Below are positions 1-64,000 of a stretch of DNA of 64,000 nt, piece after piece (positions within the stretch are counted from its first letter, which is position 1; each line of letters opens with the position of its first letter). The position numbers and the translations under genes are program-made. The DNA is from Sulfuricaulis sp. (GTDB lineage Bacteria > Pseudomonadota > Gammaproteobacteria > Acidiferrobacterales > Sulfurifustaceae), in NCBI RefSeq assembly GCF_024653915.1, contig NZ_JANLGY010000022.1, positions 1-64,000 on the forward strand, written 5' to 3'. A model generated the notes under the pieces. That model was not told where the DNA came from. It was given only the letters and a program-made list of their open reading frames with translations, and ran no database searches.

Positions 1-55
1 CCACGGAGGCTTCGATACACTCGGCCCCGCCATCCGTGGCGGGGCGCTCGCCGGG

Positions 56-80
56 ACGAAGACACGTTAAGTGTCTTCGT
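56..80. terminator. Hairpin, possible terminator
   Basis: A perfect 10-bp inverted repeat (56-65 and 71-80) with a 5-nt loop lies downstream of the leftward hypothetical gene. There is no convincing T-run, so termination is an inference. A second short inverted repeat pairs 1-7 with 33-39. Positions 98-112 carry the TTAATCCTGT unit that recurs near 8.6-8.7 kb. Confidence 0.4.
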
Positions 81-206
81 CTGTTTCCGGCTCGCCCTGT
101 TAATCCTGTCTATTACATTTTAGAAGCTTTTAGTCGCCAACTACTTTGTTCACTACTTCTTCTTGGGCGCGGCTTTTTTCTTCGTGGATTTGGCAGCGGT
201 TTTCTT

Positions 207-692
207 CTACGCCTTTTTCGCGCCGCCCTTGCCGGCGGCCGACCCGGCCGGCGCCTTGGCGCTGCGCACGCGCTCAATCAGTCCATGGACATACTCAATG
301 TACTTCTGTGTATTCGCGACCGCGGTTTTGGCGGCGTCGATGCCGGATTCACCTGGCTTGAGCTGGCGGTAAGCCATCTCAATCACATCATCATCCAACA
401 CGACGAAACGTCCAGCCATCGGACCGGCCATACGACAGACTTCCTCCACACTCGTTTTCGCGCGCAGATTGATTTCATGCAGTTGTTTGGCGCGGGTCGG
501 CCCAACCCAGCTCATGATTGTCCAGTGATCTCCCGGCGCGCCGGGCTTGTCGAGAAAATCCTGCCATACCTTAATGGCTGCCTGGCAATCCTTAATAACA
601 CTTTCAAGGCGGGTCAGCACTTCGTCACGCTGTTTTTTGCGGTCGGCTTTCCAGCGCGATACCAGATCAATCGCTCGGTCCAGGCTATCCAT
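207..692 (-). CDS. Hypothetical protein with premature amber stop before a Lys-rich tail
   Basis: This 161-aa soluble protein is one I do not recognise. It is largely helical by composition and has a charged N-terminus (MDSLDRAIDLVSRWKADRKK). The start at 692 was chosen because GGAG sits 6 nt upstream; a longer frame back to 755 has no such site. The frame ends at TAG (207-209), right after a basic GGAKKA stretch. Reading on in the same frame gives 17 more residues, almost all K, A, T, S or P, up to a second TAG at 153-155. That extension resembles histone H1-like basic tails, so the protein was probably 179 residues and has lost its tail, or the amber codon is read through. Confidence 0.7.
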   Translation of the reverse strand: MDSLDRAIDLVSRWKADRKKQRDEVLTRLESVIKDCQAAIKVWQDFLDKPGAPGDHWTIMSWVGPTRAKQLHEINLRAKTSVEEVCRMAGPMAGRFVVLDDDVIEMAYRQLKPGESGIDAAKTAVANTQKYIEYVHGLIERVRSAKAPAGSAAGKGGAKKA

Positions 693-903
693 GGTTATCT
701 CCGTTTTCCTTGGTCTTAAAAAAGTACACCACAGCACGCCGTGTGGTTTATTCATTTATTCTGGGACAAGGGATGAGGGCTGACAAGGTAATCACAAACA
801 AAATAAATCGTCTTTTTTGCCGGGTTTTTTGCCTGATCCGGAAAGAAACGCCCGGCGGCGGCCGGTACCGGAGGAACGGCGGGGTTTCGGCCCGGGGCGT
901 ATG

Positions 904-1785
904 CTATTTCGCCAGCTTGGCCTCGGAAAGCACTCGCTGTCCGGCAAAACGGATGGTCAATATTCCGGCCAGGCACACCAGCGCGGTGCCACCGAAGGAC
1001 AGGAGATCCGGAATTTCACTCCAGAAAACCCAGCCGATGCCGGCGGCAAATACCACGATGGAATAGGTAAACGGCCCGACCTGGGCGGCCGGCGCGTGCG
1101 CATAGGCACGCGTCAGCAATAGTTGCGCCAGACTGGCCAGCGCACCCATCCCGATCAACAACATCCAGAGACCGGGGTCGGGCGTCTGCCAGCGCCAGGC
1201 CAGCGGCACCGCGGACACCACCGTGCAGACAAGGCTGAAGTAGAAAACAATGCGCAGCGTCGGCTCTGTTTTCGAGAGGCGCCGGATGCTGACCATCGCC
1301 ATTGCCCCGAACATCCCCGAGGCCAGACCGATCAGCGACACCGGCGTGAACAGGCCCAGCCCCGGCTTCAGTATCAGCACGATGCCGACAAACCCGACCC
1401 CGATAGCCGCCCACAAACGCAGGGAGACCTGTTCGCCCAGCCACAAGGCAGCGATGAACGGAATGAACAAAGGCGTCGAATAATTCAGCAACACCGCCTC
1501 GGACAGCGGCAGATGGGCAATGGCGTAGAAGTAGCAGTACATGGCCGAGACGCCGGCCAAGCCGCGTCCCAGATGGCCGCGCCACTTCGCTGTCTTCAGC
1601 TGGCCGAGCCCACGGTGCAGCACCCACGGCAGCAGCGCGAGCAGACCCATGGCACTGCGGAAAAATACCACCATTTCGTTCGGCAACTCGGTCGAAAGGT
1701 ATTTCACCATTGCCCCCATGGTGGAGAACAACAGTCCCGAGGCGATCATCAGCAACGCGCCGCGGCGCAGGTCCTCCGGGTACAC
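904..1785 (-). CDS. EamA/DMT-family permease
   Basis: This 293-aa integral membrane protein has about ten hydrophobic helices arranged as two five-helix repeats, as in EamA-type drug/metabolite transporters of the inner membrane. The N-terminal half contains a typical first EamA motif (GLLFSTMGAMVKYLS) and a charged loop after helix 2. The substrate cannot be told from sequence. The start is GTG, 12 nt after the stop of the upstream DUF523 gene, so the two are probably co-transcribed. An internal ATG at 1749 falls inside the first helix and is less likely. Confidence 0.85.
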   Translation of the reverse strand: MYPEDLRRGALLMIASGLLFSTMGAMVKYLSTELPNEMVVFFRSAMGLLALLPWVLHRGLGQLKTAKWRGHLGRGLAGVSAMYCYFYAIAHLPLSEAVLLNYSTPLFIPFIAALWLGEQVSLRLWAAIGVGFVGIVLILKPGLGLFTPVSLIGLASGMFGAMAMVSIRRLSKTEPTLRIVFYFSLVCTVVSAVPLAWRWQTPDPGLWMLLIGMGALASLAQLLLTRAYAHAPAAQVGPFTYSIVVFAAGIGWVFWSEIPDLLSFGGTALVCLAGILTIRFAGQRVLSEAKLAK

Positions 1786-1797
1786 AGGCGTATATCT

Positions 1798-2790
1798 CTA
1801 GAGCCCCCCGCGCAGCATCAGCTCGCGCGGATCGAGATTCAGGTAAGTCTGGTCCGCGATATACGGGTCGGGGTGACGTCGGAAATGATGCTTGAGCAAT
1901 ATGAGTGGCGCGGCGAACGGCGCGGCGCCCCGACGGTAGGCATGAATCATCCCAAGCAATTCGGCTTTGTCATCGGCGTCCAGATACTTTTTCAGATAAC
2001 CCATCAGATGCATCAGCACATTGGCATGGCGTGCCGGTGTTGCCAGCCGCTGGAATGCCTGCATCATTTGTAAAAGATATTCGTGCCCTGACTCTTTCAG
2101 GTTACGTCGCCCGGCCTGCGCCACCAGTCGCCCCAGCGCGCGATAGGCTTCCACGTCATGGGCCATGAGCGCCAACTTGTGGCGCGTATGAAATTCCACC
2201 AGCCGCGAAGCGGTCAATCCTTGGACGGTAAACTCCTGCCAACGGTGATAAACGAACACGCGCTCGATGAAATTCTCCCGCAGGCGCGGATCGCTGAGCC
2301 GGCCCTCTTCCTCGGCCGGCAGCCAGGGTTGGCCGGAGAGAAACGCGTCGGCATAAATTCCCCGACCCCTCTTCGCCGGCACTCCGGCATGCTGATAAAC
2401 CTTGACGCGTTCCATGCCGCAACTCGGCGAGCGGCTCTTGAAAACATATCCGCTCAGGTCGGTGAGTTTGCGCGCCTGCTGCTTCCCATAGGCAGCGAGT
2501 TTGTCCGTGACATCGATCGAGGCGTCCTTCACGCCGACGGCGCGTGGTGCAGCGGTGCTGCCCACCAGCCGAATCGGCGGGCGGGGTATCCCCAGGCCAA
2601 TGGCGACTTCGGGGCAGACGGGAACCCACTCAAAGTACTGCCCGAGGGTGCCGGTCAGTAAAGTATCGAGCTTGTGATTGCCATCAAAGCGCACCTTCTG
2701 TCCCAGCAGACAGCTGCTGATGCCGAGACTGATTTTTGAATCGCCTCTGTCCGGGAATTTCATGGCTGTTGCTGTCCCTGTCTGACCCAT
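1798..2790 (-). CDS. DUF523-DUF1722 fusion protein (YbgA/TudS-like)
   Basis: The 330-aa protein joins an N-terminal DUF523 domain (about residues 18-160) to a C-terminal DUF1722 domain (about 190-320). DUF523 members include TudS-type thiouracil desulfurases, which use a [4Fe-4S] cluster held by three cysteines. Matching cysteines are visible at C27 (SSCLLG), C59 (VCPEV) and C124 (SPSCG). DUF1722 is the YbgA domain, of uncertain role. A start at 2763 (MKFPDR) is also possible, since it keeps the whole first domain. It heads a likely two-gene operon with the EamA permease. Confidence 0.85.
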   Translation of the reverse strand: MGQTGTATAMKFPDRGDSKISLGISSCLLGQKVRFDGNHKLDTLLTGTLGQYFEWVPVCPEVAIGLGIPRPPIRLVGSTAAPRAVGVKDASIDVTDKLAAYGKQQARKLTDLSGYVFKSRSPSCGMERVKVYQHAGVPAKRGRGIYADAFLSGQPWLPAEEEGRLSDPRLRENFIERVFVYHRWQEFTVQGLTASRLVEFHTRHKLALMAHDVEAYRALGRLVAQAGRRNLKESGHEYLLQMMQAFQRLATPARHANVLMHLMGYLKKYLDADDKAELLGMIHAYRRGAAPFAAPLILLKHHFRRHPDPYIADQTYLNLDPRELMLRGGL

Positions 2791-2987
2791 GCCGTCATTC
2801 TAAGTCAAAGTCAGGTATTGTTGAGTCGACGCAGGCACTGTGGAATTGAGCATGATTCTATGCCGCGTGCCCGTCACGGCGCCCGTGAGCCACCCACTAT
2901 CAGCCCGAGTTCATGCTACATATATGTAATTGGCACAGACCTTGCCTTCACTCGCTATATATCACTCTTTTGATTGGAAAAGTTGGG

Positions 2988-3527
2988 ATGCCCTGCAGCA
3001 CGCCATCAGGTTTCACGCTGGTAGAATTGGTGATCATCATTGTGGTCCTGGGCATTATTGCGGCTGCTGGCATTCCACGATTCATCGACATCAGCAGACA
3101 AACGCTCGTGGCAAGCATCGATGCTACGGGCGCTTCCCTCCAAAACGCCGTGATCCTGATGCAGGCGAATGTTACTGCCAAAGGTACGACCCGCCCTTCG
3201 AATAACGTAGTTGGATTTGGCGACGGCACCGTGGACATTAACACCGCCGGCTTTCCCACGGATACCGCCAGCACCAATCCAGCCCTTAATGACACAATCA
3301 GCACTGCCAAATGCCAGCGCGTCTGGAATGGGATTCTGCAAAATCCCCCTACAACTACTACCAGCGGCGCTGTATACAGCTCGGCAGCTCCCCAGCTTTA
3401 TCGGGTGCAAATAGCCGGCGCAGGTCCCACTTTGCTTTGTCGCTATACCTACCGGAAGGTGGCCAGCCCGGTGCGACGCTTCGATTACTACGTAAACACA
3501 GGCAGGGTTATCGTTACCAATCCCTGA
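2988..3527 (+). CDS. Type IV pilin-like protein, orphan
   Basis: This 179-aa prepilin-type protein has a short leader (MPCSTPSG) and a class III cleavage motif, G|FTLVELVIIIVVLG, with the usual glutamate at mature position 5. The hydrophobic helix that follows would anchor it in the membrane before assembly. Two cysteines (in TAKC and LLC) could form the C-terminal disulfide loop seen in MSHA/PilA-type pilins. The start at 2988 gives a normal leader length; the frame extends upstream to 2913 but the extra residues are not leader-like. No pilus assembly gene is nearby, so it may be secreted by a system encoded elsewhere. Confidence 0.8.
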   Translation: MPCSTPSGFTLVELVIIIVVLGIIAAAGIPRFIDISRQTLVASIDATGASLQNAVILMQANVTAKGTTRPSNNVVGFGDGTVDINTAGFPTDTASTNPALNDTISTAKCQRVWNGILQNPPTTTTSGAVYSSAAPQLYRVQIAGAGPTLLCRYTYRKVASPVRRFDYYVNTGRVIVTNP

Positions 3528-3618
3528 TCCGGCGATCCGGACAGGATCGCCTGGCTCAACCTGGCACACCACAATGTGTCAGCCACGATATAGCGTTGCC
3601 GGTGCTAAAGTTGCGCTT

Positions 3619-4362
3619 ATGCTCATCCCGCAGCTGGTCGCACACCGGGGCTACCCCCGACATTATCCTGAAAACACCCTGATCGGACTCGAGGCCGCCA
3701 TTACCACGGGCGCGCGCTTCGTCGAAGTCGATGTGCAGGTTTCGCGCGACCGCGTGCCGGTACTGTTCCATGACCGTGACATGAAACGCTTGTGCGGCGT
3801 GCACGGCAAGGTCCACGAACTGCGCTATGAGCAACTTTGGCGCCTGCGAGTGGCCGAGCGTGAACGTTTCGGTGATCGTTACAAGGATGTGCATATCACC
3901 CGCCTGGCCGAACTCGGTCACCTCCTGATGCGCCAGCCGGAGGTAACTGCCTTCGTAGAGCTCAAGCGCAGTAGCATCAAGCGCTTCGGCGTCGACACAA
4001 TGCTCACGCTGGTGCGACGCTCGCTCAAACCGGTACTTGCTCAGTGTGTTCTGATCTCCTACTCGCTCGAGGCGCTGGTAGCGGCACGAAACCAGGGCTG
4101 GGCGCGGATCGGCGCCGTGATCGATCAATGGGATGAGCACAAGCAAGAACTCATCACCAAAATGTGTCCGGAGTTTATTTTCTGTGGGACAAATAGCCTG
4201 CCGCGTGAAGGCAAGCTTCAAATTGACGCTACGAAGCTTGTCGTATTTGAAGTGGCGGATTCTAATGTGGCGCTAGCACTGGCGGCGCGCGGGGTGGATT
4301 TCATCGAGACCTTCGCCGTCGGCGAAATGCTCCAGGAATTTTCCCGCCTCGCGCCTTCCTGA
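3619..4362 (+). CDS. Glycerophosphodiester phosphodiesterase
   Basis: This 247-aa GDPD-family TIM barrel hydrolyses glycerophosphodiesters to glycerol-3-phosphate and an alcohol. The signature residues are present: H9-R10 (AHRGYP), E18-N19 (PENT), E36 and D38 (FVEVDVQ) and H51 (LFHDRD). There is no signal peptide, so it is predicted to be cytoplasmic like UgpQ. The start at 3619 places the HR motif at its usual distance from the N-terminus. Its stop overlaps the glpD start by one base (TGATG). This couples production of glycerol-3-phosphate to its oxidation. Confidence 0.9.
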   Translation: MLIPQLVAHRGYPRHYPENTLIGLEAAITTGARFVEVDVQVSRDRVPVLFHDRDMKRLCGVHGKVHELRYEQLWRLRVAERERFGDRYKDVHITRLAELGHLLMRQPEVTAFVELKRSSIKRFGVDTMLTLVRRSLKPVLAQCVLISYSLEALVAARNQGWARIGAVIDQWDEHKQELITKMCPEFIFCGTNSLPREGKLQIDATKLVVFEVADSNVALALAARGVDFIETFAVGEMLQEFSRLAPS

Positions 4363-5534
4363 TGACAGCGGCGACCTACGATGTTGTGGTTATCGGCGGC
4401 GGCATCCATGGCGTCGGCGTGGCCCAGGCCGCGGCGGCAGCGGGCTATTCGGTGCTGCTGCTGGAACAAAAGACGCTCGCCAGCGGAACGTCCAGCCGCT
4501 CCAGCAAGCTGATCCACGGCGGGTTGCGTTATCTTGAAGGCGCGCAGTTCGGGCTCGTGCGCGAATCGCTGCGGGAGCGCGAAATCCTCCTGCGCAACGC
4601 GCCCGAACTGGTGCGGCGCGTACCCTTCTACATTCCCGTTTATTCCTCGACCCAGCGCCCACCGTGGATGATCCGCGCGGGACTGTCCCTGTATGCCCTG
4701 TTCGGCGGGCTTTCCCGCGACACGCGTTTTGAGTCCGTACCGCGTGCACGCTGGGAAAATCTCGACGGTCTCGACACCCGTAATCTGCTGGCAGTGTATC
4801 GTTACGAGGATGCTCAGACCGACGATGCCCTGCTGACTCAGGCGGTGATGCGTTCGGCGCAGACGCTCAGTGCGGAATTGCGTTGCCCGGCCAATTTTCT
4901 TTCGGCAATACGTGACGAGACCGGTTACCGGGTGCATTATCTTGATAATAGTGGGGAACAGACCTGCCATACCGGGTCGCTGGTGAATGCTGCCGGCCCC
5001 TGGGCCAATACCGTCCTTGATCGCATCACTCCGCGTCCTCCGATACTGACGGTGGACCTCGTTCAGGGCGCGCACATTCTCGTTGAAGGCGAGACTCGTC
5101 ACGGCGTTTATTACGTCGAGGCCCCGAGCGACGGCCGCGCCGTGTTTGTCATGCCGTGGAAGGGGAGCACACTTATTGGTACCACCGAAACACCCTATGA
5201 CGGCAACGACCCGGGGGCGGTGCGAGCACGCCCGGAAGAAATTTCCTACTTGCATGAAACGTGGCAACACTATTTTCCAAATGCTCACGGCCGGCTGCTG
5301 GACAATTTTGCCGGACTGCGCGTGCTGCCGCAGGGATCGGGGTCGGTATTCCGTCGTTCGCGCGAAACTGTCTTGCATCCGGACAATACCTACCGCGTGC
5401 GCCTCGTTACCGTTTACGGCGGCAAGCTCACCGGCTACCGCGCGACGGCGTCCAAGGTCATGCGCCTGCTCCGGCCATCGCTCCCGTTGCACGCGGCGGT
5501 CGCGGACACAGCAAAGTTGAAGCTTTCGCTGTAA
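4362..5534 (+). CDS. glpD: FAD-dependent glycerol-3-phosphate dehydrogenase, short form
   Basis: This DAO-fold flavoprotein oxidises sn-glycerol-3-phosphate to dihydroxyacetone phosphate and feeds electrons to quinone. The FAD dinucleotide motif is at residues 8-17 (VVVIGGGIHG). It is followed by the SSRSSKLIHGGLRYLE block typical of GlpD/GlpA. At 390 residues it is about 110 shorter than E. coli GlpD, ending soon after VTVYGGKLTGYR, so the helical C-terminal DAO_C domain is missing. The final residues are normal coding and no lesion is visible, so this is probably a natural short form. It is translationally coupled to the phosphodiesterase. Confidence 0.88.
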   Translation: MTAATYDVVVIGGGIHGVGVAQAAAAAGYSVLLLEQKTLASGTSSRSSKLIHGGLRYLEGAQFGLVRESLREREILLRNAPELVRRVPFYIPVYSSTQRPPWMIRAGLSLYALFGGLSRDTRFESVPRARWENLDGLDTRNLLAVYRYEDAQTDDALLTQAVMRSAQTLSAELRCPANFLSAIRDETGYRVHYLDNSGEQTCHTGSLVNAAGPWANTVLDRITPRPPILTVDLVQGAHILVEGETRHGVYYVEAPSDGRAVFVMPWKGSTLIGTTETPYDGNDPGAVRARPEEISYLHETWQHYFPNAHGRLLDNFAGLRVLPQGSGSVFRRSRETVLHPDNTYRVRLVTVYGGKLTGYRATASKVMRLLRPSLPLHAAVADTAKLKLSL

Positions 5535-5722
5535 CACGATGTGGCGACGGCATCACCTGAAATGAGTTTTTCCGGCTGCCAAACCGCGTTGAGAATGTCT
5601 CCAAACTCCTTGGTGTTAAAGTCCTTTTCCATAAGAGGCAAGGGGTGGCTTGCCTAGCGCGCACTTCTTCCACAGAATGCGGGAAAACCTAAGCCCAGCG
5701 GGCCATATGGAAGGGGCGTGAA

Positions 5723-6088
5723 ATGAATATTTTCGTGGGCAATCTTTCTGCAGCGGTGACGGCGGATGACCTGCGTCTGCTGTTTTCCGGCTACGGCACT
5801 ATCGTCAATACCATTATCTTGCGCGATACCGACACCGGACTGCCTCTCGGCTACGGCCACGTGTACGTGGTGCCGGAACAAGCCGCCTACGAGGCCCTCA
5901 TCAACCTCGACAAGACAAGCCTGAAAGGCAGTGCCATCACGCTGCGCGAATGTGTTTATCGCGCAGGCCAGGAACGGCGTCTGCGCCGTTTTCCATGGAG
6001 AGGCAGCGAGCGGCGCGTGGCGGATTCACGCCGACATAACGGCTACGAAAAAACATCCCCGGCGTCTTCTCAGCAGCGTCTCAGCTGA
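5723..6088 (+). CDS. RRM-domain RNA-binding protein
   Basis: This 121-aa protein has one RNA recognition motif over residues 1-80: an RNP2-like NIFVGNL at 2-8 and an RNP1-like GYGHVYVV near 48-55. The aromatic positions of RNP1 are only partly kept (YGHVYV rather than the consensus GFGFV). The C-terminal 40 residues are basic and arginine-rich. Small bacterial RRM proteins of this type are thought to be RNA chaperones. It overlaps the convergent HupE-like gene by 8 bp. The 188-nt gap before it shows nothing definite. Confidence 0.85.
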   Translation: MNIFVGNLSAAVTADDLRLLFSGYGTIVNTIILRDTDTGLPLGYGHVYVVPEQAAYEALINLDKTSLKGSAITLRECVYRAGQERRLRRFPWRGSERRVADSRRHNGYEKTSPASSQQRLS

Positions 6089-7205
6089 GGATCCGTTCAA
6101 TCGTCCAGTAAATTCCGACCGCGGCAATCAGCGCCGACAACGGCTGCACCAGGCGCGCTCGGTACCAGCTTTTGGTTTTCCACCACAGTCCGATCAGCAG
6201 AAAGGCCGAGATGATCACGGTAAGCTGGCCCAGCTCCACCCCGAGATTGAACGTCAACAGCGCCGTCAGGAATTCAGAGCGCGGCAAACCGATCTCCTGC
6301 AACACCCCGGCGAATCCCATTCCGTGCAGCAGGCCGAAACCGAAGACCACGAATGCACGCCACGGTTTCAATTCCGCCGTGATCATGTTTTCCACCGCCA
6401 CGTACGCAATCGACGCCGCGATCAACGGTTCCACAATCGCGGGTGACAGCGAGACGATGCCGTAAATACTCAAACCCAGTGTAATAGTGTGCGCCACCGT
6501 GAAGGCGGTTACCTGAATCAGCAACGGCTTCCAGCGGATGCTCAACAGAAAAAGCCCGAGCACGAACAGAATATGATCAAGACCCTTGGGCAGGATATGA
6601 GTAAAGCCATGCATGGTGTATTGCGCCGCGACTTCCAGCCGCGTTTTCTGCACCAGACCGACACCCAGAATGTAGGGCTCGCTCTTGGCGCCGTCCTTGA
6701 GCCACAGCGCCACCGTTTCGCCGACGGATACGGCTGGCAGACGCACAATGGATTCGCCGAAATATGCCGCATAGGTCCAATGGAAGACACGTGCCCCCGG
6801 GGGAATGGCTCCACACAAGTGCAAACGCGTCAGCCGTGCGCGCGCCGGATCGCCAACCTCTGGAACAACGAGCGCACACAAGGCTGGCTGCATGCGTGCA
6901 TCGTCAAACAAAATCGAAACACCTTCGAGGTACTGCGGCAGGAACTCGCGGATTTTCCGTTCTAGCACCGCGGACGGCAGTTCACGCAGGCGATTGTAAG
7001 TCTGTGCGTTGGGCGATTCGCTGGTGTCCTTGTGCTGCGGACTCACGCCCGCAATCACCGCCTCCATGTTGGCGCTGATTTCAATGTCGTAGTTCCCGGC
7101 GTTGAAATTCACGGTCGCAATCGCGGGACGGATTTCATGAGCACGCGCGTTGTCCATGCCCACCAGAACAAGCAAGGCAGTCAAAAGTATCGGCAGTCGA
7201 GACAT
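6081..7205 (-). CDS. HupE/UreJ-type membrane protein
   Basis: The 374-aa protein begins with a signal peptide ending near ARAHEIRPA. It continues with an extracytoplasmic region to about residue 190 and ends in six or so hydrophobic helices, with the HupE/UreJ signature GFTHILPKGLDHILFVLGLF. HupE/UreJ proteins are linked to nickel or cobalt uptake for hydrogenase and urease; the long N-terminal domain marks the larger subfamily, whose role is not settled. The start at 7205 is an ATG; a TTG at 7220 is the alternative. It is divergent from the DUF4198 gene. Confidence 0.8.
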   Translation of the reverse strand: MSRLPILLTALLVLVGMDNARAHEIRPAIATVNFNAGNYDIEISANMEAVIAGVSPQHKDTSESPNAQTYNRLRELPSAVLERKIREFLPQYLEGVSILFDDARMQPALCALVVPEVGDPARARLTRLHLCGAIPPGARVFHWTYAAYFGESIVRLPAVSVGETVALWLKDGAKSEPYILGVGLVQKTRLEVAAQYTMHGFTHILPKGLDHILFVLGLFLLSIRWKPLLIQVTAFTVAHTITLGLSIYGIVSLSPAIVEPLIAASIAYVAVENMITAELKPWRAFVVFGFGLLHGMGFAGVLQEIGLPRSEFLTALLTFNLGVELGQLTVIISAFLLIGLWWKTKSWYRARLVQPLSALIAAVGIYWTIERILS

Positions 7206-7275
7206 GGTTACTTGTTCCAATATCCAGCGCAGCGGGTCAGGAGGCTTATGCTATGCTGCGAACCGAGATGGCTTC

Positions 7276-8103
7276 ATGGATCTGTGTGTGACAATAAAAT
7301 TCCGCGCGCAGTTTATTCGAAATTCACACCGCCTGCTTGTCGCCGCATTCCTGGCTATCGCCGTGCCGACGGAAGCCCATGACTTCTGGATCGAACCTCA
7401 AGTATTCCAGCCCAAGCCCGGAAGCGCCGTGCCCATACGCCTGCTGGTGGGTCAGGATTTCAAGGGCGATTCCGTGCCCTATTTCCCCCAGAAATTCGAA
7501 CGCTACATTATCGCGGGCCCGGCCGGCACACGCCCGATCCCCGGGGTGCTGGGCGATGAACCCGCCGGCACGGTAACACCGGCCGCACCCGGGTTGTACA
7601 TCATCGGATTGCACACTAAACCGGATTCGGTCAGCTTCGACACCCTCGAAGAGTTCGAGAAATATCTGCGCAAGGAAGGCCTCGAACGAAACCTGGCATT
7701 ACAACAGCAGCGCCAAAAATCCGGGAAAAAAATTGAAGAGACTTATTTTCGCTGCGCCAAATCGCTTATCGCCGCGAGTACGCCGCCGGATACCGCCGCC
7801 GATCAGGTACTCGGGTTTCCTCTGGAATTCATCGCTGAAACCAACCCTTACCGGACGCCCAAACTGCGCCTGCGACTGCTATACCAGAACAAACCGCTCG
7901 AAGGGGCGCTCGTGGTTGCCTTTAATAAGGCTGAGCCTCTCGCCAAACTCAAGGGGCGCACCGACGACAACGGCCGCGTCGAGTTTATTCTGCCACGCTC
8001 CGGCGTCTGGCTTGTCACATCGGTGCACATGATCCCGGCGTCCTTCTTTTCCAGTTACGACTGGGAAAGCCTGTGGGCCTCGCTGACGTTTGAACGACCA
8101 TAA
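7276..8103 (+). CDS. DUF4198 periplasmic protein
   Basis: This 275-aa exported protein has a hydrophobic segment (LLVAAFLAIAVPTEA) before HDFWIEPQVF. The histidine just after the predicted cleavage site followed by DFW is characteristic of DUF4198, often annotated as a nickel-uptake or metal-binding family. The C-terminal part (about 180-275) looks like an Ig-like or transthyretin-like domain. The start at 7276 leaves a 70-nt divergent gap to the HupE-like gene. The gene is followed after 12 nt by the cupin. HupE, DUF4198 and cupin together suggest metal handling in the envelope, which is inference from family annotation. Confidence 0.75.
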   Translation: MDLCVTIKFRAQFIRNSHRLLVAAFLAIAVPTEAHDFWIEPQVFQPKPGSAVPIRLLVGQDFKGDSVPYFPQKFERYIIAGPAGTRPIPGVLGDEPAGTVTPAAPGLYIIGLHTKPDSVSFDTLEEFEKYLRKEGLERNLALQQQRQKSGKKIEETYFRCAKSLIAASTPPDTAADQVLGFPLEFIAETNPYRTPKLRLRLLYQNKPLEGALVVAFNKAEPLAKLKGRTDDNGRVEFILPRSGVWLVTSVHMIPASFFSSYDWESLWASLTFERP

Positions 8104-8115
8104 GGTGCTCATCAC

Positions 8116-8595
8116 ATGAAAATTGTGAAATTTATATTTTCAACACTGGTGATCTGTGTCAGCTTTTTTCACACTGCTCTTGCCGCCGAGTGGATCGGTC
8201 CGGATGAAAAGATTTCGGGATCATACAACGCGAAACAGCTGGAACAATTGCTGGAACAAAACAAACCGACCAAAGACGAAAATATCAAGGTCGTGCCCTT
8301 GTTCCGTAATGAGCGCTCCTCAAATATTCTGGTGCAGGTGCGGGATCGTGAACCGCTACACCGACATATCGACAGTGACATCACGGTGTTCATGCTGCGC
8401 GGTGAAGGCGACATCCGCCTCGGCAAGGAGACGCGACCTGTCAAAGCCGGCGACGTCATTCACATTGAGCGCGGCGCCGTTCACGCCTACATCAACCGCG
8501 GCCCGGAACCGGCGGTGGCACTGGTCGTCTATAGCCCCGCACCCGGCCCGAGGGATCGCGTACTGGTGGAAGAAAAAACAACTAAGACACCCTAA
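8116..8595 (+). CDS. Exported cupin-domain protein
   Basis: This 159-aa single cupin has a cleavable signal peptide (residues 1-23, ending TALAAEW). The cupin core carries the metal-binding pattern, with HRHIDSD in motif 1 and the GDVIHIERGAVHAYIN segment in motif 2, so a divalent metal site is likely. Whether it is an enzyme or a sensor cannot be told. It lies 12 nt after the DUF4198 gene and probably forms an operon with it. A repeat-rich inverted structure follows. Confidence 0.8.
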   Translation: MKIVKFIFSTLVICVSFFHTALAAEWIGPDEKISGSYNAKQLEQLLEQNKPTKDENIKVVPLFRNERSSNILVQVRDREPLHRHIDSDITVFMLRGEGDIRLGKETRPVKAGDVIHIERGAVHAYINRGPEPAVALVVYSPAPGPRDRVLVEEKTTKTP

Positions 8596-8607
8596 CAAAA
8601 AGAAAGA

Positions 8608-8715
8608 ATCAGACAGGATTTACAGGATTAAAAAACATGATTAACAGGATTAATTCTTAATTTTTAAAATCCTTAATCCTGTAAATCCTGAAAAATCCTG
8701 TTAATCCTGTTTATT
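8608..8715. repeat. ACAGGATT/AATCCTGT inverted repeat cluster
   Basis: Short ACAGGATT-type units in one orientation (about 8608-8655) face AATCCTGT-type units in the other (about 8668-8715), able to form a large imperfect hairpin. It sits exactly between two convergent genes (cupin and FGGY kinase). A bidirectional terminator role is plausible. The same unit appears once at 98-112, so it is a dispersed repeat. Confidence 0.7.
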
Positions 8716-8718
8716 TCG

Positions 8719-10176
8719 TTATCGTTTTAAGCTCTGTGGTTTTGTGAGCGCACGATTCATTTCCACGCGCCAATCTTTATAGCGCCGCATCAGCCCCGGA
8801 TTCGGTTTTGGTGCAAACGAGTCGCCCGGTTTTTCCTCCGGCCAGTTGGCCGGGAATCTCGCGAGCAGATAGGCCGTCCCGCGCACTGTGGCCTCTTGCT
8901 CCGTTGGCCGATACACCGGTAAGCCGCTTAAATCTGAAAGCCGCTGACATAAACCATCGAGCCGAGACAATCCGCCGGAAACGAGGAGGCGCCCGGGTTG
9001 CGGCGGGATTTTCCGCATGATCTCGAAATTTTCCTGCAAAAGAAAAATAATGGACTCGGCCACCGCGACAACCTTCTGCCACGGCTCACCGTCACCGATC
9101 ACGTGTGAAGGAAAATCCGCCGCCCAGAACGGCGCGCCGAGGCCGGCGACGCCGTTGAGGAACAGTGGAATATCGCCGTCGTGTGCAAGCCATGCGGGCA
9201 GCTGCGCCTCGACGTCCTTCAAACCCCATTCCTGCTCCGCCCAGCGGAGTGCCGCACCGGCGCCATTCACTGTGCCTTCCAGCACGTAGAGGGTCCGGTC
9301 CGCGTCGCGATAGACCACGCTGCTTAACAAGCCGGATGTGTCAGGCAGTTGCTGAAATGCCCGCTGAATAAAGGCACCGGTCCCCATGTTGACGTAAACC
9401 GTCTCCCGTAACGGTTCCCCCAACGCATAGAGCGCTGCGGACTGATCACCAGTAGCGATGGTTAGCGGTATGCGATATTCATTCGCGCGCAGCGTGCCGA
9501 AAACATGGCGCGTGGGCACAGATCGCGGCAGCGCTTGCGCGGAAATGCCGAAAATCTCCAGCAGCCAAGGGTCCCAGTCCAGCGAGTGGAGATTCCACAG
9601 CAAGGTGCGCGCGGCATTGGCGGGATCGGCCAACAACGGTTTTTCCTCGAGCAGGCGGAATAACAGGAAGCTCGCCAGCGGACCCATCGCCAAGCGGCCA
9701 ACGCGACGAGCCGTGGTCACGGCCGGCAGGTGGTCGAGGCACCATCGCATCTTGGACACGCCGTAATGCGCCGAGAGCATGAGCCCGGTGCGTTGATGAA
9801 CTGCCTGGGTTTGTGAAGAGAATTGATCGAGCCATTCATGCGCGCGCCGATCCTGCCAGCTGATGACGGGCGAGAGGGCCTCACCCGTATAGCGGTCCCA
9901 GCAAACCATGCTGGAGCGTTGCGTGGCGAGGCCGGCGCTGCTGATTTGATCGGCACGAGTGCCCAGCGAGGCAACCGCTTTGGTAATGACCGCCTGAAGT
10001 GAGGCGACCAATTCCTCCGGGTCCTGCTCCACCCAGCCCGGTCGGGGCTCGCGCACATCCACTTCGCGCAGCGCGCTGACCTGCAACGCACCACGACCGT
10101 CGAACACCAGCGCGCGGCTGGCATGACCGCCCTGATCGAGACAAAGATAAAGAGGATCAGACGCGACGGGTGACAA
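8719..10176 (-). CDS. FGGY-family carbohydrate kinase (glycerol kinase-like)
   Basis: This 485-aa ATP-dependent sugar or polyol kinase has the two actin-like domains of the FGGY family. The N-terminal phosphate motif is LCLDQGGHASRALVFD. The first domain contains the WQDRRAHEW block, and the second the adenosine motif LLVSGGLSRLDGLCQRL and a QEATVRGTAYL end. The W-Q-D-x-R pattern favours glycerol kinase, in keeping with the nearby glycerol-phosphate genes, but the DQGG motif departs from the usual DQGTTS, so the substrate remains open. It follows cysQ by 6 nt and is the last gene of a nudE-cysQ-kinase operon. Confidence 0.85.
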   Translation of the reverse strand: MSPVASDPLYLCLDQGGHASRALVFDGRGALQVSALREVDVREPRPGWVEQDPEELVASLQAVITKAVASLGTRADQISSAGLATQRSSMVCWDRYTGEALSPVISWQDRRAHEWLDQFSSQTQAVHQRTGLMLSAHYGVSKMRWCLDHLPAVTTARRVGRLAMGPLASFLLFRLLEEKPLLADPANAARTLLWNLHSLDWDPWLLEIFGISAQALPRSVPTRHVFGTLRANEYRIPLTIATGDQSAALYALGEPLRETVYVNMGTGAFIQRAFQQLPDTSGLLSSVVYRDADRTLYVLEGTVNGAGAALRWAEQEWGLKDVEAQLPAWLAHDGDIPLFLNGVAGLGAPFWAADFPSHVIGDGEPWQKVVAVAESIIFLLQENFEIMRKIPPQPGRLLVSGGLSRLDGLCQRLSDLSGLPVYRPTEQEATVRGTAYLLARFPANWPEEKPGDSFAPKPNPGLMRRYKDWRVEMNRALTKPQSLKR

Positions 10177-10182
10177 ATGAAA

Positions 10183-10992
10183 TTATTTTAATGCGGGGAG
10201 ATGGCGGTACCAATCGTAATCGCCGCAGCCACTCACCATAAACGAAGGGTTCAGCAGAGAGGACTTGTTGTAAGCCAGCGGCTGGCGGTTGAGATCGGTC
10301 ACGCGCCCGCCGGCGGCCTCCACCACGCACTGCGCCGCCGCCGTGTCCCACTCCATGGTCGGACCCAGACGCGGATAGACATCGGCCGTGCCCTGAGCCA
10401 CCAGACACAGCTTGATGGCGCTGCCCATGCTGACGACATCGTGTTCGCCAAGATTTTTCAGAAAGGCCTCGGTTTCCGGGCCGGCGTGGGAGCGGCTCGC
10501 CACCACAATCGGTTTCCCACTCTCAAAGCGGCGTGTGTGAATGGCCTGTATCTCGCACTCGCCCTTTTGCTTGAACGCCCCCGCGTCGGCGGAAGCAAAA
10601 TAAGTGAGCCCTGTCACGGGCACATATACCACCCCCAGCACCGGCCGGTTTCCCTCGATCAGGGCGATGTTGACGGTGAATTCGCCGTTGCGGTTGATGA
10701 ACTCCTTGGTTCCGTCGAGAGGGTCCACCAGCCAGAACTGTTTCCAGCCTGCACGTTTTCCGTAATTAACCTCGTCCGATTCCTCGGAGAGCACCGGCAC
10801 ACCAGGGGTCAGAAGCTCCAGTCTTTCGCAGATGATCTCGTGCGCAGCACGATCCGCTTTGGTCAGCGGTGAGTGGTCTTTCTTTTCCTCCACCTCGAAT
10901 CCGCTTTCGTAGACATCCAGAATCCGGCGACCGGCTTCACGCGCGATGTCACAAGCAGGGTTCAGATATTTATGGTGATCGCGTGCACTCAT
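10183..10992 (-). CDS. cysQ: 3'(2'),5'-bisphosphate nucleotidase CysQ
   Basis: This 269-aa member of the lithium-sensitive, Mg-dependent phosphatase family removes the 3' phosphate of PAP, the by-product of PAPS-dependent sulfur assimilation. Metal-site motifs are visible: LSEESDEVNY, the DPLDGTKEF signature and the C-terminal WDTAAAQCVVEAAGG. Length matches CysQ. It starts 3 nt after the nudE stop, so translation is likely coupled. The pairing of cysQ with nudE occurs in many gammaproteobacteria. Confidence 0.92.
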   Translation of the reverse strand: MSARDHHKYLNPACDIAREAGRRILDVYESGFEVEEKKDHSPLTKADRAAHEIICERLELLTPGVPVLSEESDEVNYGKRAGWKQFWLVDPLDGTKEFINRNGEFTVNIALIEGNRPVLGVVYVPVTGLTYFASADAGAFKQKGECEIQAIHTRRFESGKPIVVASRSHAGPETEAFLKNLGEHDVVSMGSAIKLCLVAQGTADVYPRLGPTMEWDTAAAQCVVEAAGGRVTDLNRQPLAYNKSSLLNPSFMVSGCGDYDWYRHLPALK

Positions 10993-10995
10993 GAT

Positions 10996-11562
10996 TCAGC
11001 TTCTCCCGGCCAGCAGTTCACGCACCAGAAACAGCGCCGCGATCGAGCGTGCCTCGGTGCATTCGACGTGTTCAAAAAGTTCCGTAAGACGATCGAGCGA
11101 CCACGGCACCACCTCGATTGCCTCGGGCTCATCACCGGGCCGGCGTTCGGGATAAAGCTCCTGCGCCAGTACCACGTGGGTGGTATGACTGAAATAGCCG
11201 GGCGCCAGCGTCACTGACTTGAGGTGGTTCAGTTTGCGCGCACCGTAACCGACTTCTTCCATGATTTCGCGGTTGGCAGCCTCAATCGGCGTTTCGCCTT
11301 CCTCGATGATGCCCTTGGGTAGCGCCAGTTCGTAACGCTCCACACCGGCGGCATATTCGCGAATCAGCAATACCGTGTTGTCGTCGAGCATCGGTACCAC
11401 CAGCACGGCGCCGCGGGACGAGCCGCGCAGGCGCTCGTAGTTCACTTCGCAACCATTGGCGAAACGCAGGCCGACCTCCTCGACCCGGAACAGACGCGTG
11501 CGCGCGATGGTCTCGGTGCGGGTGATAACAGGTTTATTGCCGGGAGAAACATCGCGTGCCAT
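10996..11562 (-). CDS. nudE: ADP compounds hydrolase NudE (Nudix)
   Basis: This 188-aa Nudix hydrolase is predicted to cleave ADP-ribose, NADH or Ap-type nucleotides. The Nudix box is complete: GIIEEGETPIEAANREIMEE follows the G-x5-E-x7-RE-x2-EE pattern, then VGYGA. The start at 11562 (MARDVSP) was chosen over upstream codons because the extension is not conserved-looking. It is the first gene of the nudE-cysQ-FGGY operon. It is divergent from a rightward group containing yrfG, a neighbour of nudE in E. coli as well. Confidence 0.9.
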   Translation of the reverse strand: MARDVSPGNKPVITRTETIARTRLFRVEEVGLRFANGCEVNYERLRGSSRGAVLVVPMLDDNTVLLIREYAAGVERYELALPKGIIEEGETPIEAANREIMEEVGYGARKLNHLKSVTLAPGYFSHTTHVVLAQELYPERRPGDEPEAIEVVPWSLDRLTELFEHVECTEARSIAALFLVRELLAGRS

Positions 11563-11675
11563 AACCTGAAGGTTAATCCTTTTTGATTCAGGAACAAAAT
11601 AGGGAAATTTCCTCCACCGCCGCAACAGGTATATGCTTGTGCCGATACATTTTTTCGGACACGCGGGATCAGCCC

Positions 11676-12023
11676 ATGATCGTAATTGAAGAACAAAACG
11701 ACCTGCTCAAGGCAACGGTCTATTCCGAGCTTTCGCTCGCGGATTTCCAGGAACTGGAAAGCACTGTCCAGCGTGAACTCAAACAGGCGCCGAAAATCAA
11801 ACTGCTGCTCGATCTGACGAAAATGTCGGGCTACAGCGTCGACGTGGTTTGGGAGGACATCCGCTTCACCCATGCCCATGCCCACGATTTCCGTCGCATC
11901 GCCGTGGTCACGACCAGCATTTGGGCGACCTGGCTGGGCTGGCTGCCTTCCGCCTTTACCGACGCGGAGATCAAGCATTTCGAAGATGCCGCGGCGGCAG
12001 GCGCCTGGCTGCAAAGCCGCTGA
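11676..12023 (+). CDS. STAS/SpoIIAA-like protein
   Basis: This 115-aa cytoplasmic protein has the alpha/beta pattern of the SpoIIAA-like (DUF3478) family: MIVIEEQNDLLKATVYSELS at the start, the central KIKLLLDLTKMSGYS strand-turn, and a C-terminal AGAWLQSR end. Members are related to STAS domains but usually lack the phosphorylated serine, and some bind lipid-like ligands. The ATG at 11676 is preceded by a weak GGGATC site. It heads a likely operon with yrfG and the acyltransferase. Confidence 0.8.
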   Translation: MIVIEEQNDLLKATVYSELSLADFQELESTVQRELKQAPKIKLLLDLTKMSGYSVDVVWEDIRFTHAHAHDFRRIAVVTTSIWATWLGWLPSAFTDAEIKHFEDAAAAGAWLQSR

Positions 12024-12054
12024 CTATCGGTCTCACCGACTTGACCGACTGCCC

Positions 12055-12711
12055 ATGATCGCCTGGAACCAGCTCGATACCCTGCTGCTCGACCTCGACG
12101 GCACCCTGCTCGACCTGCATTACGACAACCATTTCTGGCTCGAACACGTTCCGCGTCGCTATGCGGAGACGCACGGCCTTGCGCCCGATGCCGCCAGGGA
12201 GGAAGTACTGGGGCGCTACAAGCGCGCCGAGGGCACGCTCAATTGGTACTGCGTGGACTACTGGAGCCGGGAACTGCGACTCGACATCCCGCAACTCAAG
12301 GAAGAGGTCAATCACCTGATTGCGGTGCACCCGCATGTACTCGATTTCCTCGAGGCAGTGAAGGCCATGAAAAAACGCGTGGTGCTGGTTACCAATGCCC
12401 ACGGCAAGACGCTGACCATCAAGTTCCAGCGCACCGCCTTGCACGGCCATTTCGACGCCGTGGTCTGTTCGCACGATCTCGGGCTACCGAAGGAACACAC
12501 GGGTTTCTGGGACAAGATGCAGCAGGTACAGCCGTTCGAGAAGCGTACCGCGCTGCTCATCGACGACAGCCTGCCGGTGCTGCGTTCGGTGAGCCAATAC
12601 GGCATCGGTCAGCTGCTCGCGGTGTACAAACCGGATTCGAAACAGCCGGAAAAAGACGTCGGAGAATTCCGCGCCATCCGCAGCTTCCGGGAGATCATGC
12701 CCGTCCCCTGA
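12055..12711 (+). CDS. yrfG: GMP/IMP nucleotidase YrfG (HAD family)
   Basis: This 218-aa HAD-superfamily phosphatase is predicted to dephosphorylate purine nucleotides (GMP, IMP) as E. coli YrfG does. Motif I is LLLDLDGTLLDL with the two catalytic aspartates, motif II is VVLVTNAHGKT, and motif IV is ALLIDDSLPVL. The start at 12055 places motif I close to the N-terminus; the frame is open upstream into the previous gene but in a region already coding in another frame. Its stop overlaps the next start (TGATG). Confidence 0.9.
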   Translation: MIAWNQLDTLLLDLDGTLLDLHYDNHFWLEHVPRRYAETHGLAPDAAREEVLGRYKRAEGTLNWYCVDYWSRELRLDIPQLKEEVNHLIAVHPHVLDFLEAVKAMKKRVVLVTNAHGKTLTIKFQRTALHGHFDAVVCSHDLGLPKEHTGFWDKMQQVQPFEKRTALLIDDSLPVLRSVSQYGIGQLLAVYKPDSKQPEKDVGEFRAIRSFREIMPVP

Positions 12712-13592
12712 TGCGCGCGTTTTTCCTCAAGGGTATATTTCAGCTATTCGCCATGACGCCGCTGCCGCTGGCGCACGCGTTGGGCACCATGCTCGGATGG
12801 TTTTTTCTGATCATCCCGAATAAGCGCCGACGAACCGCTAAGATCAATCTTGATCTGTGTTTTCCCGAGATGCAACGTGGAACGCGGCGCCGGCTGCTGC
12901 AGCGGAACATGATCGAGCTTGGCAAGTCCGTCACCGAAATTGGGGCGCTCTGGACGCGCAGCAATAAAAACATGCGCCGGCTGGTGCGACATATCAGCGG
13001 AGAAGACAAACTGAAAAAAGCGCTCCTTCGCGGAAAAGGGGTGATCCTGGGGATGCCGCACCTGGGCGCGTGGGAGATGGTGAACCTGTACTGCTCAATG
13101 CACTATCCCCTCACCACGCTCTATCGCGCGCCGCCGATGTCGCAGATGGGAATATTGATGCGCAAGGCGCGCGAGCGGTTCAGCGCGCGTCTCGTCTCGG
13201 CAGACAACACCGGAATTCGTGCACTGTACAAGGCGCTGGAGCGTGGCGAGATGGTCGCGATCCTGCCGGACCAGGTTCCATCCTCGCGCAGCGGGAGCGT
13301 GTTCGCGCCTTTCTTCGGCATCCCCGCCAGCACCATGGTGCTACTGTCTCGCTTGGCCCTCAAAACCGGCGCGCCCGTCGTGTTCGGCTGCGCCGAGCGC
13401 TTGCCGAACGGAAGGGGATATCATCTTCATTTTCTCCCGGCGCCGTCAGCGATCGGTCGGGGCAGCATCGAATCCTCTGCATCCGAGGTCAATTCCATGG
13501 TGGAACAGTGTGCGCGGGCCATCCCGGAGCAGTATCAATGGATTTACAAACGCTTTCGCGTGCGGCCGACCGGTGAGCAGGCTTTTTACTGA
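12711..13592 (+). CDS. LpxL/HtrB-type lipid A acyltransferase
   Basis: This 293-aa inner-membrane acyltransferase of the late lipid A biosynthesis family transfers an acyl chain from acyl-ACP to lipid A precursors. The catalytic H-x4-E motif is HLGAWE (H117, E122), and the second motif is the ILPDQVP segment followed by FFGIPAS. An N-terminal hydrophobic helix (about 12-36) anchors it. Which acyl chain it adds (LpxL, LpxM or LpxP role) is not decidable here. The start overlaps the yrfG stop by one base. Confidence 0.88.
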   Translation: MRAFFLKGIFQLFAMTPLPLAHALGTMLGWFFLIIPNKRRRTAKINLDLCFPEMQRGTRRRLLQRNMIELGKSVTEIGALWTRSNKNMRRLVRHISGEDKLKKALLRGKGVILGMPHLGAWEMVNLYCSMHYPLTTLYRAPPMSQMGILMRKARERFSARLVSADNTGIRALYKALERGEMVAILPDQVPSSRSGSVFAPFFGIPASTMVLLSRLALKTGAPVVFGCAERLPNGRGYHLHFLPAPSAIGRGSIESSASEVNSMVEQCARAIPEQYQWIYKRFRVRPTGEQAFY

Positions 13593-13648
13593 GGGCGGTG
13601 CCCGGCTGTCGAGGGGACAGAAACTACGCCCGGCGCCGAAGGGGATCT

Positions 13649-14110
13649 TTACACTGGGGCTGGCCGGGCGCGTGTCGACAGCGGGCCCACGTCCTTGAAA
13701 CGTCTCTCCCAGCTCTTGAAGCGATTGCGGCAATAGGCGAGCAGGGCCTCGTAGTCGGGGAAAAACAGATCAAAGTCCTCGTGACCGGACGGACCCTCGA
13801 ACTCACAACCATCGTTGGAATGTTCGCGGCAGATTTGCGGGCGGGTTTCGTAGATGCCGCAGCGTCCACCGGGCTGCAAGTGCCGACAGGAATTGTTGAC
13901 CAGCAAAAACCAGCCATCGCTGTCCTTGTACATCTGGGTGTCCCGGTGCGAGATCTGCCACAACAGCACGTCGAAGTCCTCCATCGAGCGCGGCGTGTCG
14001 ATTGACTGGGTCAGGTAGGTGCAGCAGGTCGCGCCCTTGCAGAAGGTGCATTTGTTCTCAGGGGTAATTTTCACCTCGCGCGCAAGCAGGATCGGAATGG
14101 CGGTGGTCAT
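13649..14110 (-). CDS. YkgJ-type cysteine-cluster protein
   Basis: This 153-aa protein has the eight-cysteine pattern of the YkgJ/UPF0153 family, thought to hold zinc or an iron-sulfur cluster. The cysteines group as KCTFCKGATCC near residue 20-30, then CRHLQPGGRCGIYETRPQIC, and DGCEF. The function is unknown. It faces the acyltransferase gene convergently with a 56-nt gap. Confidence 0.85.
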   Translation of the reverse strand: MTTAIPILLAREVKITPENKCTFCKGATCCTYLTQSIDTPRSMEDFDVLLWQISHRDTQMYKDSDGWFLLVNNSCRHLQPGGRCGIYETRPQICREHSNDGCEFEGPSGHEDFDLFFPDYEALLAYCRNRFKSWERRFKDVGPLSTRARPAPV

Positions 14111-14253
14111 GGGTTTTTATCAGGTCGGTCCGGAAGGGGCGGCATTATAGCGGTGGCGCTTGGGGATGACGAGTCCGATGTGTGCGTACCGGTGCGCTGC
14201 GGTTCCGACGTTCCTGTCATACAATAAGCAGACTAACGACGAAGAACACCAAC

Positions 14254-15099
14254 ATGAAACTTAACGCCAGGGATTTCAAGGCTTGGGACAACAAGTGCAT
14301 TACCCTCCTCGGTATGTCCGGGGTGGGCAAGACGCGCCTGGCCATCAAGCTACGCAAGCGCAACTGGTTCCATTATTCCGGGGACTATCGCATCGGCACG
14401 CGCTATCTCGACGAGCCGATCCTCGATCACATCAAGCAACAGGCGATGCAGGTCCCGTTCCTGCGCGAGTTGCTGCGCTCGGACTCGATTTTCATCCGCA
14501 ACAACATAACGGTGGACAACCTCCTGCCGGTGTCGAGTTTTCTGGGCAAACTGGGCAACCCGGAATTGGGCGGCCTCGGCCTGAAGGAGTTCAAATACCG
14601 CCAGGAGTTGCACCGGCAGGCGGAGATCGCGACCATGCGCGATGTCCCGGAATTCATCGGCAAGGCGCGCGAGATTTACGGCTACAAGCATTTCGTCAAT
14701 GACGCCGGCGGCAGCCTGTGCGAGCTCGACGATCCGGCGACCATCAAGGTGCTGGCCGATCACACGCTGATCCTGTACATCCGCGCGACTGAAAAAGACG
14801 AGCAGGAGCTGATTCACCGCGCCGAGGAAGATCCGAAGCCGCTCTACTATCGCGAGGCGTTCCTCGATGAGCAGCTGGAAATCTATCTGCGCGAGAAAAA
14901 ATTATCCTACGTGGCGCAGATCGATCCGGATGATTTCGTGCGCTGGATGTTTCCGCGCCTGTTCCACTCGCGCGTACCGCGCTATCAGGCCATTGCCGAC
15001 CAGCATGGCTATACCGTCAGCACCGACGAGCTCAAAGATGTGCGCGACGAGGCCGGCTTTCTGCGCCTGGTGGAAAAAGTCCTGGAAAAACAATCCTAG
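14254..15099 (+). CDS. P-loop ATPase/kinase-like protein next to metA
   Basis: This 281-aa protein has a Walker A motif near the N-terminus (GMSGVGKTRL, about residues 23-32) and a nucleotide-kinase-like layout, but I do not recognise a named enzyme. The middle is charged and helical and the C-terminus contains VRWMFPRLFHSRVPRYQAI. The start at 14254 was chosen because it puts the P-loop at a normal distance; upstream codons to 14182 add a poorly structured extension. It lies 8 nt before metA, which points to co-transcription and a possible link to methionine synthesis (inference). Confidence 0.75.
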   Translation: MKLNARDFKAWDNKCITLLGMSGVGKTRLAIKLRKRNWFHYSGDYRIGTRYLDEPILDHIKQQAMQVPFLRELLRSDSIFIRNNITVDNLLPVSSFLGKLGNPELGGLGLKEFKYRQELHRQAEIATMRDVPEFIGKAREIYGYKHFVNDAGGSLCELDDPATIKVLADHTLILYIRATEKDEQELIHRAEEDPKPLYYREAFLDEQLEIYLREKKLSYVAQIDPDDFVRWMFPRLFHSRVPRYQAIADQHGYTVSTDELKDVRDEAGFLRLVEKVLEKQS

Positions 15100-15107
15100 G
15101 TCCCGCC

Positions 15108-16178
15108 ATGCCGCTGGTCGCCAATTCCAAGCTACCGACATTCGAACGCCTTCGGCAGGATGGCGAAAACGTTCTGCCGGGCGACATAGCGCTGCACCAG
15201 GACATCCGCGAGCTGCACATCGGGCTGCTCAACATGATGCCGGATGCGGCGCTGGCCGCGACCGAGCGCCAGTTCTTCCGACTCGTCGGCGAGTCAAACC
15301 AGATCGCACAGTTCTACATGCACCCGTTCACGCTCAAAGAACTCAAGCGTAGCGCCGAGGCTGAAGCTTATGTCGGTCAGTATTACGAGACCTTTGACCA
15401 GATCAAGGAACAAGGACTGGACGCGCTCATCATCACCGGCGCCAATGTGACCCAGCCGGACCTGGCGCTCGAGCCCTTCTGGAAGCCGCTCAACAAGGTG
15501 ATTGACTGGGCCTACGACAACGTCACGTCGACGTTGTGCTCGTGCCTGGCAACGCACGCGGTGCTGCAATTCCGCTATGGCAAGAAGCGCCAGCATCTGG
15601 GCTATAAGCGCTGGGGGGTTTATTTGCATGAAGTGGTGGAACGCAAGCATCCGCTGGTGTCTGACGTCAATACGCGCTTCGACGTGCCACACTCGCGCTT
15701 CAACCAAATCGACCGTGAGCAGTTCGAGGATGCGGGACTGCATATTCTGGTGGAGAGCGAAGTCGCGGGTGTTCATCTCGCGGTAAGCGAAGACCAGTTC
15801 CGTATCGTTTTCTTCCAGGGGCATCCGGAATATGACACGGTGAGTCTGTTCAAGGAATACAAGCGCGAGATCAACCGCTTCATCAAGGGTGAGCGCGAGG
15901 ATTATCCGCCGTACCCCGAAAACTATTTCAGTCTCCGTCTCGAAGCCATCCTGGAGGAGCACCAGGACCATTTGATCCGAGCCAAAAGCCGCGCGACGAA
16001 ACTGCCCGAGCTGCCGGAATCCATCATCGTCCCGAACCTCGACAACACCTGGCACGATACCGCCGAGGCGGTGATCAACAACTGGATCGGCAAGGTTTAC
16101 CAGGTCACCAACAACGACCGCAGAAAACCGTTTCAGGATGGCGTGAACCTGTCCGATCCGCTCGGGCTGAAAAAATAG
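15108..16178 (+). CDS. metA: Homoserine O-acyltransferase, MetA family
   Basis: This 356-aa class-I glutamine-amidotransferase-like acyltransferase activates homoserine for methionine synthesis. The catalytic cysteine is most likely C146 in TLCSCLATHA, and the histidine lies in FFQGHPEYDT. N-terminal motifs HIGLLNMMPDAAL and TGANV are typical of MetA. The acyl donor (succinyl- or acetyl-CoA) is set by one residue near the active site and cannot be assigned safely by eye. It is slightly longer than E. coli MetA, with a C-terminal tail (DGVNLSDPLGLKK). Confidence 0.92.
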   Translation: MPLVANSKLPTFERLRQDGENVLPGDIALHQDIRELHIGLLNMMPDAALAATERQFFRLVGESNQIAQFYMHPFTLKELKRSAEAEAYVGQYYETFDQIKEQGLDALIITGANVTQPDLALEPFWKPLNKVIDWAYDNVTSTLCSCLATHAVLQFRYGKKRQHLGYKRWGVYLHEVVERKHPLVSDVNTRFDVPHSRFNQIDREQFEDAGLHILVESEVAGVHLAVSEDQFRIVFFQGHPEYDTVSLFKEYKREINRFIKGEREDYPPYPENYFSLRLEAILEEHQDHLIRAKSRATKLPELPESIIVPNLDNTWHDTAEAVINNWIGKVYQVTNNDRRKPFQDGVNLSDPLGLKK

Positions 16179-16190
16179 CTGACTTTCTGC

Positions 16191-16877
16191 TCAGCCCTGC
16201 GCATCGGCGACGATGGGCTCGACCACGATCTCGACACGCCGGTTCAATCGGCGGCCGTCTTCGGTGGCGTTGGTCGCACGCGGTGATGTTTCCCCCTGCC
16301 CCACGGACTCGAGCCGTTGCGCAATGACGCCCTTGGCACGCAGGTAATCCGCCACCGCGCCGGAACGGCGTTCCGACAATGTCTGGTTGTACTGATGCGT
16401 GCCGACATTATCGGTGTGGCCAACGATGGTCAGGTGCGTCTTGCCGTAACGCACCAGCACGTTGGCGATCTTGTCCATGGTGCTGTGGAAACCGGTCTTG
16501 ATCTCGGACGAATTGAAATCAAACGCCGTCTGCGCCGTCATCGTGATCAGCAGATTATTCTGGCCCACCTTCTGAACCTGAATTGCGCCGCCCTGGACCT
16601 CGGGGGCCAGCACTTTCTCAAGGTCCTTTTTCTGGGAATCCATGTAGGTGCCGACGCCCGCGCCGGCAAGGCCGCCGCCGACCGCGCCGATCAGCGCGCC
16701 CTTGCTGCGCTTGTCCTTCTTCGCCAGCGCGCCGACGACCGCGCCCGAGGCCGCGCCGATCAAGGCGCCTTTCTCGGCGTCGGTCATGGGGCGACGATTA
16801 CCATATTCGTCGGTCGCACAACCGGTGATGACGGCGGTAAAAGCCGCGGCGATAAAATAAACGATGATTCGCTTCAT
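16191..16877 (-). CDS. Glycine-zipper OmpA-family lipoprotein (YiaD-like)
   Basis: This 228-aa outer-membrane lipoprotein has a signal peptide with lipobox ITGC (about residue 19), a glycine-zipper segment (GALIGAASGAVVGALA, repeated as GALIGAVGGGLAGAG) and a C-terminal OmpA-like peptidoglycan-binding domain. The OmpA motif is TIVGHTDNVGTHQYNQTLSE with RRSGAVADYL. The start at 16877 (MKRII) fits a normal lipoprotein signal. It is the last gene after the two-component system on the same strand (36 nt gap), so it may be part of that transcript. Confidence 0.9.
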   Translation of the reverse strand: MKRIIVYFIAAAFTAVITGCATDEYGNRRPMTDAEKGALIGAASGAVVGALAKKDKRSKGALIGAVGGGLAGAGVGTYMDSQKKDLEKVLAPEVQGGAIQVQKVGQNNLLITMTAQTAFDFNSSEIKTGFHSTMDKIANVLVRYGKTHLTIVGHTDNVGTHQYNQTLSERRSGAVADYLRAKGVIAQRLESVGQGETSPRATNATEDGRRLNRRVEIVVEPIVADAQG

Positions 16878-16913
16878 GATATTTCCCTCCAATTGATTTT
16901 AAAAAATAGTGTC

Positions 16914-18266
16914 CTACAACCGCACTTCGACCGCAGCGCCGCCAAGGGAGCTGCGTGAAATGATTAATCCACCGCCGTAAAGCTCGGCAATCTCCTGCGC
17001 CACCGCCAACCCCAGCCCATGCCCCGGCGTAGTGGCATCGGCGCGCGCACCACGGGCACGGACCCGCTGGAGCTGATCGTCCGGGATGCCGGGACCGTCG
17101 TCCTCGACGCGCAGCAAGAATCGCGGACCCGATGGTCCCCCGGTTTCGTTTCGCGCCTCGATGCGCGCGCACGAATGCGCCCACTTGAAGGCATTGTCGG
17201 CAATATTCCCGAGTATTTCGAGCAAGTCGCCCTCGTCGCCCCGGAACATGACATCCGCTGCAATGGCTGTTTCCACGCGCAATGATTTTGCCGCGTATAC
17301 CTTTTCCAGCGCGGCCACAATCTTGCGTGCGACCGGTGCCACCGGCAACGGCGCGCTCAGCGCCGTGCGTCCGGCCGCGGCGGCGCGCTGCAACTGATAC
17401 TCGACAATTTCATTCATGTTCTGCAACTGTTCCTGCGCCACTGTGCGTAGTTCCTCCACCGGGGTTTTCGCCTCGACACTCCCGCGCAGTACGGCCAGCG
17501 GCGTCTTGAGGCTGTGCGCAAGATTTCCCAGTGTGTCACGATAGCGTTGCAAGTGCGCGCGGGTATTGGCAAGCAGGGCATTGAGATTGTCGATCAAGGC
17601 TTGCAGCTCGGTGGGATACCGGCCGGTCAAGGCATGAGCACGGCCAGCCTCGATCTCGGAAAGATCCTGCGCCACCCGCCGCAGCGGCGCGAGCCCCCAG
17701 CGCAAAATCATCGCCTGCACCACCAGCAGCAACACGGTGGCCGCCGCGAGCCAGCCGAACAGGCCGCGACGAAATTGCCGGATCTGCGCCTGATGCTCAT
17801 CGAGCCGCTCAGCGACATGAAAGACATACACCCGTGGCTGAGGTTCACTGCCTTCCCAGCGCGTGGCGAAACTCAACATCAATCGTGCCGCCGATTTCCC
17901 GTCATCGAGCGGTGTGAATACGCGCTCGCCGGGAGGCGCGCCGGATGTCAATCCTTCGAATTTGGTGCCGAGCGCGGAGCGCGAACGCCATACCGTCGCA
18001 CCGGCGGCATCGCGTACTTCCGCCATCAGCGCCGAGCCAATGAGGTTAAAGCGCGGTTCGGGCAGCTCTACCGGCAACTCCAGTTGATTTTGTGCATTGA
18101 GATCGGCGGCGGCCAGCAGCGCGTAGAGATGGCCCTGCAAACGCTCGCGCAACGCGCTTTCAGCGCTGACACTAAATGCCCGGTCGAGCGCGAGACCGGT
18201 CAGGCCAAGAAACCCGGCCAACACCACGGCGGATACCAGCAACAGGCGGGTGCGCAGTGAACGCAT
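16914..18266 (-). CDS. Sensor histidine kinase
   Basis: This 450-aa membrane kinase has transmembrane helices at about residues 8-27 and 170-188 around a roughly 140-residue periplasmic domain, then a HAMP-like linker. The phospho-acceptor is H251 in LGNLAHSLKTPL. The ATPase domain has the N box (ILGNIADNAFKWAH) and G1 box (VEDDGPGIPDD). The layout resembles PhoQ-type kinases. The start at 18266 was chosen because its ATG overlaps the regulator's stop (TGATG); a GTG at 18281 is possible. The ligand is unknown; envelope neighbours suggest envelope stress or metal sensing (inference). Confidence 0.9.
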   Translation of the reverse strand: MRSLRTRLLLVSAVVLAGFLGLTGLALDRAFSVSAESALRERLQGHLYALLAAADLNAQNQLELPVELPEPRFNLIGSALMAEVRDAAGATVWRSRSALGTKFEGLTSGAPPGERVFTPLDDGKSAARLMLSFATRWEGSEPQPRVYVFHVAERLDEHQAQIRQFRRGLFGWLAAATVLLLVVQAMILRWGLAPLRRVAQDLSEIEAGRAHALTGRYPTELQALIDNLNALLANTRAHLQRYRDTLGNLAHSLKTPLAVLRGSVEAKTPVEELRTVAQEQLQNMNEIVEYQLQRAAAAGRTALSAPLPVAPVARKIVAALEKVYAAKSLRVETAIAADVMFRGDEGDLLEILGNIADNAFKWAHSCARIEARNETGGPSGPRFLLRVEDDGPGIPDDQLQRVRARGARADATTPGHGLGLAVAQEIAELYGGGLIISRSSLGGAAVEVRL

Positions 18267-18949
18267 CAGGGTTTTCCGCACGGGAGCGTGAAGCGGTAAC
18301 CGCGCCCACGCAGGGTTTCGATGGGGTTGAGGCGGTCGTCCGGATCGAGCTTCTTGCGCAAGCGTCCGATGAACACCTCGATCACATTGCTGTCGCGGTC
18401 GAAATCCTGATCGTAGACATGCTCGGTCAGGGTCGTTTTCGACACCACGTCACCCGCATGCAACATCAGGTATTCGAGCATCTTGTATTCATACGCTGTC
18501 AGTTCCAGCGCACGTTTGTCCACGCGCACCTGCTGCGAGGCGGTGTCGAGCACCACCGGCCCGCAAGTGACAACGGGTTGCGCCAGCCCGGCAGCACGGC
18601 GCAACAGCGCGTTCACGCGCGCCAGCAACTCCTCGATTTGAAACGGCTTGACCAGGTAATCGTCGGCGCCGGCCTCGAGCCCTTCGACCTTGTCCTGCCA
18701 ACGTCCGCGCGCGGTCAGGATCAGCACCGGAAAACGCTTGTCCTGCTTGCGCCAGCCGCGGATGACCTCGATGCCGCTCAGATCAGGCAGGCCGATGTCC
18801 ACGACAGCGAGGTCAATCGGATATTCGCGCCCGTGCATCAGGCCATCCTTGCCATTGGCAGCGTCGTCCACGACATAACCCGCGGCGCGCAATTGTTCGC
18901 ACAACTGCCGGCGCAGAGAGGCTTCGTCTTCAATGACGAGGAGTCGCAT
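18266..18949 (-). CDS. OmpR/PhoP-type response regulator
   Basis: The 227-aa regulator has a receiver domain with acidic pocket (VIEDEAS), phospho-acceptor D51 (VVDIGLPDLSG) and conserved lysine in VKPFQIEEL. A winged-helix DNA-binding domain follows (SNVIEVFIGRLRKKL, then ETLRGRGYRF). It is the partner of the histidine kinase whose start overlaps its stop. The gene follows the PepSY gene by 14 nt, so the PepSY protein, regulator and kinase likely form one operon. Confidence 0.93.
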   Translation of the reverse strand: MRLLVIEDEASLRRQLCEQLRAAGYVVDDAANGKDGLMHGREYPIDLAVVDIGLPDLSGIEVIRGWRKQDKRFPVLILTARGRWQDKVEGLEAGADDYLVKPFQIEELLARVNALLRRAAGLAQPVVTCGPVVLDTASQQVRVDKRALELTAYEYKMLEYLMLHAGDVVSKTTLTEHVYDQDFDRDSNVIEVFIGRLRKKLDPDDRLNPIETLRGRGYRFTLPCGKP

Positions 18950-18963
18950 GGGAAATTCGGCTG

Positions 18964-19266
18964 CTAATCCGACCTGCCGCTGCGCGCGTCGACGTTATAG
19001 ACACGTACAGCGCCATTCGGCAGCAGCACCTTGATCCGGTACGTGGTATCGCCACGCCGGTCGCGCGCTTCGGCCGAAAGCACGCGACCGCCGCTTTCAC
19101 GGCGTACCCGTGCCACGGCCTCGTCGAGCGAGATACCGTCGCGGCGCGAGGTTTCCTGGCGGGAAGAACGATCGGGGCGGTCGTCACGCCGCGCCTCCAC
19201 CATTCCGGTGGAGGCCAGCGTGATCAGACCCGCGAGCAGGCATGCCATGAATGTCTTGCGTGTCAT
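18964..19266 (-). CDS. PepSY-like exported protein, copy 1
   Basis: This 100-aa exported protein has a signal peptide ending near VEARRDD, an arginine/aspartate/serine-rich linker, and a C-terminal PepSY-like half: ISLDEAVARVRRESGGRVLSAEARDR, shown here as ISLDEAVARVRRES and GRVLSAEARDR, then YRIKVLLPNGAVRVYNVDA. PepSY domains act as small periplasmic inhibitors or sensors. It sits just upstream of the two-component genes. A second copy with the same layout is at 27798-28076. Confidence 0.8.
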   Translation of the reverse strand: MTRKTFMACLLAGLITLASTGMVEARRDDRPDRSSRQETSRRDGISLDEAVARVRRESGGRVLSAEARDRRGDTTYRIKVLLPNGAVRVYNVDARSGRSD

Positions 19267-19333
19267 TGCTCGTACATCTTAACGGACTGGCGCAAACGAC
19301 GCACCCGAGTGCAAGACGGTCGCGGCGCATGCC

Positions 19334-19768
19334 CTAACGATGGCGTGCGATTTCGTAGCCGATAACGGTGCCGATCACCGCACCCGCCGCCGTATGGCCG
19401 GGATCGCCGTAACCGATTTCATGTCCCACCACACCGCCAATCACGCTGCCCAGAATAATCGGCGCGGAGGACGAACGATAATGGCCATGGTAATGAGACG
19501 GGCGATGATGCCGCGGCCCGTAATAATGCGGGGCGGGCGCGCGGTAGTGATGGTAATAGTTGCCATGATGCGGACGACGGTGGCGGAAATGCCTCGGTTG
19601 TTGCCACTCCTGATGCCGGCCCGGATGAGAATAATGCCGCTCGATGCGAGTCTCGCGATAAGCCGGTCCCGTGCGGTGATCACCGCGACCCTCTTGCGCC
19701 TGCGCCAATGGCGCTGCCATCACGGCGGCCAGGAATATAACGGCGGTGCTCAGTAGCTTGCAGTTCAT
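19334..19768 (-). CDS. His-rich glycine-zipper exported protein, copy 1
   Basis: This 144-aa protein has a signal peptide (ending AQAQE), a long histidine/arginine/tyrosine-rich middle and a C-terminal glycine-zipper 2TM segment (PIILGSVIGGVVGHEIGYG, then AAGAVIGTVIGYEIARHR). Proteins with this zipper sit in or on the outer membrane. The histidine-rich stretch could bind metal ions (inference). The start at 19768 has AAGGAG 8 nt upstream. The C-terminal 40 residues closely match the paralogue at 28076-28522. The 67-nt gap to the PepSY gene shows no clear terminator. Confidence 0.82.
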   Translation of the reverse strand: MNCKLLSTAVIFLAAVMAAPLAQAQEGRGDHRTGPAYRETRIERHYSHPGRHQEWQQPRHFRHRRPHHGNYYHHYRAPAPHYYGPRHHRPSHYHGHYRSSSAPIILGSVIGGVVGHEIGYGDPGHTAAGAVIGTVIGYEIARHR

Positions 19769-19938
19769 GGTTGTCTCCTTCATTGCGTTTGGGTTACACG
19801 TCTGACTTCTGTAAGTCAGGATACAAACCCCACGCTGAACGGAGCCTGAACAAAAATGTCACATAACTTATTGTCTTTATATAGTTATATATTATTCAGG
19901 CCCCTTGGAATAAGGCGAGGCTGGGCCTCATTCATCCA

Positions 19939-21240
19939 TCACGAAATATATCGACAGTAAGTCTCGCGCACGCGCAGGCTGCCGACAAAGCCGACCACGA
20001 CACAGAAAAAAAAGATCAGGATACCCAGCCGATATTGCGCAGCGGCTCCCTGCGCCGTGCCCGCGCGGTCGAGCGTCCAGCCCACCAGCGGTTGCAGAAT
20101 ACCAGTACCGAGAAATACACCGGTGTTGACGACGCTGGTCGCCATGCCGGACAACGCATGCGGGTTCACTTCCTTCACGCACGCCCAGCTCAGGGTAAAG
20201 CTCCCGGCGCTCAGGCCCATGAGCAGGAACAGGGAATAGCTCATGGCAAGCGACATCGGCAGCGCAAATACCAGCGGCAACCAACACAACAAATGCACAA
20301 ATGCAGTGGAGATCAGCGCCGGGCGTCGACGTCCCAGACGGTCGGACAACACCCCGACCGAAAAAGCGCCGATAGCGAAACCCGCGAGCATCAGGCTCGT
20401 GTGCTGCGTTGCGGCCACGCGCTCCATGCCATACACATCGCTGAGATACGGCACCGCCCACAAGCCGGCGAAAGCGATGAACGACCCGCCGATGCCGAGG
20501 TTCATCCAGAAGATCGGCCATGTGTAACGATTCCTGAGCACCGTCATGAGGCCCTCGAACCAGTGGCCCTCGTGCGGCGGATGTGCCTCGTGGCCGTCCA
20601 TTTCGCGCAGGCTCGGCAAACCTGCTTCGCCCGGATGATCGCGCACGAACAACCAGGTGAGCACCGCGAGTGCAAACGACACGCCTCCTAAAACGATGAA
20701 CACCGTGTTCCATGTCGTGAACTGCAGCACCCAGGCCAACGGCGCGGCCGCCATTACCGACCCGATATTCCCCAGCACCAGCGTCAGGCCGACCATGGTC
20801 CCGAAGTGGCGGTCGTGAAACCACGCCGCGTTAATCTTGAGCAGCGCGATAAAGGCTACTGACACGCCCAATCCAATCAGCATCCGGCCGATTGAGGCCT
20901 CGGTCATCGTCACCGCATATCCAAACAGCAGCGAACCGACACCGGCGATAGCGCCACCGAGCGTAACGATACGACGCGGGCCGAGCGTGTCAGCCAGAAT
21001 GCCCGTCGGTATCTGCATGAGGGTATACACATAGAAATACGTCGCGGCGAGTGCGCCCAGAGCCGTGGCGCTGGCATCGAAAGCCAGTTGCAGATCGGAG
21101 GCAATGGCAGCCGGCGCCATCCGGTGAAAGAACGCCAGCATGTAGGATGCTGCCACAAGACTGAATGTCGTCCAGCGCAGCCGGCGCATTCGCACGCGCA
21201 CATCTGGATTTGCCCCGGTATTTGAGTGCGAGCGCTTCAT
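19939..21240 (-). CDS. MFS transporter
   Basis: This 433-aa inner-membrane permease has twelve predicted helices. The family motif between helices 2 and 3 reads GILADTLGPRRIV, and its second-half counterpart reads GVLSDRLGRRRPAL. A hydrophilic loop follows helix 6 (DHPGEAGLPSLREMDGHEA). The substrate is unknown; the layout is like sugar-phosphate or anion permeases. The ATG at 21240 was preferred over a TTG at 21249. It lies 67 nt after the PQQ-type dehydrogenase gene on the same strand. Confidence 0.85.
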   Translation of the reverse strand: MKRSHSNTGANPDVRVRMRRLRWTTFSLVAASYMLAFFHRMAPAAIASDLQLAFDASATALGALAATYFYVYTLMQIPTGILADTLGPRRIVTLGGAIAGVGSLLFGYAVTMTEASIGRMLIGLGVSVAFIALLKINAAWFHDRHFGTMVGLTLVLGNIGSVMAAAPLAWVLQFTTWNTVFIVLGGVSFALAVLTWLFVRDHPGEAGLPSLREMDGHEAHPPHEGHWFEGLMTVLRNRYTWPIFWMNLGIGGSFIAFAGLWAVPYLSDVYGMERVAATQHTSLMLAGFAIGAFSVGVLSDRLGRRRPALISTAFVHLLCWLPLVFALPMSLAMSYSLFLLMGLSAGSFTLSWACVKEVNPHALSGMATSVVNTGVFLGTGILQPLVGWTLDRAGTAQGAAAQYRLGILIFFFCVVVGFVGSLRVRETYCRYIS

Positions 21241-21307
21241 GGGCAACAAGGATAGGGGTTTTTACGGAAGCGGTAAAACAGTGGTTCTCCAAATTCCGCT
21301 TTTTAAT

Positions 21308-22525
21308 TTAATTCAGTTCAGCTTTTTTAGTGCTTAAGCGAAACAGCCCGTTCGTTTCACTGTCGCTGGTGAAATACAGCGCGCCGTCGGGGCCGATAAC
21401 AACGCCGACGGGCCGAACCCAACGGTCGCCGTTTTCCAGCTGAAATCCCGTAACGAGATCATCGACACGCACGGTCTCGCCGTCCTTGAATCGCACCGCA
21501 ACCAGCTTGGGCGGACGGCGCGTGGCACTGTCACCCAGGTAACTGCCGCTGGGCTTGGTGCCCCAGGAGCCACGCAGCGCCACGATGGCATCGTTCTCCA
21601 GTACTTTATTTAACGAACCTTTCGGCACAAAAGTCACGCCCATTGGCGCATTGCGTGCTGGGAACGTCGCAACGGGCATGGCAACTTCCGCGATTGGACG
21701 CGGCGGCTGGGTCGACACGCAGCTATCGCGCTTCAGCTGCTTTCCATCAAACTGGAACCACGGCATGCCGTGAAAAGATCCGGCCGTGACGCGGCTGAAA
21801 TATTCCGGCGGTTGTTCGTAACCAAGATGATCGGGGCCGTTATTGCTGGTGTACATGATTCTGGTTTCCGGATGCCAGGCAAAGCCCACGGGATTGCGCA
21901 GCCCCGAACCGTATGCCTGCCAGCGCGCCTTGCCACCCTCCTCGCGCAACACGAATATGCCGCCACGCCGCTCATCGAAGGAATAACTGTCGCCAAGATA
22001 TTGATCGCTGCAATTGCTCTGAATCCCAAGGCTCACATAAACGCGGCCATCAGGACCGACACCGACCGTACGGCTGTTATGACCCCCGCCGCCGGGCAGG
22101 CGCGCCAGCAGCTCCACCGATTCCGGTACGATTTGCTTTTGACCGGGTCGGTAGGGCGCGCGGTACACGCCGCCGGTGCGGGCGATGAGAATCTCGCCTT
22201 TCCTGAACGCGACACTGTGTGGGTAATCATTCAGCTCGACCAGCACCTCGGGCGAGGTATAGGGCGGCGGCACGCGGTAAACCCGGCCGGATTTCGAACC
22301 GATGAAGAGATCGCCGTTGCCTGCAAACGCCATCAGGCGCGGGGCATCGAGCCTGTCAGTCAGAATCTCCAGCCGCAATCCCTTCGGCACGCGCACCGCG
22401 CGCCGCTTGCCATCCACCGTCAACGTCTGCTCTTCGTGGGTCAGCGGCTCCGTTGCTGCCCACGTCTCTGCCGCAACAAGGCTGAGAAAAAGTAAAAACG
22501 CCGATGGAAGGATGGCAATTCGCAA
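21308..22525 (-). CDS. Exported PQQ-type sugar/sorbosone dehydrogenase-like protein
   Basis: This 405-aa periplasmic six-bladed beta-propeller of the soluble glucose/sorbosone dehydrogenase family has a signal peptide ending AAETWAATE. The family marks are LPGGGGHNSRTVGVGPDG, SGLRNPVGFAWHPET, and the C-terminal RPVGVVIGPDGALYFTSD. PQQ dependence and substrate are inferred from the family only; some members lack PQQ. The start codon is TTG at 22525; no in-frame ATG lies near it. The gene starts 22 nt after an OmpA-family gene. Confidence 0.8.
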   Translation of the reverse strand: MRIAILPSAFLLFLSLVAAETWAATEPLTHEEQTLTVDGKRRAVRVPKGLRLEILTDRLDAPRLMAFAGNGDLFIGSKSGRVYRVPPPYTSPEVLVELNDYPHSVAFRKGEILIARTGGVYRAPYRPGQKQIVPESVELLARLPGGGGHNSRTVGVGPDGRVYVSLGIQSNCSDQYLGDSYSFDERRGGIFVLREEGGKARWQAYGSGLRNPVGFAWHPETRIMYTSNNGPDHLGYEQPPEYFSRVTAGSFHGMPWFQFDGKQLKRDSCVSTQPPRPIAEVAMPVATFPARNAPMGVTFVPKGSLNKVLENDAIVALRGSWGTKPSGSYLGDSATRRPPKLVAVRFKDGETVRVDDLVTGFQLENGDRWVRPVGVVIGPDGALYFTSDSETNGLFRLSTKKAELN

Positions 22526-22547
22526 ATGGAGTGGGTTCCTTCAGTAA

Positions 22548-23309
22548 TTACTGCGCCTTCCCGGTGGTTTCGGGTATCGCGGAAGGTGCCGGCATCGCCG
22601 GGGCGGCTTCTGCTTCAACCACCGGCTTTAACACGATCTCGACGCGACGATTACGCTGTTTGTTCTCGTCCGTGTCGTTGGGTGCCAGCGGGTGGTACAT
22701 CGAGAAGCCCAGGGATTCGAGACGCTTGGGATTAACATGATGCTTGGTCTCGATGTAGCGCGCGACGGCGGACGCGCGTGCGGCGGAAAGTTCCCAGTTC
22801 GAGGGATATTTCACCTTCAGCTTGTCGCTGATCGGTGTGTCGTCCGTGTGACCCTCGACGCGAATGATGTCGGTACTATCCGCGATGGCCTCCACGAGTT
22901 TGTCGAGCACCGCCATGCCGTCCGGCAGGATGTCGGCGCTGCCGGAACGGAACACAATTTTGTCCAGCATCCGCACCGTGAGCTGGCCGCGCAACTGCTC
23001 TATCTCGACGCTCTTGTCTGTCAGCTCCTTCTGCATGCGGTCGCGCAGCTGGTTTTCCCGCTGTTGCACGACTTCGAGCTTCTGCTTGTTGGCCTCGGCC
23101 ACTTTGCGGTACACATCCAGCTCCTGCGTAGCTACCGCGAGCTTGGTTTCGGCATCGGTGCGGGCGGTGTTGCAGGCCGCAAGTTCGCTTTTCGCGCGCG
23201 ACTCGCAGGCTACCAGCTCCGCCGACTTCTCATCGAAGGTCGAGGTCGATACACAGCCGGTCAGGAATGCGCCAGCCGCTATTACTAATAAAGATATTGG
23301 ACGTTTCAT
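22548..23309 (-). CDS. OmpA-family lipoprotein with coiled coil
   Basis: This 253-aa envelope lipoprotein has a signal with lipobox LTGC near residue 18, a coiled-coil region (about 30-110, rich in E, K, Q), and an OmpA-like domain (about 120-235) containing IIRVEGHTDDTPIS and SAARASAVARYIE. The C-terminal 20 residues are alanine/proline-rich. It should tether the outer membrane to peptidoglycan. The second of two adjacent ATGs (23309) sits at a better distance from GGAGG. The domain order is similar to MotB-like OmpA proteins, but there is no motor context. Confidence 0.88.
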   Translation of the reverse strand: MKRPISLLVIAAGAFLTGCVSTSTFDEKSAELVACESRAKSELAACNTARTDAETKLAVATQELDVYRKVAEANKQKLEVVQQRENQLRDRMQKELTDKSVEIEQLRGQLTVRMLDKIVFRSGSADILPDGMAVLDKLVEAIADSTDIIRVEGHTDDTPISDKLKVKYPSNWELSAARASAVARYIETKHHVNPKRLESLGFSMYHPLAPNDTDENKQRNRRVEIVLKPVVEAEAAPAMPAPSAIPETTGKAQ

Positions 23310-23467
23310 CATTTACCTCCGCTCAAACATTTGTATTGGGTCGATCTGGCTCCCCCGCCCCATTCTCTAAAACTACCGTTTTTTTATGACTTCATGCGGG
23401 TGACTGTTGCAACGATGTTAACAGGTGGCCGTTCTCCGCATAAGTGGCACGATGCGCAATAACCATT

Positions 23468-24199
23468 TCAGCGTGGGCGCTTGCGCCGCACGCGCTTTAT
23501 ATTGTTTTCGCTCAGCGGCTGGAAAATCTTGACGCGCAGGCTTTCGTTCCATTCGGCGGCAAAATCCCGTTGCAGGCCCAGGTTGATCGCAGCGGTCACG
23601 CCCATGGCGATCAGCGCTCCGAGACTCGCCAGCGCCATGTCCTTGTGCGCGTCCCAGATGTCGCCCTGCGTACCGAGATAGGCCATGCCAAGATCGCCGC
23701 CGAAGAATTCGGCCGCGCCCCATTCGAACAACTCGAACAGCATGGAACTGGACATGGTGAGGTCGAGCGGCAGGAAATAGCCCCAGAAACCACGTACGCT
23801 GGCGATGCGGATGAACACCTCCCGCACCGGGTAGGCCAGCAGCAGCCCGTAGAAAAGATGGATCGCGCGGTCGAAATGATTGCGCTCGAACCCCAGCGCA
23901 TCGTTCAGGCTGAAGCCAAACAGAAACATGAAACCTTCATCATACGGAACCTTAGCATAGGTAAAGTGCGCACCGATTTCATGCAGCACGAGAAAAACGA
24001 AGATCAAAGAATAGGAAATATTCGACAACGGAAACACACGATAGGTCAGCCCCAACACCAGTACCGAAACCACGACCAGCGCATTCTCCAGCGCCCAGTC
24101 GGCGCGGTCATACGGTTCGATCGCCAGCATGGCAAACTCGAACGCGAATACGCCCGCCAGGATCAGCAGGTAATTGTGGCGAACCACGCGGGTGAACAT
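23468..24199 (-). CDS. DUF2238/YjdF-type membrane protein, copy 1
   Basis: This 243-aa inner-membrane protein has about six helices and the DUF2238 core: LHEIGAHFTYAKVP, GFERNHFDRAIHL, and GTQGDIWDAHKDMALA with conserved His/Asp/Glu residues that may bind metal. The function is unknown. The C-terminus is basic. The start at 24199 (MFTRVV) matches the start of a close paralogue at 44870-45601. It is divergent from the SIMPL gene. Confidence 0.85.
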   Translation of the reverse strand: MFTRVVRHNYLLILAGVFAFEFAMLAIEPYDRADWALENALVVVSVLVLGLTYRVFPLSNISYSLIFVFLVLHEIGAHFTYAKVPYDEGFMFLFGFSLNDALGFERNHFDRAIHLFYGLLLAYPVREVFIRIASVRGFWGYFLPLDLTMSSSMLFELFEWGAAEFFGGDLGMAYLGTQGDIWDAHKDMALASLGALIAMGVTAAINLGLQRDFAAEWNESLRVKIFQPLSENNIKRVRRKRPR

Positions 24200-24344
24200 T
24201 GAAGCAATGGTAAAGGTGTTTGTAATTCGGATAAACCGGCACAGGTTCCACTCGTCCGCCCCCTTAAACCGCTGGGCTGCGACCGGCACGGACAAATCAA
24301 GGTGTTACAATCGCTGCGTCCCCCATCGTTGCCAGGAGTCACTC

Positions 24345-25037
24345 ATGCCGCGGTTCATATGCCTCATTGCCACTGCGTTTATCCTCGGTCTGTCCATCAC
24401 CGCGCCAGCCGGTGCGGCCGAAGAAACGCCGCGCTATAACCAGATTCACTTCCAGGTCGAGCGAACCCGCGCGGTGGACAACGATCGCATGCACGCCGTG
24501 CTCAGCACCACTGCCGAGGACGACAACGCCGCGCGTCTCGCCGACCAGATCAACAAAACCATGGACTGGGCACTCAAGACAGCAAAAACCAAAACGCAAA
24601 TCGAGGTCCGCAGCGGCGGTTACCGCACCCATCCGGTTTATGACAAGGACAAGATTCGGCGCTGGCGCGCGACGCAAGAATTAATTCTCGAAGGATCGGA
24701 CTTCGCGGAATTGGGTGGCCTGATCGGGCAATTGCAGGAACGTCTGCAAGTCACTTCGATAAACTTTTCGGTATCTGCCGAGAAACGCCGAGCTGTGGAA
24801 GATGATCTGATCACGCAGTCACTCGAGGCTTTTAAGCTGCGCGCCGAGCTGGTACGCAAGCAATTGGCGGCCAAGGGTTACCGCATAGTGGATGTATCGA
24901 TCAACACGGGCGGCGGGCAACCCGTCCCGCTCATGCGTGGCCTTGCCATGGAATCAGCCTCCGTCGCACCACCAGCGCTGGAAGCCGGCACCAGCACACT
25001 GACTCTTATCGTCGGCGGAACGATCGAGCTGCAATAA
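24345..25037 (+). CDS. SIMPL-domain (DUF541) periplasmic protein
   Basis: This 230-aa exported protein has a signal peptide ending near GAAEETPRY, followed by one SIMPL/DUF541 domain. Typical blocks are VRSGGYRTHPVYD, WRATQELILEGSDF and the C-terminal LTLIVGGTIELQ. Such proteins form periplasmic or outer-membrane oligomers of uncertain function. CAGGAG lies 7 nt before the ATG at 24345. Confidence 0.85.
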   Translation: MPRFICLIATAFILGLSITAPAGAAEETPRYNQIHFQVERTRAVDNDRMHAVLSTTAEDDNAARLADQINKTMDWALKTAKTKTQIEVRSGGYRTHPVYDKDKIRRWRATQELILEGSDFAELGGLIGQLQERLQVTSINFSVSAEKRRAVEDDLITQSLEAFKLRAELVRKQLAAKGYRIVDVSINTGGGQPVPLMRGLAMESASVAPPALEAGTSTLTLIVGGTIELQ

Positions 25038-25042
25038 ACAGA

Positions 25043-26053
25043 CTACGGCTTGATCGGAACGGTGAACACCAGGCGAAACGCCGTATCTTCGACACGCCTG
25101 GCATCCAGTCGCGCGGGCGGATCGGTGAACAATATCGGATTGATTACCGTGGGTATGTAACTCCACGAAGTCCGCTCCACGATCATATCCACGCGCGCCC
25201 ATCCCGAGTCATGACCGATACCGGCAAAGAGCGTTCTCCGGTCCGCTGATTTTCCGCTGACCGTCTCACCGAGTTGCACGGCCGGGCCGGGTGGTGGCGG
25301 GTACGTGGGGAAGGACTGTTCGGCGCTGAGCCGTGCGTCAGCCTTCAGCCAGGATTGTGTGGCGCCGAGGGTCAAGCGCCAGCCCGAACCCAGCGGGGTA
25401 AACAGGGTGGCTCCCGCACGCAGACCAGTGTACTCGGCGTCAAGTTGCTCGTTGAGCAGCATGTCGGTCAAACCGCCAGGGTCGACCGAGCGCAAACGGG
25501 ACGTCTCGCGCCGGGTCACATGGCTGACACCAACGAAGGGACTAACGGTCAGCCTCCGTTGTGACAAGTGATAATCCGTGACCAGAATCAGGTCGTAACT
25601 TCTGTTGATCAGGTCCTGTGAGAACTGGTCCTGGTTGGCAGGAACCGTCGATATCTGAAGATTGGGTGTCTGATTGTTGAGAAACGGAAGTTTGGTTGCC
25701 GTGGGTGAACGAACGGACCCCGACCAGCGAGCATCGGCATAACCAAATGCGAGTTCGAGACGTACATTCTCTCCCAACCACGCCGGCCAGTGCCCCGGAT
25801 CAGGCGTAACAATACCGAACTCCATACTTGCCGACATGCCCGACAGCGGCGGTTGAAAATTGTAGGCTGGACCGGTCCCGCCAGGGTTACGCCCGTAGAC
25901 GAAACCCGCGCTTTCGCTCCGGTAGAAACCCCAACCGTAATTGACGTAATACTCCCCCGGCTGTGCCGGTGAAGGCACCGGCCCGGCGGATGATGGCGCG
26001 GGCAGGATCAGCGCCAAGATTACAATCAGGGCGATTTCAAAAAATATGCGCAT
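25043..26053 (-). CDS. Predicted outer-membrane beta-barrel protein
   Basis: This 336-aa protein has a signal peptide (ending near SSAGPV) and alternating hydrophobic/polar strands throughout, ending FRLVFTVPIKP, a weak barrel-like C-terminus. I do not recognise the family. Short repeated loops with P, G and S separate the strands. The start at 26053 gives a clean signal peptide; 26062 is also an ATG. It is convergent with the SIMPL gene with only 5 nt between them. Confidence 0.65.
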   Translation of the reverse strand: MRIFFEIALIVILALILPAPSSAGPVPSPAQPGEYYVNYGWGFYRSESAGFVYGRNPGGTGPAYNFQPPLSGMSASMEFGIVTPDPGHWPAWLGENVRLELAFGYADARWSGSVRSPTATKLPFLNNQTPNLQISTVPANQDQFSQDLINRSYDLILVTDYHLSQRRLTVSPFVGVSHVTRRETSRLRSVDPGGLTDMLLNEQLDAEYTGLRAGATLFTPLGSGWRLTLGATQSWLKADARLSAEQSFPTYPPPPGPAVQLGETVSGKSADRRTLFAGIGHDSGWARVDMIVERTSWSYIPTVINPILFTDPPARLDARRVEDTAFRLVFTVPIKP

Positions 26054-26315
26054 CGACGGCATGTTTACCAGTTGTTTTGCAAGTAACTGGAAGGATAGCA
26101 ACAGCCGTGCCAGCTGCAGGGACGTGAAAATCCGTTTGCCAGCGCGGTGAAATTACCCGGTCAGCGCCACGGGCGGAGCCAACAAGATGGAAGGGGTGAT
26201 TAGTTGATCTGGGTTAATGAAAACTTCGCACCGGACCTATAGATTTGGCGACCCGTTAACAAGACGGGGATCGTTTCTCTATACTGGTAACGTTTTCAAA
26301 GTGGAGGTCCTTCTC

Positions 26316-26753
26316 ATGGCAACCAAAAAGAAAGCCAAAACCAAAGCGAAAAAAAAGAAAGCCCCGGCCCGTAAGATTGTGGCGCGCAAGAAAGTCGTAA
26401 CTAAAAAGAAAACCACATCCAAGGCCAAGTCCGCGCCCAAGGCGAAACGTGTTACCACTCGCAAGCCCGCCGCGATGCCAAAACCGGCGGCGCCGCCAGG
26501 AATGGAACGCATCGGTGTCGTCACGCATTACTTCAACCATCTATCAGTCGCGATCCTGAAACTCGAGAAAGGCGCCCTGCGCGTGGGAGATCTCATTCAT
26601 ATCAAAGGCCACACCAGCGACTTCCCGCAGCCGGTCGATTCGATGGAAATCGACCACGTGCACGTGAACGAGGCGCGTCCCGGCCAGTCCTTCGGACTGC
26701 GCGTCAAGGAACACGCTCGCGAACATGACGTCGTTTACAAGGCCAAGTCCTGA
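26316..26753 (+). CDS. Lys-rich protein with EF-Tu domain-2-like fold
   Basis: This 145-aa protein has two parts. Residues 1-62 are almost all K, A, T, R and P (MATKKKAKTKAKKKKAPARK and onward), like histone H1-type tails. Residues 65-145 resemble the translation-factor beta-barrel (EF-Tu domain 2): RIGVVTHYFNHLSVAILKL, LRVGDLIHIKG, and GQSFGLRVKEHAREHD. The barrel is found alone in small 'elongation factor-like' proteins. A GGAGG site lies 8 nt before the ATG at 26316. Nucleic-acid or ribosome binding is an inference from charge and fold. Confidence 0.75.
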   Translation: MATKKKAKTKAKKKKAPARKIVARKKVVTKKKTTSKAKSAPKAKRVTTRKPAAMPKPAAPPGMERIGVVTHYFNHLSVAILKLEKGALRVGDLIHIKGHTSDFPQPVDSMEIDHVHVNEARPGQSFGLRVKEHAREHDVVYKAKS

Positions 26754-26929
26754 CGAGTTTTTCGTCGACGGTTTTCAATCTCCGCGCAATAGCCGACAAA
26801 CGGCTCGGCTACGCCGTCCAGCGTGGCGTGGTGCCCTTGCCGAAAGCCGCCGTTCCACCGCCACACAAATATTCATGCTAGTTTTATTTATACATCCGCG
26901 ACGGCAGGACGCCGTCAGGGAGGATGCTT

Positions 26930-27769
26930 ATGGAACGATTCTGGAAACATCTGCGTATCGGTCGACGCTGGCTGCTGAATGGTTGGCAGCTGTTCATGCG
27001 CAATCCCTGGCTCCTCGGCGGCATGGGGTTGACGGCGGCAGTAGTGCTCGCCGGGCTTGCACTGATCCCTATGATCGGCGGCCTGCTCATTGCGCTGGTC
27101 GCGCCCATCATGCTTTCCAGTACTTACGTTTCCCTCGATGCCATCTATCGCCAGAACATGGTCTTGCCAGTCGAGCTGCGTCTGCCCGCACTGAAGCAAT
27201 CGCCACGACAACTGCTGGATATCTTCCGAGACGATAAGCGGGTGTTGCCGACAGCCACAGCATGCCTGCTCAGTGTCACCACCGTACTGCTGATTCACCT
27301 GCTGGTGCGGCTGGTGGTGGGCGAGGTCTGGGTGGCCAACTGGTCGAACCTCGATCACCTGACTTTGTTCGGGATACTCGCACTGGCGTTGCTTGTCTTC
27401 GTACTTTACGTCCTGCTCGCGGCGTCGCTGATTTATGCGCTGCCACTCACCTTCCTGCGTGACGAACCGCTGCTGCCTTCGCTACGGCAAAGCCTCAAGG
27501 CCAGCCGGCATTTCACGATTGCTCTGCTGATGCTGCTGGGCGTGTTGATCCTGCCCTTCTTTCTCGGCGTTATAGCCGCCAGTTTGTCACTATGGGCAAG
27601 CTACCTGCTGTGGCTCGTCATCGGATCAATCACTCTGCCGGTGGTATCCGCCAGCTTGTACTGCAGCTACCACGACATCTTCAGCGCGCGAGACAACTGG
27701 AAGCCCGTCGACAGACGCCAGCAGACCAGTGTTGTGGTGCCCGATGAAAAATCACTCCGGTCCCTTTAA
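26930..27769 (+). CDS. BPSS1780-type integral membrane protein
   Basis: This 279-aa inner-membrane protein has about six hydrophobic helices; the N-terminal WRWLLNGWQLFMRNPWLL segment is typical of the BPSS1780-like family, whose function is unknown. Hydrophilic linkers include LPALKQSPRQLLDIFRDDKR. An ATG at 26930 preceded by GGGAGG (at 26918) is preferred. The 170 nt before it hold nothing obvious. Confidence 0.75.
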   Translation: MERFWKHLRIGRRWLLNGWQLFMRNPWLLGGMGLTAAVVLAGLALIPMIGGLLIALVAPIMLSSTYVSLDAIYRQNMVLPVELRLPALKQSPRQLLDIFRDDKRVLPTATACLLSVTTVLLIHLLVRLVVGEVWVANWSNLDHLTLFGILALALLVFVLYVLLAASLIYALPLTFLRDEPLLPSLRQSLKASRHFTIALLMLLGVLILPFFLGVIAASLSLWASYLLWLVIGSITLPVVSASLYCSYHDIFSARDNWKPVDRRQQTSVVVPDEKSLRSL

Positions 27770-27797
27770 GCATCCAGCAAAACGTGCGAGATAATTT

Positions 27798-28076
27798 TTA
27801 ACGACGCTCGCGGTCCGGCGCCTCGACATCGTACGAACGCACCGAGGCGTTGGGCATTAACACCTTGATGCGATAACTGGTGCCGCGATCACGTTCGCGT
27901 TTCTGCGCCGAAAGCACACGTCCACCAGTGTCGCGCCGGACATTCGACACCGCCTCATCCAGCGAGGAGCGCTCGTGGCGCATTGAACGACCGTCGCGGC
28001 GTGCCTCCGCCGGAACCACCGCGATCAGCGCGAGGAATCCGGCCAAGAGGCATGTCATGAGTGGCGCGCGGCGCAT
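27798..28076 (-). CDS. PepSY-like exported protein, copy 2
   Basis: This 92-aa paralogue of the protein at 18964-19266 has a signal peptide ending VPAEARRDG, an Arg/Ser-rich stretch and the conserved half SSLDEAVSNVRRDTGGRVLS followed by SYRIKVLMPNASVRSYDVEA. Its ATG overlaps the stop of the glycine-zipper gene by one base. Unlike copy 1 it has no two-component genes behind it. Confidence 0.8.
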   Translation of the reverse strand: MRRAPLMTCLLAGFLALIAVVPAEARRDGRSMRHERSSLDEAVSNVRRDTGGRVLSAQKRERDRGTSYRIKVLMPNASVRSYDVEAPDRERR

Positions 28077-28522
28077 CAGCGATGGCGGGCGATGTCATAG
28101 CCGATGACGGTACCGATCACTGCACCGACCGCCGTGTGACCGGGGTCACCGCGTCCGATGCTGTGTCCCACTACCCCGCCGATCACGCTCCCGAGGATGA
28201 TGGGCGCGGACGAGCTGGAACGGCGCTCCGGATAATACTCATCACCGCCCCGCTCAGCGCGTGGGCTGTATTCGCGATACTCACGGCGCTCGTAGGAATC
28301 ATGGCGATTGCCATGCCCGTGATGGTTTTTGTACTTGTGCTTTTCCTTGTACCAACCGCGGTGATTACCGTTATCATGACGTGAATAACGCTCCTCCACT
28401 TGGTGTACACGCACCTCACGATAATCGTCGCGGTCACGGTCGCCGCGATCCGCCAGTACCAGCGGCGCGCTAAGCGAGGTGGCCACGGCCAGAACGGCAG
28501 CACTCAGTAACTTGCGATTCAT
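28076..28522 (-). CDS. Glycine-zipper exported protein, copy 2
   Basis: This 148-aa exported protein has a signal peptide (ending near LVLADRGDRD), a charged middle rich in D, R, Y and H, and a C-terminal glycine zipper (PIILGSVIGGVVGHSIGRG, then VGAVIGTVIGYDIARHR). The zipper is nearly identical to copy 1 at 19334-19768, while the middle differs. AAGGAG lies before the ATG at 28522. Translation is coupled to PepSY copy 2. Confidence 0.82.
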   Translation of the reverse strand: MNRKLLSAAVLAVATSLSAPLVLADRGDRDRDDYREVRVHQVEERYSRHDNGNHRGWYKEKHKYKNHHGHGNRHDSYERREYREYSPRAERGGDEYYPERRSSSSAPIILGSVIGGVVGHSIGRGDPGHTAVGAVIGTVIGYDIARHR

Positions 28523-28689
28523 GTTTGTCTCCTTCGTTGTGATTAAGAGTTACCGTTTACTTCAGCGACAAGCTTACCTACCCGTGACTGAACGCTGCCT
28601 GAACGGAATTCAGATATATCTTGTTGATTAACTTGGCTTTAAGATTTACACCGGCGAAACCATCATTACTTCTGGCGAGACTTATATTA

Positions 28690-29571
28690 ATGGGCATTGC
28701 CAAACACCCTTCTGTCGTGACGCTACCGGCCACACAAGCGCCCTATCCTTCGATAGTGGAATTCCTGTGCCGGGCTTTCCCGGGCATTTCGCGCGACCAA
28801 TGGGTACGCCGCATACACGAAGGCAAGGTACTCGGCGACCAGAACGAGCCCATCACCACGGACACGCCGTATTGCCCCTCCAAACGGATTTTCTATTTCC
28901 GGGAGGTTGAAACCGAGCCAGTCATTCCTTTCGCGGAAAAAATCCTGTTTCAGGATGACGAGCTGCTGGTAGCCTGCAAGCCGCATTTTTTGCCCGTGAC
29001 TCCCGGCGGTCGTTATGTGGAGGAATGTTTACTGAACCGCCTGCGCAGCCGAACCGGCTTGGCTGATCTTGCGCCCCTGCATCGGCTCGACCGCGAGACG
29101 GCGGGCATTATCATTTTCTCCGTCAATCCCAAAACGCGCGGGGCTTATCATGAGCTCTTCATGCGCAGAAAGGTGGAGAAAATTTATTATGCGCTGGCTG
29201 AAGTAAATCAGCCGCCGCAGGAGAATCAATGGACTGTAGAAAACCGGATCGTCCAGGGAGAACCGCGCTTCCGGATGAAAACCGTCACGGGCGCCGCCAA
29301 TGCCTGCTCGCACATTCAACTCGTGGAAATGAAAGACAACCGGGGATTTTTCCGCTTGCAGCCGGTGACTGGCAAAACTCACCAATTGCGATTGCACATG
29401 AGCGGCTTGGGGTTCGGGATCACTAATGACCGGGTTTATCCCGATCTACAGCCGGAGCGCGATGATGATTTCGACCGGCCGCTCCAGCTGCTGGCCAGGG
29501 AAATCCGATTCCATGACCCCGTCACCGGCGCAGACAGGGAGTTTCAGTCGGAACGGAAACTGGCGTGGTGA
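28690..29571 (+). CDS. RluA-family pseudouridine synthase
   Basis: This 293-aa enzyme isomerises uridine to pseudouridine in tRNA or rRNA. The catalytic aspartate is D134 in LHRLDRETAGIIIFS. Other family blocks are LLVACKPHFLPVTP and GKTHQLRLHMSGLG. The N-terminal 70 residues (SRDQWVRRIHEGKVLGD) look like an S4-type RNA-binding start. The exact target base cannot be named. The start at 28690 was chosen over 28621 because the extra residues look non-coding. Confidence 0.87.
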   Translation: MGIAKHPSVVTLPATQAPYPSIVEFLCRAFPGISRDQWVRRIHEGKVLGDQNEPITTDTPYCPSKRIFYFREVETEPVIPFAEKILFQDDELLVACKPHFLPVTPGGRYVEECLLNRLRSRTGLADLAPLHRLDRETAGIIIFSVNPKTRGAYHELFMRRKVEKIYYALAEVNQPPQENQWTVENRIVQGEPRFRMKTVTGAANACSHIQLVEMKDNRGFFRLQPVTGKTHQLRLHMSGLGFGITNDRVYPDLQPERDDDFDRPLQLLAREIRFHDPVTGADREFQSERKLAW

Positions 29572-29585
29572 GGGTACAAACAGCA

Positions 29586-29612
29586 AGGGCAGGTTCAGGG
29601 TGAACCTGCCCT
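29586..29612. terminator. Bidirectional terminator hairpin
   Basis: A perfect 12-bp stem (29586-29597 with 29601-29612) and a 3-nt loop is followed on the + strand by CTTTAT. It lies between the convergent pseudouridine synthase and small lipoprotein genes and could serve both. Confidence 0.8.
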
Positions 29613-29631
29613 CTTTATAACGACTGCCAGC

Positions 29632-29865
29632 TTATTTCTTGATCGCTTCCTTGGTGTCCTCGACGACCTCGTCGACCTTCTTGCCGGCCTTTTCCATCGG
29701 CCCTTCAGGCTTGGTCGCGTCCTCAATTTTCTCCTGGGCCTTTTCGACGGTTTGATCGATCTTTTCGCCGGCCTTCTCGGCGGGGCCTTTTTGTTCGCAG
29801 GCGGAAATTCCGGCCGCGATCAACAGACTGGCGGAGAAAATGGACAACTTTTTCAACGTAGACAT
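29632..29865 (-). CDS. Small lysine/glutamate-rich lipoprotein
   Basis: This 77-aa protein has a lipoprotein signal ending ISAC, then a highly charged repeat-like helix (GPAEKAGEKIDQTVEKA, GPMEKAGKKVDEVVED). The two repeats suggest an amphipathic, apolipoprotein-like helix lying on the membrane surface. Comparable small proteins are common in gamma- and betaproteobacteria with no assigned role. AAAGGAG lies 7 nt before the chosen ATG at 29865. Confidence 0.78.
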   Translation of the reverse strand: MSTLKKLSIFSASLLIAAGISACEQKGPAEKAGEKIDQTVEKAQEKIEDATKPEGPMEKAGKKVDEVVEDTKEAIKK

Positions 29866-30024
29866 ATGCATGCTCCTTTGCAACGAGGTTGGATGAAGAA
29901 GACCCAATGCTGAGACCTTCACTTCGAGGGGGCATGCCAGCAGGACAAGCTTGCTGCTTCGGTGGCGATCGTATTCCGCCCGATCATTATTTTCAACCGC
30001 TGAATTCCACGGAAAGTAGTTAAT

Positions 30025-31041
30025 TTACTTGCCAGCCAAATCGTTTTCGAGCACGACGCGATAGCGCGCCTTGCCGGTCCTGAGATGGGCCATGGCCTCG
30101 TTGACGTGGCTCATCGGGAAGATTTCGGTCACGGGCTCGATGCGGTGGCGCGCGCAGAAATCGAGCATCGTCCGCATGGTGGCGGGTGCGCCCGTCGGCG
30201 TGCCGGAAAGACTGTGCTGCCCGCCGATCAACGCAAACGCCGGTACCGACAGGGGTTCGGTCACAGCGCCAACGATATGCAGGCGTCCCTTGGGCGCAAG
30301 CGCGCTGAGGTAGGCGTCCCAATCCATTTCCACGGCGACCGTGGAAATAATGAAATCGAGCGAACCGGCAACCTTTTTCAATTGTCCCGCGTGGCACGAG
30401 TTGACGGCATGGTGTGCGCCCATCTGCAAGGATTCATCGCGCTTGGCGTCGGTGGACGTGAAGGCGGTCACCTCGCAACCCCACTTGTTAAGGATTTTCA
30501 AAGCCAGATGGCCGAGGCCGCCGATGCCGATCACGCCAACACGCTGCGTGGGCCGCACGTCGTACTGCACCAGCGGATTGAACACGGTGATGCCGGCGCA
30601 CAACAAAGGACCCGCCTTCATGACATCGAGCCCGGCGGGCAGCGGCGTGGCCCACATGGCCTGACAGCGCACCTTGTCGGCGAATCCGCCATGGTGGCCA
30701 ACGATGGTCTGCTCGGCATGCGCGCACAGGTTGTGGTCGCCGCGCAGGCAAGCATGGCAGGTCTGACAACTGCCGCTGAACCAACCGAGCCCGACCATGT
30801 CACCGACCTTGATATGCCTTACGTTTGCGCCAACTTGTCCGATCTTGCCGACGACCTCATGACCGGGCACCAGTGGGTACTCGCTGTCGCCCCACTCGTT
30901 ATCTACCATCGACAGATCCGAGTGGCACAGGCCGCAGGCGATGACATCGATTTCGACCTGATCGGGACCGAGCACGCCGGGATCGTACTCGATGCGTTTC
31001 AGCCGGCCTTTGGCTTTGTGGACCGCGTAGGCGTTGATCAT
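30025..31041 (-). CDS. Zinc-dependent alcohol dehydrogenase (YahK/Ahr-like)
   Basis: This 338-aa medium-chain dehydrogenase probably reduces aldehydes with NADPH. Catalytic zinc ligands lie in ACGLCHSD and VPGHEVVG. Structural zinc cysteines follow the C-x2-C-x2-C-x7-C pattern in CQTCHACLRGDHNLC. The nucleotide motif is VGVIGIGGLGHLAL. Length and motifs fit the cinnamyl-alcohol/YahK branch. Its start overlaps the TlpA-like gene's stop by 4 nt. Confidence 0.9.
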   Translation of the reverse strand: MINAYAVHKAKGRLKRIEYDPGVLGPDQVEIDVIACGLCHSDLSMVDNEWGDSEYPLVPGHEVVGKIGQVGANVRHIKVGDMVGLGWFSGSCQTCHACLRGDHNLCAHAEQTIVGHHGGFADKVRCQAMWATPLPAGLDVMKAGPLLCAGITVFNPLVQYDVRPTQRVGVIGIGGLGHLALKILNKWGCEVTAFTSTDAKRDESLQMGAHHAVNSCHAGQLKKVAGSLDFIISTVAVEMDWDAYLSALAPKGRLHIVGAVTEPLSVPAFALIGGQHSLSGTPTGAPATMRTMLDFCARHRIEPVTEIFPMSHVNEAMAHLRTGKARYRVVLENDLAGK

Positions 31042-31601
31042 CGGGATTCACCTGATGGCCCGCCCTGTGGCTTCAACATCCGGCGTAACTGGTCGAGGAG
31101 CCGGTCGTCGTCCCACTCACGGCCACCGATGGCACGGTGCGTAACCTGTCCGCGTGGATCAACAATGAAAGTGGTCGGCAAGCCGATCACCGGGTATTTC
31201 GCGATGACGCTACCGTCCAAATCGAGTGGCAGCGGAAATGACACCGGGTATTGCCCGGTGAAGGCAAAAACCGTGTTCTCATCCTCTCCCACGTTCACGG
31301 CAAGAATCACGATTTCCTCGCTCTTCGCTTTCTGGTGTGCGCGCTCCATGGAGGGCATTTCATAACGGCACGGCGGGCACCACGTGGCCCAGAAGTTGAG
31401 CACCACCACCTTGCCACGGTAATCCGAGAGGCGATAGGTCTTGCCGTCTTCGCCCTTCAGTGAGAAATCCGGCGCGGCGAAGGGCTTGTCCAGCGAAGGC
31501 AGCGTTTGAATCTTTCCGGTCTCGGCGGCAGCGGCAACTCCTGCGGTGAGCCACAACACAAGCGCCGCAAACCTGCATAGTATGTCCATTCGCTCGCTCA
31601 C
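31038..31601 (-). CDS. TlpA-type periplasmic thioredoxin
   Basis: This 187-aa thiol-disulfide oxidoreductase has a signal peptide (LCRFAALVLWLTAGVAAAAE) and a thioredoxin fold with active site NFWATWCPPCRYEMPS and cis-proline segment VIGLPTTFIVD. It likely works as a periplasmic reductase. The start is either a GTG at 31601 that overlaps the previous stop (GTGA) or an ATG at 31589; both keep the signal. It is the middle gene of a three-gene overlapping operon with an unknown periplasmic protein and the dehydrogenase. Confidence 0.88.
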   Translation of the reverse strand: MSERMDILCRFAALVLWLTAGVAAAAETGKIQTLPSLDKPFAAPDFSLKGEDGKTYRLSDYRGKVVVLNFWATWCPPCRYEMPSMERAHQKAKSEEIVILAVNVGEDENTVFAFTGQYPVSFPLPLDLDGSVIAKYPVIGLPTTFIVDPRGQVTHRAIGGREWDDDRLLDQLRRMLKPQGGPSGESR

Positions 31602-32206
31602 AATTCACCAGGCTTGAGATGAACGTCGGGTGCGCAACGTACGGCCTTGAGGCGTGCCGTGCGCTGCTTTCCATCCTGGCGCCACACGACATCGAGATCA
31701 AAATCGGCGCCGGGCTTGAGACCGAAGAGCGTCATGCCCCAGTTGTAATCACCCGGGCGATAGGTCTGGCGGGTAGGCAATAGCGACCACTCAAACGCCA
31801 GTTGCGCGGCTTGTGGTGCCTTGCGCGCGAGCCATTCCTTCTGCCAGTCTTCGCGCGTTTTCAGGCCGCGGCGCACGCCGGCCGCGTGCACCGCCCAGTC
31901 GCGCAGGCTGTATTCGATGGTGCCCGGCTCCGACGAAGCTGAAATATTCTTGAACACGGTCTGAAACACACAGCTCTGCGCGATCAACTCCGAGTCTTCC
32001 ACCGAAAAACCGCGCGCCTGGAAGAATCCACGTGTCTGGTCCGGCAACCGCTGCACCAGCCGGATCGAAATGCCCGATTCGACGATCTCCCAATACGGCA
32101 GACGCGCCTCTTCATCGGTACCGGTGTTGACCTCTGCCGCCACGGACGCGGCCGTCAACAGCATAAAGACGGATGTAATAACTAATTGTGTGCAAGCCCT
32201 GAACAT
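31598..32206 (-). CDS. Hypothetical periplasmic protein
   Basis: This 202-aa exported protein has a signal peptide ending ASVAAEVNTG. I do not recognise the family. It has two cysteines in the mature part (QSCVF and VRCAP) that might pair. The final section includes YNWGMTLFGLKPGADFDLDV, giving a beta-rich impression. Overlap with the TlpA-type gene suggests a shared role in a periplasmic redox process (inference). Confidence 0.7.
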   Translation of the reverse strand: MFRACTQLVITSVFMLLTAASVAAEVNTGTDEEARLPYWEIVESGISIRLVQRLPDQTRGFFQARGFSVEDSELIAQSCVFQTVFKNISASSEPGTIEYSLRDWAVHAAGVRRGLKTREDWQKEWLARKAPQAAQLAFEWSLLPTRQTYRPGDYNWGMTLFGLKPGADFDLDVVWRQDGKQRTARLKAVRCAPDVHLKPGEL

Positions 32207-32335
32207 TTTTTCTCACATAATCTGATCCGAGTGCATTTATACTACGGTCAGTCTCCTTGCCCAAAAGGTTTTCGTACTTCGACACGAGACGCTGGCACTA
32301 ATCGGCAATGTTTAAACACGGGATAATATTTTTCT

Positions 32336-32845
32336 ATGGCTATTAATTGGCTCGGTTTGAGGCGAAACAAGCCTGATGCGGCCACACTCCAGGCAATTTA
32401 TATCGCCTCGACAGCGGGGGAACCGATGATGTCGGTGAGCGACATCGAGGCCATTGCGAAGCGTGGCCTGAAGGGCGATCGCTACAGCGAAGATCGCGGC
32501 CACTGGAAATCGATCGATGGCTGCCAGGTCACGCTCATCACCGAACACGATCTGGAACAGGCGAAAAAGACCGAGGTCGAGTTCCGGGAAGCACTGGATA
32601 ACGGCAGCCACCGACGCAATCTGGTCATCGCAGGGCTGAAAACGAAACATCTGGAAGGGAAGGAATTCCGTATTGGCTCAGCCGTGTTCCGCTACGACAA
32701 ACCCCGCCCGCCGTGCGCCTACCTCGATCAGATTGCCGGCAAGGGCATGTGCCGGGCGTTGAGCCACAACAGCGGCGTTTGCATCCGCGTTATTACCGGC
32801 GGCACACTTGCGGTGGGAGACGCCGTGGAAATCATGGGAGACTGA
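32336..32845 (+). CDS. MOSC-domain protein
   Basis: This 169-aa protein consists mostly of one MOSC domain, related to the sulfur-carrying C-terminal domain of molybdenum cofactor sulfurase. The conserved cysteine appears in KPRPPCAYLDQI, and the beta-barrel segments GLKGDRYSEDRGHW and NLVIAGL are typical. It may carry persulfide or bind cofactor. It lies 4 nt before a pyridine-nucleotide disulfide oxidoreductase and begins a run of sulfur-related genes. Confidence 0.85.
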   Translation: MAINWLGLRRNKPDAATLQAIYIASTAGEPMMSVSDIEAIAKRGLKGDRYSEDRGHWKSIDGCQVTLITEHDLEQAKKTEVEFREALDNGSHRRNLVIAGLKTKHLEGKEFRIGSAVFRYDKPRPPCAYLDQIAGKGMCRALSHNSGVCIRVITGGTLAVGDAVEIMGD

Positions 32846-32849
32846 CCGC

Positions 32850-34265
32850 ATGAGCGAAGAACTCGACGTGATCATCCTCGGCGCCGGCACCGCCGGCCTG
32901 TCGGCGCTACGCGAGGTCAGGAAGCGCACGCAACGTTTCGTCATCGTCAACGACGGGCCGTGGGGCACCGTGTGTGCGCGCGTCGGCTGCATGCCATCCA
33001 AGGCACTGATCGAGGCCGCCAATGCCTACCACCGCCGCACGAGTTTCGCGGAATTCGGCATCACCGGTGCCGAAAACTTGACGGCCGACATCCCCGCGGT
33101 GCTGCGGCGCGTGCGCCGTTTGCGCGACGACTTTGTGCGCGGCACCCTCAAGGCCACCGACGATCTGGGCGAGCGCGCCATCTCCGGCCGCGCGCGCCTG
33201 CTCGGTCCCGGCCGGGTGGAAGTGAACGGCCGCGAGCTGCGCGCGCGCCATGTCATTATCGCCACCGGCTCGCGCCCGGTGGTGCCGGCGCCGTGGCGGG
33301 CGCTGGGCGAGCGGCTGCTCACCAGCGACACGCTGTTCGAACAGGAAAACCTGCCGGCGCGCATCGCGGTGATCGGCCTCGGTGCCATCGGCGTCGAGAT
33401 CGCGCAGGCGCTGTCCCGGCTCGGCGTGGACGTGGTCGGATTCGACGGCGCGCAAACGGCCGCGGGCCTGAGCGATCCCGCGGTCAACAGCGTTGCCACC
33501 GGCCTGCTGCGGCGCGAGTTCCCGCTGCACCTGGGCGCGAACGCGGAACTCGCCGCCGCCGGCAACGGCGTGCGGGTGCGCGCCGGCGCTACCGAGATCA
33601 CGGTCGATCGGGCGGTGGCCGCCCTCGGACGGCGCCCGAACATTGACGACATCGGACTCGAGACACTCGGCGTCGAGCTCGACAAGCGCGGCCTGCCGCC
33701 GGTCAACCGCGGCACCCAGCAGGTGGCCGACCTGCCGGTGTTCCTCGCCGGCGACGCCAACGGCCACGCGCCGTTGCTGCACGAGGCGGCCGACGACGGC
33801 CACATCGCCGGACTCAACGCCATGCGGCCGACGCCGGCCTGCTTCGAGCGCCGCACGCCGCTCGCCATCGTCTTTTCCGATCCCAACATCGCATCGGTAG
33901 GCCGGCGCTTTCAGGAACTCGAGGACGGAAGTTATTTCACCGGTGAGGTGCGTTTCGAAAACCAGGGCCGGGCGCGCGCCGCTCAGCGCAACCACGGCAT
34001 CCTGCGCGTCTATGCCGGACGCGACGACGGCCGGCTGCTCGGCGCCGAGATGTGCGCCCCCGCCGGTGAGCACCTGGCGCATCTGCTGGCGCTCGCGATC
34101 CAGCGCGCGTTCACGGTGCGCGAGTTGCTGCGCCTGCCCTTCTATCACCCGGTGCTGGAAGAAGGGCTGCGCACCGCGCTGCGCGACCTGGCGGCGCAGC
34201 TGCCGCCCGCCGGCGAATCGGATCTCGCCGCCTGCGAAGCGCTCGGGGCCGAGGCGCTGGAGTGA
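32850..34265 (+). CDS. Dihydrolipoamide dehydrogenase-like flavoprotein
   Basis: This 471-aa class-I pyridine nucleotide-disulfide oxidoreductase has FAD motif LGAGTAGLSAL, redox pair C42/C47 (VCARVGCMPSK), NAD motif VIGLGAIGVEIAQ, second FAD motif VFLAGDANG and C-terminal interface YHPVLEEGLRTAL. The histidine-glutamate dyad appears as H-P-x3-E-E rather than the common H-P-T-x-S-E. It could be E3 of a lipoate-based sulfur oxidation system or an SthA-like enzyme. Very strong G/C third-position bias begins here and runs to about 36 kb. Confidence 0.85.
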   Translation: MSEELDVIILGAGTAGLSALREVRKRTQRFVIVNDGPWGTVCARVGCMPSKALIEAANAYHRRTSFAEFGITGAENLTADIPAVLRRVRRLRDDFVRGTLKATDDLGERAISGRARLLGPGRVEVNGRELRARHVIIATGSRPVVPAPWRALGERLLTSDTLFEQENLPARIAVIGLGAIGVEIAQALSRLGVDVVGFDGAQTAAGLSDPAVNSVATGLLRREFPLHLGANAELAAAGNGVRVRAGATEITVDRAVAALGRRPNIDDIGLETLGVELDKRGLPPVNRGTQQVADLPVFLAGDANGHAPLLHEAADDGHIAGLNAMRPTPACFERRTPLAIVFSDPNIASVGRRFQELEDGSYFTGEVRFENQGRARAAQRNHGILRVYAGRDDGRLLGAEMCAPAGEHLAHLLALAIQRAFTVRELLRLPFYHPVLEEGLRTALRDLAAQLPPAGESDLAACEALGAEALE

Positions 34266-34283
34266 CGCGGGGCGCAAAAAATC

Positions 34284-34314
34284 CACGGAAAATTAATGGA
34301 AAAAATTTTCCGTG
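34284..34314. terminator. Inverted repeat after the flavoprotein gene
   Basis: A perfect 11-bp inverted repeat (34284-34294 with 34304-34314), AT-rich in the middle, lies 19 nt after the flavoprotein stop and 95 nt before the damaged YeeE-like gene. It may be a terminator or an operator for the downstream sulfur genes. Confidence 0.5.
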
Positions 34315-34408
34315 CTCCGTATTGAAAACCGGTAAACCCGATCTTACTCTGCATGGCTTATTCGTGTTGCGAACGTATTGAACCAAATCGCTCAAGGAAG
34401 TCACACCC

Positions 34409-34773
34409 ATGATGGACGTATCGATGGAAGGTTTCACGCCCTGGGCCGCGCTCGCCGGCGGCACCCTGATCGGGCTCGCGGCGATCTGCTGTGGCGCGTG
34501 CTGTTTTTCTTCGGCCTGCTCACGGGCGGTCTGGTTACGTTGTGGTGGTGGCCGGCGGCGCTCGACATCCGTATCGACGTCTCGACCCCGGCGGTGATTC
34601 TCGCCGGCCTGCTGGTTGGGCTCGGCGCCCGCATCGGCAGCGGCTGCACCAGCGGCCACGGCGTCTGCGGCGTCGGAAGGCTGGCGCCGCGTTCGATCGT
34701 GGCGAGCGCGGCGTTCGTGTCGACCGCCATGCTCACGGTATACGTGGTGCGCCACGTGCTCGGGGGGATCTGA
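34409..34773 (+). pseudogene. YeeE/YedE (PmpA-like) sulfur transporter half, deleted and frameshifted
   Basis: The N-terminus reads normally in one frame (MEGFTPWAALAGGTLIGLAA), then continues in another frame as DLLWRVLFFFGLLTGGLVTL and on through GSGCTSGHGVCGVGRLAPRS to the stop at 34773. In intact relatives roughly 25 residues, including an NGRIAGISG-type helix, separate these parts. An internal deletion of about 80 nt that is not a multiple of three at about 34480-34485 explains both facts. The Cys-containing motif of the transporter remains but the protein would be truncated. The partner gene downstream is intact. Confidence 0.75.
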
Positions 34774-34775
34774 TC

Positions 34776-35246
34776 ATGCTCGGACTCGCGGGAACATTCT
34801 GCTCCGGTCTGCTGTTCGCCATCGGCCTCGGCATCGCCGGCATGACGCTGCCGCAGAAAGTGCTGGCCTTTCTCGACGTGACCGGCGACTGGGACCCGAG
34901 CTTGGCGCTGGTGATGATCAGCTCGGCCGGCATTTATCTTGTGTTGCACCGGCTGGTGCTGCGCCGCGGTCAGCCGCTTGCCAGCCCCAAATTCTACATG
35001 CCCACGCGCCGCGACATCGACGCGCCGCTGGTGGTGGGCGCAGCCATGTTTGGCATCGGCTGGGGCCTGGTCGGCCTGTGCCCGGGCCCGGCGGTGGCCG
35101 CGCTCGCGAGCTGGCACGAGGACGCGCTGGTGTTCTTCGTTTCCATGATCGCCGGCATGTACGCCTACGGCACGCTCCACGTGATCGGCAGCCACGACCC
35201 CGACGGCGGCGCGAGCGCGCTCGACCTGCTGCTCGGCAAGCGCTGA
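34776..35246 (+). CDS. YeeE/YedE-family (DUF6691, PmpB-like) membrane protein
   Basis: This 156-aa four-helix inner-membrane protein is the second half of a split YeeE/YedE transporter, associated with thiosulfate or persulfide-type sulfur uptake. The signature GWGLVGLCPGPAVAAL has the conserved cysteine, and an N-terminal GLLFAIGLGIAGMTLPQKV helix is typical. It starts 2 nt after the stop of the damaged PmpA-like gene. A longer frame upstream to 34491 is an artefact of that gene. Without its partner half it may not function. Confidence 0.85.
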   Translation: MLGLAGTFCSGLLFAIGLGIAGMTLPQKVLAFLDVTGDWDPSLALVMISSAGIYLVLHRLVLRRGQPLASPKFYMPTRRDIDAPLVVGAAMFGIGWGLVGLCPGPAVAALASWHEDALVFFVSMIAGMYAYGTLHVIGSHDPDGGASALDLLLGKR

Positions 35247-35279
35247 GTACCGCCCAACCCGACAAACCAAGGAGGTGGC

Positions 35280-36029
35280 ATGATCTTCAGACAACTGTTA
35301 GAACCGGTTTCCAGTACCTACACCTACCTGCTCGGCTGCGAGGAAACGCGCCAGGCGATGCTGATCGACGCGGTGCTGGCCACCTGGCAGCGCGATCTCG
35401 AGGAACTGAACAAGCTCGGTTTGAAGCTTGCCTGCACGTTCGATTCCCACATCCATGCCGATCACATCAGCGCCGCGCGCAAACTCAAGATGGAGGCCGG
35501 CAGCCGCATCGCGCACCCGGCGTTCGACAATCTCGCCTGTGCCGACGTGGGGCTCGAGGAGGGCAAACCGTTCGAACTAGGCAGCATCCGGGTGGAGCCG
35601 CTGTTCACGCCGGGACACACCGACGGGCACCACGCCTACCGGGTGGACGGCCGCGTGCTCACCGGCGACGCGCTGCTGATCGACGGCTGTGGGCGCACCG
35701 ACTTCCAGAACGGCGACGCGCCCACCCTTTACCGCAGCGTGCGCGACAAGCTGTTCGCCCTGCCCGAGGACACGCTGGTGTACCCGGCGCACGACTACCA
35801 GGGCCGGCGGGTATCCAGTGTCGGCCAGGAGAAGACGCGCAACCCGCGTCTCGGCGGCGACAAGCCGCTGGCCGAGTTCGTGAAGATCATGCAGGAATTG
35901 AAACTTGCCTATCCGAAGTTCATCGACTACGCGGTGCCGGGCAACCGCGAGTGCGGCAAGTGTCCGTACGGCGTGCCGGAGAACCTGCAGGAGTACTGCG
36001 CGCAGATCGGCGAGAGCGTGCAGGGTTGA
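35280..36029 (+). CDS. Persulfide dioxygenase-like MBL-fold protein
   Basis: This 249-aa metallo-beta-lactamase-fold protein of the ETHE1/Blh type is predicted to oxidise glutathione persulfide to sulfite. Metal ligands: SHIHADHISA, TPGHTDGHHAY, and the TGDALLIDGCGRTDFQNG block that sets ETHE1-like enzymes apart from glyoxalase II. A strong AAGGAGG site lies 8 nt before the ATG. The C-terminus has an extra CGKCPYG motif. With the YeeE-type genes it forms a common sulfide detoxification set. Confidence 0.9.
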   Translation: MIFRQLLEPVSSTYTYLLGCEETRQAMLIDAVLATWQRDLEELNKLGLKLACTFDSHIHADHISAARKLKMEAGSRIAHPAFDNLACADVGLEEGKPFELGSIRVEPLFTPGHTDGHHAYRVDGRVLTGDALLIDGCGRTDFQNGDAPTLYRSVRDKLFALPEDTLVYPAHDYQGRRVSSVGQEKTRNPRLGGDKPLAEFVKIMQELKLAYPKFIDYAVPGNRECGKCPYGVPENLQEYCAQIGESVQG

Positions 36030-36114
36030 TCCGGCCCCTCCCGGTCGTGAATGACGCGCTGGAAATAATCGACCCGGTGTAACAGTAAATCACTCCGGGA
36101 TTGCGGCGGCGCCG

Positions 36115-37176
36115 TCAGTCGCCGTGGTTCTTTTGCCTGATCGAAGCCGCGAAATCGAGCATGCGCTGCGTGGCGCGCAGCGCCTTCACCCGCACCGCCT
36201 CTTCCACGTTCACCTCGTTCGCGCCCGTTTCCAGCACGTCAGCAAGGTTGGCCAGCAAGTTCATTGCCATCCACGGGCAATGCGCGCAACTCTCGCAGGT
36301 AGCGCCCTCACCCGCGGTGGGCGCGGCCATGAGGATCTTGCCCGGCGCGGCCTGCTGCATCTTGTAGAAAATCCCGCGGTCGGTAGCCACGATCAGACGC
36401 TGGTTCGGCAGGGTTTTCGCCGCCTGGATCAACTGGCTGGTCGAGCCGATGACGTCGGCCAGATCCAGCACCGCCGTCGGCGACTCGGGGTGCGCGATGA
36501 TCGCGGCGTCGGGATGCTGGCGCTTGAGCGCCGCCAGCGCCTCGCCCTTGAACTCGTCGTGCACCACACACGTGGCGTTCCACATCAGCATGTCCGCGCC
36601 GGTAACGCTTTGAATATATTTGCCGAGGTGCTTGTCCGGCGCCCACAGGATTTTTTCACCACGTGCCTTGAGATGCTCAATCAACTTTACCGCAATGCTC
36701 GAGGTCACCACCCAGTCCGCGCGCGCTTTGACCTCGGCGCTGGTATTGGAATACACCACGACCTGGCGGTCGGGATGGGCGTCGCAGAAGGGAATGAACA
36801 GGGACGCCGGGCAGCCGAGGTCGAGCGAGCACTCGGCCTGCAGCGTCGGCATGAGCACGCGCTTTTCGGGGTTGAGGATTTTCGCGGTCTCACCCATGAA
36901 GCGCACCCCGGCAACCACCAGCGTGCGCGCCGGATGGTCGTGGCCGAAGCGCGCCATCTCGAGCGAATCCGACACGCAACCGCCGGTCTCCTCGGCCAGG
37001 CGCTGCAAATCTTCGTCGACGTAGTAGTGCGCCACCAGCACGGCGTCCCGCTCCTTGAGCAGGCGCTTGATGCGGCTGCGCAGGCGCGTACGCTCCTCCT
37101 CCGAAGCCGGCGGGGGCGGCGGTGTTGCCGGTAGCTTGACGGCCACCGGGATGGGAATTTCAGCTCGCTGGTTCAC
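36115..37176 (-). CDS. nadA: Quinolinate synthase NadA
   Basis: This 353-aa [4Fe-4S] enzyme condenses iminoaspartate with dihydroxyacetone phosphate to quinolinate for NAD synthesis. Cluster cysteines are seen in [21 protein letters not shown] and [22 protein letters not shown] and [14 protein letters not shown] are further family marks. It is a single gene, with no nadB or nadC nearby. The 165 nt after its start on the other side contain no recognised feature. Confidence 0.95.
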
Positions 37177-37341
37177 GCTCTACCTCTGGTTCGCGGCTGG
37201 TGGGCCGTCTCAGAATCAATCTGCTTCACCATCATTTAATCACCCGGTGGTGATGGCAATCAATTATCGGTCAAGTGCGCAGATTTAAACCACCGCAACG
37301 GTGTGTGTATCAGCGTCCTTTGCAACAGCAGTAAGCAAAAC

Positions 37342-38229
37342 TTATGACGTCCGTGTCTTTTGTCCACGCATCTGCTCCAGCACCAACAGCAGCGAGCTCG
37401 TGTCCTGCTCGCCGAAGCCGCTGGCCATGAGGGCGTCGAGCTGCTGCATCACCTGCGCGGTGACGGGCATTGGCAGGCCGGCGTCACGCGCGATTTTGAG
37501 CGCGACGCCAATATCCTTGTGGTGCAGCGCGGCGATAATGCCGGCGGCGAAATCACGCTCGACCATCTTCTTGCCCAACACATCAAGCATGCGGCTCGCA
37601 CCCAGCCCGGTCATGACCGCCTCGCGTACCTTGGCCGGGTCCGCGCCCTGCTCGCGCGCAAACAAGAGTGCCTCGGCCGCACCCTGCAGGCAGGCAAGCT
37701 GGGCGATCTGGTTGGCGAGCTTGGTTACCTGTCCGGTTCCCAAAGGACCCATGTGGAAGATGGTCTTGCCCATGCATTCCAGCAACGGTTTCACGCGCTC
37801 GAAAACAGTCTTTTCACTGCCGACGAAAAACGTGAGCGAGGCCGCCTTGGCCCCGGCCACGCCGCCCGAGACCGGCGCGTCCAGCATGGCAATGCCACGC
37901 TCGGCCAGGCGCTGGCCAACGCTCCGCGCGATCGCGGGCGAAATGGTGCTCATATCCACCATGATCATGCCGGGCAGATCACTCTGAACGATCCCGTCCG
38001 GCCCGAGCGCCACTGATTCGACGTCGACTCCGGCGGTGACCATGGTGAACACCACTTCGCTCGTGCGCGCCACCTCGGCCGGCGTGGGTAGCGGGGTCAG
38101 GCCGAGACGGCCGGCGTGGGCGCGCGAGCGCTCGCCGCGCGCATAAACATTCAGCGTATGGCCGGCGGCGAGCAGATGCCGCGCCATCTCGCCGCCCATG
38201 TTGCCGAGGCCGATGAATCCGAGCCGCAT
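37342..38229 (-). CDS. GarR/3-hydroxyisobutyrate dehydrogenase-type reductase
   Basis: This 295-aa beta-hydroxyacid dehydrogenase has NAD(P) motif GFIGLGNMGGEMA, substrate motif DAPVSGGVAGAKAASL and the catalytic lysine in GTGQVTKLANQ. It would reduce tartronate semialdehyde or oxidise 3-hydroxyisobutyrate; the two are not separable by eye. The ATG at 38229 has AAGG at a proper distance; a GTG at 38238 is the other option. Confidence 0.88.
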   Translation of the reverse strand: MRLGFIGLGNMGGEMARHLLAAGHTLNVYARGERSRAHAGRLGLTPLPTPAEVARTSEVVFTMVTAGVDVESVALGPDGIVQSDLPGMIMVDMSTISPAIARSVGQRLAERGIAMLDAPVSGGVAGAKAASLTFFVGSEKTVFERVKPLLECMGKTIFHMGPLGTGQVTKLANQIAQLACLQGAAEALLFAREQGADPAKVREAVMTGLGASRMLDVLGKKMVERDFAAGIIAALHHKDIGVALKIARDAGLPMPVTAQVMQQLDALMASGFGEQDTSSLLLVLEQMRGQKTRTS

Positions 38230-38354
38230 GAGTTTCACCTTCTGCCGACGGAGAAGATGAACATTATCTCATTTGGCTTCAACCGCGTGAGTCCGAAAAA
38301 CGGAATGAATGCCGGGGTCATTCATGGACCGGGCCATAGGCGCTGATATCCGGG

Positions 38355-39821
38355 CTAGAAAGGAATGAACAGGAAAGCGTTTGCGTACGAACGGTGGTAA
38401 TGGTTGCCGCTGCTGCCCAAGCCCGAAGCGTCGCCGTAACCGGCCTTCAGTTCGGTTCGCATCCCGCCCGGGAGACGGCCCTGCGCGCCGACTTCCGTTG
38501 ACAGGGGATAACTGGGGTCTTGATCCACCACCTGCCGCCCCGCCCCCACCATGCCGTGCACGGACCAGTCGGCCGACAGACGCCGGCTCAGAAAAAGTTT
38601 CACCACTTCCTCGTGGAACTCGCGCGGGTTGAAGTAACCGTGGCTAACCGTTTGTTCGCTGCGGAAGCGGCGCGCATAAATCTGGAAGCGGAGACTGAGA
38701 TTCTGTTCCGGGAATGCATGAGGATCGAAATTGATGCGCAGCACCGTGCCGTCACGGTCGTTGCCGTCGCTGAAGTGCTGGCGATAGAACGCCAGCGCCC
38801 CCACGCCCAGTTCACCCAGACGGTGATCGCCGCCCAGCGTCACGGTGTCCAGGGTGATCCGGTTTTGCAGGGACGTAACCGTTTTGACGGCGCCCGACTC
38901 GGCGTTGAACGAGAACCCGCCGGTGTCGCTCGGGCGATAAGCCGTATCGAAAGCCCCCCAGGTGTAATCCCAGTCACCAAACTGGCCGCCGCCCAGCCGT
39001 AACCGGAACGGAATCTCGTGGTTCAGGTTTTTCCTGATCTGCCCGTAAGCCTCGGAAACATGCGCCGCGCCATGACCGTCGCGGAGGGTTTCGGTACTGC
39101 CGCCGACCTGCCAGAAGGCCTTCCACACGGAATCGCCCGGCGCTGCCGGGGCAGCCACACCGTTTTGAAATCGGGCCGCCAGCTCCAATCGGCGGCTGTG
39201 CAGGCCGTCGCTGTCGCGCGCGAACTCCACTTCCGCCAGCGCCGTGCGCGCCAGTCTCCGGTTCATCTCGTCCCGTTGTTTGAGATATTCCGCGTCGAGC
39301 CAGCCGCTCGCGGTGGCGGGACTGACCACCTGCGCATGGGGTTCCAACGCCTGCGCGGCACAGACCTCGCGGTCGAGCAGCAGACAGGCGCGCGACTTCT
39401 CGATGGCGGCCTCGAGCGAGGAGGTCTCCGTCTCCGCCAGCAACACGAGCGCGGCGCGCGGCCGGTCCAGGACGCTCAGCGTGCGCGCGAGCTTGGGCAA
39501 AATAGGGGCGCGCTCCTCCCGGGTTTCCGCGAGCGTCAGCGCCTCCCGGTACGCGCGTTCGGCGGCGCGATAGTCCTGAAGCCAGAAAGCGGCGTGGCCG
39601 AGCCCGAGCAGGGCCGCGCGGCGATCCTGGCGATTATGCCCGGACAACCGTGACAGCGCCTGCTCGAAATGGGATTTCGCCGCGGTTGGATTGTCTTGAC
39701 GCAGAGCCTCGTGTCCGGCCTGGATCGCCGCCGTGCCGTCACCGGTAGCGGCGTGCACGCAAGGCGTTATCGCCAGGCTGACAATCAGCCCCGCGACGGC
39801 CAACAGTCGCCGCGCCGTCAT
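38355..39821 (-). CDS. TPR plus outer-membrane barrel protein (PgaA/NfrA-like)
   Basis: This 488-aa exported protein has a signal peptide ending CVHAATGDG, TPR-like helical repeats over about residues 28-200 (AAIQAGHEALRQDNPTAAKS, ALLGLGHAAFWLQDYRAAER) and then a beta-rich region to a C-terminal HRSYANAFLFIPF, which ends in phenylalanine as outer-membrane barrels do. This architecture matches polysaccharide export porins such as PgaA. Its start overlaps the glycosyltransferase stop by 4 nt, so it likely exports that enzyme's product. Confidence 0.8.
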   Translation of the reverse strand: MTARRLLAVAGLIVSLAITPCVHAATGDGTAAIQAGHEALRQDNPTAAKSHFEQALSRLSGHNRQDRRAALLGLGHAAFWLQDYRAAERAYREALTLAETREERAPILPKLARTLSVLDRPRAALVLLAETETSSLEAAIEKSRACLLLDREVCAAQALEPHAQVVSPATASGWLDAEYLKQRDEMNRRLARTALAEVEFARDSDGLHSRRLELAARFQNGVAAPAAPGDSVWKAFWQVGGSTETLRDGHGAAHVSEAYGQIRKNLNHEIPFRLRLGGGQFGDWDYTWGAFDTAYRPSDTGGFSFNAESGAVKTVTSLQNRITLDTVTLGGDHRLGELGVGALAFYRQHFSDGNDRDGTVLRINFDPHAFPEQNLSLRFQIYARRFRSEQTVSHGYFNPREFHEEVVKLFLSRRLSADWSVHGMVGAGRQVVDQDPSYPLSTEVGAQGRLPGGMRTELKAGYGDASGLGSSGNHYHRSYANAFLFIPF

Positions 39822-41212
39822 TTTGTCCCCCAGGTTTTGCGCCGGTTCATGAATTCGGCGTAATAACCGGCCACGGACGCGGGCGACATCAACAGCTGCG
39901 CGAACAGGATATAGAAGATGAATCCGAAAATGTTGCGTCGCACCCGCAGCTTCGCGTCAACGAACATCCGTTTCTGCACGTGATACATCAAGAAATTGTT
40001 CATTACGCCGAGCGGCAGCACGGCCAGCGTCATGGGCCCCGCCAGGAAATAGTAACCGAAGCAAGCCGCGATCAATCCCGGCAGAAAACACACGAGATAG
40101 ATCGTGTCCAGAAACGGATAGAACAGGTTGAGATAAAAAAAGGTCGAGTTCAGCCGGAACACCTTGAGTATCTGGGGATGCAGCTTGAACGCCTCGATCA
40201 GGCCGCGCGCCCAGCGGCGTCGCTGTTGATAGAACCTGACATAGGTCTCGGGCACGTTGGTGAACACCACCGCATTCTCGGCATAGCCGATGCGGTAGCC
40301 GCGCTTGAGCAGGCTCCACGACAACACGATGTCCTCGCCGACCGTGTCGGGCCAGCCGCCAACTTCCAGCAGGGCCTGCCGGGTATAGAGCGAAAACGCC
40401 CCCTGCGCCACCAGGGTGCCCTGATACAGGCTCTGGGTGCGCTTGACCACGGCGATGCCGTGGAAATAGTCCCACTCCTGTATCCGGGTGAGCCAGTTGC
40501 GGCGGGAGTTCTTGACGTTGATCGCGCCGGCCACGGCCACCGTGCCCGGCGGATCGCTGAGAAACCGCGACACGATATTTTCCAGCGCCTTCTCGTGCAT
40601 GAAGGTGTCGGCATCGACAGAGATAATCAGGTTGTGGCGCGCCTGCGCGAGCCCGGCGTTCAGGGCATGCGCCTTTCCGCCATTCCGCGGCAGGGCAATG
40701 ATGTTCACGTTCGGCGCGTTGACCGCGCGCGCAATTTTGACGGTGTCGTCCTTGGAGCCATCGTCGATCAGGATGATCTCGACGTCGCCCGGATAGCTCT
40801 GCTTCTGCAGTTGCGTGAGGGTTTCGGCGATGTTGTCTTGCTCGTTGTAGGCCGCCACCAACACGCTCACCGGCGGGAGCGAGGCATATGTCCGGGCCGG
40901 CGGACGGCGATCCAGCAGCAGGCTGAAGAAGATGAAGGCGAAAGCGAAGCCCGGCATGATGGCGATGCCCAGGACGACTAGGGTCGCGACCGGGTACGGG
41001 ACGTAGACGGACAGATCGGCGATCCAGGGCAGCGCCAGATACCAGCTGAGGCCCGCCCAGCCGAAAGCCATCAGCTGCGCAAACGCGAGCTTGAATTTTA
41101 CCGGGACATACTTCCGTGAATTTTCTGGTTGTGGCGGCCTTCCCTGATCGCTGAAACGCGTTTCGTGCTCAGGGCCAACCAGCGCCTGATTCAGGTCTTT
41201 GAGGTCTCCCAT
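39818..41212 (-). CDS. Processive GT2 glycosyltransferase (PgaC-like)
   Basis: This 464-aa inner-membrane glycosyltransferase makes a beta-linked polysaccharide, by analogy with poly-N-acetylglucosamine synthase. Family-2 motifs: VLVAAYNEQDN, LIDDGSKDDT, SVDADT, the acceptor-site GEDIVLSW and QQRRRWARG (the Q-x3-R-W block). Two helices precede and about four follow the catalytic domain. The N-terminal 40 residues are hydrophilic. The ATG at 41212 is preferred over a GTG at 41218. No deacetylase or PgaD gene is nearby, so the polymer is uncertain. Confidence 0.85.
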   Translation of the reverse strand: MGDLKDLNQALVGPEHETRFSDQGRPPQPENSRKYVPVKFKLAFAQLMAFGWAGLSWYLALPWIADLSVYVPYPVATLVVLGIAIMPGFAFAFIFFSLLLDRRPPARTYASLPPVSVLVAAYNEQDNIAETLTQLQKQSYPGDVEIILIDDGSKDDTVKIARAVNAPNVNIIALPRNGGKAHALNAGLAQARHNLIISVDADTFMHEKALENIVSRFLSDPPGTVAVAGAINVKNSRRNWLTRIQEWDYFHGIAVVKRTQSLYQGTLVAQGAFSLYTRQALLEVGGWPDTVGEDIVLSWSLLKRGYRIGYAENAVVFTNVPETYVRFYQQRRRWARGLIEAFKLHPQILKVFRLNSTFFYLNLFYPFLDTIYLVCFLPGLIAACFGYYFLAGPMTLAVLPLGVMNNFLMYHVQKRMFVDAKLRVRRNIFGFIFYILFAQLLMSPASVAGYYAEFMNRRKTWGTK

Positions 41213-41414
41213 TGCCACAAAAGACTTGCAAGGGCTGTGCCAGCTACTTCTTTAAAAACCGCGGCTTAGCCCCTGATAGGGAAATTTTTGCGCGTTTAAC
41301 TCTTTTTCAGGCGCGGCAAGTCGCTGCGACGATACGCGGCAGGGGGAAATAGGGCATTCGGACGATCGATGAGGGAGGGATTACCCGGCTGATTGACCTT
41401 ATTTTATTTTGTAG

Positions 41415-41831
41415 TTATCCAGTCGGGTATTCCGGATGAACTGGCAGCTTGTCGCCACTACAGGACCACTTCACACGCGAATCCCAGTAAATGCGGAATT
41501 GCGGCTTGAAGTCCAGCTCACTGTCGATCGAACCGGCCGGGATAACAACCATCCCTGTTTCCCTCACGTAGCGTGGCAACCGACCGCCGCAGACGGAGCA
41601 GAAACAATTAGTGAAGCGCTTGGCTTCGGGGACTTTGTACGATTTGATCAGCGCCTCCCCCTCGATCCACTTGAGCGATCCGTGCGGGATGAGCAGATTC
41701 GAGGCATGGCCCGTGCCCGTGGCCTTGCGACAGCGCGAGCAATGACAGTGATAAAACCATTGCGGGTCGCCGCTGACTTCGTATTGCACGGCACCGCAAA
41801 GACAACTTCCGTTAATGATGGTTTCGGGCAT
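41415..41831 (-). CDS. GFA-family zinc protein, copy 1
   Basis: This 138-aa protein of the glutathione-dependent formaldehyde-activating (Gfa/CENP-V) fold has zinc cysteines in GSCLCGAVQYEV, CHCSRCRKATG and CFCSVCGG. Most members have unknown activity. Its start codon is followed by the family's usual beta-strand. The 196 nt between it and the glycosyltransferase start contain nothing recognisable. Confidence 0.85.
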   Translation of the reverse strand: MPETIINGSCLCGAVQYEVSGDPQWFYHCHCSRCRKATGTGHASNLLIPHGSLKWIEGEALIKSYKVPEAKRFTNCFCSVCGGRLPRYVRETGMVVIPAGSIDSELDFKPQFRIYWDSRVKWSCSGDKLPVHPEYPTG

Positions 41832-41934
41832 GGGTTGTCCGCCAAAGGCTTGAAGATGGAATAGGTTATCTCATGCGGGCGGCCCACGAAAGAATTTCTC
41901 CGGCCCCTTCTATTCAGCCTTCGCCAGACAGACG

Positions 41935-42336
41935 CTACGCCAGATTCTCGGAAAATTCATTCAACATTTTTATTATTTCAGGCGAATATTTTTTCGACAG
42001 CTTTTCGCGGAACACGGCGATGTCTTTTCGCGCCGATTCGAGCTTGCCCGTGCCCATGCGGCTGAGGCGGATGTGAAAAGAGCGTCGGTCCGAATTATTT
42101 TCGGTCACTTCCACAATCCCCGACTTGATCAGCTCGCTGATCAGCACGCTGGCCGTGGCACGCCGAACGTTCAGTTTCTCGCTCATCTCCGTCACCGTGG
42201 CCTGCCCCATCTCCGCCAAATTGTCGAGCAGCCGATACTGGGGCACGCGCAGCCCCGAGTACATCAGTGACACCGACACGTTCCTTTCCAGCGTCTGTGC
42301 CGCCTTGAGCAGCTTGACCACATCCAGGTTTTCCAT
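41935..42336 (-). CDS. MarR-family regulator
   Basis: This 133-aa winged-helix repressor has dimerisation helices at both ends and a DNA-recognition helix in LNVRRATASVLISELIKSG followed by wing TENNSDRRSFHIRL. MarR proteins usually repress a divergent gene and respond to phenolic or electrophilic ligands. Here the divergent gene encodes a MAPEG protein, and an inverted repeat lies between them. Confidence 0.88.
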   Translation of the reverse strand: MENLDVVKLLKAAQTLERNVSVSLMYSGLRVPQYRLLDNLAEMGQATVTEMSEKLNVRRATASVLISELIKSGIVEVTENNSDRRSFHIRLSRMGTGKLESARKDIAVFREKLSKKYSPEIIKMLNEFSENLA

Positions 42337-42422
42337 GACGTGACCTGATTATTGTTTGTTAGCGAAACTAATCAAATTCTCTGATTTGTGCTTAACCAGT
42401 TTGGCAGATTTAATCATTTCAG

Positions 42423-42462
42423 GATATGCCGATTGACTATATGTGATGCCCATCGGCATATC
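42423..42462. promoter_or_regulatory. Inverted repeat between MarR and MAPEG genes
   Basis: A perfect 11-bp inverted repeat (42423-42433 with 42452-42462) with an 18-nt spacer lies in the 258-nt divergent gap. It is a candidate operator for the MarR-type regulator; no binding data are implied. Confidence 0.5.
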
Positions 42463-42594
42463 AATCTGCGTCAACCGCCGAAACGGAAAAACAAGCAATG
42501 CGGAAGCCACCGTGATGTTCTTACTTAAATTTTCGATAAGCCGATTGGTGGCCCGGGAAATACAATCTCTAAACAAAAAACAAAGGAGAAGAAC

Positions 42595-43002
42595 GTGACA
42601 AGCATGATGACCAGCGAGATCTATTGGCTCACCCTGATAACTGTTTTCTCGAGTTTGTTATTCATCCCCTACGCCTACGTCAGAATATCCCGGATTGGAT
42701 TCCTGCGTCTCCTGACCAGTCCCTTGCCGGGAGACGACCCATTCAAAGAGGAGTGGGCGCACCGCGCCTATCGCGCCCACATGAATGCAATTGAAAACAT
42801 TGTCATCTTCGCACCGCTGGTGCTGGCAGTTCACGTCACTGGAGCAAGTAATGAGGTCACGGCGCAGGCCAGCGCAGTCTATTTTTGGGCTCGTGTCGTT
42901 CATGCCCCTTTTTATATTTTTAATACTCCATTTATAAGAACGATCGCGTATTTTGTCGGTCTGGGCGCGTGCCTCGTCCTTGCTTATCAGCTATTGGCGT
43001 AA
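42595..43002 (+). CDS. MAPEG-family membrane protein
   Basis: This 135-aa protein with four hydrophobic helices belongs to the MAPEG superfamily (microsomal glutathione transferase-like). Family marks: RAYRAHMNAIENIVIFAPLV and the later FWARVVHAPFYIFNTPFIR. The start is GTG at 42595 with AAGGAG 6 nt upstream; ATG codons at 42604 and 42607 are too far from it. Bacterial MAPEG proteins may detoxify lipid peroxides or electrophiles, consistent with MarR control. Confidence 0.85.
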   Translation: MTSMMTSEIYWLTLITVFSSLLFIPYAYVRISRIGFLRLLTSPLPGDDPFKEEWAHRAYRAHMNAIENIVIFAPLVLAVHVTGASNEVTAQASAVYFWARVVHAPFYIFNTPFIRTIAYFVGLGACLVLAYQLLA

Positions 43003-43074
43003 TCGCCGCCAACGACGGTTGGGGGCAGAGTCCCGATATCAAGACCCGACGGAGATTCGGAGGGGCTAAATAAA

Positions 43075-43098
43075 AAGGCCTGGCGTTGGCCGGGCCTT
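43075..43098 (+). terminator. Terminator hairpin after MAPEG gene
   Basis: A 10-bp stem with one wobble pair (43075-43084 with 43089-43098) follows the MAPEG gene by 72 nt. The T-run on the + strand is weak, while the reverse strand has TTTTTA, so it may act on either strand. Confidence 0.55.
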
Positions 43099-43142
43099 GG
43101 AGTGTGTTATTGCTCTAACGAGTGGCGGGGCTGTGAATTAAT

Positions 43143-43328
43143 TCACTCCGGCCCTTTAAACTGCTCATCCTTCGTGACGGTCTCGCTCTGATCCAGTGAC
43201 TGATCCGGATTTTCATCGGATTGAGGAGGAGCGTTTTTCTCCAGCTTGCGCTGACGCTTCTCTTCCATTTTCTTCTTCTTTTGCAGTTCTTTCTGGCGCT
43301 TCTGAAACTGATAGTTGGGTTTTGCCAC
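43143..43328 (-). CDS. Small Lys/Glu-rich conserved protein
   Basis: This 61-aa soluble protein begins MAKPNYQFQKRQKELQKKKK, a start shared by small proteins annotated in many gammaproteobacteria. The first half is strongly basic, the second acidic (QSDENPDQSLDQSETVTKDE). The function is unknown; the charge pattern could suit nucleic-acid or ribosome contact. It is convergent with the MAPEG gene. Confidence 0.75.
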   Translation of the reverse strand: MAKPNYQFQKRQKELQKKKKMEEKRQRKLEKNAPPQSDENPDQSLDQSETVTKDEQFKGPE

Positions 43329-43495
43329 TATTGCGCCCTCACCATATGGAGTTAAACCGTATTATGTCAGGCATTGTGGCGGGTGTCCTGACGCCCGGCG
43401 GCTGTTTCGGGCAATAAATGGGGCAGATACCGGTATTTACTCTAATATTTACTAAAGCGTTTTGGCTGGCGGGTAGAAGCAAATCGGGAGATTTT

Positions 43496-44122
43496 ATGCC
43501 GGAAACGTTGTGGTGGGTGGCGGCGCTGTTTGCCGCCGTGGGCGTGGCGCTGATTGTGGCGGCGGGTACGGCGCTGCGGCGACGGCGCCCGCTGCGCATG
43601 AGCCTGCGGCTGCTGTGGGCGCTGGTGTTTCTCGCGGGCGCGGCGGCCAGCGGCGCCATCGCGCTGGGTGTGCAGGGTTATCGCGCGCTGACGCACGAGG
43701 AAATCGCCGCCGTGGTGCGCACTGAACCGCTCGGCCCGAATCGCTTCCGGGCGCAATTCCGCTTTCCCGACGGCAGCGAAGCAACGTACACACTCAGCGG
43801 CGATCAGCTGTACGTGGACGCGCGTATCCTGAAATGGCATCCGTGGGCCAATATTTTCGGCCTGCACACGGTGTATGAACTCGACCGCGTCGCCGGGCGC
43901 TATCACGATCTGGCGCAGGAGCAACAGCAGCCGCGCACCGTGAAATCACTCGCGCCTGAACGGGAAGTGGATTTGTTTAAATTACGTCAGCGCTACGCGC
44001 TGCTGAGTCCCCTGCTCGATGCCGAATATGGCTCGGCGACCTTCGCCGCCGCCGACAGTCCCGCGCAATATGAAGTGCGCGTCTCGACCACCGGCCTGCT
44101 GATACGCAAGCTGGCGCCTTAA
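43496..44122 (+). CDS. Hypothetical membrane-anchored protein
   Basis: This 208-aa protein has two N-terminal helices (about residues 5-24 and 38-60) and a roughly 150-residue domain that would face the periplasm. Similar proteins are sometimes labelled cation/multidrug efflux pump, but nothing here shows transport. The segment WHPWANIFGLHTVYELDRVAG is distinctive. The start at 43496 was chosen since the upstream extension lacks a binding site and would precede the first helix. Confidence 0.7.
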   Translation: MPETLWWVAALFAAVGVALIVAAGTALRRRRPLRMSLRLLWALVFLAGAAASGAIALGVQGYRALTHEEIAAVVRTEPLGPNRFRAQFRFPDGSEATYTLSGDQLYVDARILKWHPWANIFGLHTVYELDRVAGRYHDLAQEQQQPRTVKSLAPEREVDLFKLRQRYALLSPLLDAEYGSATFAAADSPAQYEVRVSTTGLLIRKLAP

Positions 44123-44272
44123 TCCAACCGAAGGGAAAACTCGAACAGCGGTATTGGCGAAAACTCCGACCTGGCCCGGGTTTTTGGCTGACCGGTGGTC
44201 CTGTCAGGCGCCCGAACTCCACCCTAGACTTGGCTACACTTCAAGACAGCTCCCCGAACAAACAGGTGACAC

Positions 44273-44737
44273 ATGAACAACTGGATCTGGATTGGAAAAT
44301 TCGTCATCGTCATCGCCGCCGCGCTGGTGCTCGGCGAAACGCTTGGCAGCCTCGAGCTGTTCCGCAGCACCACGCTCGGTACGCCCAAGGTCACCGCCGG
44401 TTCGCTGGTACGGTTCTTCGGCCACGGCGGCGCGCTGGTGTTGCTGTTCATGCTCGGTCAGCGGCTCACGCAGCAGATACGCGCGCTGGACGGCGGCATG
44501 GCCCGTCTCGCCGACCCGGTTTTGGCGCTGATTACGCTCATCGTCACGGCCAGCGCCTACGTGGTGCTCATGAAATTCAGCGCGCCGTTTCTCGGCGACA
44601 GCGTCCGGGCCCTGCTCGACTGGACGTTCGTCCTCGGCATCCTCGCCGCCGCGGTGTGGCTGGTGTGGGCGCTGTTCCACAATTCCGAAGCGGTCATGGA
44701 AGCCATCGGCAAGTCTGGAAAAGCCAAGACGGGGTAA
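44273..44737 (+). CDS. Hypothetical four-helix membrane protein
   Basis: This 154-aa inner-membrane protein has four predicted helices and a short charged C-terminus (GKSGKAKTG). The family is not recognised. It is followed by a strong terminator, so the transcript ends here. Confidence 0.7.
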   Translation: MNNWIWIGKFVIVIAAALVLGETLGSLELFRSTTLGTPKVTAGSLVRFFGHGGALVLLFMLGQRLTQQIRALDGGMARLADPVLALITLIVTASAYVVLMKFSAPFLGDSVRALLDWTFVLGILAAAVWLVWALFHNSEAVMEAIGKSGKAKTG

Positions 44738-44761
44738 TCCAGGTTCAACGCCAACTAACTA

Positions 44762-44790
44762 AAACGGCCCCGCGAGGGGCCGTTTCTTTT
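44762..44790 (+). terminator. Rho-independent terminator
   Basis: A perfect 10-bp GC-rich stem (44762-44771 with 44776-44785), a GCGA loop and a CTTTT tract form a classic intrinsic terminator 24 nt after the membrane-protein gene. Confidence 0.9.
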
Positions 44791-44869
44791 GTGAGGCGGT
44801 TCAAAGTGTGACTGCCTAAGAAATAATCCCTCCGTCCCCTTCGTCGAAGAGGCTGGATATTTCCGGCGT

Positions 44870-45601
44870 TCAGCGCCGGCGCTTGCTCGACAGGCGTTTA
44901 ATCTTGTTTTCGTCCAAGGGGCGGCGGCTCTTTACGCGCAGGCTTTCATTCCACTCGGCCGCGAAGTCACGCTGCATACTCCGATTGATCGCCGCCGTCG
45001 CCAGCATGGAGATCAACGCGCCCAGACTCGCCAAGGCCATGTCCTTGTGCGCGTCCCACACGTCACCTTGTGTTCCGAGATAGGCCATCCCCAGACCCTC
45101 GCCGAAGATCTCGGCCACGCCCCATTCGATCAGCTCGAAGAGCATGGAGGTCGACATGGTGAGGTCCAGGGGAAGGAAATAACCCCAAAAACCACGCACG
45201 CTGGCGATACGGATAAACACTTCGCGAATCGGGTACGCCAGCAATAGCCCGTAGAAAAAATGAATCGCCCGGTCGAAATGGTTGCGCTCGAAACCCAGGG
45301 CCTCGTTCAGACTGAAACCAAATACAGACTCGAACCACTTGTCGTACGGCACCTCCGCATAAGTGTAATGCGCGCCGATTTCATGCAGCACGAGAAAAAC
45401 AAAGAGCAGCGTGTAAGAGACGCGCGATAAGGTAAAAACACGATAGGTCCCGGCGAGAACCAGCACACCCACCACGACCAGGATATTTTCCAATGCCCAC
45501 GCGGCGCGGTCGTTGGGGTGAATGGCCAGCGGTATCCACACGCAAGCAAACAAGATACCGAGGAGGAGCAGGTACTGACGATGAGATAGACGGGTGATCA
45601 A
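44870..45601 (-). CDS. DUF2238/YjdF-type membrane protein, copy 2
   Basis: This 243-aa paralogue of the protein at 23468-24199 has the same length, helices and core motifs: LHEIGAHYTYAEVP, GFERNHFDRAIHFFYGLLLA, GTQGDVWDAHKDMALASLGA, and a basic C-terminus. By eye they are highly similar along their full length. The start is TTG at 45601, aligning with the start of copy 1. It follows the holin-like gene by 21 nt and is likely co-transcribed with it. Confidence 0.85.
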   Translation of the reverse strand: MITRLSHRQYLLLLGILFACVWIPLAIHPNDRAAWALENILVVVGVLVLAGTYRVFTLSRVSYTLLFVFLVLHEIGAHYTYAEVPYDKWFESVFGFSLNEALGFERNHFDRAIHFFYGLLLAYPIREVFIRIASVRGFWGYFLPLDLTMSTSMLFELIEWGVAEIFGEGLGMAYLGTQGDVWDAHKDMALASLGALISMLATAAINRSMQRDFAAEWNESLRVKSRRPLDENKIKRLSSKRRR

Positions 45602-45622
45602 AGCGTTGGGCTGGCGCGAGAT

Positions 45623-46000
45623 TTAACGCCGCCGCACGACGATAACTTCGAAACGTCCGCGTGGACCGATAAAGTACGACGCCAGCCAAGCGGTCAGGCT
45701 CACGACGATCGATCCCAACAAGGCCGCGCCGAAACCGGCGATGCTGAAGTTATCGAACATCCACGCTACCAACCCGAGCATGGCCGCGTTAATAACTAAA
45801 AGAAACAATCCGAGCGTAAGGATGGTGATGGGAAGCGTAAGAATTAACAGCAGCGGCCGCACCACGGCGTTGACGATGCCGAGCAGCAGCGCCGCCCCGA
45901 GCAATGTTCCCACGCCTTGCACGTCGATGCCGGGCACCAGCTCCGACGCCAGCCACAGCCCGAATGCGACAATGAAAAAACGTAACAAGAAACCGGTCAT
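45623..46000 (-). CDS. YvlD/phage-holin-4-like membrane protein
   Basis: This 125-aa protein has four helices, with the family segment NAVVRPLLLILTLPITILTLG and a C-terminal GPRGRFEVIVVRRR. These proteins are annotated as phage holin family IV or YvlD; most are chromosomal membrane proteins of unknown role, not lysis proteins. No phage gene is nearby. Confidence 0.82.
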   Translation of the reverse strand: MTGFLLRFFIVAFGLWLASELVPGIDVQGVGTLLGAALLLGIVNAVVRPLLLILTLPITILTLGLFLLVINAAMLGLVAWMFDNFSIAGFGAALLGSIVVSLTAWLASYFIGPRGRFEVIVVRRR

Positions 46001-46169
46001 GGGCTTATATTTTCACATTCGCCGGCGTTTGTGAAATACCCGTCACGTGCGCGGCCGGATAATTTATGACTCGCGCCTTATCGAAAATGGATTCAATGCA
46101 GGTTAGGTTGGGCGCGTAATAATCCGCAATAAAAGTGCGCGTTTCGACGACCGGGTGGCTGATCCGGAA

Positions 46170-46280
46170 ACGGGGGCCGTGATTGAACTGAAGTAAAAGC
46201 TGAACAGGTGTCAGCGGGAACTGTTACCTGACCGAGCTATAAAGACTACCGAATAATTAATTTCTCCGTCCCTTTTTATG
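46170..46280. repeat. Diverged repeat, copy A
   Basis: About 100 bp here, including AAAGCTGAACAGG and TCTCCGTCCC, align by eye with 50480-50594 (copy B) at roughly four of five positions. Copy B directly follows the intact nitrilase gene. A short piece (AATCCCTCCGTCCCC) also occurs near 44825. Copy A overlaps the end of the methyltransferase gene and lies in an otherwise empty 275-nt gap (46001-46275). Confidence 0.65.
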
Positions 46281-47139
46281 CCTGGTTATGTGGTTTGGTG
46301 CCGACGACGACGTGGGTAATGCCGTTGAGATAAACGCGCCCGGGCTTTGAGCTGCGGGCCTCGGCCTCGCGCGCAATCTCTTGCTTCACGATCGCCTGCG
46401 TATCCGCCGGCAGCTGTGCAAACAGGCTCGCCACGGGTCCCGCGAGCTCGCGAATGAACACGTCATACTCGGCGCCGGTCGAAAAATCGGCCATCGGCAG
46501 CGATATCTGTTCAATCGCCACGTCGCTGAAACCCGCTTCGGCAAAGATGGCGCGCAGCCGGTCGGTGTCGGCGAGCGCGAAGATGCCGGGCGCGCCCGGG
46601 GGCGGGGTGGGGACATCCATATGCCGCTTGAGCACGCCGAGCGGCACCGTGACGAAGGGGTTATTCGCCGCCTCGGTCCAGACGCTGATCACCGCTTTTC
46701 CGCCCGGCTTAAGCGCGGTGTTGGCGCAATGCATGCATTTGACCGGATCGGGCATGAACATGAGGCCCCAGCGCATGGTCACGGCGTCGAACGAGCCTTT
46801 CATCGCGTCGATGACTTCGCCGTCGACACAACGGAACTCAACATTTGAGAGCGAACGCGCCTGTGCTTTTGAGCGCGCGTAGCCGATCATCTCCTCGACG
46901 AAGTCGGTGGCGAGCACCGAGCCTTCGGGCCCGATTCGTTCGGCGATGGTCAGCGCCGGTTCGCCCGCGCCGCAGGCGATGTCGAGCACGCGCGACCCCT
47001 CGCGAATGGCCGCCAGCGCGATCATGCGCTCGGTCACCGGCGCCGCCCAAATTCGCATCAGCGGATCGTACTTGCCCCAACCCGGCGCGACCATGGTCCA
47101 GCTCTTGTGCTGCTTCTCCTTCGCTTCCGCCTTATTCAT
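46276..47139 (-). CDS. Class I SAM-dependent methyltransferase
   Basis: This 287-aa methyltransferase has the Rossmann SAM site VLDIACGAGEPALTIAE, an acidic residue after strand 2 (LATDFVEEM) and motif IV SFDAVTMRWGLMFMPD. It resembles UbiE/COQ5-type small-molecule methyltransferases; the substrate is unknown. The ATG at 47139 is preferred over an upstream codon at 47151. It lies between repeat copy A and the nitrilase remnant. Confidence 0.87.
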   Translation of the reverse strand: MNKAEAKEKQHKSWTMVAPGWGKYDPLMRIWAAPVTERMIALAAIREGSRVLDIACGAGEPALTIAERIGPEGSVLATDFVEEMIGYARSKAQARSLSNVEFRCVDGEVIDAMKGSFDAVTMRWGLMFMPDPVKCMHCANTALKPGGKAVISVWTEAANNPFVTVPLGVLKRHMDVPTPPPGAPGIFALADTDRLRAIFAEAGFSDVAIEQISLPMADFSTGAEYDVFIRELAGPVASLFAQLPADTQAIVKQEIAREAEARSSKPGRVYLNGITHVVVGTKPHNQA

Positions 47140-47221
47140 TTTCTCCTCCATTATGGCTTGTGTTGTCCGTCTTCGCGGACGCTCCGCACAGTGTCAGCCA
47201 AAACCTCAGCGACTGCAATTG

Positions 47222-47354
47222 GGGCGGTGAGATCGTGGCCGGTCCTCTGCGCAATGAGCAGGCGATTTTATACATGGACACCAACCCGCGGCGCACAGGG
47301 ATTACGAAACGCGCGTTGGACATCACGGGGCAGCCCGGTCAGGTTTGATTAGGC
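47222..47354 (+). pseudogene. Nitrilase 3'-end remnant
   Basis: Translation of 47222-47336 gives GGEIVAGPLRNEQAILYMDT and then RRTGITKRALDITG, matching the end of the intact nitrilase at 49537-50472 (GGEIVAGPMRNEQGILYADI, RTGIAKRALDVTG). After that about 45 nt are missing, the frame shifts, and the last bases with GTTTGATTAG match the intact 3' end again. Homology continues for about 20 nt beyond. There is no start. This is the only content seen in the 338-nt gap between the methyltransferase and GYD genes, apart from the GYD ribosome site. Confidence 0.88.
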
Positions 47355-47477
47355 GTAACGAAGACGGGGGCTTTGACTGCGCGGTCTTGCGGTGCGGACG
47401 CGCGAAGGGCATGCTAAAGGCATCTGATCCGGCACACTTCGACCGCCAGCGGGATGAAAGCAAAGGAGGAATAGCCG

Positions 47478-47810
47478 ATGCCGTTATACCTGACCAAGTT
47501 CAGTTACACGCCTGCCGCATGGGCAAAACTCATCAAGAACCCCGAGGACCGCCGAGCGGCAGCCAAGCAGTACATCGAATCGGTCGGCGGAAAGTTGCAC
47601 GGTTTCTGGTATGCCTTCGGTGAACACGACGGATACAACTTGTGGGAGGCTCCGGATAACGTCTCGATGGCCGCCACGGCGATGGCGATCAGCGCCGGCG
47701 GAGCGTTGAGCTCCCTTCAGACGACTGTCTTGCTGACCGTTGAGGAGACGGTCGCCGCCATGAAAAAGGCCTCGTCGATCACGTATCGGCCACCGGGAGA
47801 AAAAAGTTAG
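47478..47810 (+). CDS. GYD-domain protein
   Basis: This 110-aa ferredoxin-like-fold protein has the GYD signature in FGEHDGYNLWEAPDN. N-terminal MPLYLTKFSYTPAAWAKLIK and C-terminal LLTVEETVAAMKKAS fit the family, which is small and of unknown function. AAAGGAGG lies 8 nt before the ATG. Confidence 0.85.
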   Translation: MPLYLTKFSYTPAAWAKLIKNPEDRRAAAKQYIESVGGKLHGFWYAFGEHDGYNLWEAPDNVSMAATAMAISAGGALSSLQTTVLLTVEETVAAMKKASSITYRPPGEKS

Positions 47811-48022
47811 GAGCACTCCTCGCTCGAATCGACCGCGAGCCGCTGGCCGCGATGGGCCACGTCCAGCGGTTGGGACGTGCGGCGCCACTCCTTCTCTCTC
47901 TTCGGTTCAGAATAACGCAGCGGTTGAAACCACAAGCGATACACCCAGCGCCCGGCCAGGGCCGGCGAGACCAGGCCCAACAGGCGAATTGCCAGGCGCA
48001 GCAGCCAGAAGGCTAGCGGCAT
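47807..48022 (-). pseudogene. N-terminal remnant of an alpha/beta hydrolase
   Basis: The 71-codon frame begins like alpha/beta hydrolases of a common proteobacterial group (LAGRWVYRLWFQPLRYSEPK, then EWRRTSQPLDVAHRGQRLAV). It ends abruptly in DSSEECS where such proteins would go on into the first strand and the oxyanion HGW motif. The catalytic region is absent, so this is probably a truncated relic, ended by the arrival of the GYD gene, which overlaps it by 4 nt. The assignment rests on memory of similar N-termini. Confidence 0.5.
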
Positions 48023-48046
48023 GGGTATGAAGCGGAATATGGTTGG

Positions 48047-48946
48047 TTACTCATGATCGCGTCCTATTGTCGATCTGGCCTGTTTGCCTTCGAGCAGGTC
48101 CCGGACTTCTTCCACTTCCTTGATGAGGAAATCCCGAAACACGTGGATGCGTTCGGTGCGCTTGAGATCCGAATGGAACAGGAACCACAGGCCCATGTCC
48201 ATTTCCGGTATCGGGTCGGTGTAGCGTTCCAGCAATGGATCGGGATCGGCCATGTAGCACGGCAGCACGGCCAGCCCGATGTTCTGCTTCAGCATTTGCT
48301 GCGTCAGGATGGGATCGTCCACGATAACCTGATGTGACTCGCCGCCGGACAGCTTGCTCGTCCAGTGCTTGTGATACCCACAGCAGGTCATGCCGATCCA
48401 TTTCGGCGGCGCATCGTGCTTGCGCAAACCGGCCAGGTATTTTCGACCACCATAAACCGTCGAGGCAATGGTGGCGATTTTTTTGCCCATCAGCGTCTCC
48501 ATCGGATCGTTGGTGACGCGCAGCGCGACATCGGCCTGGCGCTCGGCCAGACTTATGTCCGAGTTGCATACCAGGATCTGCAATTCGATTTCCGGATGGG
48601 CCGCGCTGAAGCGCGAGAAAATCGGCGCCAGCACCGCGGCCGCCATGATGTTCACCGCGGTCACGCGCAGGCTGCCGGCCAGATTTTTATCTTGCCCCTG
48701 CAACGCCCCGTCCACCGCCAGCGCTTCGCGCTCCATGTTCATGGCGGCTTTTTTCAGGTCTTCGCCGGCGGCGGTCAGCTCATAGCCCGAGCGCTTTTTT
48801 TCGAACAGCCTCGTGCCCAGGCGTTTTTCCAGTTGCCGCAGGCGCCGGGAGACCGTCGAGTGCTGCACGTCCAGGTACCGCGCCGCGCCGGAGACCGAGC
48901 CCATGCGGGCCATGGCGAGAAAAATCCGCAAATCATCCCAGTTCAT
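48047..48946 (-). CDS. LysR-family transcriptional regulator
   Basis: This 299-aa regulator has an N-terminal winged helix-turn-helix (GSVSGAARYLDVQHSTVSRR, then LEKRLGTRLFEKKRSGYELT) and a periplasmic-binding-protein-like effector domain. It is divergent from the GFA and nitrilase genes, 120 nt apart, which it probably controls. The start at 48946 (MNWDDLR) is the usual LysR beginning. Confidence 0.9.
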   Translation of the reverse strand: MNWDDLRIFLAMARMGSVSGAARYLDVQHSTVSRRLRQLEKRLGTRLFEKKRSGYELTAAGEDLKKAAMNMEREALAVDGALQGQDKNLAGSLRVTAVNIMAAAVLAPIFSRFSAAHPEIELQILVCNSDISLAERQADVALRVTNDPMETLMGKKIATIASTVYGGRKYLAGLRKHDAPPKWIGMTCCGYHKHWTSKLSGGESHQVIVDDPILTQQMLKQNIGLAVLPCYMADPDPLLERYTDPIPEMDMGLWFLFHSDLKRTERIHVFRDFLIKEVEEVRDLLEGKQARSTIGRDHE

Positions 48947-49066
48947 GCTTCCCCGAGTACTTGTGCATATTTGCACATTGTATTTGCCTTTATTGGGAAT
49001 TGTTGTCGATTTAAACAGAAAGAGTTGCCAGGCATTGTTTTAAACCGTGAGCAAAGGAGATTCGTG

Positions 49067-49501
49067 ATGACCCAGCCAAAAACCTATGAAGGCAGCTGTT
49101 TTTGCGGAGCGGTTCAGCTCAGAGTGACCGGCGCACCGGTGGGCATGGGCTACTGCCACTGCGATTCCTGCCGCAAGTGGTCGGCCGGCCCGGTGAATGC
49201 CTTCACCCTGTGGAAGCCGGAGCATGTCGCGATCACCCGGGGAACGGATCGCATCGGTTCCTTCAACAAAACACCCGGCAGCACCCGCAAGTGGTGCAAA
49301 ACCTGCGGCGGCCACATTCTGACCGAGCATCCCGCCCTGGGGCTGACCGATGTCTACGCCGCTGTGATTCCGGATTTTCCCTTCGAGGCCGGGGTGCACG
49401 TGCACTACCAGGAAACCGCGCTGCACATCCACGACGGGGTCGTCAAACAAAAGGATGTTCCGAAGGAAATGGGCGGCTCCGGCATGGTATTGCCTGACTA
49501 G
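49067..49501 (+). CDS. GFA-family zinc protein, copy 2
   Basis: This 144-aa Gfa/CENP-V-fold protein has zinc cysteines in GSCFCGAVQLRV, CHCDSCRKWSAG and CKTCGGHI. It differs clearly from copy 1 at 41415-41831 outside these motifs. AAAGGAG precedes the ATG at 49067. It lies 35 nt before the nitrilase and is likely co-transcribed. Confidence 0.85.
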   Translation: MTQPKTYEGSCFCGAVQLRVTGAPVGMGYCHCDSCRKWSAGPVNAFTLWKPEHVAITRGTDRIGSFNKTPGSTRKWCKTCGGHILTEHPALGLTDVYAAVIPDFPFEAGVHVHYQETALHIHDGVVKQKDVPKEMGGSGMVLPD

Positions 49502-49536
49502 TCCGACAACGCGCGACCGATGAGAGAAAATCCAAC

Positions 49537-50472
49537 ATGACCAAGCTGGCAATCATTCAGGAAGCCCCGGTGTTCCTCGACAAGCACGCCACCATCAAGA
49601 AGGCCGTGGCGCTGGTGGACAAGGCAGCGGCGCAGGGTGCGCAGCTGATTGTTTTCAGCGAGGCATTCATCCCGGGCTACCCGGCGTGGATCTGGCGCCT
49701 GCGGCCGGGGGCAGATTTCAAACTCTCGGAAGAAATCCACTCGCGCCTGCTGGACAACGCCGTGAACCTGAAACAAGACGAGCTGGCGCCGCTGCGCCAG
49801 GCCGCCAAGAAACACAAGGTCACGATCGTCTGCGGCATTGACGAGCGCGACGGCGAGTTAAGCCGCACGACGCTCTACAACACCGTGGTCATCATCGGAC
49901 CCGATGGACAGCTGCTCAACCGCCACCGCAAATTGATGCCGACCAATCCGGAGCGCATGGTCTGGGGCTTCGGCGACGCCACCGGCCTCAAGGTGGTCGA
50001 TACTCCGTGCGGGCGCGTCGGCACGCTGCTGTGCTGGGAAAGCTTCATGCCGCTGGCGCGCTACGCGCTGTACGCGCAGGGGATCGAAATCTATATCGCG
50101 CCGACCTACGACAGCGGCGACGGCTGGATCGGCACCATGCAGCACATCGCGCGCGAGGCGAAGTGCTGGGTGGTCGGCAGCGGATATGCCATCAAAGGCA
50201 GCGACATCCCGGAGGACTTCCCGAAAAAAGCCGAGCTTTATCCCGACGCGCAGGCCTGGGTCAATCCCGGCGATTCCGTCGTGGTCGCGCCCGGCGGCGA
50301 GATCGTCGCCGGCCCGATGCGCAACGAGCAGGGAATTTTATACGCGGACATCGACAGCCAGCGCACCGGGATTGCGAAACGCGCGCTGGACGTCACCGGC
50401 CATTACGCCCGCCCGGATATTTTCCAGCTGCACGTGAACACCCAGCCACAGAGCCCGGTCAAGTTTGATTAG
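49537..50472 (+). CDS. Nitrilase-family carbon-nitrogen hydrolase
   Basis: This 311-aa enzyme has the catalytic triad E42 (VFSEAFIPGYP), K132 (HRKLMPT) and C166 (LLCWESFMPLARY). The FIPGYPAWIW and CWE patterns are those of true nitrilases converting nitriles to acids, though the substrate is unknown. A remnant of a second nitrilase gene lies 2.3 kb upstream. Divergent LysR gene 48047-48946 is the likely regulator. Repeat copy B follows its stop. Confidence 0.92.
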   Translation: MTKLAIIQEAPVFLDKHATIKKAVALVDKAAAQGAQLIVFSEAFIPGYPAWIWRLRPGADFKLSEEIHSRLLDNAVNLKQDELAPLRQAAKKHKVTIVCGIDERDGELSRTTLYNTVVIIGPDGQLLNRHRKLMPTNPERMVWGFGDATGLKVVDTPCGRVGTLLCWESFMPLARYALYAQGIEIYIAPTYDSGDGWIGTMQHIAREAKCWVVGSGYAIKGSDIPEDFPKKAELYPDAQAWVNPGDSVVVAPGGEIVAGPMRNEQGILYADIDSQRTGIAKRALDVTGHYARPDIFQLHVNTQPQSPVKFD

Positions 50473-50479
50473 CCGTAAC

Positions 50480-50608
50480 GAGGTCCGGGACCGTGACTGA
50501 ACGGAAGTGAAAGCTGAACAGGCGTCAGCGCGAACTGTGATCTGGCCGGTTTATAAAACTGCTTAAAAAATAATCCCTCCGTCCCCTTTTATCAGTCCCC
50601 TTTTATCA
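50480..50608. repeat. Diverged repeat, copy B, ending in a 14-bp tandem duplication
   Basis: Positions 50480-50594 align with copy A at 46170-46280. The last part, GTCCCCTTTTATCA, occurs twice in a row (50581-50594 and 50595-50608). Just after this the base composition turns AT-rich, so the tandem repeat marks the left edge of the 50.6-55.7 kb island. Confidence 0.65.
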
Positions 50609-50629
50609 TCTGATCCGAATTGGCAAAAC

Positions 50630-51559
50630 TTAAAGCACCACAACACTTTTAGCTAATTTTTTCTTGGCAAACGCAAACGTTAGTAAACTATAACTATTTG
50701 AAAAACTGTCAAAGTAAAATTCGTATGTATCGCCGTTTATATCAGTAAGTTGTTCTGTAGAGCTTCCGACTGGACCACGGGGTCTGTATGTGACATAACG
50801 ACTAACAATTGCGTATATCGCTTCTGCATCAAAATTAGGAAATTGGCGCAGAAACCCAATTGAGCGAATGAAGTGGGTGCAATCTGCTCCATCGGTTCCA
50901 CCGCCAATTTCGGGGTGTTTTGGATGTCGGCTAATTAATCCAACAACAGGAAGTGTGGAGTCACGTTCTTCGACCCAATGCCAAAGTGTAGTCGTTAATG
51001 TATTTTTGTATCGATTTTTAAGTATTTGAATGCTCTTCCAGCTAAGATCCAAGTCTCGCGATTCATTCTTGAATTTATCTAGCAAAAAGAGAAGCTGACC
51101 TGCACCGTAGTTGGCCTCTGCCTCAATCATGTCATGACACTGTGGCTTTAGCGTAATATCGTTGTCTCCTAGTAGAAAATCCCGATGCCACGGAGTAATG
51201 CTATGCGTTATTTCGTGCGCCTGGATGTGGCGATGCTTTAGCTCTGGTACTTCATCATCTATAAGGATACATCGGTCGCTAGGGATCCAGAGAGCATTCA
51301 ATTTTGCTTTTTTTACTACGTCAGTAAAGCGGGTAGGTCTGTCGACCAAAGTCTTCCCTGCAACTTTCAATTTATGGGATATTTCGTCGAGAAGATTTAA
51401 ATCAGTGCTGCTGTAATAATTAAGATCGAGCTTTAATAATGACCTTACATGATTAAGATCTAGTGGTGGCTCGGGATCATCAAGATCGCGCAAGACACGC
51501 GATATTTGTGCTCTTATATCCTCCGCAGAATAATGATCGATTTCGGGCTCATTTTTCAT
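50630..51559 (-). CDS. ImmA/IrrE-type metallopeptidase
   Basis: This 309-aa protein has a zinc-peptidase motif HEITH (H115, E116, H119) and a likely third ligand in the MIEAEANYGAG segment, as in ImmA/IrrE proteins that cleave a partner repressor. It has a roughly 90-residue N-terminal extension and a 130-residue C-terminal domain I do not recognise. Its start overlaps the XRE-type gene by 11 nt; such XRE/ImmA pairs usually act together. AT-rich codon use differs from the rest of the window. Confidence 0.85.
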   Translation of the reverse strand: MKNEPEIDHYSAEDIRAQISRVLRDLDDPEPPLDLNHVRSLLKLDLNYYSSTDLNLLDEISHKLKVAGKTLVDRPTRFTDVVKKAKLNALWIPSDRCILIDDEVPELKHRHIQAHEITHSITPWHRDFLLGDNDITLKPQCHDMIEAEANYGAGQLLFLLDKFKNESRDLDLSWKSIQILKNRYKNTLTTTLWHWVEERDSTLPVVGLISRHPKHPEIGGGTDGADCTHFIRSIGFLRQFPNFDAEAIYAIVSRYVTYRPRGPVGSSTEQLTDINGDTYEFYFDSFSNSYSLLTFAFAKKKLAKSVVVL

Positions 51560-52082
51560 GATCTCCGGTTCGCTCCCTATATTTGCTTAAAAAGGATACA
51601 AATTCATTTAGTCTCTTTCTCTCTTCTTTGCTTAAGCTGGAAAGCTCACCTGAGTTAGCAGCAAATCGTGTCACTGCCTCATCGAGGACTGGATCATTTT
51701 TCACTGATGCAGTAGATATTCTTAACAGTAGCCTAGTTGAAATCTTATAGTACGATGCCAATTGATGGATTGTTCTTGGCTTGGGTATAAACCTCGGATC
51801 ATGTTCAATAGCCTGCAATTCATCTACTGAGACACGGGCGTAGTCTGCTAATTCAGCAATACTGATCTCGTCACGCACTCTTAATTGGCGAATAAGCGTT
51901 CCCAATACTGCATAGTCGGCTCTCGCCTCTTCAAGAAATCTAGCTTCAATTCTTCTTTCAGCAGTCTTAGCAAATTCCCCCTGTAAGTCTACATACTCAA
52001 TTGGAAGCCCCGCATCAGTATCTACATCAGGGTCTTTAGCTATCCGAAATTGCAGCCACTCATTAGTTACGAGCATTTTCAT
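51549..52082 (-). CDS. XRE-like HTH protein
   Basis: This 177-aa protein has a helix-turn-helix at about residues 70-115 (ISIAELADYARVSVDELQAI). The N-terminal 60 residues and the charged C-terminus (KEERKRLNEFVSFLSKYRER) are not recognised. It is the natural partner, and possible cleavage substrate, of the ImmA/IrrE-type protein. Its ATG follows directly on the stop of the GNAT-like gene. Confidence 0.78.
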   Translation of the reverse strand: MKMLVTNEWLQFRIAKDPDVDTDAGLPIEYVDLQGEFAKTAERRIEARFLEEARADYAVLGTLIRQLRVRDEISIAELADYARVSVDELQAIEHDPRFIPKPRTIHQLASYYKISTRLLLRISTASVKNDPVLDEAVTRFAANSGELSSLSKEERKRLNEFVSFLSKYRERTGDHEK

Positions 52083-52724
52083 TTAGCCTCCTTGACTGTT
52101 TGTAGAAAAAAATGTTGCTAATTGCGTTTCTGAGAATTCAAAATAACAAAACGATTGATAGTCACTATCTGGCCCAAAGTCCGTCATACCCAAAACGTCG
52201 CGATAGAATGTTTCAGCACCCGGGAGGGAATGCAGACCAATGCGACCGTTTAATTCTTCAGCAACGCTATAGCTCACGGCAGTTCCAAGTAGAAGTTGTC
52301 CCACACCTTTGTACTTGGCGTCCTCTTTCACCAGACTTGGGCGATTCCAAGGCGCAGTAGCCACACATTCCACATAAATAATGTCAGCACGTTCGTGATC
52401 TGGATGCCGACTAAACTTTCCGCCCTTGCGCACTAGCATCAAACCTTGAGTAGTCCCCGCGCATTCGACAGCGAACATTTGATACAGCAACGGGTTCATG
52501 CGTGTTTGGGCAATCCGCGACCAGTCCCAACGTGCATCCTCTGCTCGTGCGGGGCTAGACCCAGCTGAAGATAAACTAGCTTTGTGTACACTCAAAAAAG
52601 CTGGGCGCCATTCGCGTTCGAAGGCTGCTAAATTGCTCCCGTCGATGCCCAAGAAGAGTTCTGCCCACTCAAGCTCACCTGTTTGGCGATTAAGTAGCTG
52701 ATACTTCCCGAGCAGGGCTTTCAC
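52083..52724 (-). CDS. GNAT-like acetyltransferase
   Basis: This 213-aa protein has the acetyl-CoA-binding pattern Q/R-x2-G-x-G/A as KYKGVGQLLLGTAVSYSVAE and a C-terminal HSLPGAETFYRDVLGMTDFG typical of GNAT folds. The first 60 residues are unusual. The start overlaps the stop of an upstream RHH gene (ATGA). RHH-GNAT pairs can be toxin-antitoxin systems, but most known GNAT toxins are shorter, so that reading is open. Confidence 0.65.
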   Translation of the reverse strand: MKALLGKYQLLNRQTGELEWAELFLGIDGSNLAAFEREWRPAFLSVHKASLSSAGSSPARAEDARWDWSRIAQTRMNPLLYQMFAVECAGTTQGLMLVRKGGKFSRHPDHERADIIYVECVATAPWNRPSLVKEDAKYKGVGQLLLGTAVSYSVAEELNGRIGLHSLPGAETFYRDVLGMTDFGPDSDYQSFCYFEFSETQLATFFSTNSQGG

Positions 52725-52933
52725 AGGACCATTAATTCAGCTTTTTCCTTGGTACTTGGATTTTCAATAAAAACCTTTTCACCACGCTCAAGTCTCTCGT
52801 CAACGGATTGATAAAGTCTTAAAGCTTGTCGGAGCAAGGCTGTCTTTGACATCCCTTTGCGATTGCAAAGCGTCTCGAGAGTCACCATTTCTGGCTCGCT
52901 CAAGTTAAACGTCATCGTACGTTTCTCGAACAT
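52721..52933 (-). CDS. Ribbon-helix-helix protein
   Basis: This 70-aa protein has an RHH DNA-binding pattern: basic/hydrophobic strand RTMTFNLSEPEM, then helices VTLETLCNRKGMSKTALLRQ. The C-terminal tail EKVFIENPSTKEKAELMVL could bind a partner. It is the first gene of the leftward four-gene operon and a candidate repressor of the divergent promoter region at 53009-53053. Confidence 0.75.
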   Translation of the reverse strand: MFEKRTMTFNLSEPEMVTLETLCNRKGMSKTALLRQALRLYQSVDERLERGEKVFIENPSTKEKAELMVL

Positions 52934-53008
52934 GGGTCGTCTCCAGGTTAGTTAGCGTCTACTGATATACGTAAATTATAGTTTTTAGACCCCAAAAAGT
53001 AAATTTAA

Positions 53009-53053
53009 AATAGCTAATAAGTATATTGACAATACATATTTATTAGCTATTAT
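53009..53053. promoter_or_regulatory. Divergent promoter/operator of the ubiquitin-like island
   Basis: A perfect 12-bp inverted repeat (53009-53020 with 53040-53051) has a 19-nt spacer that holds TTGACA (53026-53031) and a small inner palindrome TATTGACAATA. A -10-like TATTAT at 53048-53053 lies 16 nt from the -35 and overlaps the right arm. A repressor bound here would block rightward transcription. Candidate binders are the RHH or XRE proteins. Confidence 0.65.
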
Positions 53054-53086
53054 ATAGCTACATCAACCTTTCAGAGGTATCCACAA

Positions 53087-53440
53087 ATGACAGACCAACA
53101 TGCAGAAATAGGCTAAAAAAAGGCAAAATCGAAGGAAGAAGAGGATTTCCTCGATGAGATAATCGACCTAGAGGAATACTCGCGTCATGGGAAGCGGCCC
53201 CCATTAGCTCGCGGATACCGCTTCCGCGTAAACGGGGAGCTGATTGTTGTGGAGCAGCCGATAGTGACAGGCCGTGAGGTCCTCACACTTGCTGCTCTTA
53301 CGCCCCCAGAGCAGTACACCTTGCGCGTCAAAATAGCTGGTCAGCCGCCACGTAAAGTCAGTCTGGATGAAAAAGTCGACCTCCGGGCACCTGGAGTGGA
53401 GAAATTCAAAGCCCTACCACGGGACCAGACCGAAGGTTAG
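53087..53440 (+). pseudogene. Multi-ubiquitin-domain protein with in-frame TAA at codon 10
   Basis: The ATG at 53087 has AGAGG 9 nt upstream and reads MTDQHAEIG then TAA (53114-53116). The same frame goes on for 107 residues to 53440: an acidic/basic linker, then a ubiquitin-like domain at residues about 44-117 (YRFRVNGELIVVEQPIVTGR, LTPPEQYTLRVKIAGQPPRK, VDLRAPGVEKFKALPRDQTE). It ends in Gly117 directly before the stop, so no processing would be needed before adenylation. This matches the Multi_ubiq family, here a single repeat. No ATG, GTG or TTG occurs in frame between the TAA and codon 55. Unless TAA is suppressed or is an error, the domain is not made. Confidence 0.85.
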
Positions 53441-53845
53441 ATGGAAAACTTGCGGCGTCAGTTCGACCTTCCCATGGAAGACCAGTTGTTTCTTAACGAC
53501 TATGGTCTTCCGTGGGAAACGATTGTGGACGGCTCCCATTGGGTGCTGATTCACAATTTTGCGACAGATGAAAGATACAACCATCCAAAAGTCACAGCCG
53601 CTATCCGTTTGGAAGCAGGATATCCGCGCGCCGGACTCGACATGGTCTACTTCTTTCCCGCGCTTATTCGAACTGACGGCAAACCGATAAATCGAACGGA
53701 AGGAACACAAGTCATTGCAAACCAAACGTTCCAACGATGGTCACGACATCGAACAGCACAAAACCCTTGGGTCATTGGTCAAGATAATATCGGAACGCAT
53801 ATCGTGCTGATTGAGGATTGGCTCGCCCGGGAATTTGAGCGATGA
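53441..53845 (+). CDS. E2/UBC-like protein without cysteine
   Basis: This 134-aa protein belongs to the bacterial E2/UBC-like families linked to multi-ubiquitin genes. The UBC-type core is visible as VTAAIRLEAGYPRAGLDMVY followed by FFPALIRTDGKPINRTEG, where classic E2 enzymes have the Y-P-x2-P-P turn and then the catalytic cysteine. The protein contains no cysteine at all. Conserved-looking QRWSRHR and GTHIVLIEDWLAREF segments follow. It starts at the base after the ubiquitin-like gene's stop and overlaps the E1 gene by 4 nt (ATGA), so the whole cassette is one operon. It may be a binding or scaffolding protein. Confidence 0.82.
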   Translation: MENLRRQFDLPMEDQLFLNDYGLPWETIVDGSHWVLIHNFATDERYNHPKVTAAIRLEAGYPRAGLDMVYFFPALIRTDGKPINRTEGTQVIANQTFQRWSRHRTAQNPWVIGQDNIGTHIVLIEDWLAREFER

Positions 53846-55245
53846 ATAATCCCTTCACTACGCTTAGCCTGACCGGCGATCAGCATGCTTTATTAATGGG
53901 GCACCTGTACCCTGGCGACAACAAAGAAGCTGTTGCTATTTTGCTTTGTAATCGACGTGCTGGTGATCGACGACACCGTCTTGTTGCACGTGAGATCCAT
54001 TTGATTCCCCACGAACAATGCTCAGTGCGTACGGAAACACAGGTAACCTGGCCAACTGATCTACTTGAACCTATTCTCGAGCGCGCAACAAAGTATGCGC
54101 TCTCCGTCATCAAGATACACAGCCATCCTAGGGGATACCCGAGATTCTCCCAAACAGATGACATCGCTGATCGTGATCTTCTGCCATTGGTCCGAGGGTG
54201 GGTTGAAGCAGATGTAATTCATGGCAGTGTTGTTGTCTTGCCAAACGGCGAGATGTTTGGTCGTGTTCTCGGTTCAGAAAACGACTTCATAAAATTGGAC
54301 TTGATTAACGTGGTTGGTGATGATTTGTATTTTTGGTATTCCGATGCCAATACTTCGGAGATGCCCAGTTTTGTTGCATCTCATGCCCAGCTTTTCGGAG
54401 CAGGAACAACTGAACGATTACGCCGTCTTTCAATTGCGGTAATTGGCTGTTCTGGCACGGGCAGCCCAGTAATCGAACAGCTTATCCGGCTCGGTGTTGG
54501 CGAACTTATTATTGTCGATGATGATCGAATGGATGATCGTAATGTAAACCGCATACTGAACTCCACAATACTTGATGCGAACGAGCACAGTTTAAAGGCA
54601 TTAATGCTCGCACTGGCAATAGATAAGATAGGTCTCGGCACCCGTGTCATCCCAATCTGTCGCAACCTATGGGACCCAGAAGTGATTCGTCAGGTTGCAC
54701 AATGTGACATTGTCTTTGGCTGCATGGATACAGTCGATGGACGCTTTCTGCTTAACACACTAGCTACTTATTACACGATATCGTACTTTGATTTAGGCGT
54801 CCGACTTGATGCCATACCTAATGGTCCGCAAAAGGGCAAAATCAGAGAAGTATGTGGAACGGTCCATTATCTCCAACCGGGGCGTTCCAGCTTAATTAGT
54901 CGTGGTCTCTTTACAATGGAACAAGTTGCCCATGCACGTCTTCGACACACTGATCCTGCTGCACATGAACAGCAAGTAAAGGATGGCTATATAAAGGGCA
55001 TACAAGAATATCGACCGGCGGTAATCAGTGTAAACATGTACATTGCAGCCTTGGCAATAAATGACTTTCTTGCACGATTACACCCGTATAGGGAAGCTCC
55101 AAACTGTAAGATTGCCAGCATTGAAGCTAGCTTAAGTAGTCTGGAGCTCTTTCCGGAACCAGAGGGCACCCCATGTACCGTCCTTCAACAATATGTGGGC
55201 AAAGGCGATGTGACGCCTTTGCTCGATATCGTTGAGCTTAGTTAG
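53842..55245 (+). CDS. JAB-E1 fusion (deubiquitinase-like plus ThiF-like activating enzyme)
   Basis: This 467-aa protein has an N-terminal JAB/JAMM peptidase (about 1-150) with E51, H93, H95, S103 and D106 in the pattern HSHPRGYPRFSQTDD, so a full zinc isopeptidase site. The C-terminal ThiF/E1 domain (about 190-467) has the ATP site IAVIGCSGTGSP (G202, G205, G207) and VDDDRMDDRNVNR. Where many relatives have a P-x2-C-x2-C motif the sequence is QPGRSSLIS (345-353), without cysteine. It should adenylate the ubiquitin-like C-terminal glycine and may also remove the modifier. Confidence 0.88.
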   Translation: MNNPFTTLSLTGDQHALLMGHLYPGDNKEAVAILLCNRRAGDRRHRLVAREIHLIPHEQCSVRTETQVTWPTDLLEPILERATKYALSVIKIHSHPRGYPRFSQTDDIADRDLLPLVRGWVEADVIHGSVVVLPNGEMFGRVLGSENDFIKLDLINVVGDDLYFWYSDANTSEMPSFVASHAQLFGAGTTERLRRLSIAVIGCSGTGSPVIEQLIRLGVGELIIVDDDRMDDRNVNRILNSTILDANEHSLKALMLALAIDKIGLGTRVIPICRNLWDPEVIRQVAQCDIVFGCMDTVDGRFLLNTLATYYTISYFDLGVRLDAIPNGPQKGKIREVCGTVHYLQPGRSSLISRGLFTMEQVAHARLRHTDPAAHEQQVKDGYIKGIQEYRPAVISVNMYIAALAINDFLARLHPYREAPNCKIASIEASLSSLELFPEPEGTPCTVLQQYVGKGDVTPLLDIVELS

Positions 55246-55258
55246 GAGCACATGGTCA

Positions 55259-55618
55259 ATGCATTGGCTCAAGCTACTATTCGACCGACTTTTCCGCAGG
55301 CCTCAGAAAAGAGAGGCTGCCCCATATAGGACTCAATTCATTGAGGGTGCGCTACCAAAACAGATAGACGCCAAGACAATATATGTTACCCAAGAAGATG
55401 GATTCCTTGAACACGTTTCTTTGATTTGTCCATGTGGATGTGGAGAGACACTTCACCTGAATCTGCTTCAAGATGAGCGCCCCTATTGGAACCTTATGCA
55501 ACACCAAAATGGAACAGTTAGCTTACGACCATCCATTTGGCGAAAGTACGGCTGCTACTCTCATTTTTGGATTTTGAGTGGATACATACATTGGTACGAG
55601 CGCGGAGTACCTCCATAA
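55259..55618 (+). CDS. DUF6527 zinc-binding protein
   Basis: This 119-aa protein resembles the DUF6527 family often found at the end of multi-ubiquitin/E2/E1 operons. A probable zinc site is formed by C57, C59 and C61 (ICPCGCGETLHL) with C99 and H102 (YGCYSHFWI). The N-terminus is basic with a hydrophobic patch (MHWLKLLFDRLFRR). Its role is unknown; a ligase-like or target-binding function is speculation. AGGAG lies 9 nt before the ATG at 55259. Confidence 0.8.
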   Translation: MHWLKLLFDRLFRRPQKREAAPYRTQFIEGALPKQIDAKTIYVTQEDGFLEHVSLICPCGCGETLHLNLLQDERPYWNLMQHQNGTVSLRPSIWRKYGCYSHFWILSGYIHWYERGVPP

Positions 55619-55724
55619 AACTTCTCTGTTGGTTCCAAGCTCGAATACGAACTAAAGAGGCTGAGTCACTTTTCAATCGAAATTACTTTGTTTTCAAAAA
55701 AATGAAGGCGGGTTAATGTTTTGT

Positions 55725-55797
55725 TCAGGTCTTCATATATATCTCCGCCCCCTGCTTCACGAACTCCACCGCCTTGGCTTCCATGCCCTTCAACGCG
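55725..55797 (-). repeat. thiC 3'-end copy, tail 1
   Basis: The minus strand encodes [20 protein letters not shown] then KT and TGA (55725-55727), matching the end of intact ThiC ([22 protein letters not shown]). It starts one or two bases after the Fic gene's stop. The 46-bp core is 55742-55787. The 106 nt between DUF6527 and this tail contain nothing recognisable. Confidence 0.9.
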
Positions 55798-55798
55798 G

Positions 55799-56404
55799 CT
55801 AGTCTTTGCGGGACTGTTGCGCCAGGCGCGCAAACTCGGCCAACTTGTTGTAATCGCTCTTGTCCGCGGCGCGTAAGGCATCCAGATAGGCCGCCCTGAC
55901 TTCTCCTTGCGGGACTCCGCTCATGCCGCCCCAAGTAAACGGGGGTTGGTGCAGAACCCTCTCCAGCAACAGATCCGTGACCAGTCGCGCGTGGCGACCG
56001 TTCCCGTTCGGGAACGGATGAATCGACACCAGCCGGTGATGGAACCGCCAGGCGATTTCATCCGGGGGATAGGATTTGTGCTCGATCTGCGCCTTGATGT
56101 CCTCGCAAAGCTTGTGCAGCTCGACGCCGATATGCGCCTTCGGCACGCCGATGTTCTTGTCGCTGGTACGAAATTTCCCCGCCCATTTCCACACGCGGCC
56201 GAACATCTGGCGATGCAATTTGCGGATGAAGCCTTCGTCCAGGATGGATTGGGGGCGGGACGTGTTCAGGCCTTGCATGGCCTCGACGATGTTTTCCTGC
56301 TCCAGACGATTGAGTTCTTCCCGGGTGGTGACGTGGGTGGGAATCAGCCCTTCGGCTTCATCCGGATCCAGCGGCGTGGCGCCGGTCGTCCGCGTTTCGC
56401 TCAC
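55799..56404 (-). CDS. Fic-domain protein (mobile mystery protein B)
   Basis: This 201-aa Fic-family protein, of the group named mobile mystery protein B, likely transfers AMP or another nucleotide part to a target. The Fic motif is at residues 129-140, HPFPNGNGRHAR; the acidic metal-binding position of the classic motif (D/E) is N133 here, a variant I recall from this group. The N-terminal PLDPDEAEGLIPTHVTTREE is typical. It follows protein A by 4 nt. Its TAG stop directly abuts thiC tail 1. Confidence 0.9.
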   Translation of the reverse strand: MSETRTTGATPLDPDEAEGLIPTHVTTREELNRLEQENIVEAMQGLNTSRPQSILDEGFIRKLHRQMFGRVWKWAGKFRTSDKNIGVPKAHIGVELHKLCEDIKAQIEHKSYPPDEIAWRFHHRLVSIHPFPNGNGRHARLVTDLLLERVLHQPPFTWGGMSGVPQGEVRAAYLDALRAADKSDYNKLAEFARLAQQSRKD

Positions 56405-56408
56405 GCGC

Positions 56409-56870
56409 TCAGTCCCAGAATGTTTTCGGTATTTTATTCAGCAGGGACACGGCGGCGGTTTCCGTGGCCTTGCCGACTTCGTCTTGCGACAAAGACTGAT
56501 CTTCCAACGCCATGGTGTGCGAGGCGCGCACCATATCCTGCCGGACTTTCTGTCTGGCCTGTTTCAGCAATGTCTCTTTGAGCGTGGTTTTGGGAACCAG
56601 CGCATAGACCAGCACGCAATCCATGGCCTCCGCCGCGCGCCGCAAGGTTTTCAGTGTGGTGGCGCCTGTCGCTTCCAGCCGCTCCATATCTCCAACCCAC
56701 ATTTTGCTGACATCCATACGTTCGCCCAGTTGGCGCCCACTCATGCCGAGCGCGTCCCGGATAGCTCTGATCCATCCTTTTTTAGGTGGCTGCAAATTGC
56801 GCAACGGCACGAACTGGGCAAGGCTTGCATCCAGTTGCGAAAGAGCAGTTTTTTGGTATTTCTTGACCAT
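56409..56870 (-). CDS. HTH protein (mobile mystery protein A)
   Basis: This 153-aa XRE-type DNA-binding protein pairs with the Fic gene. The helix-turn-helix is in IRDALGMSGRQLGERMDVSK with MWVGDMERLEATG. A C-terminal helical part may bind or neutralise the Fic protein, as antitoxins do (inference). The ATG at 56870 is immediately preceded by a 24-bp perfect palindrome, strongly suggesting autoregulation. Confidence 0.88.
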   Translation of the reverse strand: MVKKYQKTALSQLDASLAQFVPLRNLQPPKKGWIRAIRDALGMSGRQLGERMDVSKMWVGDMERLEATGATTLKTLRRAAEAMDCVLVYALVPKTTLKETLLKQARQKVRQDMVRASHTMALEDQSLSQDEVGKATETAAVSLLNKIPKTFWD

Positions 56871-56960
56871 AAAGTAAGTATATATACTTACTTTATATTG
56901 TAAATAGTAAATATATAGATTTACTATTTTAATAATTACGTAAGTATATAAGCTTACAAT
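56871..56960. promoter_or_regulatory. AT-rich palindrome cluster upstream of mobile mystery protein A
   Basis: A perfect 24-bp palindrome (56871-56894) touches the start codon. A second, perfect 11-bp inverted repeat pairs 56902-56912 with 56919-56929. A third, imperfect site around 56939-56957 repeats the GTAAGTATAT half-site. This looks like a set of operators for the HTH protein. Confidence 0.7.
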
Positions 56961-56973
56961 TCAATCGATAACA

Positions 56974-57042
56974 TCAGGCCTTTTTATAAATCTCCGCCCC
57001 CTGCTTCACGAACTCCACCGCCTTGGCTTCCATGCCTTTCTG
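56974..57042 (-). repeat. thiC 3'-end copy, tail 2
   Basis: The minus strand encodes [20 protein letters not shown] then KA and TGA (56974-56976). The 46-bp core 56991-57036 is identical to that of tail 1. It begins about 5 nt after the stop of the 58-aa gene at 57048-57224. Confidence 0.9.
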
Positions 57043-57047
57043 CGGAG

Positions 57048-57224
57048 TTAGCCTTTGCGGGCCTGCTGCGCCAAACGCACAAACTCCAGCAGCTCTTCGG
57101 CTATCACCAATCGTTCTGCGGGTGTTGCGGCGAGAGACGCCTTGAGCTGTGCCTCCTCCACCTCGGCAAAGATGACAGGCCAGAAGGGCGCTGGCGCTTT
57201 ATCCGGGTTTGGTTGGTTTGCCAT
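57048..57224 (-). CDS. Small protein, 58 aa, paralogue of 57318-57491
   Basis: The frame starts MANQPNPDKAPAPFWPVIFA and ends RLAQQARKG. The central EVEEAQLKASLAATPAERL and IAEELLEFVRLA parts align with the neighbour at 57318-57491 (EVKEVELDDALRATPAQRL, LEEALKLAW). TAAGG precedes the ATG. The last residues (FVRLAQQARKG) also resemble the Fic protein's end (FARLAQQSRKD), so the stop region may have been exchanged between modules. The function is unknown; an antitoxin-like role fits its size and setting but is unproven. Confidence 0.65.
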   Translation of the reverse strand: MANQPNPDKAPAPFWPVIFAEVEEAQLKASLAATPAERLVIAEELLEFVRLAQQARKG

Positions 57225-57279
57225 ATGCCTTAGTTTTTAGTCAGCAACCCAGATGCAGCGCCAGCTGAATCCGGGATTC

Positions 57280-57310
57280 AGCCCGGATTTCGTTTCACTC
57301 CATCCGGGCT
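57280..57310. repeat. REP-like hairpin
   Basis: A 9-bp inverted repeat AGCCCGGAT/ATCCGGGCT (57280-57288 with 57302-57310) encloses TTCGTTTCACTCC. This is a common extragenic palindromic element type in proteobacteria, here between the two small genes. Confidence 0.75.
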
Positions 57311-57317
57311 ACGTTTG

Positions 57318-57491
57318 CTACTCTCCTTTGGTGGCGCCAACCATCCACGCTAATTTCAGCGCCTCTTCCAACCAGGCCAAGCGCTGTGCGGGGGTGGCGC
57401 GCAGGGCGTCGTCTAACTCCACCTCCTTGACCTCGTCCCAAGTTGCCGGGTAGAGGCGCTCGTCCGTTAGTGTAGATTTATCGTTAGCCAC
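57318..57491 (-). CDS. Small protein, 57 aa, paralogue of 57048-57224
   Basis: The frame begins at GTG (57491), ANDKSTLTDERLYPATWDEV, and ends WMVGATKGE. It shares E-V-x-E, L-x-ATPA-x-RL and EE-x-L with the neighbouring 58-aa protein. The RLYPATWDEV start is one I have seen in small uncharacterised proteins from toxin-antitoxin neighbourhoods. No enzymatic motif is present. Its start lies 14 nt after the stop of thiC tail 3. Confidence 0.6.
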   Translation of the reverse strand: MANDKSTLTDERLYPATWDEVKEVELDDALRATPAQRLAWLEEALKLAWMVGATKGE

Positions 57492-57505
57492 GCTACTGTC
57501 TGTCC

Positions 57506-57556
57506 TTATTCCTTGCGGTAAATTTCCACACCGGCCTTTTTGAACTCAACCGTCCA
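57506..57556 (-). repeat. Diverged thiC 3'-end copy, tail 3
   Basis: The minus strand encodes TVEFKKAGVEIYRKE and TAA (57506-57508), similar to [15 protein letters not shown] of intact ThiC but clearly more diverged than tails 1, 2 and 4. It begins about 8 nt after the vapC stop. Confidence 0.75.
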
Positions 57557-57564
57557 AAAATCCT

Positions 57565-58020
57565 CTATTTCAATGCTACCTCGATATCGCCCAACCATTG
57601 CACGTCGTAAGAACCCTTCGCCAGTTTCATTACCAGCTTCTCATCCGCGGTGATCAACGGAAGCCGCGTTTGCTTTGATGCGGCGACATAACAGGCGTCG
57701 TAGGCCGTGATCCGGTGTTTCAAGGCAATCTCCAAGGTTTCTTCAGCGATGGCTTGCGCTGGAATCACCGTTAGCCCGAGACTGGTTAAATCACGCAGAT
57801 GCGCCTGAACATCCTTGTCGGGGTATGCCGACCGCTGAACCCATTTCCAAAACACATTGGCACATTCGACGAAGAAAAAATCGGGGACGATCAACTCAGC
57901 ACCATTTTCCAGGGCGAAGCGAGCGAATACCTCTTGGGCCTGAGCGGAAAGCGCCTCGGGAACAAAAATCTTTACCGCCGCGCTGGCATCCACCACCGCC
58001 CGCAACGGGGCGGGGTTCAC
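57565..58020 (-). CDS. vapC: PIN-domain toxin (VapC family)
   Basis: This 151-aa RNase of the PIN fold has acidic residues D11 (AVVDASAAVK), E52 (FFVECANVFW), D108 (TAYDACYVAA) and D126 (LITADEKLV), the complete VapC set. It likely cuts tRNA or rRNA when free of its antitoxin. The GTG start at 58020 overlaps the vapB stop (GTGA); a longer frame to 58062 overlaps vapB and is less likely. Confidence 0.9.
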   Translation of the reverse strand: MNPAPLRAVVDASAAVKIFVPEALSAQAQEVFARFALENGAELIVPDFFFVECANVFWKWVQRSAYPDKDVQAHLRDLTSLGLTVIPAQAIAEETLEIALKHRITAYDACYVAASKQTRLPLITADEKLVMKLAKGSYDVQWLGDIEVALK

Positions 58021-58265
58021 CGGTTGCGGTCCTCGCGGATCAGCTCGGCAGAATCTGTCCAACCGCGAGGGAGCTCGACCTTTTGGGCGCGCCGTCGGAT
58101 GCGATTAATAACGTCCGCCACGCCCTTGCGGGCCTCGCGCGCCTGCACGCCCTGGCTCAAAAGCCGGATGACTTCGGCCGTTACCGAGCGATTCTCTGCT
58201 TCCGCGAGCTTATGGATACGCTTGTAAAGTTTGTCAGGGACGTTGCGTACGTGAAGGGTTGCCAT
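58017..58265 (-). CDS. vapB: FitA/VapB-type antitoxin
   Basis: This 82-aa ribbon-helix-helix protein has the strand-helix start MATLHVRNVPDKLYKRIHKL and second helix SVTAEVIRLLSQGV. The C-terminal WTDSAELIREDRNR would enter the toxin's active site. The start at 58265 is supported by the conserved ATLHVRN beginning. It is translationally coupled to vapC. Confidence 0.88.
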   Translation of the reverse strand: MATLHVRNVPDKLYKRIHKLAEAENRSVTAEVIRLLSQGVQAREARKGVADVINRIRRRAQKVELPRGWTDSAELIREDRNR

Positions 58266-58346
58266 GTTTGGTTTCCGCGCTGTTCGTCCAGACAGTTTAG
58301 ACCAGGGTGGTTGCAAAGTGCAACCAAGCTGTTCAAAACGGTGCTG

Positions 58347-58433
58347 CCATGAAAATCGAACACAACCTATCCGATTTTCATGGTACGGCCGGAGGTCTCC
58401 ATCCTAAACTACTAATTTGGCAATAATTAGTAG
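58347..58433. promoter_or_regulatory. Two inverted repeats upstream of vapB
   Basis: A perfect 12-bp inverted repeat (58347-58358 with 58372-58383) and a perfect 9-bp one (58409-58417 with 58425-58433) lie in the 204 nt between vapB and thiC tail 4. They may be VapBC operators, or remnants of the mobile unit's end. Confidence 0.5.
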
Positions 58434-58469
58434 AAAAATAGTAGAAAAACCATATGGGACATTTTTAGA

Positions 58470-58570
58470 TTACGCTTTCTTATATATCTCCGCCCCCTGC
58501 TTCACGAACTCCACCGCCTTGGCTTCCATACCTTTCTGAAGCGCCTCCACTTCCGAGAGCTTCTGGCTCA
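58470..58570 (-). repeat. thiC 3'-end copy, tail 4
   Basis: The longest copy: the minus strand encodes SQKLSEVEALQKGMEAKAVE then [12 protein letters not shown] and TAA (58470-58472). Intact ThiC has [32 protein letters not shown]. The core 58487-58532 differs from tails 1 and 2 at one of 46 positions. It begins within the stop codon region of the TrpD2-like gene. Confidence 0.92.
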
Positions 58571-59701
58571 AGTTGCGCGCGCGAGGCGTTCGAGCGCGGC
58601 GCCGTTGTCCAGCACGGCCCGCACGACATCGGCTGCAACGCGGAGCGAATCATGGCGCTTGAGGTGAAACAGACATAGCGCGGCGGCGCTCACCAAACTG
58701 TTGCGCACCGGACCGGGCTGGCCGGCGAGCGCCTCGCTTCCCTCGGCCGCCGCGGCCTGGGCGATGGCGGCGGGATCGATTGTGACCGCGACGTCATCGC
58801 CGCCCTCCGATCCGCTCGCAAGTCCCGCTGGCAACGGCGCGGCGCGCAGCGATTGCTCGATGGCGAAGTCGGCCGGCGTGAAATCGAGCGCGTGTTCTGC
58901 GCCACCGACGTGGTAATAAAATGCCTTGCCGCTCTGGCGCAGCGACGGCAGCACCCCGCCCTCCACGCCGCGCACGATCAGCGCCGAGTCGAAACCCGCG
59001 TGGCGCGCCAGCAGCGCGTAAATGCGTGGATAAGGTTTGTGCACGTAGCCGGTCACGAGATGCGTGCGTTGCCGCCCGCGGATCGGCCCGGCCAGCACCT
59101 CGGCCGTGGTGATCGCCGGGCGCTTGACGATGAGTGTGCGGAAATCGGTGAGCCGGTGGAGCTTGGGGCAGAAAACCTTCTGATCCACGTAGGCCCAGCC
59201 GATGGCCGGATCGGCGAGACGCGCGGCGGCCTCCTCGACCGACAGGTCCACCGCCAGCCCGGCGGCGCGCAACACCTGGCGGTGGGTCACGCCGAATTTC
59301 GGTCCCATGCGCTCCACGCCGTGGGTGACGCAGGCCACGCCGCAGGCGGCCAGCACCGCCGGCAGGAACGGCGAGACCGGCAAGGTGCGGGTGAAGCCGT
59401 CGTAGGGGTCGGCAAGATCGAGCACCTCGTCCACGTTCGCGGTGACCGAGTGCGTGGCGTCACGGATCGCCTGCAGCACGCCGCGGTTCTCGTCGTCAGT
59501 CTCGCGCTTCATGCGCAGCGCAATCAGGAAGATCCCCGCCTGCACCGGGTCCACGAGCCCGTCGAGGACGTAACGCATGCCTGCGCGCGCCTCCTCGTAG
59601 GAGATGTCCTTGCTGAGTTCGGGACCGGTGGCGATGCGCTTGAGGATCGAGCGCATGGTGACGGTGGGGTTGTCGGGAAGATTTGACGCAGGCATATCCA
59701 T
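58568..59701 (-). CDS. Anthranilate phosphoribosyltransferase-like (TrpD2/YbiB) protein
   Basis: This 377-aa protein of the TrpD/glycosyl transferase family 3 fold has an N-terminal helical domain (SKDISYEEARAGMRYVLDG, GIFLIALRMKRET) and a larger alpha/beta domain with GVERMGPKFGVTHRQVLRA. The GTGN-type PRPP loop of true TrpD is replaced, and the family is better matched by TrpD2/YbiB, which bind nucleic acid. The start at 59701 has AGGAG 8 nt upstream. Its stop lies at the junction with thiC tail 4. Confidence 0.78.
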   Translation of the reverse strand: MDMPASNLPDNPTVTMRSILKRIATGPELSKDISYEEARAGMRYVLDGLVDPVQAGIFLIALRMKRETDDENRGVLQAIRDATHSVTANVDEVLDLADPYDGFTRTLPVSPFLPAVLAACGVACVTHGVERMGPKFGVTHRQVLRAAGLAVDLSVEEAAARLADPAIGWAYVDQKVFCPKLHRLTDFRTLIVKRPAITTAEVLAGPIRGRQRTHLVTGYVHKPYPRIYALLARHAGFDSALIVRGVEGGVLPSLRQSGKAFYYHVGGAEHALDFTPADFAIEQSLRAAPLPAGLASGSEGGDDVAVTIDPAAIAQAAAAEGSEALAGQPGPVRNSLVSAAALCLFHLKRHDSLRVAADVVRAVLDNGAALERLARAT

Positions 59702-59712
59702 ACGGGCAACTC

Positions 59713-60027
59713 CTAAGTCAGACAAATCAGGATGTCGTCGCCATCCAGGCGGACGGGATAGGTTCGCAAATTTTCTTCCGCCGGGTCGTCGAGAACCTGG
59801 CCGGTGCGGAGGTTGAAGCGGCTTCCGTGCAACGGGCACTTGACGGTGTCGCCCTTGAGAAAGCCCTTCGACAGCGAGGATTCCTCGTGGGTGCAGGTGT
59901 CGTCGGTGGCGTAGTAACTGCCGTCCACGTTGGCGAGCAGGATGCGCCGTCCGTCGAGGTCGACGCGTTTCATCTTGCCGGGCATCAGTTCGCCGCGCTG
60001 GGCGATTTTCACGAAATCCTGGGGCAT
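59713..60027 (-). CDS. Rieske-type [2Fe-2S] ferredoxin
   Basis: This 104-aa small Rieske protein has cluster ligands C45 and H47 (DTCTHEES) and C64 and H67 (VKCPLHGSRF), the C-x-H/C-x2-H pattern of NirD/ferredoxin-type Rieske domains. It could carry electrons for a partner enzyme, but no oxygenase is present. It lies 25 nt after thiC and 11 nt before the TrpD2-like gene, so it is probably in the thiC operon. Confidence 0.9.
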   Translation of the reverse strand: MPQDFVKIAQRGELMPGKMKRVDLDGRRILLANVDGSYYATDDTCTHEESSLSKGFLKGDTVKCPLHGSRFNLRTGQVLDDPAEENLRTYPVRLDGDDILICLT

Positions 60028-60052
60028 CAGCGCGGCGTTACGAACGGTGCGG

Positions 60053-62083
<2,031 letters not shown>

Positions 62084-62296
62084 CATACAGATGGATTCAC
62101 GCTAAAGGATTCATGGGGGGAATGCAACAACAATGAGATATTTACCGGCTGGATTGCGTTATTCGCCGAGCTACAATCTAAGACAATCCATGGGGCGATT
62201 TTGTGAGGCAACAACAAAGCAGGCGTCAATGACGTTCGAGGCAGACGACTCCCTGGACGGTTTCTCCGGCCCGGGGCCATGGAGCATGAAGGCCGG

Positions 62297-63178
62297 ATGA
62301 AACTCTCTCGCGTTTATTATTTGCTGTTTCTGATCCTCTCCGCGTGCGCCACCCCGACACAGGAACCACAGAGACCACAGGAACCGGCGCGGCTGGAGGA
62401 AGCGGTGTTGGTGGGCGCGGGCGACATCGCGTCGTGCCATTCGGATGACGATGAGCAGACCGCACTCCTCCTGGACCGGATTCCGGGAGTGGTATTTGCC
62501 GTCGGCGACACTGCCTACCGCGCCGGTTCGCCCGCTGAATTTACCAGCTGTTACGAGCCGTCCTGGGGACGCCATAAGGCGCGCACGCGGCCGGCCGTGG
62601 GGAATCATGAATACCTGACGCGCGACGCCGCCGGCTATTTCGCCTATTTCGGCGACCAGGCAGGGCCGCCAGGCCGGGGTTATTACAGCTATGACCTGGC
62701 GCAATGGCACATCGTGGTGATCAACAGCATGCTGGAGCACATCGACCCCCTCGCCCAGGAGCGGTGGCTTGCGTCCGACCTGGCCGCGCATCCGGCCCGG
62801 TGCACGCTGGCTTACTGGCATCACCCCCGCTTCAGCTCCGGCCATCACGGTAACCACCCGCAGATGCGGAGGATCTGGAAAATTCTTTACACGCATGGCG
62901 CGGACGTGGTGATTTCCGGGCACGATCATTTATACGAACGCTTCGCGTCGCAGACAGCGGACGGTATCGCCGACCCGAAGCGCGGCATTCGCCAGTTCAT
63001 TGCCGGCACCGGCGGCTTCCGACTGTACGAATTTCACGATCCGAAGCCGAACAGCGAGGCGCGAAACAATACCGCGTTCGGAGTATTAAAGATGACGCTC
63101 AAACCGGGAACTTACGCCTGGGAATTTATCGCGGTCCCGGGCGTGGTGTTGGATTCGGGGGAAGACAGCTGCCACTGA
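62297..63178 (+). CDS. Metallophosphoesterase lipoprotein
   Basis: This 293-aa calcineurin-like phosphoesterase has a lipoprotein signal (FLILSACATPT). All metal-site motifs are present: GAGDIASC, VGDTAYRAG, VGNHEYL, AYWHHPRFS and SGHDHLYER. It resembles small purple-acid-phosphatase-type enzymes and is predicted to be envelope-anchored. The start at 62297 fits the signal peptide. The gene is divergent from the thiC leader. Confidence 0.88.
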   Translation: MKLSRVYYLLFLILSACATPTQEPQRPQEPARLEEAVLVGAGDIASCHSDDDEQTALLLDRIPGVVFAVGDTAYRAGSPAEFTSCYEPSWGRHKARTRPAVGNHEYLTRDAAGYFAYFGDQAGPPGRGYYSYDLAQWHIVVINSMLEHIDPLAQERWLASDLAAHPARCTLAYWHHPRFSSGHHGNHPQMRRIWKILYTHGADVVISGHDHLYERFASQTADGIADPKRGIRQFIAGTGGFRLYEFHDPKPNSEARNNTAFGVLKMTLKPGTYAWEFIAVPGVVLDSGEDSCH

Positions 63179-63272
63179 GTCGCGCGCGCCAAATAACTGC
63201 CACAGCTTGCGTGCCCCCGCCAAACTGCTTTAGGCTAGGCGCCCGTTTACCCGTACGACCTGTAAGCAATAT

Positions 63273-63935
63273 ATGTCTTCCCCAAATTTCGACGTCACGC
63301 GCCGGACCATGATTGACAGTCAGATCCGCACGTGGGACGTGCTCGATGAGCGCGTGCTGGAACTGGTCGGGCGCCTGCCGCGCGAGGACTACCTGCCCAA
63401 GGCGCACCGCAATCTCGCCTTCGTCGACATGAACATCCCGCTCGGCCACGGCGAAGTGATGATGGCGCCCAAGCTTGAGGCGCGCCTGCTGCAGGAGCTG
63501 GAGATTAACCCCACCGACAAGATTTTGGAGATCGGCACCGGCAGCGGCTACATGACGGCGCTGCTGGCGGCGCTCGGGAAGCATGTAATCAGTGTCGAGA
63601 TCCGCCCCGAATTCACGGCCGAGGCCGCCACGAAGTTGGCGCACCACGGCGTGCACAACATCACACTCGAAAACGGCGACGGCGCGCGCGGCTGGGAGCG
63701 GCAGAAACCTTATGATGTCATTCTGCTCACCGGCTCGACACCGCTGCTGCCCGAGGCGTTTCAGCAAAGCCTCACGGTCGGCGGCAGAATGATCGCCATC
63801 GTGGGCACGGCCCCGGCGATGGACGTGCGGCGCCTCCGCCGTATCGGCGAATATTCCTTCGAGACCGATTCGATGTTCGAAACGGTCCTACCCAAACTGC
63901 AAAACGCCCTCGAACCCGCGAAGTTCGTATTTTAG
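63273..63935 (+). CDS. Protein-L-isoaspartate O-methyltransferase-like protein
   Basis: This 220-aa SAM-dependent methyltransferase of the Pcm family has N-terminal MIDSQIRTWDVLDERVLELV, the SAM loop EIGTGSGYMTALLAALG and acidic VEIRPEF. It differs from E. coli Pcm in its substrate region and belongs to the variant seen beside rhodanese-like and tolC-type genes in gammaproteobacteria. It should repair damaged aspartates or act on another carboxylate. A rhodanese-like gene starts 8 nt later. Confidence 0.87.
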   Translation: MSSPNFDVTRRTMIDSQIRTWDVLDERVLELVGRLPREDYLPKAHRNLAFVDMNIPLGHGEVMMAPKLEARLLQELEINPTDKILEIGTGSGYMTALLAALGKHVISVEIRPEFTAEAATKLAHHGVHNITLENGDGARGWERQKPYDVILLTGSTPLLPEAFQQSLTVGGRMIAIVGTAPAMDVRRLRRIGEYSFETDSMFETVLPKLQNALEPAKFVF

Positions 63936-63943
63936 GTTGCGCC

Positions 63944-64000
63944 ATGATCCGGCAATTGACCGTCAGTGAGCTGAAGCAAAAGCTCGACCAGGAACCCGAC
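63944..64000 (+). CDS. Rhodanese-like protein, 5' part only
   Basis: The window ends 19 codons into a frame beginning MIRQLTVSELKQKLDQEPD. The pattern of a strand, then ELKQKLDQ, is how single-domain rhodanese proteins begin (followed by a DVRE-type motif outside the window). Position after the Pcm-like gene supports it. Confidence 0.65.
   Translation, partial: MIRQLTVSELKQKLDQEPD

Follow-up and report, generated by a model that had tools for sequence, protein, structure and literature searches.

The closest described relatives of the genes studied here are the Bub (bacterial ubiquitination-like) operons, and the structures of the Bub proteins of Citrobacter (PDB 9ea4, 9ea5, 9ea8, 9eae, 9eav) were reportedly determined by Ye et al. 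2026. In the E2-like protein BubB, the chemistry probably runs through a serine and an oxyester. While structures are known, the biological role of the Bub operons is unsettled. According to the accessible parts of PMC13373217, 219 of 544 Bub operons are associated with the controllers CapH+CapP or CapW, and in the former the peptidase CapP is activated by single-stranded DNA and cleaves CapH.

The window (the whole stretch of 64,000 nucleotides analysed here, from Sulfuricaulis sp.) carries four tightly packed genes at 53087-55618 on the plus strand, coordinates which the first-pass annotation had given and which hold by the sequence and by Pfam:

53087..53440, plus strand: bubA, a single Ubl domain with a C-terminal Gly and an in-frame TAA at codon 10
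53441..53845, plus strand: bubB, Prok-E2_E, cysteine-free, with a WSRHR motif
53842..55245, plus strand: bubCD, a JAB peptidase domain fused to a ThiF/E1 adenylation domain
55259..55618, plus strand: gene of a DUF6527 protein with four near-invariant Cys, a Ser and a His

The Pfam matches were all above the curated cut-offs: Multi_ubiq (6e-17), Prok-E2_E (3e-35) and DUF6527 (5e-21), and in the JAB-E1 fusion protein ThiF (4e-23) together with Prok-JAB (6e-9). Among PDB entries, the E1 protein matched BubCD of Citrobacter along its full length (1.5e-90), the E2-like protein matched BubB (5e-24), and the Ubl protein matched a multi-ubiquitin protein (2e-11) and BubA 155-229 (1e-9). Judged by these PDB matches the operon is a Bub operon, and the window adds a new member to a named family: it holds a Multi_ubiq-type Ubl gene with a C-terminal Gly, though in a broken frame, homologues of BubB and BubCD, and after bubCD a DUF6527 gene, the product of which we take to be BubE. 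The bubB gene follows directly after the TAG of bubA and both are in one frame; the DUF6527 gene probably starts with the ATG at 55259, 55232 being the mechanical first start codon. The first-pass annotation had proposed a complete set of Ubl, E2, JAB-E1 and DUF6527 genes in an AT-rich island, and both points are borne out, the set by the Pfam and PDB matches and the island by a GC content of 45.4% at 50.6-55.7 kb against 59.7% in the remaining window. Its view that the biochemical role of this DUF6527-containing type was not settled is outdated in that the type is a named family, Bub, for which structures of BubA, BubB and BubCD have been solved.

On the far side of the island thiC is found at 60053-61942 (minus strand), with copies of its 3' end at 58470-58582, 56974-57086 and 55725-55837 and a degenerate one at 57513-57552 (four matches, against none in 100 shuffles). 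Each copy in the 55725-60165 region bounds a small cargo. A pair of mobile mystery protein B (Fic) and A (HTH) genes at 55799-56870, above the NCBIfam cut-off, lies between thiC-tail copies and has 11-bp/33-bp AT-rich repeats upstream (56869-56957), and a small RHH and PIN-like gene pair, named by eye, has copies on either side (57565-58316, minus strand). From this arrangement the region looks like a serial insertion hotspot, with the Bub island just past the last copy. Partial thiC-tail matches also occur in four genomes of the genus (G082, G369, G372, G375); at one locus (L123, G372 C132, 2186-5449) a nitrilase gene, 87% identical in DNA to window 49533-50517, is followed by a 627-aa ORF and then a thiC tail, in the place that the Bub island takes in the window. 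No tRNA was found as an attachment site in 40-64 kb, and no 16S was found in the genome assembly.

No cysteine is present in BubB of the window, and among 87 homologues no alignment column has Cys in more than 14%; S101 and H103 are conserved in all 87 and kept here. In BubCD, the JAB residues H94, H96, S104 and D107 and the GxSGTGS loop of ThiF are conserved and present, as are other near-invariant residues, and the DUF6527 protein has kept the invariant Cys57, Cys61, Cys99, Ser92 and His102 and the near-invariant Cys59 and Ser101. When BubA is a separate (split) protein it ends exactly in Gly in 44 of 54 cases, so that trimming is needless for these, yet the DUF6527 gene still follows; its job is therefore probably not precursor processing alone. 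A structural model of the DUF6527 protein (pLDDT 88.7) had no convincing PDB match (best Foldseek E 0.66, best VIA-align Z 3.4), a result that carries no information on a new fold. The sequence search of PDB gave a chance match only, and no paper under DUF6527 was found in the literature searched.

A nine-sequence E1 alignment was used to fetch loci from genome contigs, and the best 80 by E1 similarity were kept. These span many phyla by record titles, and 78 of them have Ubl, E2, E1 and DUF6527 in this order on one strand; one of the exceptions is cut by a contig end (L086) and in the other only the E1 was found in a 7.5 kb region (L042). The DUF6527 gene comes after bubCD in 79 of the best 80, and plasmid loci with full context have kept the order and strand of the four genes in eight cases out of eight. 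The idea that the four-gene order is conserved elsewhere, already present in the first-pass annotation, was thus supported by genome and plasmid loci alike. Viral contigs gave two loci with a BubCD relative, of which L099 is a short match at 25%.

Divergently from bubA, the window has a control block of four genes:

52721..52933, minus strand: RHH (CopG-type) gene, first of the control block
52083..52724, minus strand: GNAT-fold acetyltransferase-like gene, with a 4-nt overlap with the RHH gene
51549..52082, minus strand: HTH (CapH-like) gene, the HTH from near residue 60
50630..51559, minus strand: ImmA/IrrE (CapP-like) metallopeptidase gene with a HEITH motif

By PADLOC the peptidase is CapP-like (2e-11) and the HTH protein, weakly, CapH-like (4e-4), and the match of the peptidase to CapP in PDB (7t5t) was weak (0.004). 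The CapH+CapP arrangement, an HTH protein and an M78 peptidase with HExxH divergent from the immune operon, is present. The operon had previously been suggested to share its regulatory region with an XRE/ImmA module; the link holds, but it is the RHH and GNAT genes, which had gone unnoticed, that adjoin bubA, with XRE and ImmA/IrrE behind them.

A model search of 95 Bub loci detected CapP-like genes in 47, CapH-like genes in 32, and RHH with GNAT in six. GNAT matches were present in 51 plasmid records, and 26 GNAT loci were compared, consisting of 18 of these records, three genomes and five loci found Bub-first, the window among them. RHH, GNAT, CapH-like and CapP-like genes stand in this order in 22 of the 26 loci (L142 with a peptidase fragment only), though the 22 blocks are not independent, e.g. 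L144/L152/L153, L154-L156 and L157-L159. The full block is lacking in L148, L160, L161 and L163, and when two later GNAT loci are included it is found in 22 of 28 overall. Of the later two, L169 has RHH, a broken GNAT and a CapH-like gene, and in L168 (4838-9301) RHH, GNAT and a Peptidase_M78 protein of 338 aa adjoin a Ubl-like, a JAB-like and a ThiF gene, each of them separate. Genome searches starting from GNAT were positive in 3/398, 2/385 and 3/369 genomes of overlapping sets, six genomes in all: in four the blocks are beside Ubl-type operons (G000, G205, G057, G659), one has no block (G713), and in one GNAT is broken and no peptidase was found (G1010). Phage records gave no GNAT.

The block sits beside several kinds of operons. 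Bub operons adjoin 13 of the 22 blocks (window, L020, L054, L095, L096, L144, L146, L152, L153, L157, L158, L159, L164), and operons of Multi_ubiq, ThiF and DUF6527 adjoin two (L147 and L162, the latter also with DUF6791). The neighbours are E1-N/ThiF, JAB and Metal_CEHH in L143, and in L145 an operon judged Ubl-type from its ORFs by eye. Three blocks are beside type III CBASS, which in L154 consists of cyclase, HORMA, TRIP13 and SAVED by PADLOC and in L155 and L156 is CBASS by annotation. In a Marinibacterium plasmid (L141, 5798-11327) a same-strand Cas9 gene comes downstream of the peptidase gene (PADLOC 6e-46), and the block of L142 has restriction genes nearby. The GNATs of the CBASS blocks are 53-55% identical to the GNAT of a Bub block (L146), while the window GNAT shares 31-46% identity with the GNATs of other Bub blocks. 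That CBASS GNATs are closer to L146 than the window GNAT is to any Bub block speaks for exchange between systems, and it is on these CBASS cases that a swapping of the block would rest. The correlation of GNAT and E1 identities is 0.70 (78 pairs from 13 Bub loci), so that blocks and operons have in part moved together and share much of their history.

Between the RHH gene and bubA there are two further candidate features:

53011..53060, unstranded: operator candidate, TAGCTA boxes at 53011, 53044 and 53055 (33 and 11 bp apart)
53026..53053, plus strand: sigma-70-like promoter candidate for bubA, TTGACA-N16-TATTAT, overlapping the operator candidate

Sigma-70-like sites number three in the stretch against 1.0 expected in shuffles, which is weak alone, and the exact TAGCTA pair at 53044-53060 lies over the -10 element of the probable bub promoter. 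With at most one mismatch, TAGCTA-N5-TAGCTA is present at 19 of the 22 blocks; the exceptions have two (L095) or four mismatches (L096 and L143). None of the 82 Bub loci that lack the block has it, and the rate in 1100 shuffles was 0.18%. Scanning the box spacing gave peaks at gaps of 5 and 16, which corresponds to an 11-bp period. L168, found afterwards, has an exact TAGCTA pair (at 6806) between its RHH and Ubl-like genes. In the whole genome the exact box pair occurs at the bub promoter site only, and with up to one mismatch there were two sites versus four forward for the reversed control, so the loose pattern is not enriched. Because the boxes go with RHH-GNAT rather than with CapH-like genes at large, the RHH protein is the best candidate for binding them. 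Most likely the block as a whole is a transferable controller of immune operons, and probably one that responds to DNA damage.

It is possible, but in our view unlikely, that RHH and GNAT are a TacAT-like toxin-antitoxin pair hitch-hiking between regulator and operon, outside the control circuit. As in TacAT and AtaRT, an antitoxin-like RHH gene is followed by an overlapping gene for a protein of GNAT fold, here predicted by a model (pLDDT 76.5) with a best match of Z 12.8 (rmsd 3.3, 167 aligned). The model also aligns to the tRNA-acetylating TacT3 (Z 11.6, rmsd 3.1, 155 aligned), and its Foldseek matches include TacT1 and AtaT2; TacT3 is tied with many other GNATs and the top structural rows are ordinary GNATs, so that the model does not decide between toxin and regulator. 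The RHH protein, which is short, matched RHH_1 alone at E up to 0.1 and no DUF1778 model, and may thus be unlike the antitoxins of the known pairs. The window pair differs in belonging to a block of four genes beside immune operons, in which the accompaniment by CapH-like and CapP-like genes noted above and the boxes that go with the pair to CBASS and Ubl promoters argue for a controller role. In the cyanobacterial GNAT relatives (L148, L160, L161, G713), the other block genes are absent by the models used.

A further reading, which we find doubtful, is that Bub in the window is a modification system that serves stress or housekeeping functions and does not take part in phage defence. In the accessible parts of PMC13373217, phage protection by Bub is not shown and wider stress responses are considered possible. 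However, the distribution is patchy (PF14462 in 8/369 genomes of the class), the operon lies in an AT-rich island, and the neighbours of its relatives include AbiV, AbiE, AbiJ and dCTP deaminase genes. In addition, the controller is common to Bub and CBASS, which suggests that cells handle Bub like an immune system.

The bubA gene of the window begins with ATG at 53087, reads MTDQHAEIG, meets a TAA at 53114-53116 (codon 10) and is then open to the TAG at 53438-53440, ending in ...DQTEG. Position 53087 is very likely the true start because close relatives, e.g. L010, L023 and L027, begin with MTD- too. Of the 87 loci that could be assessed (L093, which runs off its contig, was left out), 86 have a start codon ahead of the Ubl core and after the preceding in-frame stop, any ATG, GTG or TTG being accepted; the window is the sole exception. 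As no start codon precedes the Ubl core, the BubA tag is probably not made, or is poorly made, and the pathway is therefore probably off or very weak in this strain. In the first-pass annotation bubA was taken as a sound gene for a Ubl protein ending in Gly; the Gly end stands, but the premature TAA had been overlooked and the gene is not an intact ORF. A programmed, conserved stop is ruled out, the window being alone among the 87 loci. A readthrough fusion of BubA and BubB, suggested by the shared frame on both sides of the bubA TAG, was also rejected: of 88 loci, 34 have the two as one open frame, 14 (window included) have them split but in frame with each other, and 40 have them split in different frames, which gives no conserved readthrough.

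We read the stop as a recent loss of the tag gene, with a sequence error as the main rival. If the TAA had arisen in sequencing or assembly, or were a minority variant, the operon would be intact and working, and this would fit with the four genes having no further lesion and all tested key residues, and with the position of the stop in the poorly conserved N-terminal tail of BubA. Among the nine genus genomes searched, a BubCD of clear similarity is in two, the window's own and G373 (49% identity). Still, we hold such an error to be rather improbable in a genome that is 99.78% complete in 31 contigs. An indel of one base within the A7 run is ruled out as its source since the frames agree on either side and an indel would not mend them, and the error, if any, would have to be a substitution. 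Least probable of all is a stop that is tolerated or used, with low-level BubA from readthrough or from near-cognate restart (ATA/ATC, codons 24 and 25), since such a stop is in no homologue examined and the first normal in-frame start past it, GTG 53249, is inside the Ubl core, even though codons 24 and 25 come after a purine-rich stretch, a restart there would keep the Ubl fold whole, the core is intact from residue 34 of P0001 and the tail length varies among BubA proteins of relatives. Loss of the tag gene remains the favoured reading, and the nonsense codon, if true, would give a natural example of tag loss preceding enzyme loss in an immune operon.

Our main reading, with a probability of about 0.72, is that the window holds a Bub operon silenced by a divergent RHH-GNAT-CapH-like-CapP-like controller, in which the bubA nonsense codon has probably left the pathway off or very weak. 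From the observed gene identities, gene order, residues, stop, repeated block and boxes we infer the following regulatory and chemical steps. The TAGCTA boxes over the bub promoter would be occupied by a repressor, for which the RHH protein is the most likely candidate, possibly together with the HTH protein. Upon DNA damage, single-stranded DNA would activate the CapP-like peptidase, which would cleave the CapH-like protein and free the promoter. The E1 half of BubCD would then adenylate the C-terminal Gly of BubA, and BubB would hand BubA to targets, probably via the invariant Ser101 because BubB has no cysteine, while the JAB half, and perhaps the DUF6527 protein too, would remove or process the tag. 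The acetyltransferase may tie derepression of the immune operon to acetyl-CoA or translation, e.g. by acetylating the repressor or tRNA. A controller with a candidate operator common to Bub and CBASS promoters would offer a handle on the timing of switch-on.

Compared with Citrobacter Bub, the window operon is alike in its BubA Ubl, its E2-like BubB and its BubCD with the JAB-E1 fusion, and the DUF6527 gene also comes after bubCD there, as seen in a plasmid relative (L017). In that relative a Ubl repeat lies upstream and BubA is fused to the E2, whereas the BubA of the window has one Ubl domain in a separate ORF, with a Gly end and a nonsense codon; the controller differs as well, L017 having an unnamed protein of 368 aa together with a winged HTH. 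No paper was found on the combination of RHH-GNAT with CapH/CapP in a search that took in few subscription papers, so the block may be described already, and the words 'acetyltransferase' and 'ribbon-helix-helix' are absent from the accessible parts of PMC13373217. As far as those parts go, CapK+CapS and CapW are likewise mobile controllers of diverse immune operons, but they consist of kinase/STAS or WYL proteins and have no RHH, GNAT or M78 peptidase. The CapH+CapP controllers of CBASS and Bub (Lau et al. 2022, cited in PMC13373217) are closer, with an HTH protein and an M78 peptidase divergent from the immune operon. From what is accessible of that source, the window differs in its longer HTH protein, with about 60 residues before the HTH, and in the RHH-GNAT pair between the HTH gene and the operon; it also has the TAGCTA boxes, absent from the 82 Bub loci without that pair. 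The control block therefore appears to be a variant of the CapH+CapP kind, in which the RHH-GNAT addition is apparently new. On balance we lean towards regarding RHH-GNAT-CapH-CapP as a further, unnamed class of immune-operon controller beside CapH+CapP, CapK+CapS and CapW, acting on TAGCTA boxes 11 bp apart and traded among Bub, other Ubl operons and type III CBASS.
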